Shown: one piece after another, positions 1 to 64,000 of the stretch
Position numbering within the stretch: the stretch's first letter is position 1
Layout: every line of letters begins with the position of its first letter
From: an uncultured Bacteroidota bacterium
GTDB taxonomy: Bacteria; Bacteroidota; Bacteroidia; Flavobacteriales; BACL11
Direction: 5' to 3'
Length of the DNA: 64,000 nt
Assembly (NCBI GenBank): GCA_902587125.1
Contig: CACIJW010000002.1
Span: forward strand, 1 to 64,000
The notes under the pieces: generated by a model
The model's input: only the letters and a program-made list of their open reading frames with translations
Told to the model about the DNA's origin: nothing
Database searches by the model: none
Program-made: the position numbers and the translations under genes

Positions 1-1
1 C

Positions 2-1336
2 ATTATATTAAAAAAGGGCTTAAATATTAAGTTGGAAGGAAAAGCTGATAAAGTTTATGCTGCAACCAAATCGCCTAAATCATATGCAATTAAGCCAACC
101 GATTTCCATAATCTTACACCGAAGTTAACCGTCAAAGAATCTGAAAGTGTTTTAGCCGGTGACTGTATTTTTTTTGACAAATATAACGAAAGAATTAAAA
201 TTTGTTCGCCCGTTAGCGGTTCAGTTAAAACTGTTGTTAGAGGGGAAAAAAGAAAAATTTTACAAGTAGTTATCGATGCTGATCCAGAAATTAAGTATAA
301 GAATTTTAATGTCCATAAATCAGAAAGCAGAGACGATATTATAAATTTATTGTTGGATTCCGGACTTTGGCCCTTTTTAAGACAAAAACCTTATGATATA
401 ATAGCTAATCCTGAAGATAATCCAAAAGCTATTTTTATTTCCTCATTTTCATCATCTCCATTATCAACAGACAACGACTTCGCACTATATGGTCTAGATG
501 AACTCTTTCAGCTTGGACTTGATAAAATAACCAAACTGACAACTGGAATAACTCATCTAAATGTTGATGGTAATACTATCCCCTCAAAAGTCTTTACTAG
601 TGCAAAAGGAGTGCAGATAAATAAAGTATCTGGGCCACATCCTAGTGGAAATGTAGGTATTCAAATACACCACATAGATCCAATAAACAAGGGTGATGTA
701 GTGTGGTATCTTAGTCCACAAGATGTGATTTCTATAGGTAGGTTATTTCATGAAGGTAAAGCTGATTTTTCAAGAATTGTATCGCTTTCAGGCTCTATGG
801 TTTCAAAGCCCAGATATTACAGAATGGTTGCAGGTTCATGTGTATTTCCGCTTTTAGAAAATAATGTTCATGAAGGAGATAAAAGAATAATTTCAGGAGA
901 TGTGCTTACCGGAAAAAAAATTAGTGAAAAGGGATACCTTGGGTTTTATGATACTCAAATATGTGTAATACCAGAAGGAAATACATCAGAGTTTTTAGGT
1001 TGGCTTCTTCCTGGATTCCATAAATTTTCTATGTCAAAAACATTCTTTTCTTGGTTATTACCAAACAAAAGATTTGACTTGAACACTAACAACAACGGTG
1101 AAGAGCGAGCATTTGTAGTAACTGGTCAATATGAAAAGGTTCTACCAATGAATATTTTTCCAATGCAACTCATCAAATCTATTATGATGGAAGATATTGA
1201 AATGATGGAGGGATTAGGCATATATGAAGTTTCAACAGAAGATTTTGCTTTGTGTGAATTCGTTTGCACTTCTAAAATGGATGTTCAAAATATAATTAGA
1301 AAGGGTTTAGATTTAATGTTAAAAGAAAATAGTTAA
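2..1336 (+). CDS. nqrA: Na+-translocating NADH:quinone reductase subunit A (5'-truncated by window edge)
   Basis: NqrA-like protein directly upstream of nqrB. The frame stays open to base 2 and reads IILKKGLNIKLEGKADKVYA, the usual NqrA N-terminus, so the TTG at 32 is not the real start. Confidence 0.93.
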   Translation: MILKKGLNIKLEGKADKVYAATKSPKSYAIKPTDFHNLTPKLTVKESESVLAGDCIFFDKYNERIKICSPVSGSVKTVVRGEKRKILQVVIDADPEIKYKNFNVHKSESRDDIINLLLDSGLWPFLRQKPYDIIANPEDNPKAIFISSFSSSPLSTDNDFALYGLDELFQLGLDKITKLTTGITHLNVDGNTIPSKVFTSAKGVQINKVSGPHPSGNVGIQIHHIDPINKGDVVWYLSPQDVISIGRLFHEGKADFSRIVSLSGSMVSKPRYYRMVAGSCVFPLLENNVHEGDKRIISGDVLTGKKISEKGYLGFYDTQICVIPEGNTSEFLGWLLPGFHKFSMSKTFFSWLLPNKRFDLNTNNNGEERAFVVTGQYEKVLPMNIFPMQLIKSIMMEDIEMMEGLGIYEVSTEDFALCEFVCTSKMDVQNIIRKGLDLMLKENS

Positions 1337-2488
1337 ATGAAAGTTTTTAGAAATTTATTAGACGGAATAAAACCAAACTTTGAAAAAGGAGGTAAACTTG
1401 AAAAATTATATCCAGCATATGATGCATTTGAAACTTTTTTATTTGTTCCTGATCATACCACAAATGAAGGAACTCATATTAAAGATGCAATTGATTTAAA
1501 GCGTACAATGTTCATGGTTATTGTGGCACTTATCCCATGCGTTTTATTTGGTATGTGGAATGTTGGTTATCAGTACTCAATAGCAAGTGGAGAAAGTATG
1601 ACTTTTATTCAGCAATTCAACTTTGGATTTTGGAAATTTTTACCATTAATAATAGTCTCCTATGCAGTTGGTTTAGCAGTAGAATTTGCTTTTGCGGTAT
1701 TAAGAGGGCATCAAGTAAATGAGGGGTATCTAGTTACTGGAATGTTAATCCCTTTAACTATGCCAATTGACGTGCCTTTGTGGATGTTAGCGATTTCTGT
1801 AATTTTTGCTGTAGTCATTGGTAAGGAAGTTTTTGGCGGTACCGGAATGAATATTTTAAATCCTGCTTTAACAGCGAGAGCTTTTTTATTTTTTGCATAT
1901 CCATCTTGGATGTCAGGAGATAAAGTATGGGTTCAGAATGCTTCAGTCGATGGATACTCAGGAGCAACAATACTGGGAGATTTAGCTTCTTCCATGAACT
2001 GGCAAAGTCTCTCAGGGCAGTGGAGTATTAGTGATATGTTTTTTGGAACTATTCCTGGCTCTGTTGGAGAAACTTCAATGGTAGCTATTATTCTCGGTGC
2101 ACTAATTTTACTTTTTACTGGGGTAGGAAGTTGGAGAATAATACTTTCAACTTTTTTAGGAGGTTATTTTATGGCATATCTGTTTAATCTGTGGGGTTAT
2201 AATGAATTGATGTCAACACCTGCACATATTCATCTAATGATTGGAAGCTTTGCTTTTGGTGCAGTTTTTATGGCTACTGATCCGGTAACTGCGAGTCAAA
2301 CTAACAAAGGAAAATATATATATGGATTTTTAATTGGTGTTTTTGCAATTTTAATAAGAACTTTTAATCCAGCTTACCCCGAAGGAATGATGCTTGCGAT
2401 ATTACTAATGAATATTTTTGCTCCACTAATTGATCATTACATAGTACAAGCGAATGTCAATAAAAGACTAAAAAGAGCAACTGTATAA
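1337..2488 (+). CDS. nqrB: Na+-NQR subunit B
   Basis: Polytopic membrane protein; DGYSGATILGDL contains the SGAT covalent-FMN motif; operon context. Confidence 0.96.
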   Translation: MKVFRNLLDGIKPNFEKGGKLEKLYPAYDAFETFLFVPDHTTNEGTHIKDAIDLKRTMFMVIVALIPCVLFGMWNVGYQYSIASGESMTFIQQFNFGFWKFLPLIIVSYAVGLAVEFAFAVLRGHQVNEGYLVTGMLIPLTMPIDVPLWMLAISVIFAVVIGKEVFGGTGMNILNPALTARAFLFFAYPSWMSGDKVWVQNASVDGYSGATILGDLASSMNWQSLSGQWSISDMFFGTIPGSVGETSMVAIILGALILLFTGVGSWRIILSTFLGGYFMAYLFNLWGYNELMSTPAHIHLMIGSFAFGAVFMATDPVTASQTNKGKYIYGFLIGVFAILIRTFNPAYPEGMMLAILLMNIFAPLIDHYIVQANVNKRLKRATV

Positions 2489-3261
2489 TGGATTTAAATA
2501 AAAACACTTATGTCTTCTTTTTTTCTACTGCAATGGTCTTGGTTGTTGCTGCGTTGTTATCTTTCACATCCATAAAATTAAAACCTCTTCAGCAGAAAAA
2601 TATCGCTCTTGAAAACAAACAAAACATACTTAGTTCAGTTGGTATTTATGTTTCTAGAGAAGAGGCTGATTTAAATTATGAGAAATATATTACCGACTCA
2701 TTTGTTTTAGACTCTGACGGGCAAAAAACTGATATTGATATTTCATCAGTTCAACTTAATAAGGAAACAAAAAAACCAAAAAAAGAACAGAATATGCCAT
2801 TATATATTTCAAATATTGATGGTAGCGAAAAATATATAATTCCATTAAGAGGAACTGGCCTTTGGGGACCAATTTGGGGATATATCTCTTTAGATAACGA
2901 TATGAACACTGTATACGGAGCAGTTTTTGATCATAAAGCAGAAACTCCTGGTCTTGGGGCTGAAATTAATAGAGATTTTTTTGAAAAGCCATTTAATGGA
3001 AAGAGAATATTTGATCTTGAAGGAGATTTCGTTTCAATTGCTGTTGTTAAGGGTGGTGCAAAAGAAAATGACTATCATGGAGTTGATGGTATTTCAGGAG
3101 GAACCATAACATCTGATGGAGTAACTGCTATGTTAAAAGAAAGATTGGATAAATATCTTCCATATTTTGAAAACAAGATGAAAGAAAACGAAGTTAATGA
3201 TATTATGAATTTTATTGATGAAGATATCAACCTAAATGATACGATTAACAAACTAAATTAA
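2488..3261 (+). CDS. nqrC: Na+-NQR subunit C
   Basis: N-terminal TM helix, GLWGPIWGYI and VDGISGGTITSDGV (flavinylation-type motif); operon context. Confidence 0.95.
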   Translation: MDLNKNTYVFFFSTAMVLVVAALLSFTSIKLKPLQQKNIALENKQNILSSVGIYVSREEADLNYEKYITDSFVLDSDGQKTDIDISSVQLNKETKKPKKEQNMPLYISNIDGSEKYIIPLRGTGLWGPIWGYISLDNDMNTVYGAVFDHKAETPGLGAEINRDFFEKPFNGKRIFDLEGDFVSIAVVKGGAKENDYHGVDGISGGTITSDGVTAMLKERLDKYLPYFENKMKENEVNDIMNFIDEDINLNDTINKLN

Positions 3262-3912
3262 ATGAGTCAAAAAAAAGAAGCTTTATTTTCAAAAAAGAAT
3301 AAGAAATTAATTACCGACCCTCTCGATGATAATAATCCTATAACAGTACAGGTTTTAGGTATTTGTTCTGCATTGGCAATAACAGTTCAGCTAAAGCCAG
3401 CAGTTGTAATGTCTTTTTCAGTTCTTTTTGTTTTATCAGTTGCCAACGTTGTTGTATCATTATTGAGAAAGTTTATTCCTTCAAGAATTAGAATTATTGT
3501 TTTTTTAGTTGTTATTGCTACTTTAGTAATTTTAGTTGATGAGGTTTTAAAGGCCTATGTTTTTGACGTAAGCAAGGAGCTTTCAGTTTTTGTTGGCTTA
3601 ATAATCACTAACTGCATAATAATGGGAAGACTTGAAGCATTTGCTTTAGGAAATACTCCTTGGAAATCATTCTTAGACGGAATTGGTAACTCTTTCGGCT
3701 ATGCTTGGATTCTAATAGCAGTTGCTTTTTTCAGAGAGTTGTTAGGATCAGGTACTCTTTATGGATATCCAGTCTTAGAAAAGTTAGGAATTTACAATTT
3801 TGGATATGAAAATAATGGAATGATGATACTTCCTCCCATGGCATTAGTTACCGTTGGATTAATAATTTGGGTCCAGAGAATAAGAAATAAAAAATTAATA
3901 GAACCTAAATAA
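3262..3912 (+). CDS. nqrD: Na+-NQR subunit D
   Basis: Rnf/Nqr membrane subunit family (GICSALAITVQLKPAVVM, TNCIIMGRLEAFA); operon position. Confidence 0.96.
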   Translation: MSQKKEALFSKKNKKLITDPLDDNNPITVQVLGICSALAITVQLKPAVVMSFSVLFVLSVANVVVSLLRKFIPSRIRIIVFLVVIATLVILVDEVLKAYVFDVSKELSVFVGLIITNCIIMGRLEAFALGNTPWKSFLDGIGNSFGYAWILIAVAFFRELLGSGTLYGYPVLEKLGIYNFGYENNGMMILPPMALVTVGLIIWVQRIRNKKLIEPK

Positions 3913-3919
3913 CATAAAA

Positions 3920-4540
3920 GTGCAAGAGCTAGTAAACATATTTATAAAGTCTATTTTCATAGATAACATGGTTTTTGCATATTTTCTTGGAATGTGCTCT
4001 TACTTAGGGGTATCAAAAACTGTTAGCACATCTGTTGGGATGGGATTTGCTGTTATTTTTGTACTAGGCATTACAGTTCCAATTAATTATCTTTTAGAAA
4101 ACTATGTTTTAAGAGAAGGTGCACTTTCTCTATTACTTGGTGATTCATTTAAAGATATTGATTTAAGTTTTTTATCTTTCATTATGTTCATTGCTGTAAT
4201 TGCGTCTATGGTTCAACTTGTCGAAATGATAATTGAAAAGTTTTCTCCAGCTCTATACGGATCGCTTGGTATCTTCTTGCCGCTTATTGCTGTAAATTGT
4301 GCAATTCTTGGAGCTTCATTGTTTATGCAAGAAAAAGATTTCTCAAATATTACAGAAGCTACAGTATATGGTTTGGGTTCAGGAGTTGGATGGTTCTTGG
4401 CGATAGTTGCGATTGCAGCTATAAGGGAAAAGATTAGGTATTCAAACATACCGCCAGCACTCAGAGGATTGGGAATAACGTACATCATAACTGGCTTGAT
4501 GGGAATAGCTTTTATGAGTTTTATGGGAATTAAATTATAA
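3920..4540 (+). CDS. nqrE: Na+-NQR subunit E
   Basis: Rnf/Nqr membrane subunit family (FAYFLGMCSYLGVS, AVNCAILGA); GTG start. Confidence 0.95.
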   Translation: MQELVNIFIKSIFIDNMVFAYFLGMCSYLGVSKTVSTSVGMGFAVIFVLGITVPINYLLENYVLREGALSLLLGDSFKDIDLSFLSFIMFIAVIASMVQLVEMIIEKFSPALYGSLGIFLPLIAVNCAILGASLFMQEKDFSNITEATVYGLGSGVGWFLAIVAIAAIREKIRYSNIPPALRGLGITYIITGLMGIAFMSFMGIKL

Positions 4541-4542
4541 TT

Positions 4543-5838
4543 ATGGGTGGATTAACAGTTCTAAGCAGTATTCTTGTTTTTTTAGTAGTTATTTTAAGTT
4601 TAGTTGGGATTTTAATTTTTACTAAGTCCAAACTAGCACCTGCTGGAAAGATAAAAATAAAAATAAACGGAGAAAAAGAAATTGAGGTAGACGGTGGTGG
4701 AACACTTTTAACCACGCTCAGCGATGTTGGAGTTTTCTTACCCTCAGCTTGTGGAGGCGGTGGTACATGTATCCAATGTACTTGTCAAGTGAATAGCGGG
4801 GGAGGGAGTATTTTACCAACTGAAAAACCTCACTTTTCTAGAAAAGAAATAGCTGACAACTGGAGATTAGGGTGTCAAGTTAAGGTCAAGGAAAACATGG
4901 ATATTTCTGTGCCTGAGGAAGTTTTTGGAGTGAAAAAATGGGAAGCAACCGTAGTGTCTAACTATAATGTAGCTTCATTTATAAAAGAGTTTATTGTTGA
5001 AGTTCCAGAGGATATGCCATATAAAGCTGGAGGATATATTCAAATAGATATCCCTGATTGTGAAGTGAATTATGAAGATATTGATATAACGGCTCATCCA
5101 GATGAGCATCCAGATGATGCTAATAAATTTCAGTTAGAATGGGACAAATTTAAATTATGGCCTTTAAAAATGGTCAATGATGATGAAGTAACAAGAGCTT
5201 ATTCAATGGCCTCATATCCTGCAGAGGGAAGAAAAATTATGTTAAACGTTCGTGTAGCAACACCTCCTTGGGATCCCTCTAAGAATGATTATGCTGATGT
5301 AAATCCTGGTGTAGCATCTACCTATATCTTCAGTAAAAAGCCTGGTGATAAAGTTACAATTTCAGGTCCCTATGGTGATTTTTTTATAAATGAGTCTGAT
5401 GCTGAAATGCTATACATTGGAGGTGGGGCAGGAATGGCTCCCATGAGGTCTCATTTGTATGAACTTTTCAAGACAATAAAAACAGGAAGAAAAGTAACTT
5501 TCTGGTACGGAGGACGTTCAAAAAGAGAACTATTTTATTTAGAACATTTTCTGTCTCTCGAGAGAGAATATCCTAATTTTAAATTTCATGTTGTTTTATC
5601 AGAGCCTTTGAAAGAAGACAATTGGAAAGTTAAAAAAACAATTAATGATGAGGGAGATGGCTTTTTAGGTTTTGTACATCAGGCAGTAATAGATCAATAT
5701 CTCGTACATCATGAAGCCCCAGAAGATATAGAACTTTATTTCTGTGGTCCTCCACTAATGAACCAAGCTGTTTTGAAGATGGCTGAAGATTGGGGTATTC
5801 CTGATGAAAATGTTCGTTTCGATGACTTCGGAGGCTAG
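4543..5838 (+). CDS. nqrF: Na+-NQR subunit F (2Fe-2S, FAD/NADH domain)
   Basis: LPSACGGGGTCIQCTCQV 2Fe-2S motif, RAYSMASYP FAD motif, C-terminal NADH domain. Confidence 0.97.
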   Translation: MGGLTVLSSILVFLVVILSLVGILIFTKSKLAPAGKIKIKINGEKEIEVDGGGTLLTTLSDVGVFLPSACGGGGTCIQCTCQVNSGGGSILPTEKPHFSRKEIADNWRLGCQVKVKENMDISVPEEVFGVKKWEATVVSNYNVASFIKEFIVEVPEDMPYKAGGYIQIDIPDCEVNYEDIDITAHPDEHPDDANKFQLEWDKFKLWPLKMVNDDEVTRAYSMASYPAEGRKIMLNVRVATPPWDPSKNDYADVNPGVASTYIFSKKPGDKVTISGPYGDFFINESDAEMLYIGGGAGMAPMRSHLYELFKTIKTGRKVTFWYGGRSKRELFYLEHFLSLEREYPNFKFHVVLSEPLKEDNWKVKKTINDEGDGFLGFVHQAVIDQYLVHHEAPEDIELYFCGPPLMNQAVLKMAEDWGIPDENVRFDDFGG

Positions 5839-5843
5839 AATTT

Positions 5844-6836
5844 ATGAAATTACATATCTTCTTACTAATATCACTTATTATAACCTCTTGCACTCAAAAA
5901 AAGTCTTTGTTCCAAAAAAGTTATTCTGGTCAAACTCAAGGTACATTTTTTAACATCAAATATTTTTGTGGTGAAAGCAGAGATTTTTCTAATGCAATAG
6001 ATAGCATATTTAAAGTAATTGATTCTTCCGTATCATTATACAATCAAAAATCAAATTTGATAACGCTCAATCAAAAAAAAAGAATTTCATATGATCCAAT
6101 TATTGATACACTCATTAAACAATCAATAAGAGTAAATAAGATAACAAATGAAAATTTTTCGTGTGCACTTTATCCAGTGATTAATTATTTTGGATTTTAT
6201 AGTAAAAAAAGACCAGCATTTATTGATACTTTCAGCATTGTCAGCTTACTATCAAATTCTAGCATGAGCAATATTAAAATTGATAATGGTTATATCCATT
6301 TAGATTCATTCACATCTCTTGATTTTAATGCTATAGCGCAAGGTTATACATGTGACCTAGTAGCAGAATATTTTAATCAAAAGGATATTAAGAACTATTT
6401 GATAGAAATTGGAGGTGAGGTTAGAACTTCAGGATCAAATTATACAAAAAAAAAGAAATGGAGAGTCGGCGTTGAAAATCCAGATGAAACACCTACATCA
6501 AATTTTAATACAATAATTGAATTGAGTGACATGTCATTGGCAACATCGGGAAGTTACAGGAACTATTACATAGAGAATAATAATTTGATGTCACATATCA
6601 TTGATCCGAGTACGGGTTTTCCCTCAAAAACAAAAGTCATTAGTTCAACAGTTTTGCATAAAAAGTGTTCACTAGCTGATGCTATTGCAACATCTTTTAT
6701 GTGTATGGACATTAGGGAGATAAAAGATTTTTTGAAAACTAATCCTCACATTCAGGCTATTGTTATTTATCAGGATGAATTGGATAGGATTTCTACATAT
6801 AGAACATCTGGCATAGATAAATTAACAATTAATTAA
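5844..6836 (+). CDS. apbE: FAD:protein FMN transferase (ApbE family lipoprotein)
   Basis: Lipoprotein-like N-terminus (LIITSCTQ), LDFNAIAQGYTCDLVAEYF and IEIGGEVRTSG ApbE motifs, HIIDPSTGFPS; follows nqrF. Confidence 0.92.
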   Translation: MKLHIFLLISLIITSCTQKKSLFQKSYSGQTQGTFFNIKYFCGESRDFSNAIDSIFKVIDSSVSLYNQKSNLITLNQKKRISYDPIIDTLIKQSIRVNKITNENFSCALYPVINYFGFYSKKRPAFIDTFSIVSLLSNSSMSNIKIDNGYIHLDSFTSLDFNAIAQGYTCDLVAEYFNQKDIKNYLIEIGGEVRTSGSNYTKKKKWRVGVENPDETPTSNFNTIIELSDMSLATSGSYRNYYIENNNLMSHIIDPSTGFPSKTKVISSTVLHKKCSLADAIATSFMCMDIREIKDFLKTNPHIQAIVIYQDELDRISTYRTSGIDKLTIN

Positions 6837-7021
6837 GAATTGTTACATTGTTCATCCGGCAAAGCACCACACAAACCACATGCTTTACCGTCTTTGTTCA
6901 ACATAGGATTATTGCTGGCGCAAGTGCCGCTGAATTTACCATTTTTTTTTATTAGAATTTTTACTGAAATACCTGTTACTGCGATTAGAAGAAGAACAAT
7001 GGTAATAATAAATACCTCCAT
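6833..7021 (-). CDS. Small membrane-anchored Cys-rich protein, NqrM-like (putative Na+-NQR maturation factor)
   Basis: 62 aa: one N-terminal TM helix, then C-X13-C-X2-C-X7-C; next to nqr-apbE; convergent with apbE, stop codons overlap. Confidence 0.6.
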   Translation of the reverse strand: MEVFIITIVLLLIAVTGISVKILIKKNGKFSGTCASNNPMLNKDGKACGLCGALPDEQCNNS

Positions 7022-9045
7022 TACTTGATAACTGAAAATCTTTTTAGTGGATTCCCATTTAATTTGATGAAATAAATTCCATTTTCAAAGTCAGTAACAT
7101 CAGTTTTCCTGCTTTCAATTATAGCTACTTTTTTACCCATGCTATCAAAAATCTCATATTCTTTAATATTGTCAAAATCTTCAATTATAATAAAGTTATT
7201 TGTTGGGTTAGGATATAAATTGATAGATTTCTTGATGATATTATTACTTGTAGAGCTTGAAATAGCTTCAATTATTATGTTATCAAAATACAAGTTATTT
7301 CCACCACCACAAATAACATTTATAGCTAACATTACGTCAGGATTTCCATTGTACGCACTCAAGTCAACTGAATCAGTTCTCCAGTGCTGTAACGATGACG
7401 TGTTGTTTGATGGGTAATAATTTGTAGTTCCTCCAATTGTAAGAGGATTGAAGTTTCCTGAACTACTAACTGTACCATATGTCGCAGTTGAACTACCTGA
7501 CATCTGACTGACAGTATTCCAAGAGACACCACAATCTGTTGAAGCAAGAATTTGAATAACATCTCCATCCCATGAATTTTTAAGTGCATGTGCTAAATCA
7601 TACTTTATTTGATAATTTCCTGCATCAGAAAAATCAAGTTTTTCCCAAATTAATTTTGCACTTTGACCATTTGAAAAAGAATTTAGTCTAAATCTGTAGG
7701 AATTAACGGAATTGCCATATCCTCCAACAGGTAGACCTTGAGTATAGCTATCATCAATAATTCCTACCCAATTGTCTTGAGGATTTTCTAAAATTGCATT
7801 GTTTGGAGCAGGTGTTGCTAATGCAAAACCTTCAAAACCTTCTGAATGATTTGTAGCAAATGCCGTAGGTGATAAGGTGTTAAATGAACCACTTGAGGCA
7901 ACATTGTTACTAGGAACATTATCAATAAAAGATGTGTTAGCGACAGTAGAAACTGTGTATGAGATATTATTCGTTCCAAGAGGAACAGATATAGAATTAA
8001 AGCTTATTGTTGTAGTACTTCCAGGTTGTAAAGAACTATAAACATTTTGTGTTACTGGTGCATTATTATTTAGTGTATAACTTACTCCAAAAGTATCGAC
8101 TGGAACAGTTGTATTGTTGGCGACTGTTATCTCAGGTGTGAGGTTATTATCACAATAAGTGGAAGGTATACTCATGTTTGAGCTTGCTGCTAGATCAACA
8201 AGATTCATTCCCGGTGGAACAATTAAATTCATTGAAGCCATATTTCCTGTTACTACATTTTGTTGATTTTCAGTTAAAAATACTGCAACTTCAAGATTAA
8301 ATAAATCAAACGCTACTCCGTTCAAATCGTTTGGTATGCTGTATGTGTATGTATCTGTGAAGAATGAACCATTGCTAGTATTTGTTATGTCAACACCCCA
8401 TTGTCCAGTTAGCATGTGTCTTAGCATGTGTTGATGATTATAATTGCCATTTGGAAGTATCGCAGTCGGGTTGTATGATGCTCCAGTTTGAGGTCCTTCA
8501 ACATTATTTTGCATTAGTGCTACATTTAATTTGTTTGTATTTACTGGGCTTGAACCAGTGTAGTATGCTTCAACAGTTACAGATAATTGCCTTGTACTTA
8601 TATCTAGATTGGCCTGAGCAGCAACATTAACATAAGAAGGTTCGTTGAGTATTTGAGATGAAGCAGACTGCCAATTACCCCTACTCATTGCAGTACCACC
8701 GTTTTGACCAAGTCCAGCAAAAACACGTCTATTAACTGTACCAGCTGGATAACCGCTTAAGTTAGATTGAGCAGCAATGGCACTTCCAAACATTGTATTA
8801 AAATCAGTTCCTGGACCTTGCGGAGACGCATAACCACCAGTGTGTATATTTATTAACACTACGTCTGTTGGATTATTGTTGTAAATATCATTCGCTATTC
8901 TGTGTCCGTCTGGACAATAAGTACAAGATATTCCAGTAAACTCCTCTAAAACAACATTTTTATTTTCTGGTGTTGTACTAACAAATGTTTGGGAGTAAGA
9001 ACCAATGGTTGCAAAAATTAGTGAAAGAGTAAATATATTTTTCAT
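7021..9045 (-). CDS. Secreted Omp28-related/thioredoxin-like protein with T9SS type-A C-terminal sorting domain
   Basis: ORF track start is 9105; MKNIFTLSLIFATIGSYSQ signal peptide gives the likely start at 9045. EEFTGISCTYCPDGHR (Omp28/thioredoxin-like); C-terminal LYPNPTNNFIIIE...GIYFIKLNG...KRFSVIK. Confidence 0.85.
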   Translation of the reverse strand: MKNIFTLSLIFATIGSYSQTFVSTTPENKNVVLEEFTGISCTYCPDGHRIANDIYNNNPTDVVLINIHTGGYASPQGPGTDFNTMFGSAIAAQSNLSGYPAGTVNRRVFAGLGQNGGTAMSRGNWQSASSQILNEPSYVNVAAQANLDISTRQLSVTVEAYYTGSSPVNTNKLNVALMQNNVEGPQTGASYNPTAILPNGNYNHQHMLRHMLTGQWGVDITNTSNGSFFTDTYTYSIPNDLNGVAFDLFNLEVAVFLTENQQNVVTGNMASMNLIVPPGMNLVDLAASSNMSIPSTYCDNNLTPEITVANNTTVPVDTFGVSYTLNNNAPVTQNVYSSLQPGSTTTISFNSISVPLGTNNISYTVSTVANTSFIDNVPSNNVASSGSFNTLSPTAFATNHSEGFEGFALATPAPNNAILENPQDNWVGIIDDSYTQGLPVGGYGNSVNSYRFRLNSFSNGQSAKLIWEKLDFSDAGNYQIKYDLAHALKNSWDGDVIQILASTDCGVSWNTVSQMSGSSTATYGTVSSSGNFNPLTIGGTTNYYPSNNTSSLQHWRTDSVDLSAYNGNPDVMLAINVICGGGNNLYFDNIIIEAISSSTSNNIIKKSINLYPNPTNNFIIIEDFDNIKEYEIFDSMGKKVAIIESRKTDVTDFENGIYFIKLNGNPLKRFSVIK

Positions 9046-9103
9046 AGCATTAATGTTATCTACCAAATGTACAAATAATATAATAGATTTGTTCAAAAAA
9101 AAC

Positions 9104-9862
9104 ATGTCTGATCACAAAATTGAAAAACTCATTAAAATTATGGATGAATTGAGAGAAAAATGTCCATGGGATAAAAAACAAACAATTCAATCTTTAAGAC
9201 ATTTGACCATTGAGGAAGTTTATGAGCTATCTGAATCCATACAAAATCAAAATTATGATGAAATTAAAAAAGAATTGGGTGATTTACTTTTACATATAGT
9301 TTTTTACAGTAAAATCGCTTCAGAAAATAATAAGTTTACTTTTGATGATATTATTGAAGATATTTGTAAAAAACTTGTTGACAGGCACCCACACATATAT
9401 GGAGATATGAGTTTGAGTTCTGAGGCTGATGTTAAGTCAAACTGGGAAAAAATTAAACTAAAAGAGGGTAGGAAGTCAATTCTCTCGGGTGTACCCAAAT
9501 CACTTCCAACATTAATCAAGAGCTATAGGATTCAAGAAAAAGTTAGTGGAATAGGTTTTGATTGGAAACTAAAAAAGGATGTAATATCAAAAATTAAAGA
9601 GGAAATAAATGAGCTTGAAGTTGAAATTAATAACGATACTAATAAAATTGAAGACGAATTTGGAGATTTACTGTTTTCTTTGATTAATTATTCAAGATTT
9701 TTAAAAATAAATGCTGATGATGCCTTAAACAAAACCAATCAAAAATTTATTAAAAGATTTAAAAAAATGGAAAATATTATCCAAAATGGTTCAAAAAAAA
9801 TAGAAGATTTAGATCTTAATGAGTTAAATCATTATTGGTTAGTTGCTAAAAAATCTTCTTAA
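9104..9862 (+). CDS. mazG: Nucleoside triphosphate pyrophosphohydrolase MazG
   Basis: MDELREKCPWDKKQT, EEVYELSESI, KELGDLLLHIVFYSKIA, EDEFGDLLFSLINYSR (two MazG domains). Start revised from 9005 to the ATG at 9104. Confidence 0.93.
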   Translation: MSDHKIEKLIKIMDELREKCPWDKKQTIQSLRHLTIEEVYELSESIQNQNYDEIKKELGDLLLHIVFYSKIASENNKFTFDDIIEDICKKLVDRHPHIYGDMSLSSEADVKSNWEKIKLKEGRKSILSGVPKSLPTLIKSYRIQEKVSGIGFDWKLKKDVISKIKEEINELEVEINNDTNKIEDEFGDLLFSLINYSRFLKINADDALNKTNQKFIKRFKKMENIIQNGSKKIEDLDLNELNHYWLVAKKSS

Positions 9863-9906
9863 ATATGTGAGACGTATAGGTTTTGTATAAACTTTTTATG
9901 CAAAAA

Positions 9907-9922
9907 GTATAATTAATTATAC
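9907..9922. promoter_or_regulatory. Perfect 16-bp palindrome GTATAATTAATTATAC upstream of proteorhodopsin (candidate operator)
   Basis: Sequence equals its own reverse complement; lies 55-70 bp upstream of the proteorhodopsin ATG, directly after a hairpin-capable ACTTTTT-atgc-AAAAAGT (9891-9908). Confidence 0.4.
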
Positions 9923-9976
9923 AATATGTTATACAAAAATGTTATATTAGCCACGTTTAATCAAAAATATTATAAT

Positions 9977-10705
9977 ATGTTATTACTAGACGCAGTAAGA
10001 CTAAGTCCAACAGATTATGTTGCATTTACGTTCTTTATTGGCTTTATGGCCATGTTTGCAGCTACTGTATTTTTCTTTGCAGAAATGAGATCAGTTGATA
10101 AAAAGTGGAGAATGTCTCTTCTTGTATCAGCTCTTATTACAGGTATTGCTGCTGTTCACTATTACTACATGAGAGATTACTATCTAGCATTTGGTGAAAA
10201 CCCAACATTCTACAGATATGTTGACTGGATTTTAACAGTTCCTCTAATGTGTGTTGAATTTTATTTATTAACAAGAATGGCTGGAGCTACAAAAAGCTTA
10301 ATGTGGAAGTTAATTATTGCATCAACATGGATGCTAATTGCTGGTTACATTGGTGAGTCATTCAATCCAGAAGGTGGAAGTACTTCTCACTCTGTTACAT
10401 GGGGTGTTATTTCAACTTTAGGTTACTTATACGTTCTTTATACTGCATGGTACGGAGAAGTTGCTCAGCTTGCTGAGAAGAGTAATGATGAAGTTGTTAA
10501 GAGAGGTGTTAGAACATTAGCTTGGTTTGTATTAGTTGGATGGGCGATCTATCCAATTGGATACATGTGTATGCCAGGTGGATGGTTAAGTGGAGTTATG
10601 AATCCTTCGGATGTTGACCTATGGTACAACATTGCTGATGTAATTAATAAAGTAGGATTTGGACTTGTAGTATACAATATTGCAGTAACTTCAAAATCTG
10701 AATAA
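9977..10705 (+). CDS. Proteorhodopsin, H+-pump type, Met at spectral-tuning site
   Basis: Seven-TM rhodopsin; RYVDWILTVPLMCVEFYLL (D97/T101/E108 equivalents, M at position 105); H75 equivalent in AAVHYYYMRD; Schiff-base Lys in YNIADVINKVGFG. Start revised to the ATG at 9977. Confidence 0.97.
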   Translation: MLLLDAVRLSPTDYVAFTFFIGFMAMFAATVFFFAEMRSVDKKWRMSLLVSALITGIAAVHYYYMRDYYLAFGENPTFYRYVDWILTVPLMCVEFYLLTRMAGATKSLMWKLIIASTWMLIAGYIGESFNPEGGSTSHSVTWGVISTLGYLYVLYTAWYGEVAQLAEKSNDEVVKRGVRTLAWFVLVGWAIYPIGYMCMPGGWLSGVMNPSDVDLWYNIADVINKVGFGLVVYNIAVTSKSE

Positions 10706-10726
10706 TTGTCCATAATATCAGTATAT

Positions 10727-10759
10727 AAAAGCAGGTTAGAAATAACCTGCTTTTTTTTT
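10727..10759 (+). terminator. Rho-independent terminator after proteorhodopsin
   Basis: AAAAGCAGGTTA-GAAA-TAACCTGCTTTTTTTTT: 12-bp perfect stem, GAAA loop, T-tract. Confidence 0.92.
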
Positions 10760-10764
10760 AAACA

Positions 10765-11664
10765 ATGAATAAGTTTACATTTGTTTTATTAGTAGTGGTA
10801 TATTTTTTATCATTAATTTACCAATCCTTTGGTCATCTTACAGTCGATAATCAATTAGTTTTTTGTATTGCTCTAGTATCTTTATTTGGTATTCCACATG
10901 GCTCTATAGACCATGTATTATATGTAAGCAAGATGAAATCAAGTAAATTGTTTTTCTATTCTTTTTATTTTGGATTGATATTTTTATATGTTTTACTTTG
11001 GCTTTATTTTCCTATTATTTCATTTGTTTTCTTTCTGTTTCTTTCAGCTTATCATTTTGGAGAATCTCAATTTCATTTTGTGTCCTTTAATATGTCTTTT
11101 TTAAAAAATATTTTCTATTTCGTCTATGGAATATTCGTAATATCCACTTTAATTTATTTTAATATTCCAGAACTTAAGTCACTAAGTCAATTTAATCAGG
11201 ATACAATTATTTTAGACAAAATATTTGATGAAAACATAATTTCATATGCATACTATCTATCACTTTTCATAATTATTATATTCAAATTATCATTGTTGTA
11301 CTTTAAAAAATTTTCTGTAGGTGGATTATTTAATGAAATATTTACTTTGTTTTTAATTAATATTATTTCATTTATTTTTCCGTTTGTTATATCCTTTACT
11401 CTTTATTTTGTTTTGCTTCATTCAATACCTGTAATGTTTCAAGAATTTAAGTTTTTAAAAGAGGATAATTCGAATTTTAACTATAGAAACTTCATTTTGT
11501 TATTATTACCATACACTCTTGTAAGTTTGTTTTTTACATTCATAATTTTTTATTGCTCCTACATCCAGTTAATTGATATTTCTATACCTTATTTATCAAT
11601 GATTATTATTTCTGTTATTACATTACCACATGCTGTTGTAATGAATCTTTTCTATAACAAATAA
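10765..11664 (+). CDS. blh: Brp/Blh family beta-carotene 15,15'-dioxygenase (retinal synthesis)
   Basis: Polytopic; His motifs FGIPHGSIDHVLY, AYHFGESQFHF, LHSIPVMFQE, LPHAVVM; next to proteorhodopsin. Confidence 0.92.
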   Translation: MNKFTFVLLVVVYFLSLIYQSFGHLTVDNQLVFCIALVSLFGIPHGSIDHVLYVSKMKSSKLFFYSFYFGLIFLYVLLWLYFPIISFVFFLFLSAYHFGESQFHFVSFNMSFLKNIFYFVYGIFVISTLIYFNIPELKSLSQFNQDTIILDKIFDENIISYAYYLSLFIIIIFKLSLLYFKKFSVGGLFNEIFTLFLINIISFIFPFVISFTLYFVLLHSIPVMFQEFKFLKEDNSNFNYRNFILLLLPYTLVSLFFTFIIFYCSYIQLIDISIPYLSMIIISVITLPHAVVMNLFYNK

Positions 11665-11701
11665 TCTATATATATTTGCATAGTTTTCTTCAAAAAAACC
11701 T

Positions 11702-12484
11702 ATGCAAAAAGAAGTATTTTTTTCAATCAACAAGATAAATTCTGTGCCAGATAACATCCTCGGTGTTTACTTTTTATATAATAAGAGCAATGAAATATTA
11801 TACATAGGCAAAAGTGTTAATATCAAAAAAAGAGTTAAACAACATATATCTTCGGGAAGAATATACATGAGATTACAAATTCAAAAAATTGGATATATTA
11901 AAATGCATTCTGAATTTGAGAGTTTGATGTTTGAATCTCAACTAGTAAAGAAATTTAGACCTATTTATAACAGACGTTTGAGGAAATCAAAGAATTCAAT
12001 CTATTTATCTTATAGTTACTCCAAAAATTCATACGGTCAATTCAATTTCTTACAAAATAATGATAACTCAAATTCAATTTCATTTACATCTAAACACAAA
12101 GCGAAAAAATTTCTACAAAGAATTGGAGCAGAATTTAACCTATGTGATGTTGTTAATGGTATTGAAAAATCAAATAGCTATTGTTTTAATTATCATCTTA
12201 AAAAATGTAAAGGTGCATGCGTTAATTTAGAGAATATCATGACTTACAATGATAGATTTAATAGTTGCATAAAAAAGTATTTCTACACGTGTAAGAAAAA
12301 CTATATTATCTCTTTCAATGATTCAATAAAAAACAAATCATATGCTGTAATAAATGATTCTCAAGTGAAAGAGTTTGGAGTTAGTAATATAAAAAGTTAC
12401 TCTGTTGACTATCCCTCAAAAGATGAAATTAGGATAATTAATTTGTTTAAAGGAAAATATAAATTTAGAATTGCTGATGTTTGA
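11702..12484 (+). CDS. GIY-YIG nuclease, Cho/UvrC N-terminal-like
   Basis: GVYFLYNKSNEILYIGKSVNIKKRVKQH (GIY-YIG), ESLMFESQLVKKFRPIYN, then UvrC-like Cys segment YCFNYHLKKCKGACVN. Confidence 0.75.
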   Translation: MQKEVFFSINKINSVPDNILGVYFLYNKSNEILYIGKSVNIKKRVKQHISSGRIYMRLQIQKIGYIKMHSEFESLMFESQLVKKFRPIYNRRLRKSKNSIYLSYSYSKNSYGQFNFLQNNDNSNSISFTSKHKAKKFLQRIGAEFNLCDVVNGIEKSNSYCFNYHLKKCKGACVNLENIMTYNDRFNSCIKKYFYTCKKNYIISFNDSIKNKSYAVINDSQVKEFGVSNIKSYSVDYPSKDEIRIINLFKGKYKFRIADV

Positions 12485-13580
12485 AACAAATTATAATTCG
12501 GTCTTAGAAAAAATTGAAAAATTTGAAATCCATGATTATGCAAAAACAAGAAATTTCTATAATGGACATGTTTCAATGTTATCACCATATCTGTCAAGAG
12601 GGTTAATAACAGTTTCTTTTTTAATTGATTTTTTTTCTAATAAGGGATTAAGATATAACCAAATTTATAAATTTCTTCAGGAGCTTGCCTGGAGAGAATA
12701 CTTCCAAACCAATTGGTTTTTAAAAAAAGAGGATATAATCCTTGATAAAAATCAAGTTTCCAAAAATTATAATAAAATTCCTATAGCAATTGTCAATCAC
12801 TCAACTGGCATAAATGCTGTTGATCTAGCTATTAAGAATCTTTACGAATTTGGGTATATGCATAATCATATGAGAATGTACGTATCATCAATAGTGTGTA
12901 ATATTTCTGGATGTCACTGGCTAGATGCATCAAAATGGATGTATTACCATTTATTTGATGCTGACTGGGGTAGTAATTCTCAGAACTGGCAGTGGATTAG
13001 TGGAACCTCCAGATCTAAAAAATACTTTGCAAATCAAGACAATATAAATAAATATTTTGGTACATCTCAAAGAAATACATTTTTAGACACGAGCTATGAT
13101 TATATCACTGAAGTTGACGAGCCAAAACAATTAAAAGAAAAATCTAAAATTGAATTAAATACAAACTTAGACCACATAAAGTCTGATTTATTTAATTTAA
13201 ATCAAAATCTAGATACACTGATTTATAATTTTTATAATCTAGATGTAAATTGGAGACAAGAAAAAGATTATAACCGGATATTGTTAATTGATACTGATTT
13301 TTTTTCAAAATATCCTATTTCTAATGAATCTTTAAAATTTTTTATAAATCTCTCAAAAAACATTAATGGATTAAAAATCTTTGTTGGTACATTTGAAGAG
13401 ATGATATTAAAGCATAAACCAAATAGAGTATTTTACAAAGAGCATCCAACTAATCTGCAATATGCTGGAATTGAGGACAAAAGAGAATCATACTTTTCTC
13501 AAGACAGTCTTTATCCATCATTTTTTAAGTTTTGGAACTCCAACCAAAAAAATATTAAAAAATTATTTAGTGAAAGTTGA
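12477..13580 (+). CDS. Photolyase-like flavoprotein with N-terminal FAD-binding domain and C-terminal alpha/beta domain
   Basis: RNFYNGHVSMLSPYLSRGLIT, LQELAWREYF, GYMHNHMRMYVSSIV, LFDADWGSNSQNWQW match the photolyase FAD-binding domain. No preceding antenna domain; C-terminal RILLIDTDFF...GLKIFVGTFEEM resembles an alpha/beta domain. Track start is 12471; the second ATG is at 12477. Confidence 0.8.
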   Translation: MFETNYNSVLEKIEKFEIHDYAKTRNFYNGHVSMLSPYLSRGLITVSFLIDFFSNKGLRYNQIYKFLQELAWREYFQTNWFLKKEDIILDKNQVSKNYNKIPIAIVNHSTGINAVDLAIKNLYEFGYMHNHMRMYVSSIVCNISGCHWLDASKWMYYHLFDADWGSNSQNWQWISGTSRSKKYFANQDNINKYFGTSQRNTFLDTSYDYITEVDEPKQLKEKSKIELNTNLDHIKSDLFNLNQNLDTLIYNFYNLDVNWRQEKDYNRILLIDTDFFSKYPISNESLKFFINLSKNINGLKIFVGTFEEMILKHKPNRVFYKEHPTNLQYAGIEDKRESYFSQDSLYPSFFKFWNSNQKNIKKLFSES

Positions 13581-14199
13581 GTTCGATAATATAATAAGAA
13601 TAGAAAAAATTAAAAGGTTAAATCTAATTAACTCAGTAGTTGGTGTTAAGCCTGTTGTCTTAGTTGGAACCACTGGACACAATCAAATTAATAATCTTGC
13701 AATATTTAGTTCATTAGTTCATATGGGAAGTAATCCACCACTTTTAGCACTAAACTTTAGACCAGTAAATAACACTAAAAGACATACTTATGAAAACATT
13801 ATTCAAAACAAATTCTTTTCTATAAATCACATTAATGAGGATATGATTGACAACGCTCACTTAACATCTTTGAAGTTTCCAAAAGAGATATCAGAGTTTG
13901 AGAATTGCAACATTGAAATGGAAAATTTGAGTGGAGTCCCTTTTGTAAAGCACAGCCCTTTAAAAATGTTAATGAAGTTTAAAGAAGAAATAATTGTTAA
14001 AAGTAATAATTGTAGAATCATTATTTCTGAAATAAAAAAAATAATAATCAATGACGCTTATTTAGACGATAATTTTGAGATCGATTATAATAAGTGCAAA
14101 TCTGTATCTGTTGGAAGTCTAAATACTTATTACTCTACGCAAAAGATAAAAAGTGTTCCATATATGAATTATGAACAATTTATAAAAAATGAAAAATAA
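13570..14199 (+). CDS. Flavin reductase-like (FMN-binding split barrel) domain protein
   Basis: [42 protein letters not shown]. Probable GTG start at 13570; 11-bp overlap with the upstream gene. Confidence 0.72.
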
Positions 14200-14323
14200 A
14201 GAATCTAAGATTTGCATTATATGTAAAAGGCCTTTTACTTGGAGAAAAAAGTGGGAAAGAGATTGGTTAAATGTAAAATATTGTAGTAAAAAATGTAGAA
14301 TGAATAAAAAATTTATAGCATGA
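14189..14323 (+). CDS. DUF2256-type small zinc-finger-like protein (44 aa), absent from ORF track
   Basis: Translates to [44 protein letters not shown]; CxxC...RPFxWRKKW...YCSxxCR; overlaps both neighbours. Confidence 0.88.
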
Positions 14324-15201
14324 TAAAATTATCAAACTATGTTGGTAAAACACCTTTAATACCCTTATCAATTGGTAAATATACAGTGTGGGGAAAAGCA
14401 GAACTTATGAACCCCGGAGGGAGTGTCAAAGATAGAATGGCAAGCTTCATATTAAATGATGCAGAAGAAAAAAAAATAATCAAGAAAGGAGATACTCTTT
14501 GTGAGGCAACATCAGGAAATACGGGAATTTCTTTCTCGATGTTAGCGGCTGAGAGAGGTTACAAAATGGTCATCATAATGCCTTCTAACATGTCTGAGGA
14601 AAGAAAAAAAATATTTAAATATTACGGTGCAGAATTAATTGAAACAGATGCTGGAGATTTTGATGGAGCTATTGAACTTAGAGATAATTTATGTTCTAAA
14701 AACGGTTGGTTTAATTGTGATCAGTTCCACAATAAGTTAAATATTAGAGCACATTACGAAACCACTGGTCCTGAAATTTTTGAATCCATCTCTGATAAAT
14801 TTGTTCCAGATGCTTTTATTTTGGGTACAGGAACAGGTGGAACATTAATGGGTACAGGCAAATACTTAAAGAAAAAATGGCCTGATATTAAAATTATTGC
14901 CATAGAGCCCGCAGAATCACCGGTCATGAGCGGTGGTGAGCCTGGGCTACATGGTATTCAAGGTATTGGAGATGGTAGTAAGTTTCTTGTAGATCTCGAT
15001 TTTGTAGACGAAGTTCATTGCATTAAAACATCAACTTCAGAATCTGCTTCGAAACACCTTGCAAAAAAATATGGTTTGTTTGTTGGAGTTAGTGCCGGAG
15101 CTAATTTATATTCCTCATTTGATTGGCTTAGAAAAAATAATTGTAAAAATGCGATTACAATTATTTGTGATAGAGGAGAGAGGTACTTTAGCTGTTTGTA
15201 A
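14320..15201 (+). CDS. Cysteine synthase family PLP-dependent enzyme
   Basis: [14 protein letters not shown]-Lys motif, [31 protein letters not shown]; ends [10 protein letters not shown]. Confidence 0.9.
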
Positions 15202-15202
15202 T

Positions 15203-16663
15203 ATGTCTAAAGTTGGCTTAGTTTTTCCCCATCAACTTTTTGAAGAAATTGTTTTTTCAAATGATGTTAAAGAAATTTTTGTGATAGAGCATCCGCTATT
15301 TTTTACTCAGTATAAATTTCATAAGGCCAAATTAATTTTTCATAGAGCATCTATGAAAAACTACTCTGATTTTCTCAAAAAACTTGGTTTTAAAATAGAC
15401 TACATTGATTTTAAAGAATATGAAAATTTATTTAATTCAATAAATAACAATGTTGAAGTTGAATACATTGATACAGTTGATAATTATATAGAAAAAGATT
15501 TAGAAAAAAAATTTTCAAAATTAAACATAAGATACAATTGTATTCAGAGCCCAATGTTTTTAAATGAAGAACAAGAACTAGAGGGTTTTTTTAAAAATAA
15601 AAAGAAATTATTACAGACATCTTTTTATATCTCAGAGAGAAAAAAAAGAAATATATTGATAGATAATTTTGAAAAACCTCTTTTTGGAAAGTGGACATTT
15701 GACACTGAGAATAGAAAAAAGTATCCTGAAAAAAAGATACCTCCTTCTGTAAAATTTCCAACAAAGAATAAATATATTACCGATGCTGAGGATTATATTA
15801 AGGCTAATTTTTCAGATAATTTTGGAGAAATAAGTGACGTTTTTAGTTATCCCATAAATTTTGATGATTCTAAAATTTGGTTGAAAAATTTTATTTCAGA
15901 AAGATTTAAAGAGTATGGAATATATCAAGATGCCATAGTTTCAAATAACAGCATACTCAATCATAGTGTTTTATCTCCACTCATGAACTCTGGATTATTA
16001 ACACCGAAAGTTATAATAGAGCAGGTAAAGGGAATGCATGAAATAATTCCAATTAATTCCTTAGAGGGTTTCATAAGGCAAATTATGGGTTGGAGAGAAT
16101 TTATAAGAGGAGTCTATGTTTTTTATGGAACAAAACAGAGAAATTCAAATTATTTCAATTTCAAAAGAAAAATTCCAAAAAGTTTCTATTTAGCAGAAAC
16201 TGGAATCGAACCCATTGACGAAACAATAAAAAAAATAAATAAAAGTGCTTATGCATCCCACATTGAAAGGTTGATGATATTGGGAAATTTTATGTCACTT
16301 TGTGAATTTAGACCAAATGATGTTTATCAATGGTTCATGGAACTTTTTATTGATTCATATGATTGGGTAATGGTTCCAAATGTTTATGGAATGAGTCAAT
16401 TTTCTGATGGTGGTTTAATGTCAACAAAGCCATATATAAGCAGCAGTAATTATATTTTAAAAATGAGTAACTTTAAAAAAGGGGCATGGACAGAAATATG
16501 GGATGCTCTTTATTGGAATTTTATCAGTAATTACGCTGACCATCTTAGAAAAAATATGAGAATGAGATTTATGGTTAAAATGTACGAAAAGTTCAATCCT
16601 GAAAAAAAAGAAAAAATCAAAACACTTTCAAAAGATTTTTTAAATAAATTAGAGCAGTCATAA
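15203..16663 (+). CDS. Cryptochrome/photolyase family protein related to PhrB/FeS-BCP, lacking Fe-S cysteines
   Basis: VGLVFPHQLFEE N-terminus (deoxyribodipyrimidine photolyase-related), GFIRQIMGWREFIRGVY, YASHIERLMILGNFM, VPNVYGMSQFSDGGLMSTKPYISSSNYI. Start revised to ATG 15203. Confidence 0.9.
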   Translation: MSKVGLVFPHQLFEEIVFSNDVKEIFVIEHPLFFTQYKFHKAKLIFHRASMKNYSDFLKKLGFKIDYIDFKEYENLFNSINNNVEVEYIDTVDNYIEKDLEKKFSKLNIRYNCIQSPMFLNEEQELEGFFKNKKKLLQTSFYISERKKRNILIDNFEKPLFGKWTFDTENRKKYPEKKIPPSVKFPTKNKYITDAEDYIKANFSDNFGEISDVFSYPINFDDSKIWLKNFISERFKEYGIYQDAIVSNNSILNHSVLSPLMNSGLLTPKVIIEQVKGMHEIIPINSLEGFIRQIMGWREFIRGVYVFYGTKQRNSNYFNFKRKIPKSFYLAETGIEPIDETIKKINKSAYASHIERLMILGNFMSLCEFRPNDVYQWFMELFIDSYDWVMVPNVYGMSQFSDGGLMSTKPYISSSNYILKMSNFKKGAWTEIWDALYWNFISNYADHLRKNMRMRFMVKMYEKFNPEKKEKIKTLSKDFLNKLEQS

Positions 16664-16669
16664 TCTATT

Positions 16670-17161
16670 TTGGATAAATCAAAAAAAATAATTGTTAATT
16701 ACAAAGAGTTAGTAATTATTGACTTAAACGAAACTGATGTCAATCTTATCAGAAGTTCACAAAAAATATTGGAATATTCTTATTCTCCTTACTCAGGATT
16801 CAAAGTTGGTTGTTCAGCTTTACTTAGTTCTGGAAAAGTTTTGTGTGCCAATAACCAAGAAAATGTAGCCTATCCTTCAGGTATGTGCGCTGAAAGAGTT
16901 GCGTTATTTTACGCATCTTCAAAATATCCTAATAGTAAAATTTTAAAAATTGCTGTATCAGCTAGATCTGACGTTTTTAAAATCAATGATATGATTAGTC
17001 CTTGCGGTTCCTGCCGACAGGTCATCGCTGAATATGAGAGAAAACAAGGGTCTGATATAGAAATAATCTTACATGTTAATGACGATAAAATTTTAGTTTT
17101 TGAAAAAGCATCAGATTTACTTCCATTAGTTTTTGATAGTCCACCTCTAAGAAAATATTAA
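16670..17161 (+). CDS. cdd: Cytidine deaminase
   Basis: YSPYSGFKVGCSALL, GMCAERVALFYA, PCGSCRQVIAE zinc-site motifs; TTG start. Confidence 0.92.
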   Translation: MDKSKKIIVNYKELVIIDLNETDVNLIRSSQKILEYSYSPYSGFKVGCSALLSSGKVLCANNQENVAYPSGMCAERVALFYASSKYPNSKILKIAVSARSDVFKINDMISPCGSCRQVIAEYERKQGSDIEIILHVNDDKILVFEKASDLLPLVFDSPPLRKY

Positions 17162-17162
17162 T

Positions 17163-19265
17163 TTGGATCATTTACTTGAAACACCGATTGTATATTTAAA
17201 GGGAGTGGGACCAAAAAGAGCTGATTTATTAAAATCAGAACTAAATATTTTCACTTTTAAAGATTTAATCGAGCATTATCCTTTCAGGTACGTTGATAAA
17301 TCAAAATTTTTTAAAATAAGTGAAATTAATGGAGATATGCCAAGCATTCAAATAGAGGGTAGTATTTTAAGTTTAAACGAACTTGGATTAGGAAAATCCA
17401 AGAGATTAGTTGCAAAATTTAGTGATGGCAGTTCTCAAATTGATTTAGTATGGTTTAAACAAATAAAGTGGATTCAAAGCTCTATTAATTTAGAGAAAAA
17501 TTATGTTGTCTTTGGTAAACCCAATTTTTTCAATGGATCTTATAGTGTTATACATCCAGAAATCACTGAATCAGAGGAGTACTCAAAAATAAAGGCAAAT
17601 TTTTTCCCAGTTTATTCAACTACTGACAAACTATCAAGAGTTGGCTTAAACAGTAGAGGAATAAGCAAGATTATAATTAATTTAATAACAAACTTGTCAA
17701 AAAAAATTGATGAGACTTTATCAAATGAAATACTAAGAAAACTCAATTTGCCATCTCTTCATGAATCTTTCATAAATATTCATCAGCCTAGTAGTATTTA
17801 TCAAATGCAAATTTCTTCGAAGAGGTTAAAATTTGATGAATTTTTTTTCTTGCAGCTCTACTTACTTAAAAACAAATTATTAAATAAGAAGAAACTTAAA
17901 GGATATGATTTTAAAATTGTAGGAACTAATTTCAATAACTATTACAATAATGTTCTTAAGTATGATTTAACAAATGCACAAAAAAGAGTACTTAAAGAAA
18001 TTAGAAAAGATTTAGCTGGATCAGGACATATGAATAGATTGTTACAAGGAGATGTGGGAAGTGGAAAAACCTTGGTCGCAATATTGAGCATGTTAATTTC
18101 TTTAGATAACGGTTTCCAATCTTGTCTAATGGCACCTACAGAAATTTTAGCACAACAACATTATGAAACAATCTCTAAAGAGTTAAAAAGTATTGGTGTT
18201 AATGTTCAAATATTAACTGGTAGTACAAAAAAAAGCCAGAGGAAAGTAATTCATGAAAAATTGCTATCGGGAGATATTGATATTTTAGTTGGTACTCATG
18301 CATTAATTGAAGACTCTGTTCAATTTAAATCATTAGGGATAGTAATAATAGATGAACAACACAGGTTTGGAGTAGCACAAAGAGGAAAATTATGGAAGAA
18401 AAATAAACTTTATCCTCCACATATTTTAGTTATGACTGCAACGCCTATTCCAAGAACTTTATCTATGACGATATACGGAGATCTTGATATTTCAATCATT
18501 GATGAATTACCACCAGGAAGAAAGGTTGTAAATACAATTTGGAAGTCTGATAGATCTAGGCTTCAAATAATTTCATTGATGAAAAGAGAAATTTCGTTAG
18601 GTCATCAAATATATGTTGTTTTTCCACTTATTGAAGAAAGTAAAAAGTTAGATCATAAAAATTTAATGGATGGATATGAAAATTTAATAAGAGAGTTTCC
18701 ACTACCTGACTTTCAGATTAGTATTGTACATGGTAAAATGACAAATGAGGAGAAAGAGTATGAAATGAAGAGATTTGTTGATGGGATTGCAAATATTTTA
18801 ATTGCAACTACAGTAATTGAAGTTGGAGTGAACGTACCTAATGCCTCTGTGATGATAATTGAAAGCTCTGAACGATTTGGACTCTCTCAGCTACACCAAC
18901 TCAGAGGAAGAGTCGGAAGAGGGTCTGATCAATCATATTGTGTTCTAGTGAGCGGTGATAAATTAAGTAGTGAGGCAAAAAAACGATTATCAACCATGGT
19001 CAAACATACTGATGGATTTAAAATATCAGAAGTTGATTTAGAAATCAGAGGTCCTGGAGATTTGATGGGTACTCAGCAAAGTGGTATAATTAATTTTAAA
19101 ATTGCTGATTTGATTAAAGACAATAAAATTTTAGTACGTGCAAGAGAGGAAGTTATAAGTTTATTGAAAGAAGATTCTGATTTGTCAAAACCCAAAAACA
19201 TTTTAATTAAGAATAGACTTCAGAGCTATGAATCACAAAAAATGAACTGGGGCAGAATAAGTTAA
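17163..19265 (+). CDS. recG: ATP-dependent DNA helicase RecG
   Basis: LLQGDVGSGKTLVA, IIDEQHRFGV, TATPIPRTLSM, QLRGRVGRG and an N-terminal wedge/OB region. Confidence 0.96.
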   Translation: MDHLLETPIVYLKGVGPKRADLLKSELNIFTFKDLIEHYPFRYVDKSKFFKISEINGDMPSIQIEGSILSLNELGLGKSKRLVAKFSDGSSQIDLVWFKQIKWIQSSINLEKNYVVFGKPNFFNGSYSVIHPEITESEEYSKIKANFFPVYSTTDKLSRVGLNSRGISKIIINLITNLSKKIDETLSNEILRKLNLPSLHESFINIHQPSSIYQMQISSKRLKFDEFFFLQLYLLKNKLLNKKKLKGYDFKIVGTNFNNYYNNVLKYDLTNAQKRVLKEIRKDLAGSGHMNRLLQGDVGSGKTLVAILSMLISLDNGFQSCLMAPTEILAQQHYETISKELKSIGVNVQILTGSTKKSQRKVIHEKLLSGDIDILVGTHALIEDSVQFKSLGIVIIDEQHRFGVAQRGKLWKKNKLYPPHILVMTATPIPRTLSMTIYGDLDISIIDELPPGRKVVNTIWKSDRSRLQIISLMKREISLGHQIYVVFPLIEESKKLDHKNLMDGYENLIREFPLPDFQISIVHGKMTNEEKEYEMKRFVDGIANILIATTVIEVGVNVPNASVMIIESSERFGLSQLHQLRGRVGRGSDQSYCVLVSGDKLSSEAKKRLSTMVKHTDGFKISEVDLEIRGPGDLMGTQQSGIINFKIADLIKDNKILVRAREEVISLLKEDSDLSKPKNILIKNRLQSYESQKMNWGRIS

Positions 19266-19270
19266 AAAAA

Positions 19271-19367
19271 GGGTAAGCTACTTACATCGCACCGCTACAA
19301 CCACCGACCCTTGCTACTTTCCAGTCCTGGGGGATTAAGTAGGAGCTGGTCGTATAAGACTTACCCT
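19271..19367 (-). ncRNA. ffs: Bacterial signal recognition particle RNA (4.5S-like)
   Basis: Reverse complement contains CCCCCAGGACTGGAAAGTAGCAAGGGTCGGTGG...GTGCGATGTAAGTAGCTTACCC, like the SRP CAGGNCCGGAAGGNAGCAG...GUGccgGGAUGUAGCUG core; closing stem GGGTAAG/CTTACCC. Confidence 0.85.
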
Positions 19368-19370
19368 ATG

Positions 19371-19400
19371 CAAATTTAATCCTTTTATCTAACGGTGCAA
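19371..19400 (-). promoter_or_regulatory. Promoter of SRP RNA, Bacteroidota -33/-7 type
   Basis: On minus strand: TTG-N19-TAAATTTG about 7 nt before the RNA 5' end; matches TTG/TAnnTTTG consensus. Confidence 0.8.
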
Positions 19401-19441
19401 ATCATTATCCATTTCAATTTTTTTATATTTGCTAGATAAAA

Positions 19442-19960
19442 ATGAAAAAATTTTCAATTAATAACGGCAGTTTAATAGGTCTTGTTCTTGTTGCATGTGC
19501 TATCATCACTAGATCTTTAGGTATTGATGAGAATCAGTCAAGTATCCCTTCAATTCTTAACAACTTAGTAATTGTTTTTGGTATATACTATTTTATTGTT
19601 CAATACAGAGATACTCAAAACTCTGGGCTGATTTCGTATTCAGAGTCCTTAAAACTTGGTACTTCACTTTCTTTCTTTGCTTCAGTTGTACTTGCTTTTT
19701 ATACAGTTTTTTATATCAATTTTATTGATACAGAATTTATAAATAATCTAATTTCACAAACTGAACAGCAAATTCTTATGTCTAGTCCAGATATCTCGGA
19801 TGAGGACTTAGATAAAGCATTAGAAATAACTTCAAAAATGACCAAGCCTCATTGGTTTTTTATAATGGGAATGTTAGGAATAACATTTATGGGTTTCATA
19901 TATTCATTAGTAATTTCTTTCTTCATCAAGAGAGAGTCAAAAAATAATTTAAGTGACTAA
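19442..19960 (+). CDS. DUF4199 domain-containing membrane protein
   Basis: Small TM protein with YRDTQNSGLISYSESLKLG; next to glycosyltransferase as in other Bacteroidota. Confidence 0.7.
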   Translation: MKKFSINNGSLIGLVLVACAIITRSLGIDENQSSIPSILNNLVIVFGIYYFIVQYRDTQNSGLISYSESLKLGTSLSFFASVVLAFYTVFYINFIDTEFINNLISQTEQQILMSSPDISDEDLDKALEITSKMTKPHWFFIMGMLGITFMGFIYSLVISFFIKRESKNNLSD

Positions 19961-20903
19961 AATAAGTATTGTAATACCTCTTTTTAACGAGGAAGAATCA
20001 ATAACTGAGTTAGCTCAATGGATTGATAAAGTTTTAAAAAAAAATAACTTGTCATATGAGATTATATTCATTGATGACGGTAGTAACGATTCATCATGGT
20101 CAGTCATAAAAAATGTTAAAACCGATAATCCTAATGTTTATGGAATTAAATTTAGAAGAAATTATGGAAAATCTGCTGCATTAAATGTAGGTTTCTCAAA
20201 AGCATCTGGAGATGTAATAATAACCATGGATGCAGATTTACAAGATAGCCCTGATGAAGTACCTGAGTTATATAACTTAATTATTAATGACAATTATGAT
20301 TTGGTTTCTGGGTGGAAGAAAAAAAGATATGATCCGATCACCAAAACTATTCCCACAAAATTATTCAACTGGGCAGCAAGAAAAGCATCAGGAATCAACT
20401 TAAATGATTTCAATTGCGGTCTAAAAGCATACAATAAAAATGTAGTTAAGTCTATAGAGGTTTACGGAGAGATGCATAGGTATATTCCAATTTTAGCTAA
20501 ATGGGCTGGATTTAAAAATATAGGTGAAAAAGTAGTTGAGCATCAATCTAGAAAATATGGTGTTACCAAATTTGGTTTTGAAAGATTTATAAACGGTTTT
20601 TTAGATTTACTAACTGTAACATTTATATCTAGATTTGGAAAGAAACCAATGCATATTTTTGGTACTCTTGGGACATTAATGTTTATACTTGGATTAATTT
20701 TATTTCTGTATATAGGTGGAACGAAGCTATACTATATATATAATTCATTACCTGCAAAAAATATTGCAGATCAATCAGCATTTTTTATTGCATTAACTAC
20801 AATGGTGATAGGAGTCCAATTATTTCTCTCTGGTTTTATAGCTGAGCTTGTTTCCAGAAATTCACCTGATAGAAATAATTACCAAGTAGATTCTGAAATT
20901 TAG
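19953..20903 (+). CDS. Glycosyltransferase family 2 (DPM/GtrB-like)
   Basis: ISIVIPLFNEEESI, FIDDGSNDSSW, TMDADLQDSPDE, C-terminal TM helices; GTG start. Confidence 0.9.
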   Translation: MTKISIVIPLFNEEESITELAQWIDKVLKKNNLSYEIIFIDDGSNDSSWSVIKNVKTDNPNVYGIKFRRNYGKSAALNVGFSKASGDVIITMDADLQDSPDEVPELYNLIINDNYDLVSGWKKKRYDPITKTIPTKLFNWAARKASGINLNDFNCGLKAYNKNVVKSIEVYGEMHRYIPILAKWAGFKNIGEKVVEHQSRKYGVTKFGFERFINGFLDLLTVTFISRFGKKPMHIFGTLGTLMFILGLILFLYIGGTKLYYIYNSLPAKNIADQSAFFIALTTMVIGVQLFLSGFIAELVSRNSPDRNNYQVDSEI

Positions 20904-20906
20904 AGA

Positions 20907-22034
20907 ATGGATATTCAAATTTTAAGTACCGCTTATCCGTACAGAGGAGGCATAGCTGTTTTTAACCAGAGATTAGCAAAGGAATTTAGTTCACAAGGAG
21001 ATCAAATAAGAATAAAGACGTTTACTTTACAATATCCAAATTTTTTATTTCCTGGTAAATCTCAATTCACAAATTTAGAATATGGTGGGGATATTAAAAT
21101 TACTAGAGAACTGAATTCAATAAATCCCTTTAATTGGGTGAAAGTCGGTAATAAGATCAGAGAAGAAAGGCCTGACATTTTAATTCTAAAATATTGGATT
21201 CCATTTATGGCTCCTTGTCTTGGTACAGTCGCTAGAATTGTTAGAAAAAATAATCACACTAAAGTAATTGTTGTTGTCGATAATATTATTCCTCATGAGA
21301 AAAGAGTTGGAGACAAGTTATTGTCAAAGTTTTTTGTAAAAAGTGTTGACGGTTTTGTATGTATGTCTAAGCAAGTTTTTAATGATCTTGAAATACTTGA
21401 TTCAAAGGTTAATAAAATTAATAGTTATCATCCTATTTATGATAATTTTGGTAAATCAATCACAAAGCAACAATCGATAACTAATCTCAAATTAAATGGT
21501 GATTATAAGCATATTTTGTTTTTTGGAATAATTAGGAAGTACAAGGGATTAGATTTGCTGATAAAAGCCTTCTCAAAACTAAAGCAGGAGAAAATTAGAT
21601 TAATAATAGCTGGTGAGTTTTATGACAATCAAAAGTATTATTTAGATTTAATTCAATCTCTAGATTTGGATGATAGTATTATACTAAAAAATGAGTTTAT
21701 ACCTGATGATATGGTTGTAAATTACTTTTGTTCTTGTGATATTGTTGCGCAACCATATAAAAGTGCAACTCAAAGTGGGGTTACACAAATCGCTTACCAT
21801 TTTGAGAAACCGATGTTAGTTACAGATGTTGGTGGATTGGCTGAAATAGTTAAGCATGGTGTGTCAGGATATGTATGCAATCCTGATGTTGATTCAGTGT
21901 ATCAATCTCTAAATAATTTTTTTAAGAATAATAGGTATGATGAATTTGTTTATGGAGTTAAGCAAGAAAAGAAAAGATTTTCCTGGAGTAAACTTGTCGG
22001 TGATATCAAAAAACTACACAAGGACTTGTATTGA
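20907..22034 (+). CDS. Glycosyltransferase family 4
   Basis: YPYRGGIAVFNQRLA, FFGIIRKYKGLDLLIKAF, AQPYKSATQSGV, VTDVGGLAEIV. Confidence 0.87.
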   Translation: MDIQILSTAYPYRGGIAVFNQRLAKEFSSQGDQIRIKTFTLQYPNFLFPGKSQFTNLEYGGDIKITRELNSINPFNWVKVGNKIREERPDILILKYWIPFMAPCLGTVARIVRKNNHTKVIVVVDNIIPHEKRVGDKLLSKFFVKSVDGFVCMSKQVFNDLEILDSKVNKINSYHPIYDNFGKSITKQQSITNLKLNGDYKHILFFGIIRKYKGLDLLIKAFSKLKQEKIRLIIAGEFYDNQKYYLDLIQSLDLDDSIILKNEFIPDDMVVNYFCSCDIVAQPYKSATQSGVTQIAYHFEKPMLVTDVGGLAEIVKHGVSGYVCNPDVDSVYQSLNNFFKNNRYDEFVYGVKQEKKRFSWSKLVGDIKKLHKDLY

Positions 22035-22059
22035 AGAAGATTTTATCTTAATATATTTG
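22031..22059 (+). promoter_or_regulatory. Bacteroidota-type promoter TTG-N18-TATATTTG
   Basis: TTG 22031-22033, TATATTTG 22052-22059; ATG of the next gene at 22064. Confidence 0.65.
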
Positions 22060-22063
22060 CAAT

Positions 22064-22720
22064 ATGAATTTTTTAATTGCTTTATTGGCATTTTTAATTA
22101 CTAATCCTATTCTTTCTCAGGAAATAAATATTTCTGATAAAAATGGTAATAAGCAAGGTAAATGGAAAAAGTTTTTTAAAAATGGAAATACTAAGTATGA
22201 GGGTCAGTTTAAAGATAATTATCCTGTAGGAATCTTCAAGTTTTACTACAAAACATCTGAATTAAAAAGCGAAAAAGAATTTTTTCACCAAGGTAAAGCA
22301 GCTGCAACACGCTTTTATAACAAAGAGGGTAAAATTATGAGCATAGGTTTATATGTTGATGAAGTAAAAGATAGCACATGGGTATACTTTAACTCTGATT
22401 CAATTGTTATTCTTTCTGAGGATTATAAAAATGGAAAATTAAATGGATCAACAAAGACTTACTATGACAATGGTAAATTGTATGAACATAAAATTTGGAA
22501 TGAGGGTATTCAAGATGGACTAATGAAACAGTATTATTTAGATGGTTCAGTCAAGTTTGAATCGAATTTCAACTCTGGCATAAAAAATGGAATCCAAAAA
22601 TCATACTTTCAAAATGGAAAAATTTATTCTGAAGGAAGCTATAAAAACGGAGAAAAAGAGGGGCTTTGGAAATATTTTAATATCAATGGTGATATTGATA
22701 CAACATACTATATAAAATGA
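22064..22720 (+). CDS. MORN-variant (YwqK-like) repeat protein, secreted
   Basis: Signal peptide; repeated YxxGxxxGxxxxYYxNGxxxxE units. Confidence 0.82.
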   Translation: MNFLIALLAFLITNPILSQEINISDKNGNKQGKWKKFFKNGNTKYEGQFKDNYPVGIFKFYYKTSELKSEKEFFHQGKAAATRFYNKEGKIMSIGLYVDEVKDSTWVYFNSDSIVILSEDYKNGKLNGSTKTYYDNGKLYEHKIWNEGIQDGLMKQYYLDGSVKFESNFNSGIKNGIQKSYFQNGKIYSEGSYKNGEKEGLWKYFNINGDIDTTYYIK

Positions 22721-23799
22721 AAAAAGACAGAGTTTTAGTTGCTATGAGTGGAGGAATTGACAGTACTGTAGCTGCAATTCTTTTGCATAATCAAGGATAT
22801 GAAGTCATTGGTATTACAATGAAAACTTGGGACTATCAAATTTCTGGTGGCAGAAAGAAAGAAACAGGATGCTGCAGCTTAGATTCAATAAATGATGCAA
22901 GAAAAGTTGCGGTTGATTTCGGTTTCCCTCATAATATCTTAGACTTAAGAGAGGAATTTGGAGAATCAATCATTGATAATTTTGTTGATGAATACATTTC
23001 AGGAAGAACACCCAATCCATGTGTTTTATGCAATACACATATAAAGTGGGAAGCACTAATTAAAAGAGCAGATATGCTCAATTGTAAATATATTGCAACC
23101 GGGCACTATGCTAGAGTTAGAGAGTTAAATGGAAGGTATGTTATTTATAAGGGAGTTGATGAAATAAAGGATCAATCATATGTTTTGTGGGGAGTCTCGC
23201 AAGATTGTTTATCTCGAACTATTTTCCCAATGGGAAAATATCACAAAGATGAAATTAAAAGATTAGCTATAGACTTGGGATATGAATCGCTTGCAAAAAA
23301 GAGTGAGAGTTATGAAATATGTTTTATTCCTGATAATGATTACAGAAGCTTTTTAAAAAGAAGAGTAAAAGGCCTTGAGGAGAAAGTTCAAAATGGAGAT
23401 TTTCTGAATTCTAGTGGAGAAGTTATTGGAAAACACGATGGATATCCATTTTTTACAATCGGTCAGAGAAAGTTGGGAAAATCTTTTGGAAAAAAACCAT
23501 CATACGTGATTGGTATAGACCCTTCTAACAATACTGTTACCATTGGTTCAAAACAAGATTTAAACAAGCAAATAATGCATGTAAGAGATGTCAATTTTGG
23601 AAAACTTAGTTCTATCAAAGATGGAACAAAGTGCTTAGTTAAAATAAGATACAAGCATGTTGGTGAGATAGCTACTATTTTTAATGTAGATAAAAATTTA
23701 AAAATAGTCTTTCATAAATACGTTAAAGGTATTGCTCCAGGCCAATCGGCAGTTCTCTATTCTGGAGATGATGTAATTGCTGGAGGGTTCATACTATGA
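22717..23799 (+). CDS. mnmA: tRNA 2-thiouridine(34) synthase MnmA
   Basis: VLVAMSGGIDSTVAA, GRTPNPCVLCNTHIKWE, ATGHYAR, GQRKLG; ATGA overlap with upstream gene. Confidence 0.94.
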   Translation: MKKDRVLVAMSGGIDSTVAAILLHNQGYEVIGITMKTWDYQISGGRKKETGCCSLDSINDARKVAVDFGFPHNILDLREEFGESIIDNFVDEYISGRTPNPCVLCNTHIKWEALIKRADMLNCKYIATGHYARVRELNGRYVIYKGVDEIKDQSYVLWGVSQDCLSRTIFPMGKYHKDEIKRLAIDLGYESLAKKSESYEICFIPDNDYRSFLKRRVKGLEEKVQNGDFLNSSGEVIGKHDGYPFFTIGQRKLGKSFGKKPSYVIGIDPSNNTVTIGSKQDLNKQIMHVRDVNFGKLSSIKDGTKCLVKIRYKHVGEIATIFNVDKNLKIVFHKYVKGIAPGQSAVLYSGDDVIAGGFIL

Positions 23800-23802
23800 T
23801 TT

Positions 23803-25332
23803 ATGAGTTGTAAAATACCTTATACGAAAACAGAATTTTTCAATAATTTGATTATTGACTTTATCAACAATGAGGAAAACATTTTAAATTTTATTAATGA
23901 GTTTCCTAATCTTAAAAATTTTGAGACAATAATCAATCAAAAATCATTAGAAGAAATTAATAGAGATACTCTTGTTAGTAGCTTAAAAAAACAGAATAAA
24001 AAATTTAAAATTTCTAAAGAAACATTAAATAATATAAATTCTCTGTCCTCTAACAACACATTCACAATAACAACTGGTCATCAACTTTGTTTATTCACTG
24101 GACCATTGTACTTTACTTACAAAATAATTGGTTGCATTAACTTATGTCAAAACTTAAAAGAAAAATATCCAAAATATAATTTTGTTCCAATATTTTGGTT
24201 AGCAAGTGAAGATCATGATATTGACGAGCTTAGCTCAGTTAATATTAATGGAAAAAATGTAAAATGGGAAATAGAATATGTTGGTCCCTCAGGTAAAGCC
24301 AATACAAAAAACTTTTCAGATTTTATTCAGTCAATAAAACATTCCTTTGGCAATCAAGTCTTAAGTGAGAGTTTTGAAGAAATTTTTTTCAATTCCTATT
24401 TAGAAAATAAAGATTTGAGTAGTGCTACATTATCAATGCTTAACAAATTATTTGGTAAATATGGTCTTGTTTGTATTGATGCAAATGCTTCTGAACTAAA
24501 GAGAAGATTAGTTAAAATAGCTGAGAATGATATTAAAACAAAGAAATACACTGATATTCTCAAAAAAACCTCAAAACAATTAGCAAGTAAATATCACAAT
24601 CAAGTAAATGTATCAGATGATAATTTCTTTGCTATAAGGGATAGAGAAAGAGTTAAGGTGACAAAAGAAAACTTTTCTGAAATTAAAGATATTTCTAAAG
24701 AGATCAGTCCCAATGTATTATTTAGACCTGTTTATCAAGAGTTGATTCTTCCAAATATTGGATATATTGGAGGCCCTGCTGAAATTGCTTATTGGATGCA
24801 GTTAAAGGGTGTTTTTTCTGAATTAAACTTAACATTTCCAATATTAATTTTGAGAAATTCTCTTTTTATTTTAGATAAGAAAATAAAAATCAACTTATCT
24901 AAACTCAATTTAAGTGCAGATAAATTTTTAAAAAATCTTAATGATATTGAGAAGAAAATTATAATTGCTGAAAATAATTTTGATGAGTTACATAATGAAA
25001 ATCAAGAAATTAAAAAAATTTTTGATGCAATCAAGTTTAGATTTAAAGATTTGCATCTTGAAGAAAGTATCAATTCAGAGTATCAAAAAGTAAATAAATC
25101 AATTAAAAAGATAAGTAAGAAAATAGTCAGAGATTTGAAGAAAAGAAACGAAATATTAATAAACAGAGTAGAGTTTTTAAGAAATAGATTTAACCCAAAA
25201 AATAGTTTGCAAGAAAGAAATGATAGTCTTATTCAGTATTATGCAGTTTATGGTGAAAACTTTATGAAAATGCTAAAGGATAATTTAAATCCACTAGATA
25301 ATAATTTTCTATTTTTAGAGACAGATGATTGA
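23803..25332 (+). CDS. bshC: Bacillithiol biosynthesis cysteine-adding enzyme BshC
   Basis: [53 protein letters not shown]. Confidence 0.92.
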
Positions 25333-26854
25333 TAAAGTATTAATATTAGATTTTGGATCTCAATACACTCAATTAATTGCAAGAAGAATCAGAGAGTTAA
25401 ATGTTTACTGTGAAATTTTTCCTTACAATAAGCATTTAAATCTTTCTTCAGCCAAAGCCATAATACTTTCAGGTAGTCCATTTTCCGTTAATGAAATTGA
25501 TTCTCCAAGAATTGATTTAAAAGAAATCATTGGCAAAATTCCAGTGCTAGGTTTGTGCTATGGAGCACAGTTTATAGCTAAAGAATATGGAGGAAAAGTC
25601 ACAAAGTCAAGCCTTAGAGAATATGGAAGGGCAAACCTATGCTATGTTTCTAAAATTTCACAACTTATGAGAGGAATAGATTTAGACTCTCAAGTATGGA
25701 TGAGTCATGCTGATACAATCGTAAATCTGCCTAAAAATTCAGATGTCATAGCCTCAACTAAAGATGTCAGAGTAGCTGGCTATGAGTTAAGAAAAAAAAC
25801 TGCCTTTGGATTGCAATTTCACCCTGAGGTTTACCATAGTACTCAAGGTTCAATTTTATTAAAAAACTTTTTAGTTGATATTTGTGGCTTTAAACAAGAT
25901 TGGACTTCAGAGTCCTTTGTACAGTCTAAGATAAAAGATATTAGAGATAAGATAAAAAAAGATAAAGTTGTTTTGGGTATTTCAGGTGGAGTTGATTCAA
26001 CAGTTACTGCATTTCTGATAAACAAAGCAATTGGAAGCCAGTTAAACTGTGTTTTTGTTGATAATGGATTATTAAGAAAGTATGAGTTTCAACAAGTATT
26101 AGATAGTTATAAAGAAATGGGTCTAAATGTTAAAGGAGTTGACGCAAAAGATGAATTTTACAGCGCATTAAATGGCATTACAGATCCTGAAAAGAAAAGA
26201 AAAATAATTGGAAATAAATTTATTGAAGTTTTTGATTATGAGGCATCAAAAATAAAAGATGTAAAATGGTTGGCACAAGGAACGATTTATCCTGATGTGA
26301 TTGAGTCTATTTCTGCAACAGGAGGACCTTCTTCAACCATCAAATCTCATCACAACGTAGGTGGACTTCCTGAATATATGAGGCTGAAGCTTTTGGAACC
26401 AATGAATACTTTATTTAAAGACGAAGTAAGAAAGATAGGTGAGGCTTTGAAAATTAGTAAAAAAATGTTATTGAGACATCCATTTCCAGGCCCTGGTCTT
26501 GCAATTAGAATTTTAGGTGAAATTACTGAAGAAAAGGTTAAAATGCTTCAAGAAGTAGATTATATATTTATTGAAAGTCTAAAAAAACATAATTTATATA
26601 ACAAGGTATGGCAAGCTGGTGCAATGCTACTACCGGTTAATTCTGTTGGTGTAATGGGTGATGAGAGAACCTATGAAAAAACAGTTGCCTTGAGAGCTGT
26701 TAGTTCAACAGATGGAATGACAGCAGATTGGGTTCATCTTCCATACGACTTTTTATCATTAGTATCTAATGAAATAATAAATAATGTTAAGGGTATTAAC
26801 AGAGTAGTTTATGACATTAGTTCTAAACCACCAGCAACTATAGAATGGGAATAG
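25325..26854 (+). CDS. guaA: GMP synthase (glutamine-hydrolysing)
   Basis: [66 protein letters not shown]. Confidence 0.97.
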
Positions 26855-28149
26855 CAAGAAAATTTATTATAATTTTATTTTTAATGTTATCAGCAAACGT
26901 ATTTGCCAATGATACTATTCAGGTTGATAATCAATTTTATATCAAGCATATAGTTGGAAATAATGATAGTTTTAGCAAAATCTCTAAAAAATACAGAGTT
27001 AGTATTAAAGATATTATTGAGCACAATGATATCAACAGTGATTTGTACTATAAGCAGCTTTTATACATTCCGCTTGATAGTGGAGATGTAATTAGAGATT
27101 TTCAATTCAAAAGACTTAAACTTGACTCCACAAAAATAAACATAGCTATTATTTTACCATTTTACGTTTCAAGAAATGATACTTTATCTAAATCTTTTGA
27201 CGATATAGAAGATGCAAATAACTTTATTTATGAAAGATCAAAAGTTTCACTTTCTTTTTTTCAAGGAGCGCAACTAGCCTTAGATTCAATCTCATCATTA
27301 GGAAAAAAAATTAATGTTTTTGTTTACGATAGTGAAAATGACAGTGTAGCTATTGAGCAATTAATTAATTCTAACGACTTAGCACTTATGGATATAATTA
27401 TTGGCCCCTTGTATTCATCAAACATAAATTTGGTCGCTAAAAAATTAAAAAATAACAATAATCTTAAAATTGTTTCTCCTTTTTCAAGAAATACAGAGCA
27501 AATTTCGGGCCATAATAATGTTTATCAAATTAATACTCCTTTCAAAAACCAATCAGAATTGCTTGTAAATCAACTAAAGAAGTATAAAGATGAAAAAATC
27601 ATAATCGTTTTTGAGGAAAAAGACAAAAGTTACTCAAGCTATATCTCTAACCAGCTCAGAAAAAATAATATTATTCATTATAAAAACAAATTGATTTTTA
27701 CTCACGTAGATAGCATTAGACAAACCTTTGATTCCAATCAGGTGGTTGTTGTTCCCTCTTTCGATAAAGTCTTCGTTTCCAAAGTACTTGGATCATTGGG
27801 CAGTATTGATTCATCTTTTACTATATACGGGCTAAGTAATTGGAAAGACTTTGATAATTTGGATATTAATAACTTAATGAAATTAAATGTACATTTTTTT
27901 GATCCATTTTATTTTAACAATAATTCTGGTTTTTTTCTTGATTTTCAAAAAAAATATGAAAAGGAATATAATATGACCGTAGATAAATATTCTGCATTGT
28001 CATATCAAATTATATTTCATTTTCTGACAGATCTTAGTCAATTTAATTTTGAAAGATATCGTTTTAATCACGGATTTGTAAATACTAATTGTCAACTTGT
28101 CAAGTATGAGGACTACGAACTTGTTCCAGTAGTTATGACTATAGAGTAA
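26845..28149 (+). CDS. LysM domain protein with periplasmic-binding-protein-like fold
   Basis: Signal peptide; LysM ([27 protein letters not shown]); [12 protein letters not shown]...[12 protein letters not shown]. Confidence 0.8.
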
Positions 28150-28197
28150 CTTTCATCTGTTAATCTCGTATATTTGTATAATATTTAGATTCTAAAA

Positions 28198-31056
28198 TTG
28201 TACAAAAAGTTATACATATTACTAATTTGCGTTTGTGTGATATTTTGTGATAGAGCGATATCCCAAAATTATATACAAACTTCTCAAATAGCTAATGGAG
28301 GTAGTTCGATTTATTTTCCATTTCGAGTAAACTATGAGGATGCTCGCTCAGAGATTAGCTATCAAAATATAAGTTTTCTTGCTGATACAATCTTTTCCAT
28401 AGGATTTGAAATTCAAGATAGAGGTTCTTTTTATGATTATCGATATCAAGTAATGTACGATTTAGAAATTAAATTTAGAGAAGGCTCTTCTGCATGGCAA
28501 ACGGTATACTCTGGTAATTTTGCTCCAAAACAAGGTGTATGGAATGATATCTTTTTAGATATTCCATATTTGAAGCAGGCTTCAAATAGTTTAGAGGTAA
28601 GTATATGTTTTAACAATTGTGAATACAATACGTTTTCTTTTTCGACTTTGCTTGATGATCTAAGTCAATTAGGTCAGCTAGGCAGTACTTTTTATGATAG
28701 AAGTGATGGTGGCTCATATGCTTCACTAAATAATGAGTGTGTATCATCTCCAACAAGTTTTTTTCAATCCGAGGTGCCTTTTACAAGATTTGGTTACGAT
28801 AATGTTAGCAGAAAAACTATTGAAGTTTGCAGTAACGCTGATTCAATAACATTAATTGGTACTTCATCAGTGCTTCCTATACTACAACTACAGGATATAG
28901 ACAATGATGGTATTAATGACTTCAATAGTCCAGTTGCCTACACAGATATAAACTATACTACTTATCATTATAGATCCAGAGGAAGTGTTTTTGGATCTAT
29001 TAATTGGATTAATGCTGATTATGTTTGTCAATCTGTTGGTGCTCATTTGTCTCACATTGAGACTAAAGCAGAAAATAATTTTATACTAAATAATGTTCAA
29101 GGTAATCGTAATAGATGGATTGGGGCATTTCAAAACTGCAATAGTACCTCTTTTTCAGAACCTTCTGGTGGTTGGCAGTGGACTAATGGTAAATCTGTCT
29201 CAATTAACTCTAATATAAATAGTTGGAATTCAAATGAGCCCAATAATTCTGGAGGTAATGAACACTATGCATCAATGTATGCTGCGAATAGTTCGACAAG
29301 TGGTTTGTGGAATGATGTTCCTATAACAGCTACACAAAGATTTCTTATGGAAGTTGAGGATATATATGTTTGGAGTACAGGTGATACTACTGTTACTGCT
29401 GAACTAACTATTGCTAATACTAATTTAAATTTATCCTCTATTATTTGGATGGAAAGGTTGGTTGATGAGGGTGGAAGAACATTTAAAAAAAGAGAATATT
29501 TCAAAATAGTTCTAGATCAATCACCAACTTTAGCTTTATCATCAGCAACAAATGCTGTTTGTCCAGGAGATACAATATTAGTTAGTGCAAGCTCAGCTAC
29601 TGCTAATTCTTTTGACTGGAACTATGGACAATTAAATCCAATTTCTGGAATGATTACAAGTCAATATATAAATATAGATGATACTTTAACAATTTCTGTT
29701 ACTGCATCAGATGTAAATAATTGTCAAACCACAGATAGTATAATCATAAACACTTATCAAATTAGTGATTTGAATATTCAAGTTGTTGACTCAATTTGTG
29801 ATTCTAGTTTTGCCTATATATCTCAAATACAAAACAATAATCAATATTGTATTAGCAGACCATTTGACAGTTCATTTTATAACGTCTCTAACGTAAGTCT
29901 AAATGGTGATAATTTTAGCATAAATAATAATACTGCGTTCAATAATGCTTCGTATTCAAATTATACTAATTTAATCGCTGATGTTACAGCTGGTTCTAGC
30001 TATAATATTAACATAAATCTTCAATCATCTCTTGGATATATTAATTTTGGAGGAAAAGTTTATGTTGATTGGAACAGAGATGGAGATTTTTATGATAATG
30101 GTGAGTATATATCAGACTTAAGCTTTAACAATTCATCCCTTTACACAATTACACTAAATGTACCTTCATTTGCAATTAGCGGTAACACTAGGCTAAGAAT
30201 TGTTTCTCAATATGAGAACAATTCAGATCTATCTGCAATAGGCCCTTGTGACATAGGAAGTAATTTCTCTCCTCCGTATTACGGAGAGACAGAGGATTAC
30301 ACAATATTTATTAACTCATCAAATAGTCCAACAAATAATTATATATGGAGTAATGGAATTATTGATACTATAATATATAATCTGAGCCCAGGAGTCTATT
30401 CAGCTAGCTATACTGACCAAAATGGTTGTTTATCTATTGATTCAGCTCAAGTTGGAGAATCTGCTTTAATAAGTGTTTTGGCCGATTCAAATCAAACTAT
30501 TTGCTATGGAGGTCAACCAAATAATTTAATATCACAATCATTTAGTTCATTCGCATCATCATCAACTCAGTGGCAACCATCTAATTTCTTTGTTAACTCT
30601 AATATTTCTAATCCACAGTTTGTAAATGGACTTTCATTATTTTCTGATACAATATTTACAGTAACCTATGGAAACGGACTATGTTCGTCCACTGATACTG
30701 TAAGAGTAGAGGTTAATCAACGACCAAGCGTTAGCAACATAATTGTAAACCCCCTACCAGCTTGCGAAAATGATACTTTAACTATTTTCGCTATCACAAC
30801 ATCTCCAAATATCACACAATTTAAATTTCAAAAAAGAACACTTAGCAATAATAATTGGACAAATATGACTTCTAATAGTAACGGATGGGGAAACTTAAAT
30901 CCTATAACTTATGGTCCAATTACTGAAACAACAGAATTTAAAGTTAAAATAAGAGAAAAGAGTGGGTGTAGACCAAGTGAATGGGGTGCACCAACAAACC
31001 AGGGGATTATTGTACCAATAAATAACATGAATAATCTATTAATATATCACAACTAA
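28198..31056 (+). CDS. Secreted protein with C-type lectin-like and GEVED-type domains, C-terminal IYHN tail
   Basis: Signal peptide (TTG start); CTL-like RSRGSVFGSINWINADYVCQSVGAHLSHIETKAENNFI...RWIGAF...WQWTNG; GKVYVDWNRDGDFYDNGEYI...GETEDYTIFI. Confidence 0.8.
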   Translation: MYKKLYILLICVCVIFCDRAISQNYIQTSQIANGGSSIYFPFRVNYEDARSEISYQNISFLADTIFSIGFEIQDRGSFYDYRYQVMYDLEIKFREGSSAWQTVYSGNFAPKQGVWNDIFLDIPYLKQASNSLEVSICFNNCEYNTFSFSTLLDDLSQLGQLGSTFYDRSDGGSYASLNNECVSSPTSFFQSEVPFTRFGYDNVSRKTIEVCSNADSITLIGTSSVLPILQLQDIDNDGINDFNSPVAYTDINYTTYHYRSRGSVFGSINWINADYVCQSVGAHLSHIETKAENNFILNNVQGNRNRWIGAFQNCNSTSFSEPSGGWQWTNGKSVSINSNINSWNSNEPNNSGGNEHYASMYAANSSTSGLWNDVPITATQRFLMEVEDIYVWSTGDTTVTAELTIANTNLNLSSIIWMERLVDEGGRTFKKREYFKIVLDQSPTLALSSATNAVCPGDTILVSASSATANSFDWNYGQLNPISGMITSQYINIDDTLTISVTASDVNNCQTTDSIIINTYQISDLNIQVVDSICDSSFAYISQIQNNNQYCISRPFDSSFYNVSNVSLNGDNFSINNNTAFNNASYSNYTNLIADVTAGSSYNININLQSSLGYINFGGKVYVDWNRDGDFYDNGEYISDLSFNNSSLYTITLNVPSFAISGNTRLRIVSQYENNSDLSAIGPCDIGSNFSPPYYGETEDYTIFINSSNSPTNNYIWSNGIIDTIIYNLSPGVYSASYTDQNGCLSIDSAQVGESALISVLADSNQTICYGGQPNNLISQSFSSFASSSTQWQPSNFFVNSNISNPQFVNGLSLFSDTIFTVTYGNGLCSSTDTVRVEVNQRPSVSNIIVNPLPACENDTLTIFAITTSPNITQFKFQKRTLSNNNWTNMTSNSNGWGNLNPITYGPITETTEFKVKIREKSGCRPSEWGAPTNQGIIVPINNMNNLLIYHN

Positions 31057-31066
31057 AATTAAAATT

Positions 31067-32563
31067 ATGAACACAAAACAAATACTTATATCATTCTTGG
31101 CATTATTATTTTGTCAAAATTTATACTCACAAACAAGTACCTCACCAACACAAACTGTTTGTTGGGGTAGCGTAGAGCCCTATAAAGTTTTAGCTAATTC
31201 AAATTCAACTTACCAATGGAAAGTACTTTCTGCACCTACAAGCTTTGGAACAATGGATTCATTAGTTTCTCCACAAAATGATAGTGTTAGTATTTTGTGG
31301 AATGGAGCAATTGGAACTTATGACCTTCAGGTTGTTGAAATTGACTCTAATGGTTGTGAAGGAACACCTAGCATTGTAACCGTAAATCTTGTGTCTCAAC
31401 CTTCAGCAATAAGTACAATAAGCAATATCACAAGTTGTGTCAATCAGCCAATTTCTTCTTTATTTGTTCCTGGCTCAAATATTAATTGGTATGTTGACAC
31501 TTTAGGAAGTTCACCCATCTTTAGTGGTAACACATATAACACTGGTCAAACAGCAATTAACCAGTATGTATATTATGTAACAGAGACAAATAGTTCTGGA
31601 TGCGAATCTAAGTATGCCTCAATAAGCTTAGATATTGTTGCTCAGCCTAACATAGCCCTAACTGCTTCAAGTTCGAATGTTTGTCTTAATGATTCACTTT
31701 TTTTGACTGCTAGTGGAGCATCCTCATATAATTGGTTCAACGGTGTTCTTAGTTCAAGTCAATGGATAATAGCTGATGTATCTGGGCTAAATAATTTTGT
31801 TGTGATAGGTTCAGATGTAAATGGTTGTTTGGATACAGCTTCAATTAGTGTTCAGGTTGATCAACTCCCAAATGTCGTTGCTAGTTCAGCTTTTAATTCA
31901 ATTTGTTTAGGAGATTCTGTATTAATTTCGGCTTCAGGTGGTTTAAATTATCAATGGGGAAATGGGGTTCAGTCAAGTAGTCAGTATGTTAACCCAACAA
32001 CAATTGGTAATAACTCTTATATTGTAACAGCTAGTGATGTAAATTTATGCTCTAATTCAGATACAATTAGTATATCGGTAAATAGTTTGCCTATAGCTCA
32101 AGTTTCTGCATCTGACACTAACATATGTATCAATGATACCATAACACTTTTATCAAGTGCTGCATCCAGTTATCAATGGAACAATGGGTCAAATAGTCAG
32201 TCACAAATATTAATACTTAGTAATGCTGGAACAAGTATTTTTTCTGTAACTGTATCTAACAATAATTCATGTTCAGCAACCGATTCAGTCATTATTAATG
32301 TAAACAACGATCCAATAATTTCTGTAAGTGCGAACAATAATAATATTTGTATAGGAGAAAGTGTAACTTTAAGTGCTACTGGAGCGATAAGCTATTTATG
32401 GGACAATGGGGTTACTTCTAGCACTCAAGTAATTACTCCGTCAACATCAGCTACAATAACTTACTCAGTAGTTGGAACTGATGCTAATTCGTGTTCAGCT
32501 AATGCTCAAGTTAACATAAATGTAAATCCATTACCAAACACTGGACCTATATTTCACAACTAA
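31067..32563 (+). CDS. Secreted multi-repeat Ig-like protein, C-terminal IFHN tail
   Basis: Signal peptide; about four ~73-aa Ig-like repeats ([VI]Cx.D[ST][VIL]...SYxWxNGxxSSxQ...V.[AG].D.N.C); no T9SS CTD. Confidence 0.78.
   Translation: MNTKQILISFLALLFCQNLYSQTSTSPTQTVCWGSVEPYKVLANSNSTYQWKVLSAPTSFGTMDSLVSPQNDSVSILWNGAIGTYDLQVVEIDSNGCEGTPSIVTVNLVSQPSAISTISNITSCVNQPISSLFVPGSNINWYVDTLGSSPIFSGNTYNTGQTAINQYVYYVTETNSSGCESKYASISLDIVAQPNIALTASSSNVCLNDSLFLTASGASSYNWFNGVLSSSQWIIADVSGLNNFVVIGSDVNGCLDTASISVQVDQLPNVVASSAFNSICLGDSVLISASGGLNYQWGNGVQSSSQYVNPTTIGNNSYIVTASDVNLCSNSDTISISVNSLPIAQVSASDTNICINDTITLLSSAASSYQWNNGSNSQSQILILSNAGTSIFSVTVSNNNSCSATDSVIINVNNDPIISVSANNNNICIGESVTLSATGAISYLWDNGVTSSTQVITPSTSATITYSVVGTDANSCSANAQVNINVNPLPNTGPIFHN
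31649..32540 (+). repeat. About four tandem protein-level Ig-like repeats (~73 aa each)
   Basis: Successive units begin NIALTASSSNVCLND, NVVASSAFNSICLGD, IAQVSASDTNICIND, IISVSANNNNICIGE. Confidence 0.75.
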
Positions 32564-33835
32564 ATGAACATTAGGCTTTTAATTATAGTCTTAATGTTCT
32601 CTTTTGGAAAGTTATTTTCAAAAGATAGCGTTATAGTATGTATTGATGATTCAATTCATAACTTTTATATAAATGGAAGTGCTGGATCTAATTATAATTG
32701 GGAAATAGAATCATCCAACAATATAGCCTATTTAATTTCTGGTAACGGAACTGATGAGATAATTGTCAAATTTAATAGCACAGGTTTTTTTAAACTAATT
32801 GTAGATGAAATTGATATAAATGGATGTTCTGGGTCAGACAGTTTAATAATTGTTATAACAGAAAATCCATTTGTGACAATTAGTTCAAATAGCTATGAAA
32901 TATGTGAAGGAGATAGTTTAAAAATTACACTAGATTCAATGTACTCTGAAGTACTATGGAGCACTGGTAGTACAGAGGAATCAATATATGCAACCGACGA
33001 GGGTAACTACTATGCTCAAGTTACAGATAAATTTGGATGTAAGTCAAATTCAAACTCCATTTATATAAAAGAATATGAAAATCCAGTTGCTGATTTCACC
33101 TATTATGGAAATTGTATTAATAACCCGACAATTTTTCAGAACAATAGCTCATCAACAGATAGTATCCAGTTGCTAGAATGGGTAGTTCAGTCTAATAAGT
33201 TTTACGGGCAATCATTTGAGTATATTTTTAAAAACAGTCAGCAGTATGATATAAAGCTATTGATAACAACAAATAAAGGTTGTACAGACAGCGTGGTGAA
33301 ATTTATAAATATTGATTTAAATCCAATTGCTGAGTATTCATTTTATACTTCCAATCTGAGTGATTATGATTCTCTTGTTTTTTTTACAAATCTTAGTGAG
33401 AATATTATTTCATATAAATGGTCTTTTGGTGATTCATCATTTAGTACTCTTGAAAATCCAGTACATATTTATCAAAAATCTGGTGTTTTTAATGTTCAAT
33501 TAACAGTTTCTGATTCAAATTTATGTATAGATTCTGTAATAAAACAAATTGCAATCAAGCTAAAACATAATTTTTATATTCCAAATTCCTTTACCCCAAA
33601 TGGAAATTTAATAAATGATAGTTTTGGTCCAGTTGGTGACATATTTAGAGATTGTAGACGTTACAAATTTTCTGTATATAATCGATGGGGTGAGATAATA
33701 TTTTCTTCAAATAACATTGCAAAAAAGTGGAAAGGAGAAAACACCCAAGCTGGATTATATCTTTGGTCTCTTGAGATAGAAGATAGTGTTGGTGAGATAA
33801 TTAAAAGAAATGGAGAGGTTAATCTTTACAGATAA
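32564..33835 (+). CDS. PKD-domain protein with T9SS type-B (gliding-motility-associated/CHU_C) sorting domain
   Basis: Signal peptide; PKD YKWSFGDSSFSTLENPVHIYQKSGVFNVQLTV; C-terminal FYIPNSFTPNGNLINDSFGP...YNRWGEIIFSS...GLYLWSLEI. Confidence 0.88.
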   Translation: MNIRLLIIVLMFSFGKLFSKDSVIVCIDDSIHNFYINGSAGSNYNWEIESSNNIAYLISGNGTDEIIVKFNSTGFFKLIVDEIDINGCSGSDSLIIVITENPFVTISSNSYEICEGDSLKITLDSMYSEVLWSTGSTEESIYATDEGNYYAQVTDKFGCKSNSNSIYIKEYENPVADFTYYGNCINNPTIFQNNSSSTDSIQLLEWVVQSNKFYGQSFEYIFKNSQQYDIKLLITTNKGCTDSVVKFINIDLNPIAEYSFYTSNLSDYDSLVFFTNLSENIISYKWSFGDSSFSTLENPVHIYQKSGVFNVQLTVSDSNLCIDSVIKQIAIKLKHNFYIPNSFTPNGNLINDSFGPVGDIFRDCRRYKFSVYNRWGEIIFSSNNIAKKWKGENTQAGLYLWSLEIEDSVGEIIKRNGEVNLYR

Positions 33836-33837
33836 AA

Positions 33838-34458
33838 CTATCTTAGATCGATAATGTAAATATTTTCATATTTTGATGTATTGAAATCAAATTTCAAATT
33901 TTTACGATTATATCTAGATTTGATAACAGTATATGTGTAGATTGCTCCGTTTGACTCAAAAGCTTCAATCTTTTTTACCATATTTTCATCTTTGCTTATA
34001 GCTAGACTAATTTTAATAATTTCATTATTTTCCTCATTTGGAAACAAATCAATCAAGTGATAGAATTTGGAATCTATTTCAATTTCTTTGTCATATCTAT
34101 AGTTGTACCCTTGTTCATAAATATTTAGTAAGTTCTTAGGATTCATGAACTCATTGGTTCTATCATATTCTAAAATCTGTACTTCATTAGTTTCTTTGGA
34201 ATAAATCCATTGATCTTTACCGTTACAGACTATTATTTGATCATCAATTTCTAATTTGAACTTTTCATTTTCAATTATAATTTTACCACTTTTTTTTTCT
34301 CTGATATCTTCAAGTTCATTCTCATATTTAAAATCAAAATCAATTGATATATTTTTGTAAGATTTTGTTTTTTCAGAAAGACTGTTTAATATTTGACTGG
34401 CATCTTGACTAAATACAGTAACTGAAAAAGATAAAAATAGAGTAATCAGATATTTCAT
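33838..34458 (-). CDS. LolA-like outer-membrane lipoprotein carrier protein
   Basis: Signal peptide, ILNSLSEKTKSYKNISIDFDFKY, QWIYSKETNEVQILEYD; directly downstream of ftsK. Confidence 0.8.
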   Translation of the reverse strand: MKYLITLFLSFSVTVFSQDASQILNSLSEKTKSYKNISIDFDFKYENELEDIREKKSGKIIIENEKFKLEIDDQIIVCNGKDQWIYSKETNEVQILEYDRTNEFMNPKNLLNIYEQGYNYRYDKEIEIDSKFYHLIDLFPNEENNEIIKISLAISKDENMVKKIEAFESNGAIYTYTVIKSRYNRKNLKFDFNTSKYENIYIIDLR

Positions 34459-36825
34459 TTAATTTAGTTGATTTAAAATTTCTTGCAAAGATAGCTCATC
34501 TTTTACTAATACTTGTCTTGCTTTGCTTCCTTCAAATGGTCCAACTATTCCAGCAGCTTCTAACTGATCAATTATTCTACCTGCTCTATTATATCCCAAT
34601 TTTAATTTTCTTTGTATCAAAGAAGTAGAGCCTGACTGATGTTGAAGAACTGTTCTTGCAGCTTCTTCAAACAATGTATCTCTGTCATTTAAATCAACAG
34701 CGGATGATGACCCCTCACTATCTCCAACATATTCAGGTAAAATATGAGCTTCTGAATAAGCTTTTTGACTTCCAATAAATTCACATAATTTATCTACTTC
34801 AGGAGTATCAACAAAAGCACATTGAAGTCTTGTCATTTCGCTTCCAGTTGAAATTAGCATATCACCCATACCAATTAGCTGATCGGCACCCCCTGAATCA
34901 AGAATTGTTCTTGAATCTATTTTTGAAGTTACTCTGAACGCAACTCTAGCCGGAAAGTTAGCTTTGATAAGTCCAGTGATGACATTTACTGATGGTCTTT
35001 GAGTTGCAACGATTAAATGAATGCCTATCGCTCGAGCAAGCTGAGCAAGTCGAGATATAGGTGTTTCAATTTCTTTTCCAGCTGTCATTATTAGATCTGC
35101 AAATTCATCAATGACCAATACAATGTAAGGAAGAAATTTATGTCCATCGTTTGGATTTAACTTTCTTGAAATAAATTTGTTATTATATTCTTTAATATTT
35201 CTGCATTGAGCCTTTTTACAAAGTTCATATCTTTCGTCCATTTCAATACATAAAGAATTAATTGTATTAACTACTTTTTTTGTGTCTGTAATAATAGCGT
35301 CTTCACTATCTGGAAGTTTAGCAAGAAAATGTCTTTCAATTTTGTTGAACAGAGTCAACTCAACCTTTTTAGGATCAACAAGTACAAATTTAATCTCAGC
35401 AGGATGTTTTTTGTAAAGCAATGATGTTAATATAACATTTAAACCTACTGATTTTCCCTGTCCAGTTGCTCCAGCCATTAGCAAATGAGGCATTTTAGCA
35501 AGATCAATTACAAATGTTTCATTTGAAATTGTTTTTCCAAAAGCGATAGGTAATGCCATATCATTTTCTTGAAATTTTTCTGAAGAAATAACTTCTTTCA
35601 TTGAAACTACATTCTTATTTTTATTAGGAACCTCTATACCAATTGTCCCTTTGCCTGGAATTGGAGCTATAATCCTAATACCCTCGGCTGCAAGACTAAG
35701 TGCAATATCATCTTCTAAATTTTTTATTTTATTAATTCTAGTACCTGCTTCAGGAACAATTTCATAAAGTGTAATCGTTGGTCCGATAGTTGCTGAAATA
35801 GAATCAATTTTTATATTATAATGACCCAAAGTTTCAACAATCTTTGTCTTATTATTTTCGAGCTCCTCTTTGTCTATTTTGATTTCTGAATCACCATAAT
35901 CTTTCAAAATATTAATTTTGGGTATTTGATATGAGGAAAGCTCAAGTGTCGGGTCATAATCACCTAATTCTTCTAATTTCTTTTCTATTTCTGAGCTTGA
36001 CAAAATATTTTCCTTCTGATTTACATTTACTTTAACATCAAGCTCGTCTGTCTCAATATTATTATCATCTGTATCTAAGTCTTCTATTATATTTTTTTGT
36101 AATATTTCATTTTTGTCCTCATTTTCTTCTTCAATATTTACTTCATCAACTGAGTTTGTTTCTACCTCATTTAAAACACCAGCATTGTCATCAACACTTT
36201 TCATCTTGTTCTTTCTAATTGACATAATCATATTTTTGAAATGAATCAATTTATCATATAACCCTTTTAATTTATGATTATCAACTTCAAAAGTTATAGA
36301 TAAGTAAAGTATAAGTAATGATATAAGAATTGTGGATGAGCCAAATGTGCCAAATAAATCAATTAAAAATATACTAATATAATATCCCATACTTCCAGAA
36401 AAAATTGTAGCTCCAAAAAAATGAGATATAAAAACTGGTACATAAATTAATGTGAGGGTAATGTTTGTGAAAGATTTTAAAAGATCAAAAGTTTTTATTT
36501 TAAATAGTCTTAGTGAAAGCAAAGAGATAAAAAAAGGTATTGTAAATGCACATATGCCAAACCACATAAAAATAAATTTATGAGAAATTAGTGCTCCTAT
36601 TTTACCTAGACTATTAGCTATAATTATTTCTTTGTTAGATATTACTTCAGCCCAACTGTTATAATATATATTGTTGCTATCTATTTTCCAATTAAAGAAG
36701 AATGAAATGAAGGAAACAAAAAGTAAAAGTGAAACAACAAATAAAAAATATGCTAGAACCTTTAATTTATTTTTTGAAAATACTTTGGTTCTGAGATTAT
36801 TAAATGATTTCTTTATTCTTTTCAC
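34459..36825 (-). CDS. ftsK: DNA translocase FtsK/SpoIIIE
   Basis: N-terminal TM helices; MAGATGQGKSVGLN Walker A; LVIDEFADLIMTAG; LIVATQRPSV; C-terminal gamma wHTH. Confidence 0.95.
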   Translation of the reverse strand: MKRIKKSFNNLRTKVFSKNKLKVLAYFLFVVSLLLFVSFISFFFNWKIDSNNIYYNSWAEVISNKEIIIANSLGKIGALISHKFIFMWFGICAFTIPFFISLLSLRLFKIKTFDLLKSFTNITLTLIYVPVFISHFFGATIFSGSMGYYISIFLIDLFGTFGSSTILISLLILYLSITFEVDNHKLKGLYDKLIHFKNMIMSIRKNKMKSVDDNAGVLNEVETNSVDEVNIEEENEDKNEILQKNIIEDLDTDDNNIETDELDVKVNVNQKENILSSSEIEKKLEELGDYDPTLELSSYQIPKINILKDYGDSEIKIDKEELENNKTKIVETLGHYNIKIDSISATIGPTITLYEIVPEAGTRINKIKNLEDDIALSLAAEGIRIIAPIPGKGTIGIEVPNKNKNVVSMKEVISSEKFQENDMALPIAFGKTISNETFVIDLAKMPHLLMAGATGQGKSVGLNVILTSLLYKKHPAEIKFVLVDPKKVELTLFNKIERHFLAKLPDSEDAIITDTKKVVNTINSLCIEMDERYELCKKAQCRNIKEYNNKFISRKLNPNDGHKFLPYIVLVIDEFADLIMTAGKEIETPISRLAQLARAIGIHLIVATQRPSVNVITGLIKANFPARVAFRVTSKIDSRTILDSGGADQLIGMGDMLISTGSEMTRLQCAFVDTPEVDKLCEFIGSQKAYSEAHILPEYVGDSEGSSSAVDLNDRDTLFEEAARTVLQHQSGSTSLIQRKLKLGYNRAGRIIDQLEAAGIVGPFEGSKARQVLVKDELSLQEILNQLN

Positions 36826-36959
36826 TAATCAAAAATATCAATATATAGTTTTTTTTTTTGCTCTGTTGAGAGATTGTATCATCATTACTATGTTAATAAT
36901 TTAATAATTATGATAAGTATTACTTAAATTTTAATTTATTTGATAATTAAATTTGTAAA

Positions 36960-37874
36960 ATGATAAATATTAGGGTTGAAAATGAATATTCTAAACTTGA
37001 AAAAGTAGTTCTAGGAATTGCTTATGATTTTGGTCCGCCTCCAAAAATAAATGATTGTTATGATCCAAAAACAAGATTAAATGTGATTAACAATTCACAT
37101 CCTGTTGAAAAAGAATTGACAAATAATCTTGATAGCTTTATTAATGTTCTAAAAAAATATGATGTTGAGGTACTAAGACCACAGAATATTAATAGCACTA
37201 ATCAAATTTTTGCTAGAGACATTGCCTTTGCAATTAATGATAAATTTATTCTTCCCAATATAATTAACGAAAGGAAATCTGAGCAACATGGAATCTCTAA
37301 AATCATCTCACAAATTGACAGTGAAAACATCATAAGGTTAGACAACGAAATATTTATTGAAGGAGGAGATATTGTCTTAAACAACAATGATATTTTTATT
37401 GGCTATTCTAACAATTATGATTTTAATAAATATAAAGTAGCAAGGACTAATCTCAAAGCTGTGAAATTTATTGAAGAAAAATTTCCATCAAAAAATATAC
37501 ATAGTTTTGAATTAAAAAAAGATGATTTTAATGCACAAAAAAATACGCTTCATTTGGATTGTTGCTTTCAACCACTTGGCAGAAATCATCTTTTGATACA
37601 TGAAAATAGTTTTAGAAACATAAGTGATTTAAGTTTATTATTTGAACTTTTTTCAAATGAAAAAATAATTAAAATAACAGATCAGGAAATGTACGATTTG
37701 AATTGTAATTTATTTTCAATTTCTGATGACGTAATTGTAAGTGATATTGGATTTACAAGAGTTAATAATATATTAAAGAATAGAGGTTTTATAGTTGAAG
37801 AAATAAATTTTTCAAAAATATCTAAGCTTGGAGGACTATTTAGATGTTCAACTCTACCACTTAAAAGAAAATAA
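36960..37874 (+). CDS. Amidinotransferase/arginine-deiminase superfamily (DDAH-like) protein
   Basis: NQIFARDIAFAI, IFIEGGDIVL, C-terminal GGLFRCSTLPLKR with catalytic Cys. Confidence 0.82.
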   Translation: MINIRVENEYSKLEKVVLGIAYDFGPPPKINDCYDPKTRLNVINNSHPVEKELTNNLDSFINVLKKYDVEVLRPQNINSTNQIFARDIAFAINDKFILPNIINERKSEQHGISKIISQIDSENIIRLDNEIFIEGGDIVLNNNDIFIGYSNNYDFNKYKVARTNLKAVKFIEEKFPSKNIHSFELKKDDFNAQKNTLHLDCCFQPLGRNHLLIHENSFRNISDLSLLFELFSNEKIIKITDQEMYDLNCNLFSISDDVIVSDIGFTRVNNILKNRGFIVEEINFSKISKLGGLFRCSTLPLKRK

Positions 37875-38794
37875 TGCAGCTTACTAATAATATTTTTATG
37901 ATAAAACCTATGCATTTTGCATTTAATCATGAAACCTCTGAAAATAATTTTTATCAAAAAAATATTACGATTTCAGATAAAAAATTAAATAGAGATGTTT
38001 TGATTGAGTTTGATGGCATGGTTAATCAATTGTTAGAAAAAGGTGTAAATGTTAAAGTTTTTGAGGATAAAGAAAGTATTGTTACTCCTGACTCAATCTT
38101 TCCTAATAATTGGATCTCAACGCATAAGAGCGGAGAAATAGTTTTGTATCCTATGTATGCTAGCAATCGGCGTCTTGAGGTTAGAACAGATATTATCGAA
38201 AAATTAATTAAAGATTATAATTTTTCAAAAATTATTGATTTTAGAAAAGAAAACGAAGGCAAGAAATTTCTAGAGGGGACAGGAAGTATGATATTGGATA
38301 GGAAAAACAAAATTCTTTATGCATCAGTTTCTGAAAGAACCAATAAAGAACTTGTTAATCAGTTTTCAAAAGAGTTTGGTTACTCATCTGTTTTATTCAA
38401 TTCCTACCAAAAAATTAATAATACTCTTTCACCTATCTACCACACGAATGTAATGATGAGTGTATGTTCAGATTTTTGTGTTATCTGTTTGGACTCAATT
38501 GATGACTTAAATCAAAAGAAAAATGTTATTTTGTCGTTGGAAAAGAGTAGAAAGAAAATAATTGACATTTCACAAGAACAGAAAAATAATTTTGCGGGCA
38601 ACATGCTACAGCTACAAGGAAAATACAAAACTTTGGTCATGTCATCTTCAGCATTTAATGTACTATCAACTGATCAAAAAAAACTTCTAGAATCAATGAC
38701 AGACTTTGCTATTTGTAATGTTGAAACAATAGAAAAAATTGGTGGAGGCAGTACTAGATGCATGATAGCAGAAATTTTTAGTTATGTTGAATAA
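37874..38794 (+). CDS. ctlX: CtlX-like citrulline utilization hydrolase (amidinotransferase family)
   Basis: MIKPMHFAFNHETSENNFYQ, PDSIFPNNWISTHKSGEIVLYPM, YHTNVMMSV, GGGSTRCMIAE. Confidence 0.83.
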   Translation: MQLTNNIFMIKPMHFAFNHETSENNFYQKNITISDKKLNRDVLIEFDGMVNQLLEKGVNVKVFEDKESIVTPDSIFPNNWISTHKSGEIVLYPMYASNRRLEVRTDIIEKLIKDYNFSKIIDFRKENEGKKFLEGTGSMILDRKNKILYASVSERTNKELVNQFSKEFGYSSVLFNSYQKINNTLSPIYHTNVMMSVCSDFCVICLDSIDDLNQKKNVILSLEKSRKKIIDISQEQKNNFAGNMLQLQGKYKTLVMSSSAFNVLSTDQKKLLESMTDFAICNVETIEKIGGGSTRCMIAEIFSYVE

Positions 38795-40532
38795 TTTAAA
38801 AGATAACATCAAGGACATAATTAGTTTGAAATATGGAATTGATAAAAATATTATTGAATTTCAAAAAACACGAAAGGAATTTGAAGGTGATCTAACCTTA
38901 GTTGTATTTCCTTTAATTAGAATTTTTAAAAAATCACCCGAAGAAATTTGTAATGAAATTGGTTACTTATTATCTAGACATATAATGTTTATTTCTTCTT
39001 TTAATGTAATAAAGGGATTCTTAAACATAGTGTTAAATAATAATTTTTGGATTGAGTCGATAATCAAAATATCCAAAACTAAAAATTATGGAATCACAAA
39101 AAAAAATAATAAATCTGAGACTACTTTAGTTGAATTTTCATCTCCAAACACTAATAAACCACTTCATTTGGGTCATGTGAGAAATATCGTTTTAGGAGAT
39201 TCAGTTTCAAGAATAATAGAGGCAACTGGTAAAAATGTTAAAAGAGTTCAAATCATTAACGATAGAGGTATTCATATTTGTAAATCAATGCTAGCTTGGC
39301 AAACTTTTGGTAATGGAGAAACTCCAGAAAAGATAAATATGAAAGGAGACCACTTAGTTGGAAAATATTATGTAAAATTTAATCAAGAATATAATAAAGA
39401 GCTAGTTGAACTTAGAAATAAAGGTTATGGTGAGTATGAATGTATAAATAAGTCTAGGCTTAACACAAAAGCCAAAGAACTTTTACTTAGATGGGAATCT
39501 AATGATAGTGAAGTTATTAAATTGTGGTCTCAAATGAACAATTGGGTTTATGCAGGATTTAATGAAACCTATAAGAAATTAGGTGTTACTTTCGACAAAA
39601 ATTACTACGAAAGTGAAACATACTTATTAGGAAAAGATTTAATCGAGGAAGGATTAAAAAGCAACGTTTTCTATAAAAAAGAAGACAATTCAGTATGGGT
39701 AGATTTGACTGAATTTGGATTGGACGAAAAACTTTTGCTAAGATCAGATGGAACAGCCGTTTATATAACTCAAGATATTGGAACTGCTATACAAAGATTT
39801 AAAGACTTTAAATTTTCAGAAATGGTATACACTGTTGGTAATGAACAAAATTATCATTTTGATGTTTTATTTAAAATTTTAAAAAAATTGAATTATTCAT
39901 GGGCTAACATGTGTCATCATTTGTCATACGGAATGGTTGATCTACCTGAAGGTAAAATGAAATCAAGAGAAGGGACTGTTGTTGATGCTGATGATTTGTT
40001 AAATCATGTTCTATACTCCTCGCTTGAACTATCAAATCAGTTAAATAAAAAAAATGATCTTTCTAATAAAGATCATGAGGTAATTTCTCTTGCAGCAATA
40101 AAATATTTTTTACTTAAAGTTGATGCTAAGAAAAATATGATGTTTAATCCAAAAGAATCCATAGATTTCAATGGAAATACTGGTCCATTTCTTTTGTATA
40201 CTTATGCCAGAATAAAGTCTCTAATAAGAAAAAATAATACTAATATTGAAATAAAAAAAGTTGAAATTAATTCAATTGAAAAAGATTTAATAAAAAAAAT
40301 TATTGAGTATCCCGAGGTCATCAGAGACTCTGCTTTATCTTATAACCCCTCACTAATTTGTAATTATATCTTCGAAATGGTTAAAATATATAATAGATAT
40401 TATCAAAATAATGAAATACTAGTTGATGATCAATTGACACGTAGTTTAAGGCTTACAATTTCTGAGGAAGTTTCTAAAATAATCAAATCCTCTGCCGACT
40501 TGCTAGGCTTTGAAGTTCTAGAAAAAATGTAA
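38784..40532 (+). CDS. argS: Arginyl-tRNA synthetase
   Basis: VEFSSPNTNKPLHLGHVRNIVLGD HIGH-type signature; ArgS C-terminal anticodon-binding domain. Confidence 0.96.
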   Translation: MLNNLKDNIKDIISLKYGIDKNIIEFQKTRKEFEGDLTLVVFPLIRIFKKSPEEICNEIGYLLSRHIMFISSFNVIKGFLNIVLNNNFWIESIIKISKTKNYGITKKNNKSETTLVEFSSPNTNKPLHLGHVRNIVLGDSVSRIIEATGKNVKRVQIINDRGIHICKSMLAWQTFGNGETPEKINMKGDHLVGKYYVKFNQEYNKELVELRNKGYGEYECINKSRLNTKAKELLLRWESNDSEVIKLWSQMNNWVYAGFNETYKKLGVTFDKNYYESETYLLGKDLIEEGLKSNVFYKKEDNSVWVDLTEFGLDEKLLLRSDGTAVYITQDIGTAIQRFKDFKFSEMVYTVGNEQNYHFDVLFKILKKLNYSWANMCHHLSYGMVDLPEGKMKSREGTVVDADDLLNHVLYSSLELSNQLNKKNDLSNKDHEVISLAAIKYFLLKVDAKKNMMFNPKESIDFNGNTGPFLLYTYARIKSLIRKNNTNIEIKKVEINSIEKDLIKKIIEYPEVIRDSALSYNPSLICNYIFEMVKIYNRYYQNNEILVDDQLTRSLRLTISEEVSKIIKSSADLLGFEVLEKM

Positions 40533-40533
40533 A

Positions 40534-41391
40534 CTACTTTTCTTTTAAATAGTCTAATATTTTCAAAATTTCTTTTGCTTGTTTTACATCATGAACTCTA
40601 AGAAGTTTACATCCTTTGGTTAGAGCAATTGTATTCACTACTGTTGTTGAATTTAGTGCATCTTTCGAATCAATATCTAAAAGTTTAGTGAGCATTGATT
40701 TTCTTGAAACACCAGCAATAATTGGGTATCCAAATTTTTGAAATTTTTTTATGTTTTTTAATATCGTATAGTTGTCTTTAAGACTTTTTCCAAAACCAAA
40801 ACCTGGATCGATAATTATTTTTTTTATTCCTTTATTATTTAAATAATTTATCTTTTTTTCAAAAAAATCAAGTAACTCTCTAATAATATTTTTGTAGGTA
40901 GGTTTCTCTTGCATGCTTTTTGGCTCTCCCTGCATATGCATTAAAATATAGGGGAGATTATTTTTTGCTACAACATCAAAAATTTTTGAGTCAAATTTTC
41001 CAGCAGAAATATCATTTATGATATCAGCATTATTTTCGATAGCAATTTCAGCAACTGAAGATCTAAAGGTATCCACTGAAACTATAGTTTTTGGAAATTT
41101 CTGCTTTATTAATTTGGTGTATTTTTTTATAATTTCTAATTCTTTTTTTTCTTCAACAGGAGATGAGCCAGGTTTTGATGAGCATGCTCCGATATCGATG
41201 ATATCAACTCCTTCCTCAATCATTTTTTTGCATTGCTTTATTATAGAACTTTCTTTAATAAATTTACCACCATCATAAAATGAATTATTAGTGATGTTTA
41301 GAATACCCATAACCTTGGTTGTTGAAAAAAAAGTTGAATAGTTAATTTTTTCAATAGAAATGTCAGAATTAAAACTTTTATCTTTGTACAT
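40534..41391 (-). CDS. folP: Dihydropteroate synthase
   Basis: VMGILNITNNSFYDGG, DIIDIGACSSKPG, IIIDPGFGFGKS, AGVSRKSML. Confidence 0.95.
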   Translation of the reverse strand: MYKDKSFNSDISIEKINYSTFFSTTKVMGILNITNNSFYDGGKFIKESSIIKQCKKMIEEGVDIIDIGACSSKPGSSPVEEKKELEIIKKYTKLIKQKFPKTIVSVDTFRSSVAEIAIENNADIINDISAGKFDSKIFDVVAKNNLPYILMHMQGEPKSMQEKPTYKNIIRELLDFFEKKINYLNNKGIKKIIIDPGFGFGKSLKDNYTILKNIKKFQKFGYPIIAGVSRKSMLTKLLDIDSKDALNSTTVVNTIALTKGCKLLRVHDVKQAKEILKILDYLKEK

Positions 41392-41399
41392 TAATATAT

Positions 41400-41948
41400 A
41401 TGATGAAGAGAACTTTAGTTGAATATGATTCTATAATTGACATTTGTTTAGACATTTTTACAAAGAAACTAAAAGATTATGGATCTGCGTGGAGAATATT
41501 AAGAATTAGTTCATTAACAGATCAAATTTTCATTAAGGCTCAACGCATTAGAAGCATAGAGTTAAAAGGCATACAAAAAGTCGATGAAGGAATTGAAAAA
41601 GAGTTTATTGGAATAGTAAATTATGCCGTAATAGGTTTGTCTCAAATTAAACTTGGGATTTCCGATTCAATTGATGATGTAAAAAATGAAGAAGCAATTA
41701 ATTTATTCAAAAGTATAACTTCTGAGGCTAAAAATCTGATGATTGCGAAAAATCATGACTACGGTGAAGCTTGGAGAGATATGAGAGTAAGTTCTCTAAC
41801 AGATCTCATACTTCAAAAGATATACAGAGTAAAGCAAATTGAGAAAAATAATGGATCTACAATTATTTCAGAAGGTATAGATGCTAATTATTTAGATATG
41901 TTAAATTACGCAGTTTTTGCGTTAATTAAATTAGAAAAAAGTGAATAA
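41400..41948 (+). CDS. DUF1599 domain-containing protein (internally duplicated)
   Basis: Two similar halves: KDYGSAWRILRISSLTDQIFIKAQRI and HDYGEAWRDMRVSSLTDLILQKIYRV. Confidence 0.82.
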   Translation: MMKRTLVEYDSIIDICLDIFTKKLKDYGSAWRILRISSLTDQIFIKAQRIRSIELKGIQKVDEGIEKEFIGIVNYAVIGLSQIKLGISDSIDDVKNEEAINLFKSITSEAKNLMIAKNHDYGEAWRDMRVSSLTDLILQKIYRVKQIEKNNGSTIISEGIDANYLDMLNYAVFALIKLEKSE

Positions 41949-43047
41949 AATTATTTCTACCTTTCTTAGAGTTTTTATTGGAGTTTTTTTAATTATTTCA
42001 GGACTTTTGAAAGTAAATGATACTATTGGTTTTTCATACAAATTAAATGAGTACTTTCAAGTACTTAACATAGAATTTTTTTCTCCAATTTCTTTACAGC
42101 TAGCTTTTTTAATATGCATCTTTGAAGTTGTATTAGGAGCTCTCTTAATTACTGCTACAAAATTTAGATTTACATTCTTTTGTACTTCCGCGATGATGAT
42201 ATTTTTCACTTTTCTCACTTTCTATTCAGCTTATTTTGAGAAAGTTACAGATTGTGGGTGTTTTGGAGATGCCTTAAAGCTAAGACCATGGGACTCGTTT
42301 TACAAGGACGTAATAATATTAATTATTTTAGTAGTAATATATAAAGGAAAAGATAGCTTCAAATCTTTTTTTTCCAAAAAAGGAGACCATGTATACATTT
42401 TTTTAGTAACGCTAGTATCTACAATTTTTGCTTTTTACACATACAATAATTTACCATTGAAAGACTATAGGCCATATGCTGTTGGTCAAAACATAAGTGA
42501 TAATATGAAAACTTGTTTTGAGTTAAATTTACCTTGCACTGAAGAGTCCCCAATCTATCTTGTAAGAGATATTCAAACAGGAGAAGAGCTTGAAATGGTT
42601 GCAGATATGTGGTTAAGTAATACAGATAGGTATGAGTATTTGAACTTCACTGATAAAACAAAAATACTTATGAAAGGCTATGAGCCTAAGATAACAGATT
42701 TTTCAATTCAAAATAAAAACATTGATATTACTGATTCGGTCCTGAATTTGGATAATGTTTTAGTCTTTGTTAGCTATGATTTAAACAAGATTAATAAGAA
42801 ATCCATTATCAACATTAAAAACATATATATGCAATCAATAGATGAACAAATCATTTTTCTAACTGCTTCAAATGAAAACATAATCAAAAATTTTAATGAT
42901 AATAATGATTTAAATATTGATTTCAGCTACTCAGATGAAACAGTTTTAAAAACTATAGTAAGATCAAATCCTGGAGTTTTGAGAATTCAAGGAGGAACTG
43001 TTATTGAAAAATTACATCACAATCATTTCGAAAAATTAATTAAATAA
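41941..43047 (+). CDS. DoxX/MauE-like membrane protein (BT_3928-type family)
   Basis: FLRVFIGVFLIISGLLKVNDTIGFSYKLNEYF, DCGCFGDALKLRPWDSFYKD; GTG start. Confidence 0.8.
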   Translation: MNKIISTFLRVFIGVFLIISGLLKVNDTIGFSYKLNEYFQVLNIEFFSPISLQLAFLICIFEVVLGALLITATKFRFTFFCTSAMMIFFTFLTFYSAYFEKVTDCGCFGDALKLRPWDSFYKDVIILIILVVIYKGKDSFKSFFSKKGDHVYIFLVTLVSTIFAFYTYNNLPLKDYRPYAVGQNISDNMKTCFELNLPCTEESPIYLVRDIQTGEELEMVADMWLSNTDRYEYLNFTDKTKILMKGYEPKITDFSIQNKNIDITDSVLNLDNVLVFVSYDLNKINKKSIINIKNIYMQSIDEQIIFLTASNENIIKNFNDNNDLNIDFSYSDETVLKTIVRSNPGVLRIQGGTVIEKLHHNHFEKLIK

Positions 43048-43048
43048 T

Positions 43049-44125
43049 TTGAGAAATTTTCTGCTTACAAAAATATACGATACCATGCTAGTTATTTTGG
43101 GAGTTATAGTCGTTATATTTCTTTTATTTAATGTTTTACCTGCTGACCCAGCAAGAATGATGTTAGACAAAAGAGAGGACTCAGAGCAGCTTAATGAGAT
43201 AAAAAAGAAATATGCTCTAGATCAGCCTGTGTTCATACAGTTTTTATACTATATTAATGATCTTTCTTTCATATCTGTTTTGGAGAACACCAATAAAGAC
43301 AATTACACATATGCTAAACAAAAAAAATATAAATTTTTTAAAATTTTTAATATTGGTTCAAAATCAATAGTTGTGAAAAAACCATATTTGAGAGAATCTT
43401 ATTTTAAGAAAGGAGAGAGTGTGTCATCTATTATTTTGAGTACTTTTCCAAATACAGTGGTTTTAGCAACAAGTTCGATGCTTTTGGCTTCTTTTTTAGG
43501 TATAATTTTAGGTATCCTTTGTGCAATATTTATTAATACTTTTTTTGACAGATTAATAATTTTTTTCACGGCAATTGGAATATCATTACCCTCATTCTTT
43601 AGTGCAATGTTATTTGCTTGGATTTTTGGATTTTTACTTCATGATTATACTAATTTGAGTGTGACGGGAAGTTTATTTGAGATAGACGACTATTCTGGAG
43701 AAAAAAAGCTGAGTTTAATTAATCTTATTTTACCGGCTTTAACACTTTCTCTTAGACCTCTTTCAATAATCACTCAATTGACAAGAAACTCACTGATTGA
43801 AGTTTTATCAATGGATTATATTAGAACAGCAACATCAAAAGGTCTTTCAAAGTTTAAAGTTCTTTTCAAACATGCTCTAGTAAATGCATTAAATCCAGTT
43901 ATAACATCAATCTCAGGGTGGTTTGCATCTCTTCTCGCTGGTTCTGTATTTGTGGAATATATTTTTGGATGGAACGGAATCGGAAAGGAATTGGTTAATT
44001 CTTTGAATAATTTAGATGTGCCAGTTGTAATGGGTATAGTTCTTCTTGTATCTTTGATATTTGTTTTTGTAAATATTGTCGTTGATTATTTATATTCAAT
44101 TATTGATCCTAGAATTAAAGTGTAA
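43049..44125 (+). CDS. ABC transporter permease, OppB/DppB family
   Basis: ADPARMMLDKR, SSIILSTFPNTVVLA, LPALTLSLRPLSIITQLTRNSLIEVL; TTG start. Confidence 0.87.
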   Translation: MRNFLLTKIYDTMLVILGVIVVIFLLFNVLPADPARMMLDKREDSEQLNEIKKKYALDQPVFIQFLYYINDLSFISVLENTNKDNYTYAKQKKYKFFKIFNIGSKSIVVKKPYLRESYFKKGESVSSIILSTFPNTVVLATSSMLLASFLGIILGILCAIFINTFFDRLIIFFTAIGISLPSFFSAMLFAWIFGFLLHDYTNLSVTGSLFEIDDYSGEKKLSLINLILPALTLSLRPLSIITQLTRNSLIEVLSMDYIRTATSKGLSKFKVLFKHALVNALNPVITSISGWFASLLAGSVFVEYIFGWNGIGKELVNSLNNLDVPVVMGIVLLVSLIFVFVNIVVDYLYSIIDPRIKV

Positions 44126-44880
44126 TGAGTAAAAAATTAGTTATAGCAAACTGGAAAATGAATTTAGATTACTCTCAAGCCAAAGAGCTAAGTAAGATGA
44201 TTTCCAAAAATAATTTTCAAAACAACTTAGTTGTTGCACCATCTAATTTATACTTAGAAGCTGTTCTTAAAATTTGTGAAAATAATCCGCAAATTATGGT
44301 TTCATCTCAAAATGTGAGTGAGTATGAAAATGGTGCTTATACAGGAGAGATATCTGCTAAAATGCTAAAGTCTTTAGGTGTAACTTATTGTATTATTGGG
44401 CATTCTGAAAGAAGACTTTATTTTGGCGAGGAATCTAAACTAATAACAACAAAAATTAATCAATGTTTAAAAAATAATATTGTTCCAATTTTTTGTGTTG
44501 GTGAGCATGAAAATGATAGAGACAAAAATGAGCATTTTAAAGTTGTAAAGAATCAGATATTATCGGTACTAGATAAAATAAATGTAAAAAGTATTAAAAG
44601 ATTAATAGTTGCCTATGAGCCAGTTTGGGCAATTGGAACAGGTAAAACCGCAACACCATCTCAGGCTCAAGAAATGCATTTATATATCAGAAATTTAATT
44701 AAAGAGAAGTATGGTTTAGAAATTTCAGAAACAATAAAAATTGTTTATGGTGGTAGTTGCAACAAAAATAACGCAAAAGACTTATTTAAACAGAAAGACA
44801 TAGATGGTGGACTAGTTGGAGGGGCTTCACTTATTCATGATGATTTTATTGAAATAGTTAGAATAGGTGAATTATTTTAA
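44125..44880 (+). CDS. tpiA: Triosephosphate isomerase
   Basis: VIANWKMN, IIGHSERR, VAYEPVWAIGTGKTA, YGGSCNKNNA, DGGLVGGASL. Confidence 0.97.
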   Translation: MSKKLVIANWKMNLDYSQAKELSKMISKNNFQNNLVVAPSNLYLEAVLKICENNPQIMVSSQNVSEYENGAYTGEISAKMLKSLGVTYCIIGHSERRLYFGEESKLITTKINQCLKNNIVPIFCVGEHENDRDKNEHFKVVKNQILSVLDKINVKSIKRLIVAYEPVWAIGTGKTATPSQAQEMHLYIRNLIKEKYGLEISETIKIVYGGSCNKNNAKDLFKQKDIDGGLVGGASLIHDDFIEIVRIGELF

Positions 44881-45685
44881 GTTTTCATTAACCCTTGGTA
44901 ACTTTAATGAACAATCTGTTGAAATTATAACTGCTTTTCTTTTTCAACTTGGCTTTGAGTCTTGTGAAGAGGCCAAAAACAATATTTATGCCTACGCTAG
45001 CGAGGGTAATGTAACAGATGATTTAATTGATGAAATCGAAATATTATCTAAAAATCTTAATTTCAAATTCACCCATAATAAAATAATCACTGAAAATTGG
45101 AACAAAAAGTGGGAGAGTAATTTTGAACCTATACAAATTAATGATGACTGTATCATTAGGGCTTCATTTCACAAGCAGATTAACCTCAAATATGAAATAA
45201 TTATCGATCCCAAAATGTCATTTGGAACTGGGCATCACGAAACAACTTTTTTGATATGCAAGGAGTTATTTGATATAAATTTAGAAAATAAGAATGTACT
45301 TGATTTTGGATGTGGAACAGGCATATTATCAATCTTATCTGCAAAATTAAATGCTAAGTCAGTTACTGCAATTGATTACGATAATAAATGCATAGATAAT
45401 ACTTTTGAAAATCTTAAAAAGAACAATATTGACAATGTGGAGTTAATAAAAGATGATAAAGTGCCAAAAAACAAAAAATTTGATTTAATAATTTCAAACA
45501 TTAATAGAAATGTTATTTTGAAGAGCTTTGAAGCCTTTATTGAGACAGAAGCCAAGGAATTTATTTTAAGTGGTTTTCTTGAAACTGACTTTGAAATTTT
45601 GCTAAATAAGATTAAAGACTCAAAGTTTCAATTAACAACTAAAAAAAATAAAAATGGATGGTTAATGTTAAGAACAAAAAAATAA
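44867..45685 (+). CDS. prmA: Ribosomal protein L11 methyltransferase
   Basis: IDPKMSFGTGHHETTFLI, VLDFGCGTGILSILSAKL, NINRNVIL. Confidence 0.93.
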   Translation: MNYFKFSLTLGNFNEQSVEIITAFLFQLGFESCEEAKNNIYAYASEGNVTDDLIDEIEILSKNLNFKFTHNKIITENWNKKWESNFEPIQINDDCIIRASFHKQINLKYEIIIDPKMSFGTGHHETTFLICKELFDINLENKNVLDFGCGTGILSILSAKLNAKSVTAIDYDNKCIDNTFENLKKNNIDNVELIKDDKVPKNKKFDLIISNINRNVILKSFEAFIETEAKEFILSGFLETDFEILLNKIKDSKFQLTTKKNKNGWLMLRTKK

Positions 45686-48600
45686 CATTCTTATTATTTT
45701 TCGTTTTTCAGTTCAGTTTACTGAACGCTCAAATAAACAACGAATCTTCAATTCAGGAACAGTCAATTCAAAAGAAACTTGAGTCGTATTTAAAACTGAA
45801 AGAAAACAAAGATTTAAAATCTTCATATAAAAACTTTAGTAAAATCCTATCAGAGAATAAAGATTTGAAAACTGGTAGACTATTAAATTTTATGATTCAA
45901 AAAAAATTAAAGCCTAATTCTCATTTTAGAAATTTTTTCGAATCATATTTATTAGTTTTCTCATCCAACAGTCATGATTTAGATAGTTGGATCAATGTGT
46001 TACAAAAGGTTTTGCAAGAAAATACAATTAATAAATTTAATAATTTTCTAATTTATACATCAGATCTTGTTCAGCTAAAGTCTATTAGAAAAACTAAAAC
46101 TTTAAATTGGTCTTATTCTGATTCTAAAGTTTTTTTTGAGTATGTAGGTGAAAATCCAGTTGTTGTATTTTCTGATCCTACTAATCTTATGTGCACTGCT
46201 AAGGGAAATTCTATTAAAATAAATTTAACCAGAGGAAAATATTATCCTTTTAAAAATAAATGGAATGGTGAAGAAGGAGTAGTAGACTGGTCAACTCATT
46301 CAATTTCCTCAGACAGCATTTATGTCATTTTAGATAAATACAAAATTGACACACGTTCTACTAAGATAAATTGTGATTCTGTTTTCTTTTATAATAAATA
46401 TTTATTTGATAAACCATTAACAGGTAAGTTTCAAAATAGAATTTCAATTGGAAAAATGTCTCAAACATACCCAAGATTTACTTCATATTCAAAGAAAATT
46501 TTTCTTGCAGAAATTTTTAATGGGATAGATTATGAGGGGGGATACATGCTAAATGGTAAAAAGTTTATTGCTGATGGAGGAAAGTATGCTGATGCCAAAA
46601 TTATATTTAAAAAAAATGGTAAAAAATTATTAGTAGCCAAGTCAGACCGTTTTAACTTGGAGAGTAAATCATTGACTTCAAGTTCATGTGCACTTAAGAT
46701 TTACTTTGATAATGATTCAATTTTTCACTCTGATTTGAAATTAAAATATTTTGATGATGAAAGAAAATTACAACTTTTTAACTCAATCAATACTTCTTTC
46801 AGAAAACCAATGATTAACTCATATCATAAAATGTCAATTTATTTTGAAATGATGGAATGGTCAATTGATAGTAGCTTGATTGAGTTCGGTTCAGTGCCTG
46901 GTGCATCTATTTCAAATGTTGAATTTGAATCACTTGACTTTTTTGATGAAAAAAAATATGATATGCTAGCAGGAATTGATGAAATACATCCTCTAATACT
47001 AATAAGTAACTATGTTAGAGACAAAAAAGAAAATATCTTTTATGTCTCAGACTTTGCTAAATATATTGGATATCCGATGTTGCAAGTAAAAAACTATCTT
47101 ATAAACTTGTCAAATCATGGATTTTTATTTTATGATTCTGGTGAGGAAAGAATTTATGTCCAAGAAAATGTTGAGAAATATATCAAAGCAAAGTCTAAAC
47201 TAAGTGACTATGATGTTATAAGTTTTGTTTCCTCTTTAAGAAACAATTCAAAAAATAAAATTGTAAATGCAGCTATTAATTTAGAAAATAAGGATCTGAT
47301 GATTGCTGGCGTAAGAAATATAACTCTAAGTAAAACTCAGAGTGTATTCTTAAAACCATTTAAAGGTAGGTTAGTATTTAAGAAAAACAGAGATTTTTCT
47401 TTTTCTGGCTTTATTTCAGCTGGATCCGGAAGATTCAATTTGTTCGGCAAAAAATTTGATTTCATATATGATGATTTCAAAATTAATTTAAACAAAATAG
47501 ACTCTGTCAGACTTAAGGTTCCAAAATTACCTGTAAAGAAAGATATGTATGGAAATGAACTTTTGACTGATGTCAAGACGGTCTTGCAGTCAGTTACCGG
47601 AGATTTAGTAATTGATAATGAAAATAATAAATCAGGTATTTACAGAGACAGTTTTCCTAATTATCCAATTTTTAGAAGTTTTGAAAGGTCATTCGTATAT
47701 TATGATGACAAATCAATTTTTAATTCTGTCTATGATAGGAAAAAATTCTACTTCCACTTGGACCCTTTTGAGATTGATAGTTTAGAGAATTACAGCGGAA
47801 AAGGTTTAGCCTTTTCCGGTGATTTTGTTTCTGCAGGCATCTTTAATAATTTTTCTGATACCTTAAAGCTTCAAGATGATTATTCATTAGGATTTAGTAA
47901 AATATTCGCAGATACTGGCGAAGAAATTTATGGCAAAACAAAATACTACACTAATATTAACTTGAGTAACAAAGGTCTAAAGGGAAACGGAAGATTAGAA
48001 TATTTAAACTCTACTTATCATAATAAAGAAGTATTCTTTTTCCCAGATTCAGCTATTTTATTGACCGATTCAATTTTCATTGATCAAATAAAGGATGGAA
48101 TCGAATTTCCTGATGTAAAAAACAGTGTTACACTTTCAAAATATCATCCATTTCAGGATAAAGTATTCATTAATAAAATTGATTCAAGTTTTTCTTTTTA
48201 TGAAAATCAAGCCTCCTTTGATGGAAAATTATGTTTCCAACCCATAGGACTTACTGGTGCAGGTAAAATGAAGCTAGATAATTCAGAGGTTCATGCCCAA
48301 AGGTTCAACTTCAATGCAGAGTGGTTCAAGTCTGATACAGCTGATCTATTTGTATACAATGGTGATAAACTCAGCTTTGAAACAAAAAATTTAAGAACTA
48401 ATATTGATATTTATGAGAAGAAAGGAACTTTCTTTTCAAATGGAATCATGTCATCAGTAAATTTTGTAACAAATAATTATTTCTGCAGAATAGATAAGTT
48501 GAATTGGGATATAAGAAATGATATACTTGAATTTGGAGACTCTTTAAATCAAAGTTCATTTTTAGAATTCGTTTCTACATCAAGCACTGAGGATTCACTA

Positions 48601-50040
48601 TCATTTGAAGCTAACTATGCAAAATATGATTTAACTATTGATAAGTTAGAAATTTACGGAATTAACTCCTTAGTTGTCGCTGATGCAGAAATTAGTAACT
48701 CAAGCTCAAAGATATTCATTGAAAACGGTAGGGTGGAGTCTCTAGAGAATTGCAACATAACATTAGTTGATTCTAACACAAATTACAAATTTTATAATTG
48801 TAAAGTTGATATTCTTGATGCCAATAAATATTTCGCATCAGGGTATTACAATTTTAAGTATGAAAATCAAAAAGTATTTTTTGATTCTATTTATGTTACC
48901 AAAGATTTTGTAACTAATGCAAAAGCATCAATAGAAAAAGATAAAGAATTTAAGATTAATGACAAATTTAAGTTTAATGGAAAGTTAAAGATGTTTAGAA
49001 ATTCAAGTGATTTTAATTTCAATGGATATTTTAAAATTGTTAGTAATTGTTTATTTACTGATTGGGTTAGTTTTAATTCTAAACTTAATTTAGACTCACT
49101 TGTTATTAATTTGGAGAAAAATAGTGTTAATGAATTTTCAAGAAGTATTTATTATGGACATTTTTTTAGTTCTGATTCTTTAACTGTATATCCACTTTTA
49201 ATGAATAAAAAATTCAAATCAAATGATAAAAGTTTACTTTCATTAGAAAATAAGATAACTTTCACTAATAATGACACCTTTATTTTTGGACAACGAGATA
49301 GCTCTAGTAGTTATTTTTCTTTTGATGATAAGTCTTGTAAGTCTGTAAGTACAGGTAAAGTTAATCTCACTTCAGATGTGGGTAGGGTGAAAATAGATTC
49401 ATACGGAAACTTTACCACCCATAATAATTTAAAATCATTTGAAGGCTTTCTTTTATTTGATTTTTACTTTAATGATGAAGCTTTACAATTAATGGTTGAT
49501 GATATCTACTCTGCCCCTGGAGATTTAGATTTCAATTTTGATGAAAACTATCTTTTAAATTTGTGTAAGGTTGTTGGAACTAATGAAGCTGAAAATTTGT
49601 ATTTAGATCTTGAAGTAAGTGATGAGTTCGCTGAATTTCCCAGCGAAATGGTTAGTACTCTTAATTTCACTAATGTTAATTTGGTTTGGAATTCAACTCT
49701 TAAATCTTACGTGTCAAATGGTTATATCGGACTTGGAAACATTTTAAATAATCAAATAAACTCACTTCTTGAGGGGAAAGTTATTCTTGATAAAAAAAGA
49801 AACAAAAATCAATTTACAATTTATCTTAAAACAGAGTTTGATGATATCTATTATTTTAACTACAAAAATGGTATAATGAAATGTTATTCCTCTAATGATG
49901 ATTTTATGAATATTATTAAAGAAACAAAGGACTCTAAAAGGCAAGCAAAGCAAAGAAAAAACCAGAAACCATATAAATATACTCTAGAAACAAAAGCTAA
50001 CGTTGAACGTTTCATAAAAAATTTAAATAAGTATAATTAA
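45658..50040 (+). CDS. Large secreted/envelope protein of unknown function (1460 aa)
   Basis: Long ORF with N-terminal signal peptide (TFLLFFVFQFSLLNAQ), beta-rich; 28-bp overlap with prmA; between prmA and clpS. Confidence 0.8.
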   Translation: MVNVKNKKITFLLFFVFQFSLLNAQINNESSIQEQSIQKKLESYLKLKENKDLKSSYKNFSKILSENKDLKTGRLLNFMIQKKLKPNSHFRNFFESYLLVFSSNSHDLDSWINVLQKVLQENTINKFNNFLIYTSDLVQLKSIRKTKTLNWSYSDSKVFFEYVGENPVVVFSDPTNLMCTAKGNSIKINLTRGKYYPFKNKWNGEEGVVDWSTHSISSDSIYVILDKYKIDTRSTKINCDSVFFYNKYLFDKPLTGKFQNRISIGKMSQTYPRFTSYSKKIFLAEIFNGIDYEGGYMLNGKKFIADGGKYADAKIIFKKNGKKLLVAKSDRFNLESKSLTSSSCALKIYFDNDSIFHSDLKLKYFDDERKLQLFNSINTSFRKPMINSYHKMSIYFEMMEWSIDSSLIEFGSVPGASISNVEFESLDFFDEKKYDMLAGIDEIHPLILISNYVRDKKENIFYVSDFAKYIGYPMLQVKNYLINLSNHGFLFYDSGEERIYVQENVEKYIKAKSKLSDYDVISFVSSLRNNSKNKIVNAAINLENKDLMIAGVRNITLSKTQSVFLKPFKGRLVFKKNRDFSFSGFISAGSGRFNLFGKKFDFIYDDFKINLNKIDSVRLKVPKLPVKKDMYGNELLTDVKTVLQSVTGDLVIDNENNKSGIYRDSFPNYPIFRSFERSFVYYDDKSIFNSVYDRKKFYFHLDPFEIDSLENYSGKGLAFSGDFVSAGIFNNFSDTLKLQDDYSLGFSKIFADTGEEIYGKTKYYTNINLSNKGLKGNGRLEYLNSTYHNKEVFFFPDSAILLTDSIFIDQIKDGIEFPDVKNSVTLSKYHPFQDKVFINKIDSSFSFYENQASFDGKLCFQPIGLTGAGKMKLDNSEVHAQRFNFNAEWFKSDTADLFVYNGDKLSFETKNLRTNIDIYEKKGTFFSNGIMSSVNFVTNNYFCRIDKLNWDIRNDILEFGDSLNQSSFLEFVSTSSTEDSLSFEANYAKYDLTIDKLEIYGINSLVVADAEISNSSSKIFIENGRVESLENCNITLVDSNTNYKFYNCKVDILDANKYFASGYYNFKYENQKVFFDSIYVTKDFVTNAKASIEKDKEFKINDKFKFNGKLKMFRNSSDFNFNGYFKIVSNCLFTDWVSFNSKLNLDSLVINLEKNSVNEFSRSIYYGHFFSSDSLTVYPLLMNKKFKSNDKSLLSLENKITFTNNDTFIFGQRDSSSSYFSFDDKSCKSVSTGKVNLTSDVGRVKIDSYGNFTTHNNLKSFEGFLLFDFYFNDEALQLMVDDIYSAPGDLDFNFDENYLLNLCKVVGTNEAENLYLDLEVSDEFAEFPSEMVSTLNFTNVNLVWNSTLKSYVSNGYIGLGNILNNQINSLLEGKVILDKKRNKNQFTIYLKTEFDDIYYFNYKNGIMKCYSSNDDFMNIIKETKDSKRQAKQRKNQKPYKYTLETKANVERFIKNLNKYN

Positions 50041-50103
50041 TGTTTTTTTTCATAAGTTTTTTTTCATAATATTGAACGTTTTTAATAAAAGTAGAAACAA
50101 TAG

Positions 50104-50370
50104 ATGGCCAACAAATCTAAACCTTTAAGTAACCAAAAAAGTAAAACCCTTTTAAAAGAACTAGTTCTTGTAAATGATGATTATAACACTTTTGAACACG
50201 TTACTGATTGTCTAGAGGCTATTTGTGATCACACTCCGTTGCAAGCAGAACAATGCGCTGTTTTAACACACCTTAAAGGAAGTTGTGTTGTTTTAACAGG
50301 AGAGATTGACTTTCTAGAGCAATTTAGATATGATCTAAGTCTATATGGTTTAAATGTTGAAATAAGATAA
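50104..50370 (+). CDS. clpS: ATP-dependent Clp protease adaptor ClpS
   Basis: LVLVNDDYNTFEHVTDCLEAICDHTPLQAEQCAVLTHLKGSCVV. Confidence 0.92.
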   Translation: MANKSKPLSNQKSKTLLKELVLVNDDYNTFEHVTDCLEAICDHTPLQAEQCAVLTHLKGSCVVLTGEIDFLEQFRYDLSLYGLNVEIR

Positions 50371-50413
50371 TTGATCAACATATTTTAATTTTCAGTTTTT
50401 AAATTTGTAAAAT

Positions 50414-50487
50414 GGCTCTGTAGCTTAACTGGATAGAGCACCTGACTACGGATCAGGAGGTTGGGGGTTCGACTCCCTCCAGAGTCA
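50414..50487 (+). tRNA. tRNA-Arg (anticodon ACG)
   Basis: Cloverleaf: acceptor GGCTCTG/CAGAGTC, anticodon arm CCTGA-CTACGGA-TCAGG, T-loop TTCGACT; CCA not encoded. Confidence 0.95.
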
Positions 50488-50493
50488 CTAATT

Positions 50494-51321
50494 TTATTTT
50501 CTATCTATGAAAATAATTATATCATTTTTCACTTCTAAATCAGTTTGAATTTGATATACCTTGTTCTCTACTTTGATTTCAACTGCGCTAGTATTTGGAG
50601 GATTAGTTCCTTCATTTATAGCACTAATTACTAATGTATTTCTGCCTTTACTTAGCTTTACTCTTCTTTTTTTTGGTTTATTTTTTGTTGAATAATTTTC
50701 AAGGATTAAATCATCATTAAATTTCATGAGAATCATATCATTATCTTCTTGATTTGGATCCCATACTTTTATGGTAACGTATTTTTTACTGCTTTCAATA
50801 TAGAATTTATCATTTTTCTTTAGAGTTATTTTTTTGTTATTATCTTCTGATTTGTCATTTATACTTTTTTGAATTCTTTTATTTATTTTTTTCTCAATTT
50901 TTTTTAGTTTTTCTTTCTTAATAAGTATAACTTTTCCCTCAGCACATTTGTCTTTATTATCAAAATATCCAATAAATTCACCTTCAAGTCTTTTAGATTT
51001 AAAAGATCCCTTTTTACTTAGAACTATTCTTAAATGGCAAAAATTTTTAATACTTTCCTTTGATTTTGTATAAATTATTTGTTTTTCAATTATTATATAT
51101 TCATTTTTTGTTTTATCAAAAGTCCCTTCAATACTTGATTTTGTTTCACTACGAGTACCATAATTAGTTATCGAATATCCTGTTATATTTTCTTTATTAA
51201 TGATTAAATTTAATTCAAATGTATATATCGTGCTATCAGATAATATTATACTTCCAACATACTCCTCAGCATTTAATTGTGATTGAAAAAATAAAAAGAT
51301 TATGATGAGTATTTTTTTCAT
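50494..51321 (-). CDS. Secreted hypothetical protein
   Basis: Signal peptide MKKILIIIFLFFQSQLNAEE; Lys-rich centre. Confidence 0.6.
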   Translation of the reverse strand: MKKILIIIFLFFQSQLNAEEYVGSIILSDSTIYTFELNLIINKENITGYSITNYGTRSETKSSIEGTFDKTKNEYIIIEKQIIYTKSKESIKNFCHLRIVLSKKGSFKSKRLEGEFIGYFDNKDKCAEGKVILIKKEKLKKIEKKINKRIQKSINDKSEDNNKKITLKKNDKFYIESSKKYVTIKVWDPNQEDNDMILMKFNDDLILENYSTKNKPKKRRVKLSKGRNTLVISAINEGTNPPNTSAVEIKVENKVYQIQTDLEVKNDIIIFIDRK

Positions 51322-51350
51322 TTTTTATAATTTGGTATTGAATTAAAATT

Positions 51351-51752
51351 ATGAGCAAAATACATTTAATCTTTTGTTTCATGCTATTATTTCCTTTTTT
51401 TTCAAATGGATCATTTCCTGTTCAAAATTATGAAAGTCAAAGATTATCTGTAAAAACAAATAACCAAATGATTAATCAGCTGAAAACAGAAAAAAATGAT
51501 TATGGGTTTCCTTTTGGATCCATCTCATTAGTTTCAGGTTTATTGTCAATTCCGTTATTTTTTGTAGCTCCCATAGTAGGTTTACTATTTTCAATTTTAG
51601 CAATAGTGCTTGGAAGTGTTGGATTAAAAAAAAGAGGTAGAGGAATGGCAATTGCTGGTCTATCGTTGGGATTGTTAACTTTATTATTAGGTATAATTTT
51701 TGTTATTTTTGCTATCGCATTTTTGATTTCATTAGGAAATGCTTTGGAATAA
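51351..51752 (+). CDS. Small membrane protein, DUF4190-like
   Basis: Gly-rich two-helix C-terminus (GLLFSILAIVLGSVGLKKRGRGMAIAGLSLGLL). Confidence 0.6.
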   Translation: MSKIHLIFCFMLLFPFFSNGSFPVQNYESQRLSVKTNNQMINQLKTEKNDYGFPFGSISLVSGLLSIPLFFVAPIVGLLFSILAIVLGSVGLKKRGRGMAIAGLSLGLLTLLLGIIFVIFAIAFLISLGNALE

Positions 51753-51764
51753 AAGCTTTAAGCT

Positions 51765-53096
51765 TCAATCAATTAAATTTTCAATATTGATATTATCAAA
51801 GTTTCCAGAGCTCATCATAAGAAGATTTGTGTTCTTAAAATGAAAAGATTTAATAAATTTTTCCAGTTTTTTTGAATCATCGAAAATATTTAAGTCCTTG
51901 TTTGCAAAAGCTTTAAAAATATCTTGTTTGCTAATTTTCTCAAGATTTTTTGACTTAATATTTTTTGGGTTGTAATAAATAATTGCAATATCTGCTTCAT
52001 CCATACATTCTTTATATTCTGATAAATAAGACTTATTTAAGCTACTAAATGTATTTAACTCCATACATGCAATTAACCTTCTATTAAATTGATTTTTAAC
52101 AGCATTAATTGTTGCTTGCAACTTTGATGGAGAATGCGCAAAATCTCTAAATAATGTTGATGTATTTGTTTTTTTAACTGTTTCTAACCTCCTTTCAGCA
52201 CCATTAAAGGTTGATATGCTTTGCAAGAAATTTTTTTTATCGATTTTTAAAATTTTACAAACTTCCATTGCAGCTTTAATATTTTGCATATTGTGATTGC
52301 CAAAAACTTTTAGCTCCGTACCATTTATAATAGTTCTATTATTTATTATCTCATAAGCAGGTGCATTGTAAGCTATAAACTTAGCTTTGGACTTAGATTT
52401 CAGTACTAAATTTTTAAGGTTACTGTCATCTTCAAAATATATCAATTTTTCTTTGACCATTTCGATAAAAATTTTGAATTGTTCAACATATATGTCAAAG
52501 GTTTTAAAGACATTTATATGATCCCAAGATATTCCAGTTAAAACAGCCACATTCGGCTCATATTTATGAAATTTTGGTGTTGGGTCAATGGTTGATGAAA
52601 GATATTCATCCCCTTCTAGAATTATAATTTTATTTTTTTTTGTGAGTTGAAACATATTTTCAAATCCTTCTATTTTAGCACCCACCATGTAATCAAATTC
52701 AATTTTCATTGATTTTAATACATGCATGATCATAGAAGTTATTGAAGTTTTTCCATGACTACCTGCAATGACTATTTTAAACTTGTCTACACTATGCTTT
52801 GCAATATACTCAGGGAAGGAATATATAGTTATTTTCAACTTCCTTGCCTGCATAAGCTCAGGATTATCTTCCTTTGCGTGCATACCTAAAATAACACAAT
52901 CAATTTTTTCATTAATCTTTGATTTATCCCATCCTAATTTTTCTGGAAATAAATTATATTTTTTAAGTCTACTTTTACTTGGTTCATAAATTTGATCATC
53001 TGAACCACTGACATTGTTTGAGTTTGATAAACAAATGGCCATGTTGTGCATAACAGCTCCTCCAATTGCTATAAAATGGATATTCATATCACCCAA
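51765..53096 (-). CDS. mpl: Mur ligase family, UDP-N-acetylmuramate:tripeptide ligase (Mpl) type
   Basis: IHFIAIGGAVMHNMAICL, IAGSHGKTSITSM, LEGDEYLSS, ISWDHINVF, FRDFAHSPSKL. Start may be the internal ATG at 53087. Confidence 0.85.
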   Translation of the reverse strand: MGDMNIHFIAIGGAVMHNMAICLSNSNNVSGSDDQIYEPSKSRLKKYNLFPEKLGWDKSKINEKIDCVILGMHAKEDNPELMQARKLKITIYSFPEYIAKHSVDKFKIVIAGSHGKTSITSMIMHVLKSMKIEFDYMVGAKIEGFENMFQLTKKNKIIILEGDEYLSSTIDPTPKFHKYEPNVAVLTGISWDHINVFKTFDIYVEQFKIFIEMVKEKLIYFEDDSNLKNLVLKSKSKAKFIAYNAPAYEIINNRTIINGTELKVFGNHNMQNIKAAMEVCKILKIDKKNFLQSISTFNGAERRLETVKKTNTSTLFRDFAHSPSKLQATINAVKNQFNRRLIACMELNTFSSLNKSYLSEYKECMDEADIAIIYYNPKNIKSKNLEKISKQDIFKAFANKDLNIFDDSKKLEKFIKSFHFKNTNLLMMSSGNFDNINIENLID

Positions 53097-53146
53097 ATTA
53101 AATATTAATTCTAATTCTTATATTCGTGGTCATATAATTTGTCAAC

Positions 53147-53989
53147 ATGAAATTGTATACAATAAATACAGGATATTTTAAACTTGATGGAGGTGCTATG
53201 TTTGGTGTAGTCCCAAAGTCATTATGGCAAAGAACAAACCCTGCTGATGAAAATAATTTATGTACTTGGGCAATGCGATCGCTTTTAATTGAACAAGAGA
53301 ACAAAATTATTTTAATTGATACTGGTATTGGAGATAAGCAAAGTGAGAATTTTTTCAAGCACTATTATCTGCACGGAGATGATACTTTACAAAAATCTAT
53401 AAATTCTTTAGGCTTTAGTTCAGATCAGATTACAGATGTTATCTTAACACACTTACATTTTGATCATTGTGGAGGTAGTGTTACACATGATAAAGAGAAA
53501 AATAAATATGAACTTGCATTTAAAAATGCTAATTTTTGGACTAGCAAGAAACATTGGGAATGGGCAACTGATCCTAATAGTAGAGAAAAGGCATCTTTTT
53601 TAAAAGAAAATATCCTTCCGATAAAGGAGAGTGGAAGATTAAATTTGATTGAAAATGAAGGAAAGTTATTTGAAAATATTTCTGTCTTTTTTGTAAGCGG
53701 TCATACTGAATCACAAACTATACCAGTGATTAATTATAATGGTAAAAAGATTGTTTTTATGGCTGATCTACTACCAAGTGTTGGTCATATACCATTGGCT
53801 TATGTTATGGGATATGATACAAGGCCACTAATCACTCTTGAAGAAAAAAGACAGTTCTTAGATGAGGCAGCTAATAAAAATTATATACTTTTCTTACAAC
53901 ATGATCCCAACTACGAATGTTGCACTGTTAAGCAAACTGAAAAAGGAGTGAGGTTAAATCAAAAATTTAATCTTTCAGACATTTTATAG
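53147..53989 (+). CDS. MBL-fold metallo-hydrolase
   Basis: LTHLHFDHCGG, SGHTESQTIPVI, MADLLPS, HDPNYECC. Confidence 0.88.
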   Translation: MKLYTINTGYFKLDGGAMFGVVPKSLWQRTNPADENNLCTWAMRSLLIEQENKIILIDTGIGDKQSENFFKHYYLHGDDTLQKSINSLGFSSDQITDVILTHLHFDHCGGSVTHDKEKNKYELAFKNANFWTSKKHWEWATDPNSREKASFLKENILPIKESGRLNLIENEGKLFENISVFFVSGHTESQTIPVINYNGKKIVFMADLLPSVGHIPLAYVMGYDTRPLITLEEKRQFLDEAANKNYILFLQHDPNYECCTVKQTEKGVRLNQKFNLSDIL

Positions 53990-54017
53990 AGTTTAAAAAA
54001 TTTCAAATTAGATACCA

Positions 54018-54932
54018 ATGAGTTATCTTAAGTATTCTCCATTTTTAAAGAAGAAATTTGGTGTTAAAGTGCAAAAAGTATCAATTGATGCAGGTTTTAC
54101 ATGTCCTAATCAAGATGGTACTAAAGGAGTTGGTGGTTGTACATATTGTAATAATAACTCATTCAATCCAAAATACTGCAAGCCAAAAAAAAGTATCACA
54201 ACTCAAATTAATGAAGGAATTGCTTTTTTTTCAAAAAAATATAAAAATTTAAAATATCTAGCATATTTTCAAGCATATACAAACACATACGCAGATCTTT
54301 CTAAACTAAAAAAGATGTACGAAGAAGCTTTAAAACATGAAAATATATTAGGCTTAATAATTGCTACTAGGCCTGACTGTATAAACACTGATACTCTTGA
54401 TTATTTAGAACATCTTGTAAGAAAGGGATTTTACATAAAAATTGAATATGGTATTGAATCTACAATTGACAGAACTCTGAATTTAATTAATAGATGTCAA
54501 ACATATTCTGAAACGATTAGAGCTTTTGAAATTTCAAAAAACAGAAATATAGATTTAGGAGGTCATTTAATTCTTGGATTACCAAAAGAGAGTAAAGAAG
54601 ATATGCTTTCTCATGCTGAAAAAATATCTAATCTTCCGATTAATAGTTTAAAAATACATCATCTTCAAATTATCAAAAATACGATGATGGCCTACCAATT
54701 TAAGAAAGATAAAACATATTTTAATTTTTTTGACATAGATGAGTATGTTGATTTAGTTATTGATTTTTTAGAAAAGCTAAGGCCTGACATTATGATAGAA
54801 AGGGTTTTTAGTGAATCACCTCCTGAAATATTAATTTACCCCAAGTATGGACTAAAAAATTATCAGCTAACTTCTTTAGTAGAAAAAAGAGTAAAAGAGA
54901 GAAATACTTTTCAAGGAAAATTCTATCATTAA
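54018..54932 (+). CDS. Radical SAM protein, YhcC/TIGR01212-like
   Basis: KVSIDAGFTCPNQDGTKGVGGCTYCNNNSF Cys cluster; YFQAYTNTYA; GHLILGLPKE. Confidence 0.9.
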   Translation: MSYLKYSPFLKKKFGVKVQKVSIDAGFTCPNQDGTKGVGGCTYCNNNSFNPKYCKPKKSITTQINEGIAFFSKKYKNLKYLAYFQAYTNTYADLSKLKKMYEEALKHENILGLIIATRPDCINTDTLDYLEHLVRKGFYIKIEYGIESTIDRTLNLINRCQTYSETIRAFEISKNRNIDLGGHLILGLPKESKEDMLSHAEKISNLPINSLKIHHLQIIKNTMMAYQFKKDKTYFNFFDIDEYVDLVIDFLEKLRPDIMIERVFSESPPEILIYPKYGLKNYQLTSLVEKRVKERNTFQGKFYH

Positions 54933-56008
54933 ACTAATTGTTTTTTACGTATCAAAACAAAAGCTAACATAGCATAGAGTATGTTAGGGATCCATACAGA
55001 AAGAAAAGGACTGAGATTAGATTTTATGGAGAATGTTGTTGAAATTTGCATAAATAGAATGAAGCTAAATGCAATAAAGATACCTAATGCAATGTTTATT
55101 CCCATACCTCCTTTTCTTCTTTTTAAAGAAATTGCAAATGCTATAATTGTTAAAATAACAGTAGAAAATGGATAGGATAACCTTTTGTGTTTTTCTAATT
55201 TATAGTATAAAATTTGTTCGTTTCCTTTAATTTTTTCTTTTTCAATAAATTTATTTAGCTCAAATAAGTTCATTGTTTCAACAATGTTTTTTCTGTACTT
55301 TAAGTCGTCTGGGCTAAAATTTATAAGTGTATCAATTTGTTTCCCAAAAGACAATATTTCATTTGAATCATTAAACTTTCTTATCTGATAATTGAAAATT
55401 TTCCATTTAGAAATTGTAGTGTCATACTGAGCGTATGATGAATTTAGTTTAGAAACTAGTTTACCATTTTCAATATTCTCTATTGAAAATTTATAAGCAA
55501 TGTCTCTCACAGAATTATAGCTGTCCATATAAATATATTGACCTGGAAGGATTTGTATGTTTTTGCTTTTAATTCTTTTATTTTTTTTCCCCTTAAGGTA
55601 ATTGTTTTCAAACTCAATTCTCTCAATATTAGAACTGGGAATTATAAAATTTCCTAAGAAAAAGGAAAATGAAGCTAAAAGTAAAGATGTTATAAAAAAT
55701 GGATAATACAATCTTTTTAAGCTTATACCACTATTGAAAATACTTATGAATTCCATATTTAAAGCCATCTTAGAAGAGAATGCTATTACTGATAAAAAGA
55801 TGAAAAAAGGACTGAAAAGATTTATAAAATATGGTATGAAATTAAAATAGTATTTAAAAACTATAGCATTTATAGGAACATTATTTTCTAAAAAATCATC
55901 AATTTTTTCGGAAATGTCAAAAACAATAACTATTACTACAAAAATTGAAATTCCAAAAAAGAATGTTTTTAAAAATTTTCCTATTATATATTTATCAAAT
56001 CTTTGCAT
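54929..56008 (-). CDS. LptF/LptG family permease
   Basis: FDKYIIGKFLKTFFFGISIF, TM topology, RLSYPFSTVILTIIAFAIS; next to tgt. Confidence 0.88.
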   Translation of the reverse strand: MQRFDKYIIGKFLKTFFFGISIFVVIVIVFDISEKIDDFLENNVPINAIVFKYYFNFIPYFINLFSPFFIFLSVIAFSSKMALNMEFISIFNSGISLKRLYYPFFITSLLLASFSFFLGNFIIPSSNIERIEFENNYLKGKKNKRIKSKNIQILPGQYIYMDSYNSVRDIAYKFSIENIENGKLVSKLNSSYAQYDTTISKWKIFNYQIRKFNDSNEILSFGKQIDTLINFSPDDLKYRKNIVETMNLFELNKFIEKEKIKGNEQILYYKLEKHKRLSYPFSTVILTIIAFAISLKRRKGGMGINIALGIFIAFSFILFMQISTTFSIKSNLSPFLSVWIPNILYAMLAFVLIRKKQLV

Positions 56009-56018
56009 GATTAATAAA

Positions 56019-57149
56019 TTAGAGTCTTAATGATAGTTTTTTCAGCATGCTGCTTTTCCAATCAGTGAAAGAACCGTCATTAATTTTGTTTCTAGATTCT
56101 TGAATCAGCCATGAGTAAAATCGTAAATTGTGTAAGGTTGCAATTTGCTTTGCTAAAATTTCATTGCAATTAAATAAATGTCTTAAATATGCTTTGGTGT
56201 AGTATCTATCAACCTCAGACTTTCCATTTTTATCTAAAACAGAGTGATCATTTTTCCATTTGCTATTTTTTATATTGATGATCCCTTCTGAGGTAAATAG
56301 CATTCCGTTTCTTGCGTTCCTACTTGGCAGCACACAATCAAACATGTCAACACCTAATGCAATATTTTCTAGAAGATTTGATGGCGTACCCACACCCATT
56401 AAATAGCGTGGTTTATCTTTTGGTAATATTGAACAGACTATGTCTGTCATCTCATACATAATTTCATCAGGTTCACCAACAGATAGGCCACCTATTGCAT
56501 TTCCCTTACAATCGGTTGATGAAATAAAATCTGCTGATAATTTTCTTAACTCTTTACTAGTTCCTCCTTGAACTATTGGAAATAATGTTTGTTCCCTTTC
56601 ATAAATTTTATTAGTTGAGTTAGCTCTATAAATACATCTTTTTAGCCATCTGTGGGTAAGCTCCATTGATTTTTTCGCATAATCATAACCACAATTAAAT
56701 TCAGGACACTCATCAAATGCCATTATGATATCAGCTCCAATTAATCTTTGAATGTCTATTGCATACTCAGGAGTAAAGAAATGGTAGCTTCCGTCAATGT
56801 GAGATTGAAATCTAACTCCTTTTTCAGAAATTTTTCTTTTGTTCGACAAAGAGTAAACTTGATAGCCACCACTATCCGTTATTATAGGTCTTTTCCAGTT
56901 TGTGAATGAATGTATCCCCCCTGCATTTTTTATAATTTTAACACCTGGTCTTAAATAAAGGTGATAAGTATTATTTAAAATAATTTCTGCTTTAGAATCT
57001 TCCTCTAATAAATTTTGCATGATACCTTTGACATTTCCCAATGTTCCAACTGGCATAAAAACAGGAGTTTTGATTATGCAATTATTTATAGTTATTTCAC
57101 CTGTTCTAGCATTGGATTTTGTATCAATACTTTTTAATTGAAAGCGCAT
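56019..57149 (-). CDS. tgt: tRNA guanosine(34) transglycosylase
   Basis: TDSGGYQVYSLS, FDECPE, QGGTSKELR, GGLSVGEP, YLMGVGTP, DCVLPSRNARNG. Canonical CxCxxC zinc motif not seen verbatim. Confidence 0.93.
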   Translation of the reverse strand: MRFQLKSIDTKSNARTGEITINNCIIKTPVFMPVGTLGNVKGIMQNLLEEDSKAEIILNNTYHLYLRPGVKIIKNAGGIHSFTNWKRPIITDSGGYQVYSLSNKRKISEKGVRFQSHIDGSYHFFTPEYAIDIQRLIGADIIMAFDECPEFNCGYDYAKKSMELTHRWLKRCIYRANSTNKIYEREQTLFPIVQGGTSKELRKLSADFISSTDCKGNAIGGLSVGEPDEIMYEMTDIVCSILPKDKPRYLMGVGTPSNLLENIALGVDMFDCVLPSRNARNGMLFTSEGIINIKNSKWKNDHSVLDKNGKSEVDRYYTKAYLRHLFNCNEILAKQIATLHNLRFYSWLIQESRNKINDGSFTDWKSSMLKKLSLRL

Positions 57150-57174
57150 CGAACAAAAATAACTAAATACTAGT

Positions 57175-57204
57175 TTGTAGATTAAAATACAATTATTTAT
57201 TTTG
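57175..57204 (+). promoter_or_regulatory. Likely rnpB promoter TTG-N19-TTATTTTG
   Basis: Spacing fits the Bacteroidota -33/-7 arrangement just upstream of RNase P RNA. Confidence 0.5.
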
Positions 57205-57208
57205 TGGT

Positions 57209-57494
57209 TGGTTACTGATACTATCGCTTGTAATCAAGAGGAAAGTCCGGACACCAAAGAGCAGTATAGCGGATAACATCCGTCCATGAAAATGAGGACA
57301 AGTGCAACAGAAAGTATGTACAGTTAGGCTGTAGTGAAATCAGGTAAACTCTATACGGTGCAATGCCATGTATATCAAGTTTTGATAGTTGCTCGCTAAA
57401 CTTGAGGGGTAGGCAGCTCGAGTTGCAAGGTAACTTGTAACCTAGATAAATGATAGTACTCGCAAGAGAACAGAATCCGGCTTACGTGTAACCT
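57209..57494 (+). ncRNA. rnpB: RNase P RNA, bacterial class A
   Basis: GAGGAAAGTCCGG, ACAGAAAGTATGTACAG, AGAACAGAATCCGGCTTAC; terminal pairing GGTTAC/GTAACC. Confidence 0.93.
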
Positions 57495-57528
57495 AAAGCC
57501 AACACATTGTGTTGGCTTTTTTTATTTT
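57495..57528 (+). terminator. Rho-independent terminator of rnpB
   Basis: AAAGCCAACACA-TTG-TGTTGGCTTTTTTT hairpin with T-tract. Confidence 0.88.
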
Positions 57529-57534
57529 TGTTAA

Positions 57535-58437
57535 ATGAGATATATCATCTTAATGTTTTTTTTGTTTAAGAACTCATATTCACAAGATTCTCTTCCTTAT
57601 ATGGTGTTTCTTGATGAAGTTGATATAACTGTAAACGATACATCATTAAAAGTTGATGATTTTATTGAAATCATTAAAAATGATACTACTTTTTATAAAT
57701 CGTTTAAATACCTTAGGTATTACTCTCATAATTTTTCTTCTAACTTATCTATTCATAATAAAAAGGATAATTTATTAGCATTTTCTAAGAAAGAAGGAAA
57801 TTATATTTCAAATGGTAAAAATGCTTACATCAATTATAATACAAAAATAGATTCCGGAAAAATTTTTAAAAGAAGTGGTAAGTATAGATATTATACTCAC
57901 AGTGCATTTGATCAAGTTTTTTTTCCTGTGGATACAATTTCTGTAAATCTTAAAATTTCAAAATCCAAAAAAGGAAGTAAAAATTATAGAGATGCAAAAA
58001 CTATTGGCTTTTCTGTTGGTTCTTCTGAAACAGAGCAAAAAAAAGGTGGTCTATCAAAAAGACTTGAGATTTTTGATATATCAATGCAAAAATATTATGA
58101 TTATTTTCTTAGTGAAACTAATTATAAAGGAATACAATGTTACAATTTTACCGTCTCAGTTAAGGACAGTTTGAAAAACAAAGAGTTAAAGAAAGCACTA
58201 ATAAGAAAAATTGTAAGTTACTTTGATAAGAAGAACATGAACGTTTTATACAGAACTTACCATTTTGAATATAAATCAGTTATACTAAAACTAAATATGC
58301 TTATTGAGGTTAAATCTGATTACATTAAGGGCAAGCATCTTCCAACAAAAATTTCATATGATGGATATTGGAATGTACCATTTTATAAACCAGAAAAAAT
58401 CAAATTTATTTTAAATTTTTTCGATTATGACATTTAG
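57535..58437 (+). CDS. Secreted hypothetical protein (CarboxypepD/GLPGLI-unrelated, function unknown)
   Basis: 903-nt ORF, signal peptide MRYIILMFFLFKNSYSQ; no family confidently recognised. Confidence 0.7.
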   Translation: MRYIILMFFLFKNSYSQDSLPYMVFLDEVDITVNDTSLKVDDFIEIIKNDTTFYKSFKYLRYYSHNFSSNLSIHNKKDNLLAFSKKEGNYISNGKNAYINYNTKIDSGKIFKRSGKYRYYTHSAFDQVFFPVDTISVNLKISKSKKGSKNYRDAKTIGFSVGSSETEQKKGGLSKRLEIFDISMQKYYDYFLSETNYKGIQCYNFTVSVKDSLKNKELKKALIRKIVSYFDKKNMNVLYRTYHFEYKSVILKLNMLIEVKSDYIKGKHLPTKISYDGYWNVPFYKPEKIKFILNFFDYDI

Positions 58438-58492
58438 GTTTAAGTATTACGAGTAAGCCGAAAAAAATGCTAAATTTGTCAAAATTTTAAAA

Positions 58493-58651
58493 ATGCCTAA
58501 AAGAACATTTCAACCTTCTAACAGAAAAAGAGTTAACAAACATGGCTTCAGAGAGAGGATGTCATCCTCTGATGGTAGAAATGTTTTATCAAGAAGAAGG
58601 GCCAAGGGTAGAAAGAGGCTAACAGTCTCCGATGAGATTGGTCACAAGTAA
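58493..58651 (+). CDS. rpmH: 50S ribosomal protein L34 (52 aa, absent from ORF track)
   Basis: [52 protein letters not shown]. Confidence 0.97.
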
Positions 58652-58658
58652 AAACTAG

Positions 58659-58686
58659 AAGTGCTTTTTTAAAGCACTTTTTTTTT
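58659..58686 (+). terminator. Rho-independent terminator after rpmH
   Basis: AAGTGCTTT-TTT-AAAGCACTTTTTTTT. Confidence 0.88.
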
Positions 58687-58757
58687 GAAAAAATGTTAAC
58701 AACATTAATAAATATCATTTCTCCAAAACTTAATTATTAATTTACTTAGCAAATAAA

Positions 58758-61604
58758 ATGCCAAAAGATAAGTCCATTAAATCTATACTGATAATTGGAA
58801 GCGGTCCGATTGTAATAGGTCAAGCTTGTGAATTTGATTACTCTGGCTCACAAGCCTCTAGATCTTTACGAGACGAAGGTATCGAAGTATCTTTAATCAA
58901 TTCAAATCCTGCAACAATTATGACGGACAGCGTTGTCGCTGATCATATCTATCTAAAGCCACTTGAAACCAAATCTATAGTTGAAATTCTTGAAGAGAGA
59001 GAAATTGATGCTGTTTTGCCAACAATGGGCGGTCAGACAGCACTAAATTTATGCATCGAAGCAAATGAAAAAGGCATTTGGGAAAAATATAATGTAAAAA
59101 TAATTGGTGTAGATATTAGTGCTATTGAAATCACGGAGGACAGAGAGCAATTTAGAAAGTTAATGCATGATATTGATATACCAGTTGCCCCTGCAAAAAT
59201 TGCCACATCATTTTTAGAAGGCAAAGCAATTGCTCAAGAACTTGGTTTCCCTCTTGTAATTAGACCTTCATTTACATTAGGAGGTTCTGGTGCATCCTTT
59301 GTTCATAACAAAGAGGATTTTGAAAAGTTATTGTCAAAAGGCTTACATGCTTCTCCTATTCATGAAGTATTAATTGATAAAGCAGTTCTTGGTTGGAAAG
59401 AGTATGAACTGGAACTTCTCAGAGATGATAATGATAATGTAATTATTATTTGTTCAATAGAGAACCTTGATCCGATGGGGATACACACAGGAGATTCAAT
59501 TACTATTGCACCAGCCATGACATTGTCTGATACAGCATATCAAAGAATGAGAAACATGGCAATAAAGATGATGAGATCCATAGGAGATTTTGCAGGAGGT
59601 TGTAATGTGCAGTTTGCTGTTAGTCCAGATGAAAAAGAGGATATTATTGCAATTGAAATTAATCCTAGGGTTTCACGATCATCTGCTCTTGCATCAAAGG
59701 CAACAGGCTATCCAATTGCAAAAATTGCATCAAAACTTGCTATAGGATATACCTTAGATGAATTGAATAATCAAATTACCAAATCAACTTCAGCACTTTT
59801 TGAACCTACTTTAGATTATGTTGTTGTTAAGATCCCGAGATGGAATTTTGATAAGTTTAAAGGTTCAGACATAAATCTTGGTCTACAAATGAAGTCCGTT
59901 GGTGAAGTAATGGCAATTGGTAGGTCTTTTCAAGAAGCTCTTCAAAAGGCCTGTCAATCTTTGGAGATTAAAAGAAATGGTTTAGGAGCTGATGGCAAAG
60001 GACTTACAGATCAGGACAAAATCTTACACTCGCTTGCTAACCCCAGTGGTGATAGAATATTTAGGGTATATGATGCTATGAGATTAGGCATTACAACAAA
60101 GAAAATATTTGATATAACAAAAATAGACTATTGGTTTTTACATCAAATTGAGGAACTTGTGGAGCTTGAGAGGCTAATTGAGAAGTATTCTATTGAAGAA
60201 ATTGAAAGAGATTTACTACTGACTGCTAAGATGAAAGGCTATGCTGATAGACAAATTGCACATTTGCTAGGTTGCTTAGAAAGCCAAGTTTTTGATAAAA
60301 GAAATGAACTTTCAGTTAATAGAGTATATAAATTAGTTGACACTTGTGCAGCTGAATTTGAAGCCAAAACTCCATATTATTACTCTACATTTGAAATGAA
60401 CAAAATTTCAAACGGAAAAAAAATTGCTGAAAATGAGAGCATTTCCTCTGACAAAAAGAAAATTATAGTTTTAGGATCTGGACCAAATAGAATTGGTCAA
60501 GGAATTGAATTTGATTATTCATGTGTACACGGTGTATTAGCATCCAAAGAGTGTGGTTATGAAACCATTATGATTAATTGTAACCCTGAGACAGTTTCCA
60601 CAGATTTTGATACTGCTGATAAACTATACTTTGAACCAGTTTTTTGGGAACATATTTACGATATTATTTTACATGAAAAGCCTGTAGGTGTTATTGTTCA
60701 GTTAGGTGGTCAGACTGCTTTAAAACTTGCTGAAAAACTTGATAGATATAATATAAAGATCATAGGAACAACTTATGAAGCATTAGATATTGCCGAGGAC
60801 AGAGGTAGATTTTCAGAACTTTTGAAAGAACTAAGCATACCATATCCTAAATTTGCAGTTGCTCAAACCGCTGAAGAAGCATTAAATATTTCAAAGGATT
60901 TAAATTTTCCAATCTTAGTAAGACCATCATATGTACTTGGAGGTCAGGGTATGAAAATTGTTATAAATGAGGAGGAGTTAGAGCACCACATTGTCAACCT
61001 TTTAAATGAGATCCCTGATAATAGAGTCTTACTAGACCATTATTTAGATAAGGCAATTGAGGCAGAAGCAGATGCTATTTGCGATGGAAAAGATGTGCAT
61101 ATCATTGGAATCATGGAACATATTGAACCGTGTGGAATTCACTCTGGAGACTCATATGCTGTATTACCAACCTTCGATCTTAGTGACAATGTAAGAAATC
61201 AAATAATTGAAATCACTAAAAAGATTGCTATAGCCTTAAAGACAGTGGGATTAATTAATATTCAGTTTGCAATTAAGGACGAAAAGGTATATGTTATAGA
61301 AGCAAACCCAAGAGCATCTAGAACTGTTCCTTTTATTGCTAAAGCATATCAAGAACCTTACATAAATTATGCAACTAAAGTAATGCTAGAAGATAAAATG
61401 TTAAAAGATTTCACTTTCAGTCCAAAGAAAAAAGGCTATGCAATAAAAGTACCAGTTTTTTCTTTTAATAAATTTCCAAATGTTAATAAAGAACTTGGTC
61501 CTGAAATGAAGTCAACAGGTGAAGCAATATACTTTATTGATAATCTTCAAGATGAGTATTTCTTAAAAGTTTATTCTGAAAGAAACTTGTATTTAAGCAA
61601 ATAA
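58758..61604 (+). CDS. carB: Carbamoyl-phosphate synthase large subunit
   Basis: ILIIGSGPIVIGQACEFDYSGSQA, duplicated ATP-grasp halves (VLGSGPNRIGQGIEFDYSCVH). Confidence 0.97.
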   Translation: MPKDKSIKSILIIGSGPIVIGQACEFDYSGSQASRSLRDEGIEVSLINSNPATIMTDSVVADHIYLKPLETKSIVEILEEREIDAVLPTMGGQTALNLCIEANEKGIWEKYNVKIIGVDISAIEITEDREQFRKLMHDIDIPVAPAKIATSFLEGKAIAQELGFPLVIRPSFTLGGSGASFVHNKEDFEKLLSKGLHASPIHEVLIDKAVLGWKEYELELLRDDNDNVIIICSIENLDPMGIHTGDSITIAPAMTLSDTAYQRMRNMAIKMMRSIGDFAGGCNVQFAVSPDEKEDIIAIEINPRVSRSSALASKATGYPIAKIASKLAIGYTLDELNNQITKSTSALFEPTLDYVVVKIPRWNFDKFKGSDINLGLQMKSVGEVMAIGRSFQEALQKACQSLEIKRNGLGADGKGLTDQDKILHSLANPSGDRIFRVYDAMRLGITTKKIFDITKIDYWFLHQIEELVELERLIEKYSIEEIERDLLLTAKMKGYADRQIAHLLGCLESQVFDKRNELSVNRVYKLVDTCAAEFEAKTPYYYSTFEMNKISNGKKIAENESISSDKKKIIVLGSGPNRIGQGIEFDYSCVHGVLASKECGYETIMINCNPETVSTDFDTADKLYFEPVFWEHIYDIILHEKPVGVIVQLGGQTALKLAEKLDRYNIKIIGTTYEALDIAEDRGRFSELLKELSIPYPKFAVAQTAEEALNISKDLNFPILVRPSYVLGGQGMKIVINEEELEHHIVNLLNEIPDNRVLLDHYLDKAIEAEADAICDGKDVHIIGIMEHIEPCGIHSGDSYAVLPTFDLSDNVRNQIIEITKKIAIALKTVGLINIQFAIKDEKVYVIEANPRASRTVPFIAKAYQEPYINYATKVMLEDKMLKDFTFSPKKKGYAIKVPVFSFNKFPNVNKELGPEMKSTGEAIYFIDNLQDEYFLKVYSERNLYLSK

Positions 61605-61605
61605 G

Positions 61606-61875
61606 ATGGGACTTCTGAAAATTTTATTGCTTTTTGCAGTTTTTTACTATATTTCAAAATATTTAATAAGGCTATTTTTCCCCTTGATTTTAAAAAGAAT
61701 ATTTAAAAAATATTCGAAAGGATTTACAACTCAAACTTTTGACAAAGAAGATTTTAAAAAAAAGGAGGGAGAAGTAACCATAGATAAAATAAATGTTAAA
61801 AAAAATAAAAGTACTTATCATGATGATGGAGAGTACACAGATTTTGAAGAAGTAAATGAAGAAAATACTAGATAA
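61606..61875 (+). CDS. DUF4834-like small membrane protein
   Basis: N-terminal TM helix, C-terminal charged tail with DDGEYTDFEEV; between carB and YfhO-like gene. Confidence 0.65.
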   Translation: MGLLKILLLFAVFYYISKYLIRLFFPLILKRIFKKYSKGFTTQTFDKEDFKKKEGEVTIDKINVKKNKSTYHDDGEYTDFEEVNEENTR

Positions 61876-64000
61876 TAAACATCATTTTTTAAGTGTTTTA
61901 ATATTTGTTGTAATATCATTTGGATATTTTACTGCCCTTCTTGAGGGAAAAGAAATTGAAGCCCATGATACTAAAACTTGGAAAGGAATTTCAAAAGAAG
62001 TCAGAGATTTCAGAGCAGAAAATGACGAAGAAGCTTTATGGACAAATAGGTTGTTTGGTGGAATGCCAGCATATCTTGTCAGCATGTCATACAAGTCAAA
62101 CTTGGTTAGATATGTAAGTGAATTTCTACAATTAGGTATTCCAAGACCTGCAGATATGCTCTTTCTATATTTGCTTGGATTTTATTTTCTTTTAATATCT
62201 CTTAACATTAATTATCGTATAGCAATTTTAGGTTCTATAGCATTTGCATTTTCAACCTATTTCTTAATTATAATTCAGGCTGGTCATATGACCAAAGCAC
62301 ATGCTATTGCTTACATACCAATGGTTGTTGGCGCAGTTCTTTATTCATTCAGAGGTAATGTTTTACTAGGTGGTGTATTGACGGCTTTGTCAGTAGCAAT
62401 GCAAATATATGCTAATCATCTTCAAATAAGTTACTACACTGCTCTTATACTTTTAGTAATTGGAATTGTTGAACTTTACCACAGAATTAAAGAAAATGAT
62501 GTCAATAATTTTTTAAAAAGAGCATCTATACTCTTACTAGCGGCTTTTTTAGCTGCTGGTACATCAATGACACGGCTACTTGTAACATCAGAGTACGGAG
62601 AATATAGCATAAGAGGAAAATCTGAGTTGAGTGAAGATCAAGATAATAAGACATCTGGTTTAGATAAGGATTATGCAACACAATGGAGCTATGGTATAGC
62701 AGAAACACTAACTTTATTAATTCCAAATTTTTATGGTGGTGCATCAACTGGAGAACTTTCTGAAAAATCTAAAACTTATGAGGCAATTAAAAGAGCCCCA
62801 AATGCAAAAAAAATTATTAAACAACTTCCACTTTATTGGGGTAGTCAGCCAATAACATCAGGACCAACTTATGTAGGTAGTATTGTTGTTTTCCTTTTTG
62901 TACTTGGCTTGTTTATAGTCAAAGGGAGATTTAAATATTGGATATTGTCTGCAACAGTATTATCCATTTTATTAGCATGGGGAAAAAATTTCATGTTTTT
63001 GACTGATTTATTTTTGGACTATTTCCCAGCATACAATAAATTTAGAGCGGTATCAATGATACTTGTTGTGGCCGAGTTTACGATACCACTATTGGCTATC
63101 ATGGCTCTAGACACAGCTCTAAAATTTAAAAAAGATAGTAAATTAATAATTGAAAATAAACTAAAATATAGTTACTATATAGTAGGTGGTTTTTGTCTAG
63201 TTTTAGCACTATTACCTAGTTTGGCTGGCGATTTTAGTGGAATGCAAGATCAAAAATTACAGGCCAATGGATTTCCAATTGATGCTATTGTTGAAGACAG
63301 AAAATCTCTACTATCTTCAGATGCATTTCGTTCTTTTGTATTTATTACTATATCCTTTATTTTAATCTTAGTATTTCTGAGAGGCAAGCTCAAATCAAAT
63401 TTATTAGTTACAATATTGACTTTATTGATTCTTTTTGATTTATGGCCAATTAACAAAAGATATTTAAATGATGATAATTTTGAGAGAAAAAGTAAATTAA
63501 AAACAGTATACAAACAAACACCAGCTGATAGATTGATTCTTGCTGATAGTGATATAAATTTTAGAGTTTTTAATCAAAGTGTAAATACTTTCAATGATGC
63601 TAGCACCTCTTACTACCATAATTCAATTGGGGGTTACCATGGTGCCAAGTTAAGAAGATATCAAGATTTAATTGAAAAGCATATTTCGTCCGGCAATATG
63701 AAAGTTTTAAATATGCTGAATACTAAGTATTTTATTGATAGATCTGGTAAGGTCCAAATTAATCCTGGAGCTTTAGGTAATGCATGGTTTGTTGAGAATA
63801 TTGTATTTGTAAAAAATGCAGACGAAGAAATAAGTAATTTGAATGATTTTGTCCCATTTACTGAAGTAGTAGTAAATGAATCTTTCAGGAATTTAATATC
63901 AAAAAATCAATATTCAAAGACAAATCAAAAAATAAGTCTAGACGATTATAAACCCAATCATCTAACTTACATTGCTGAGGTAAATGAAACAAGTCTTCTT
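61856..64000 (+). CDS. YfhO-like large membrane protein (3'-truncated by window edge; absent from ORF track)
   Basis: ATG at 61856 opens a frame with no stop to 64000: MKKILDNKHHFLSVLIFVVISFGYFTALLEGKEIEAHD...TNRLFGGMPAYLVSM...LIPNFYGGAS; many TM segments. Confidence 0.85.
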   Translation, partial: MKKILDNKHHFLSVLIFVVISFGYFTALLEGKEIEAHDTKTWKGISKEVRDFRAENDEEALWTNRLFGGMPAYLVSMSYKSNLVRYVSEFLQLGIPRPADMLFLYLLGFYFLLISLNINYRIAILGSIAFAFSTYFLIIIQAGHMTKAHAIAYIPMVVGAVLYSFRGNVLLGGVLTALSVAMQIYANHLQISYYTALILLVIGIVELYHRIKENDVNNFLKRASILLLAAFLAAGTSMTRLLVTSEYGEYSIRGKSELSEDQDNKTSGLDKDYATQWSYGIAETLTLLIPNFYGGASTGELSEKSKTYEAIKRAPNAKKIIKQLPLYWGSQPITSGPTYVGSIVVFLFVLGLFIVKGRFKYWILSATVLSILLAWGKNFMFLTDLFLDYFPAYNKFRAVSMILVVAEFTIPLLAIMALDTALKFKKDSKLIIENKLKYSYYIVGGFCLVLALLPSLAGDFSGMQDQKLQANGFPIDAIVEDRKSLLSSDAFRSFVFITISFILILVFLRGKLKSNLLVTILTLLILFDLWPINKRYLNDDNFERKSKLKTVYKQTPADRLILADSDINFRVFNQSVNTFNDASTSYYHNSIGGYHGAKLRRYQDLIEKHISSGNMKVLNMLNTKYFIDRSGKVQINPGALGNAWFVENIVFVKNADEEISNLNDFVPFTEVVVNESFRNLISKNQYSKTNQKISLDDYKPNHLTYIAEVNETSLL

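Follow-up and report, generated by a model that had tools for sequence, protein, structure and literature searches.

Rhodopsin pumps are common in sunlit oceans, and a docked carotenoid broadens the range of light that they use or alters their speed. One carotenoid-binding pump is Kin4B8, a member of the xanthorhodopsin family. It fails to bind beta-carotene, which has no hydroxyl, and two of its helix F residues matter for the ligand: zeaxanthin binding by the S208A variant is down to 2% of the wild-type level, and in Y209F the energy transfer falls from about 40% to about 18% (PMC12308411). Two proteorhodopsin-family proteins, KR1 (Dokdonia eikasta) and EinA29G6, bind lutein and zeaxanthin, and carry Thr/Asp and Thr/Glu at the corresponding positions (PMC12308411). 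A tyrosine at Kin4B8 position 204 is conserved among the known carotenoid-binding rhodopsins (PMC12308411), and Thr157 of Kin4B8 has been named as a pocket residue (PMC13093654). Salinibacter xanthorhodopsin (XR) and Gloeobacter rhodopsin (GR) bind ketocarotenoids and both have Met at position 208 (PMC12308411), so a polar residue there is not required for every carotenoid. Fujiwara et al. 2025 describe carotenoids on marine Bacteroidota rhodopsins as photocycle-accelerating pigments, so light harvesting may not be their sole effect.

The proteorhodopsin gene and its fenestration glycine

The stretch of DNA analysed (the window, 64,000 nt) is the start of contig C2 of a 1.54 Mb host genome in 36 contigs that is 96% complete. 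Its proteorhodopsin gene (9977..10705, + strand, 242 aa) matches PF01036 (2.2e-47), and the best solved match is 9jov/9jou (3e-80). The longest ORF spans 9926-10705 (+), but the ATG at 9977 is the likelier start, since in several relatives the matched stretch contains a stop upstream of it, and residues are numbered from this ATG here. Helix C carries the proton-pump motif Asp83, Thr87 and Glu94 (10223..10258, +; D97, T101 and E108 of green proteorhodopsin, GPR), with Met91 at the colour-tuning site, and helix G carries the predicted retinal-binding Lys225 (10649..10651, +). All five residues are invariant in an alignment of 27 relatives, and Asp/Thr/Glu in helix C with Lys in helix G is the combination that defines proton-pumping proteorhodopsins. 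The genome has one rhodopsin copy, and other public genomes encode proteins 98-99% identical to it. The predicted product is a proton-pumping proteorhodopsin of green type, of a kind that is ordinary for marine Bacteroidota.

The next gene, blh (10765..11664, +; PF15461, 2.6e-37; TIGR03753 above cutoff), encodes a predicted beta-carotene 15,15'-dioxygenase making retinal. The region 3′ of blh (window 11702-16663) is a light-associated neighbourhood, encoding a GIY-YIG protein, a photolyase-type FAD-binding protein, a flavin reductase-like protein, a cysteine-synthase-like ORF and a DPRP photolyase-related protein.

The initial annotation had counted along helix E and placed a glycine at the position of GPR Phe152. 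The sequence it gave, SVTWGVISTLGYLYVLY, is present and the count is correct: helix E aligns without gaps to that of GPR (AWPAFIIGCLAWVYMIYELWAGE / SVTWGVISTLGYLYVLYTAWYGE), which sets Gly143 (GGT, 10403..10405, +, inside the 10400-10420 interval of that annotation) at Phe152. A multiple alignment with XR (sequence identical to 3ddl), Kin4B8 (7ytb), GR (6nwd), NM-R1 (9jov), GPR and Med12 PR likewise bears out a glycine at this site rather than a bulky residue, and sets it at XR Gly156 and Kin4B8 Gly153, the glycine that is typical of carotenoid-binding (antenna) rhodopsins. At the same site GPR has Phe and Med12 PR has Trp, against Gly in all 99 aligned Bacteroidota relatives, which include members of the host genus and, further out, records labelled Saprospiraceae, Cyclobacteriaceae, Flammeovirgaceae and Thermaurantimonas; this difference argues that the glycine is there beyond chance. 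A 2026 paper reported Gly at the site for all Bacteroidota proteorhodopsins of one subtree (PMC13043013). Judged from these alignments, the fenestration glycine is ordinary for Bacteroidota and already documented, not a distinctive trait of this protein.

The AlphaFold model of the protein (mean pLDDT 87.4, pTM 0.85) has its best fold match in the zeaxanthin-bound cryo-EM structure of NM-R1 (9jou; TM 0.89/0.93, 53% identity), and compares with zeaxanthin-bound Kin4B8 (8i2z) at TM 0.83/0.79. NM-R1 (9jov is an entry of the same protein family) is therefore the closest solved relative by both sequence and fold. It is a proteorhodopsin-family protein that shares the fenestration Gly and the Tyr204 equivalent, but it differs in nearly half of its residues. 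Kin4B8 and XR share the fenestration Gly and a helix E WGxxST, but they belong to the xanthorhodopsin family, are only about 30% identical and have other helix F pocket residues. GPR has the same proton-pump motif and family fold, and differs in that Phe152 fills the site of Gly143.

The rest of the putative carotenoid pocket

Other parts of the putative pocket are partly retained and partly lost. The helix E motif WGVIST is near-equal to WGVLST of Kin4B8 (WGLFSG in NM-R1), which sets Thr147 (10415..10417, +), in the fenestration region, at Kin4B8 Thr157. Tyr196 (10562..10564, +) aligns with Kin4B8 Tyr204, the tyrosine that is found in carotenoid-binding (antenna) rhodopsins. The flavobacterial proteorhodopsin KR1, which has a carotenoid site, has Tyr204 and Met205 in common with the present protein (PMC12308411).

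The differences lie four residues further along helix F, where the stretch reads YMCMPGGW here, YAMGSYGW in Kin4B8 and YMAGTPGW in NM-R1. Pro200 and Gly201 (10574..10579, +) occupy the positions of Kin4B8 Ser208 and Tyr209, so that the polar pair of the hydroxy-xanthophyll binders (Kin4B8, KR1, EinA29G6) is replaced by two non-polar residues. Position 208 is Thr in NM-R1, and in KR1, compared by its published residues only, positions 208/209 are Thr and Asp (PMC12308411). Among the 99 relatives position 208 is Pro in 59, Asp in 28 and Glu in 12, and position 209 is always Gly. The 208 site (window 10574-10576) varies only between these three residues within an otherwise nearly fixed YMCMxGGW in the 99 Bacteroidota rhodopsins. 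No link was seen between the residue at 208 and the presence of crtZ, and several Pro208 genomes also carry crtZ. As far as the aligned residues indicate, the opening is kept in the host genus and the known hydroxyl anchor is absent.

Carotenoid genes and a crtZ interrupted in the assembly

Genes for the carotenoid pathway are spread over several contigs. They comprise crtI (C2:93295-94764), crtB (C2:94758-95594), a CrtYcd-type lycopene cyclase adjoining a CruF-like hydratase (C20:5590-6943), a CrtD desaturase (C1:170860-172386) scoring above its curated cutoff, and a candidate crtE, a polyprenyl synthase recognised from its motif alone. With this predicted gene set the host makes beta-ring carotenoids. 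A MerR-type regulator stands ahead of CrtI-CrtB-CrtZ, in that order, with CruF, CrtD and CrtY elsewhere, an arrangement that recalls the myxol gene set of Nonlabens spongiae (PMC11855829). The regulator, divergent to crtI at L005 8262-9137 (-), has B12-binding domains and shows weak similarity to the light-sensing repressor CarH.

The initial annotation noted that crtZ is absent from the window, which is correct, but the genome does carry one. This sole crtZ (C2:96240-96684, equal to L005 12240-12684) lies 86 kb downstream of the rhodopsin gene on the same contig, and is frameshifted as assembled. Its first frame stops after HRRLPPP at a run of nine C, and the remainder, SKTKSKYIKAIRKAHKIHHKNRNKDHCVNFGMLIVPFKYFK, is in another frame. 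Read through the frameshift, the product matches PF04116 and, at 95-96%, the intact CrtZ of two congeners (G003 and G004). The broken product would be without the final HxxHH, the last histidine motif, which should be needed for activity in this di-iron family.

No other run of C or G in the assembly is as long as these nine C. Shorter ones, of 7-8 C or G, fall in open frames where checked; these give no support to a general homopolymer error, although a single local error may still have occurred. Among 287 orthologues compared with G003, crtZ has the only credible frameshift. A second candidate, at position 5669 of contig C9, was rejected, as the ORF runs antisense across two neighbouring genes. 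In the relatives, G003 and G004 included, the C runs that code for these three prolines are interrupted. The frameshift may have arisen by a genuine recent slip, may be a variant of the strain, or may be an assembly error confined to this site.

Across genomes, crtZ was found in 16 of 20 with a rhodopsin and 21 of 40 others (Fisher p=0.05, kinship ignored and the host's own broken crtZ counted). The two genes are about 2.3 kb apart in one genome (G049), and no crtZ-like motif was found beside the rhodopsin loci, a result of little weight because the flanks covered were 2.5 kb or less. Co-occurrence and the proximity in G049 lend weak support to a functional link between rhodopsin and crtZ.

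A conserved opening and its possible ligand

The initial annotation proposed that the pump may use a light-harvesting carotenoid. The glycine is real and the solved relative at 53% identity is zeaxanthin-bound, so this much of the proposal holds; the inference to an antenna is weakened for this organism, since Pro200 stands at the Ser208 site and crtZ is frameshifted as assembled.

The reading that we favour, with moderate confidence, is an ordinary proton-pumping proteorhodopsin with blh, in which the clade-wide Gly lets a hydroxylated carotenoid dock as in NM-R1, and for which the ligand may be missing in this genome. In outline, blh would supply retinal, and the helix E Gly would leave the beta-ionone ring of retinal open towards the membrane, where a carotenoid ring could dock as zeaxanthin does in NM-R1. 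The likeliest ligand in the lineage would be a carotenoid hydroxylated by CrtZ, either monocyclic (myxol or saproxanthin type) or zeaxanthin, and the bound carotenoid would pass on excitation energy or alter the photocycle. Such docking chemistry is plausible because the closest solved relative carries zeaxanthin, and carotenoid binding is plausible for the lineage. Gly in 99/99, NM-R1 as the best fold match, retention of the Tyr204 and Thr157 equivalents, crtI, crtB, crtYcd, cruF and crtD in the genome, intact crtZ in two congeners and the proximity in G049 are consistent with it. Replacement of the Ser208/Tyr209 anchors by Pro/Gly, the crtZ frameshift and weak rhodopsin-crtZ co-occurrence point the other way. 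The assembly shows an interrupted crtZ frame; if this frameshift is real, the ligand, and with it antenna function, may be absent in the studied strain.

A possible but less probable account takes the glycine as an inherited clade trait without a carotenoid partner here, so that the protein would be a retinal-only pump with lipid filling the site and no hydroxylated ligand made. The frameshift at the run of nine C, the sole credible one among 287 orthologues and so not the mark of a generally error-prone assembly, fits this account, as do the absence of the hydroxyl anchors and the failure of Kin4B8 to bind hydroxyl-free beta-carotene (PMC12308411). However, one homopolymer miscount in the assembly would look identical, G003 and G004 have an intact crtZ alongside rhodopsins 99% identical to this one, and the Gly is invariant throughout the clade.

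A keto-carotenoid antenna, as in xanthorhodopsin and Gloeobacter rhodopsin, is improbable: the non-polar Pro at 208 (Met in XR and GR) and the resemblance of helix E WGVIST to XR WGFLST would suit it, but no CrtW-type (FA_desaturase-family) ketolase was found in the 96%-complete genome, and the score of the second CrtI-like protein marks it as CrtD and is far under the CrtO ketolase cutoff. Very improbable is a slipped-strand switch at the run of nine C, by which xanthophyll hydroxylation, and with it the carotenoid partner of the rhodopsin, would be toggled within the population; a phase-variable tract conserved across relatives was rejected, since their C runs are interrupted.

All 99 proteins sampled from this clade retain the docking Gly, while the site of the hydroxyl anchor needed by Kin4B8 is Pro in 59 of them and in the others Asp or Glu. 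With the Gly kept and the anchor site different from that of Kin4B8, the clade would be useful for testing whether Gly alone predicts an antenna.
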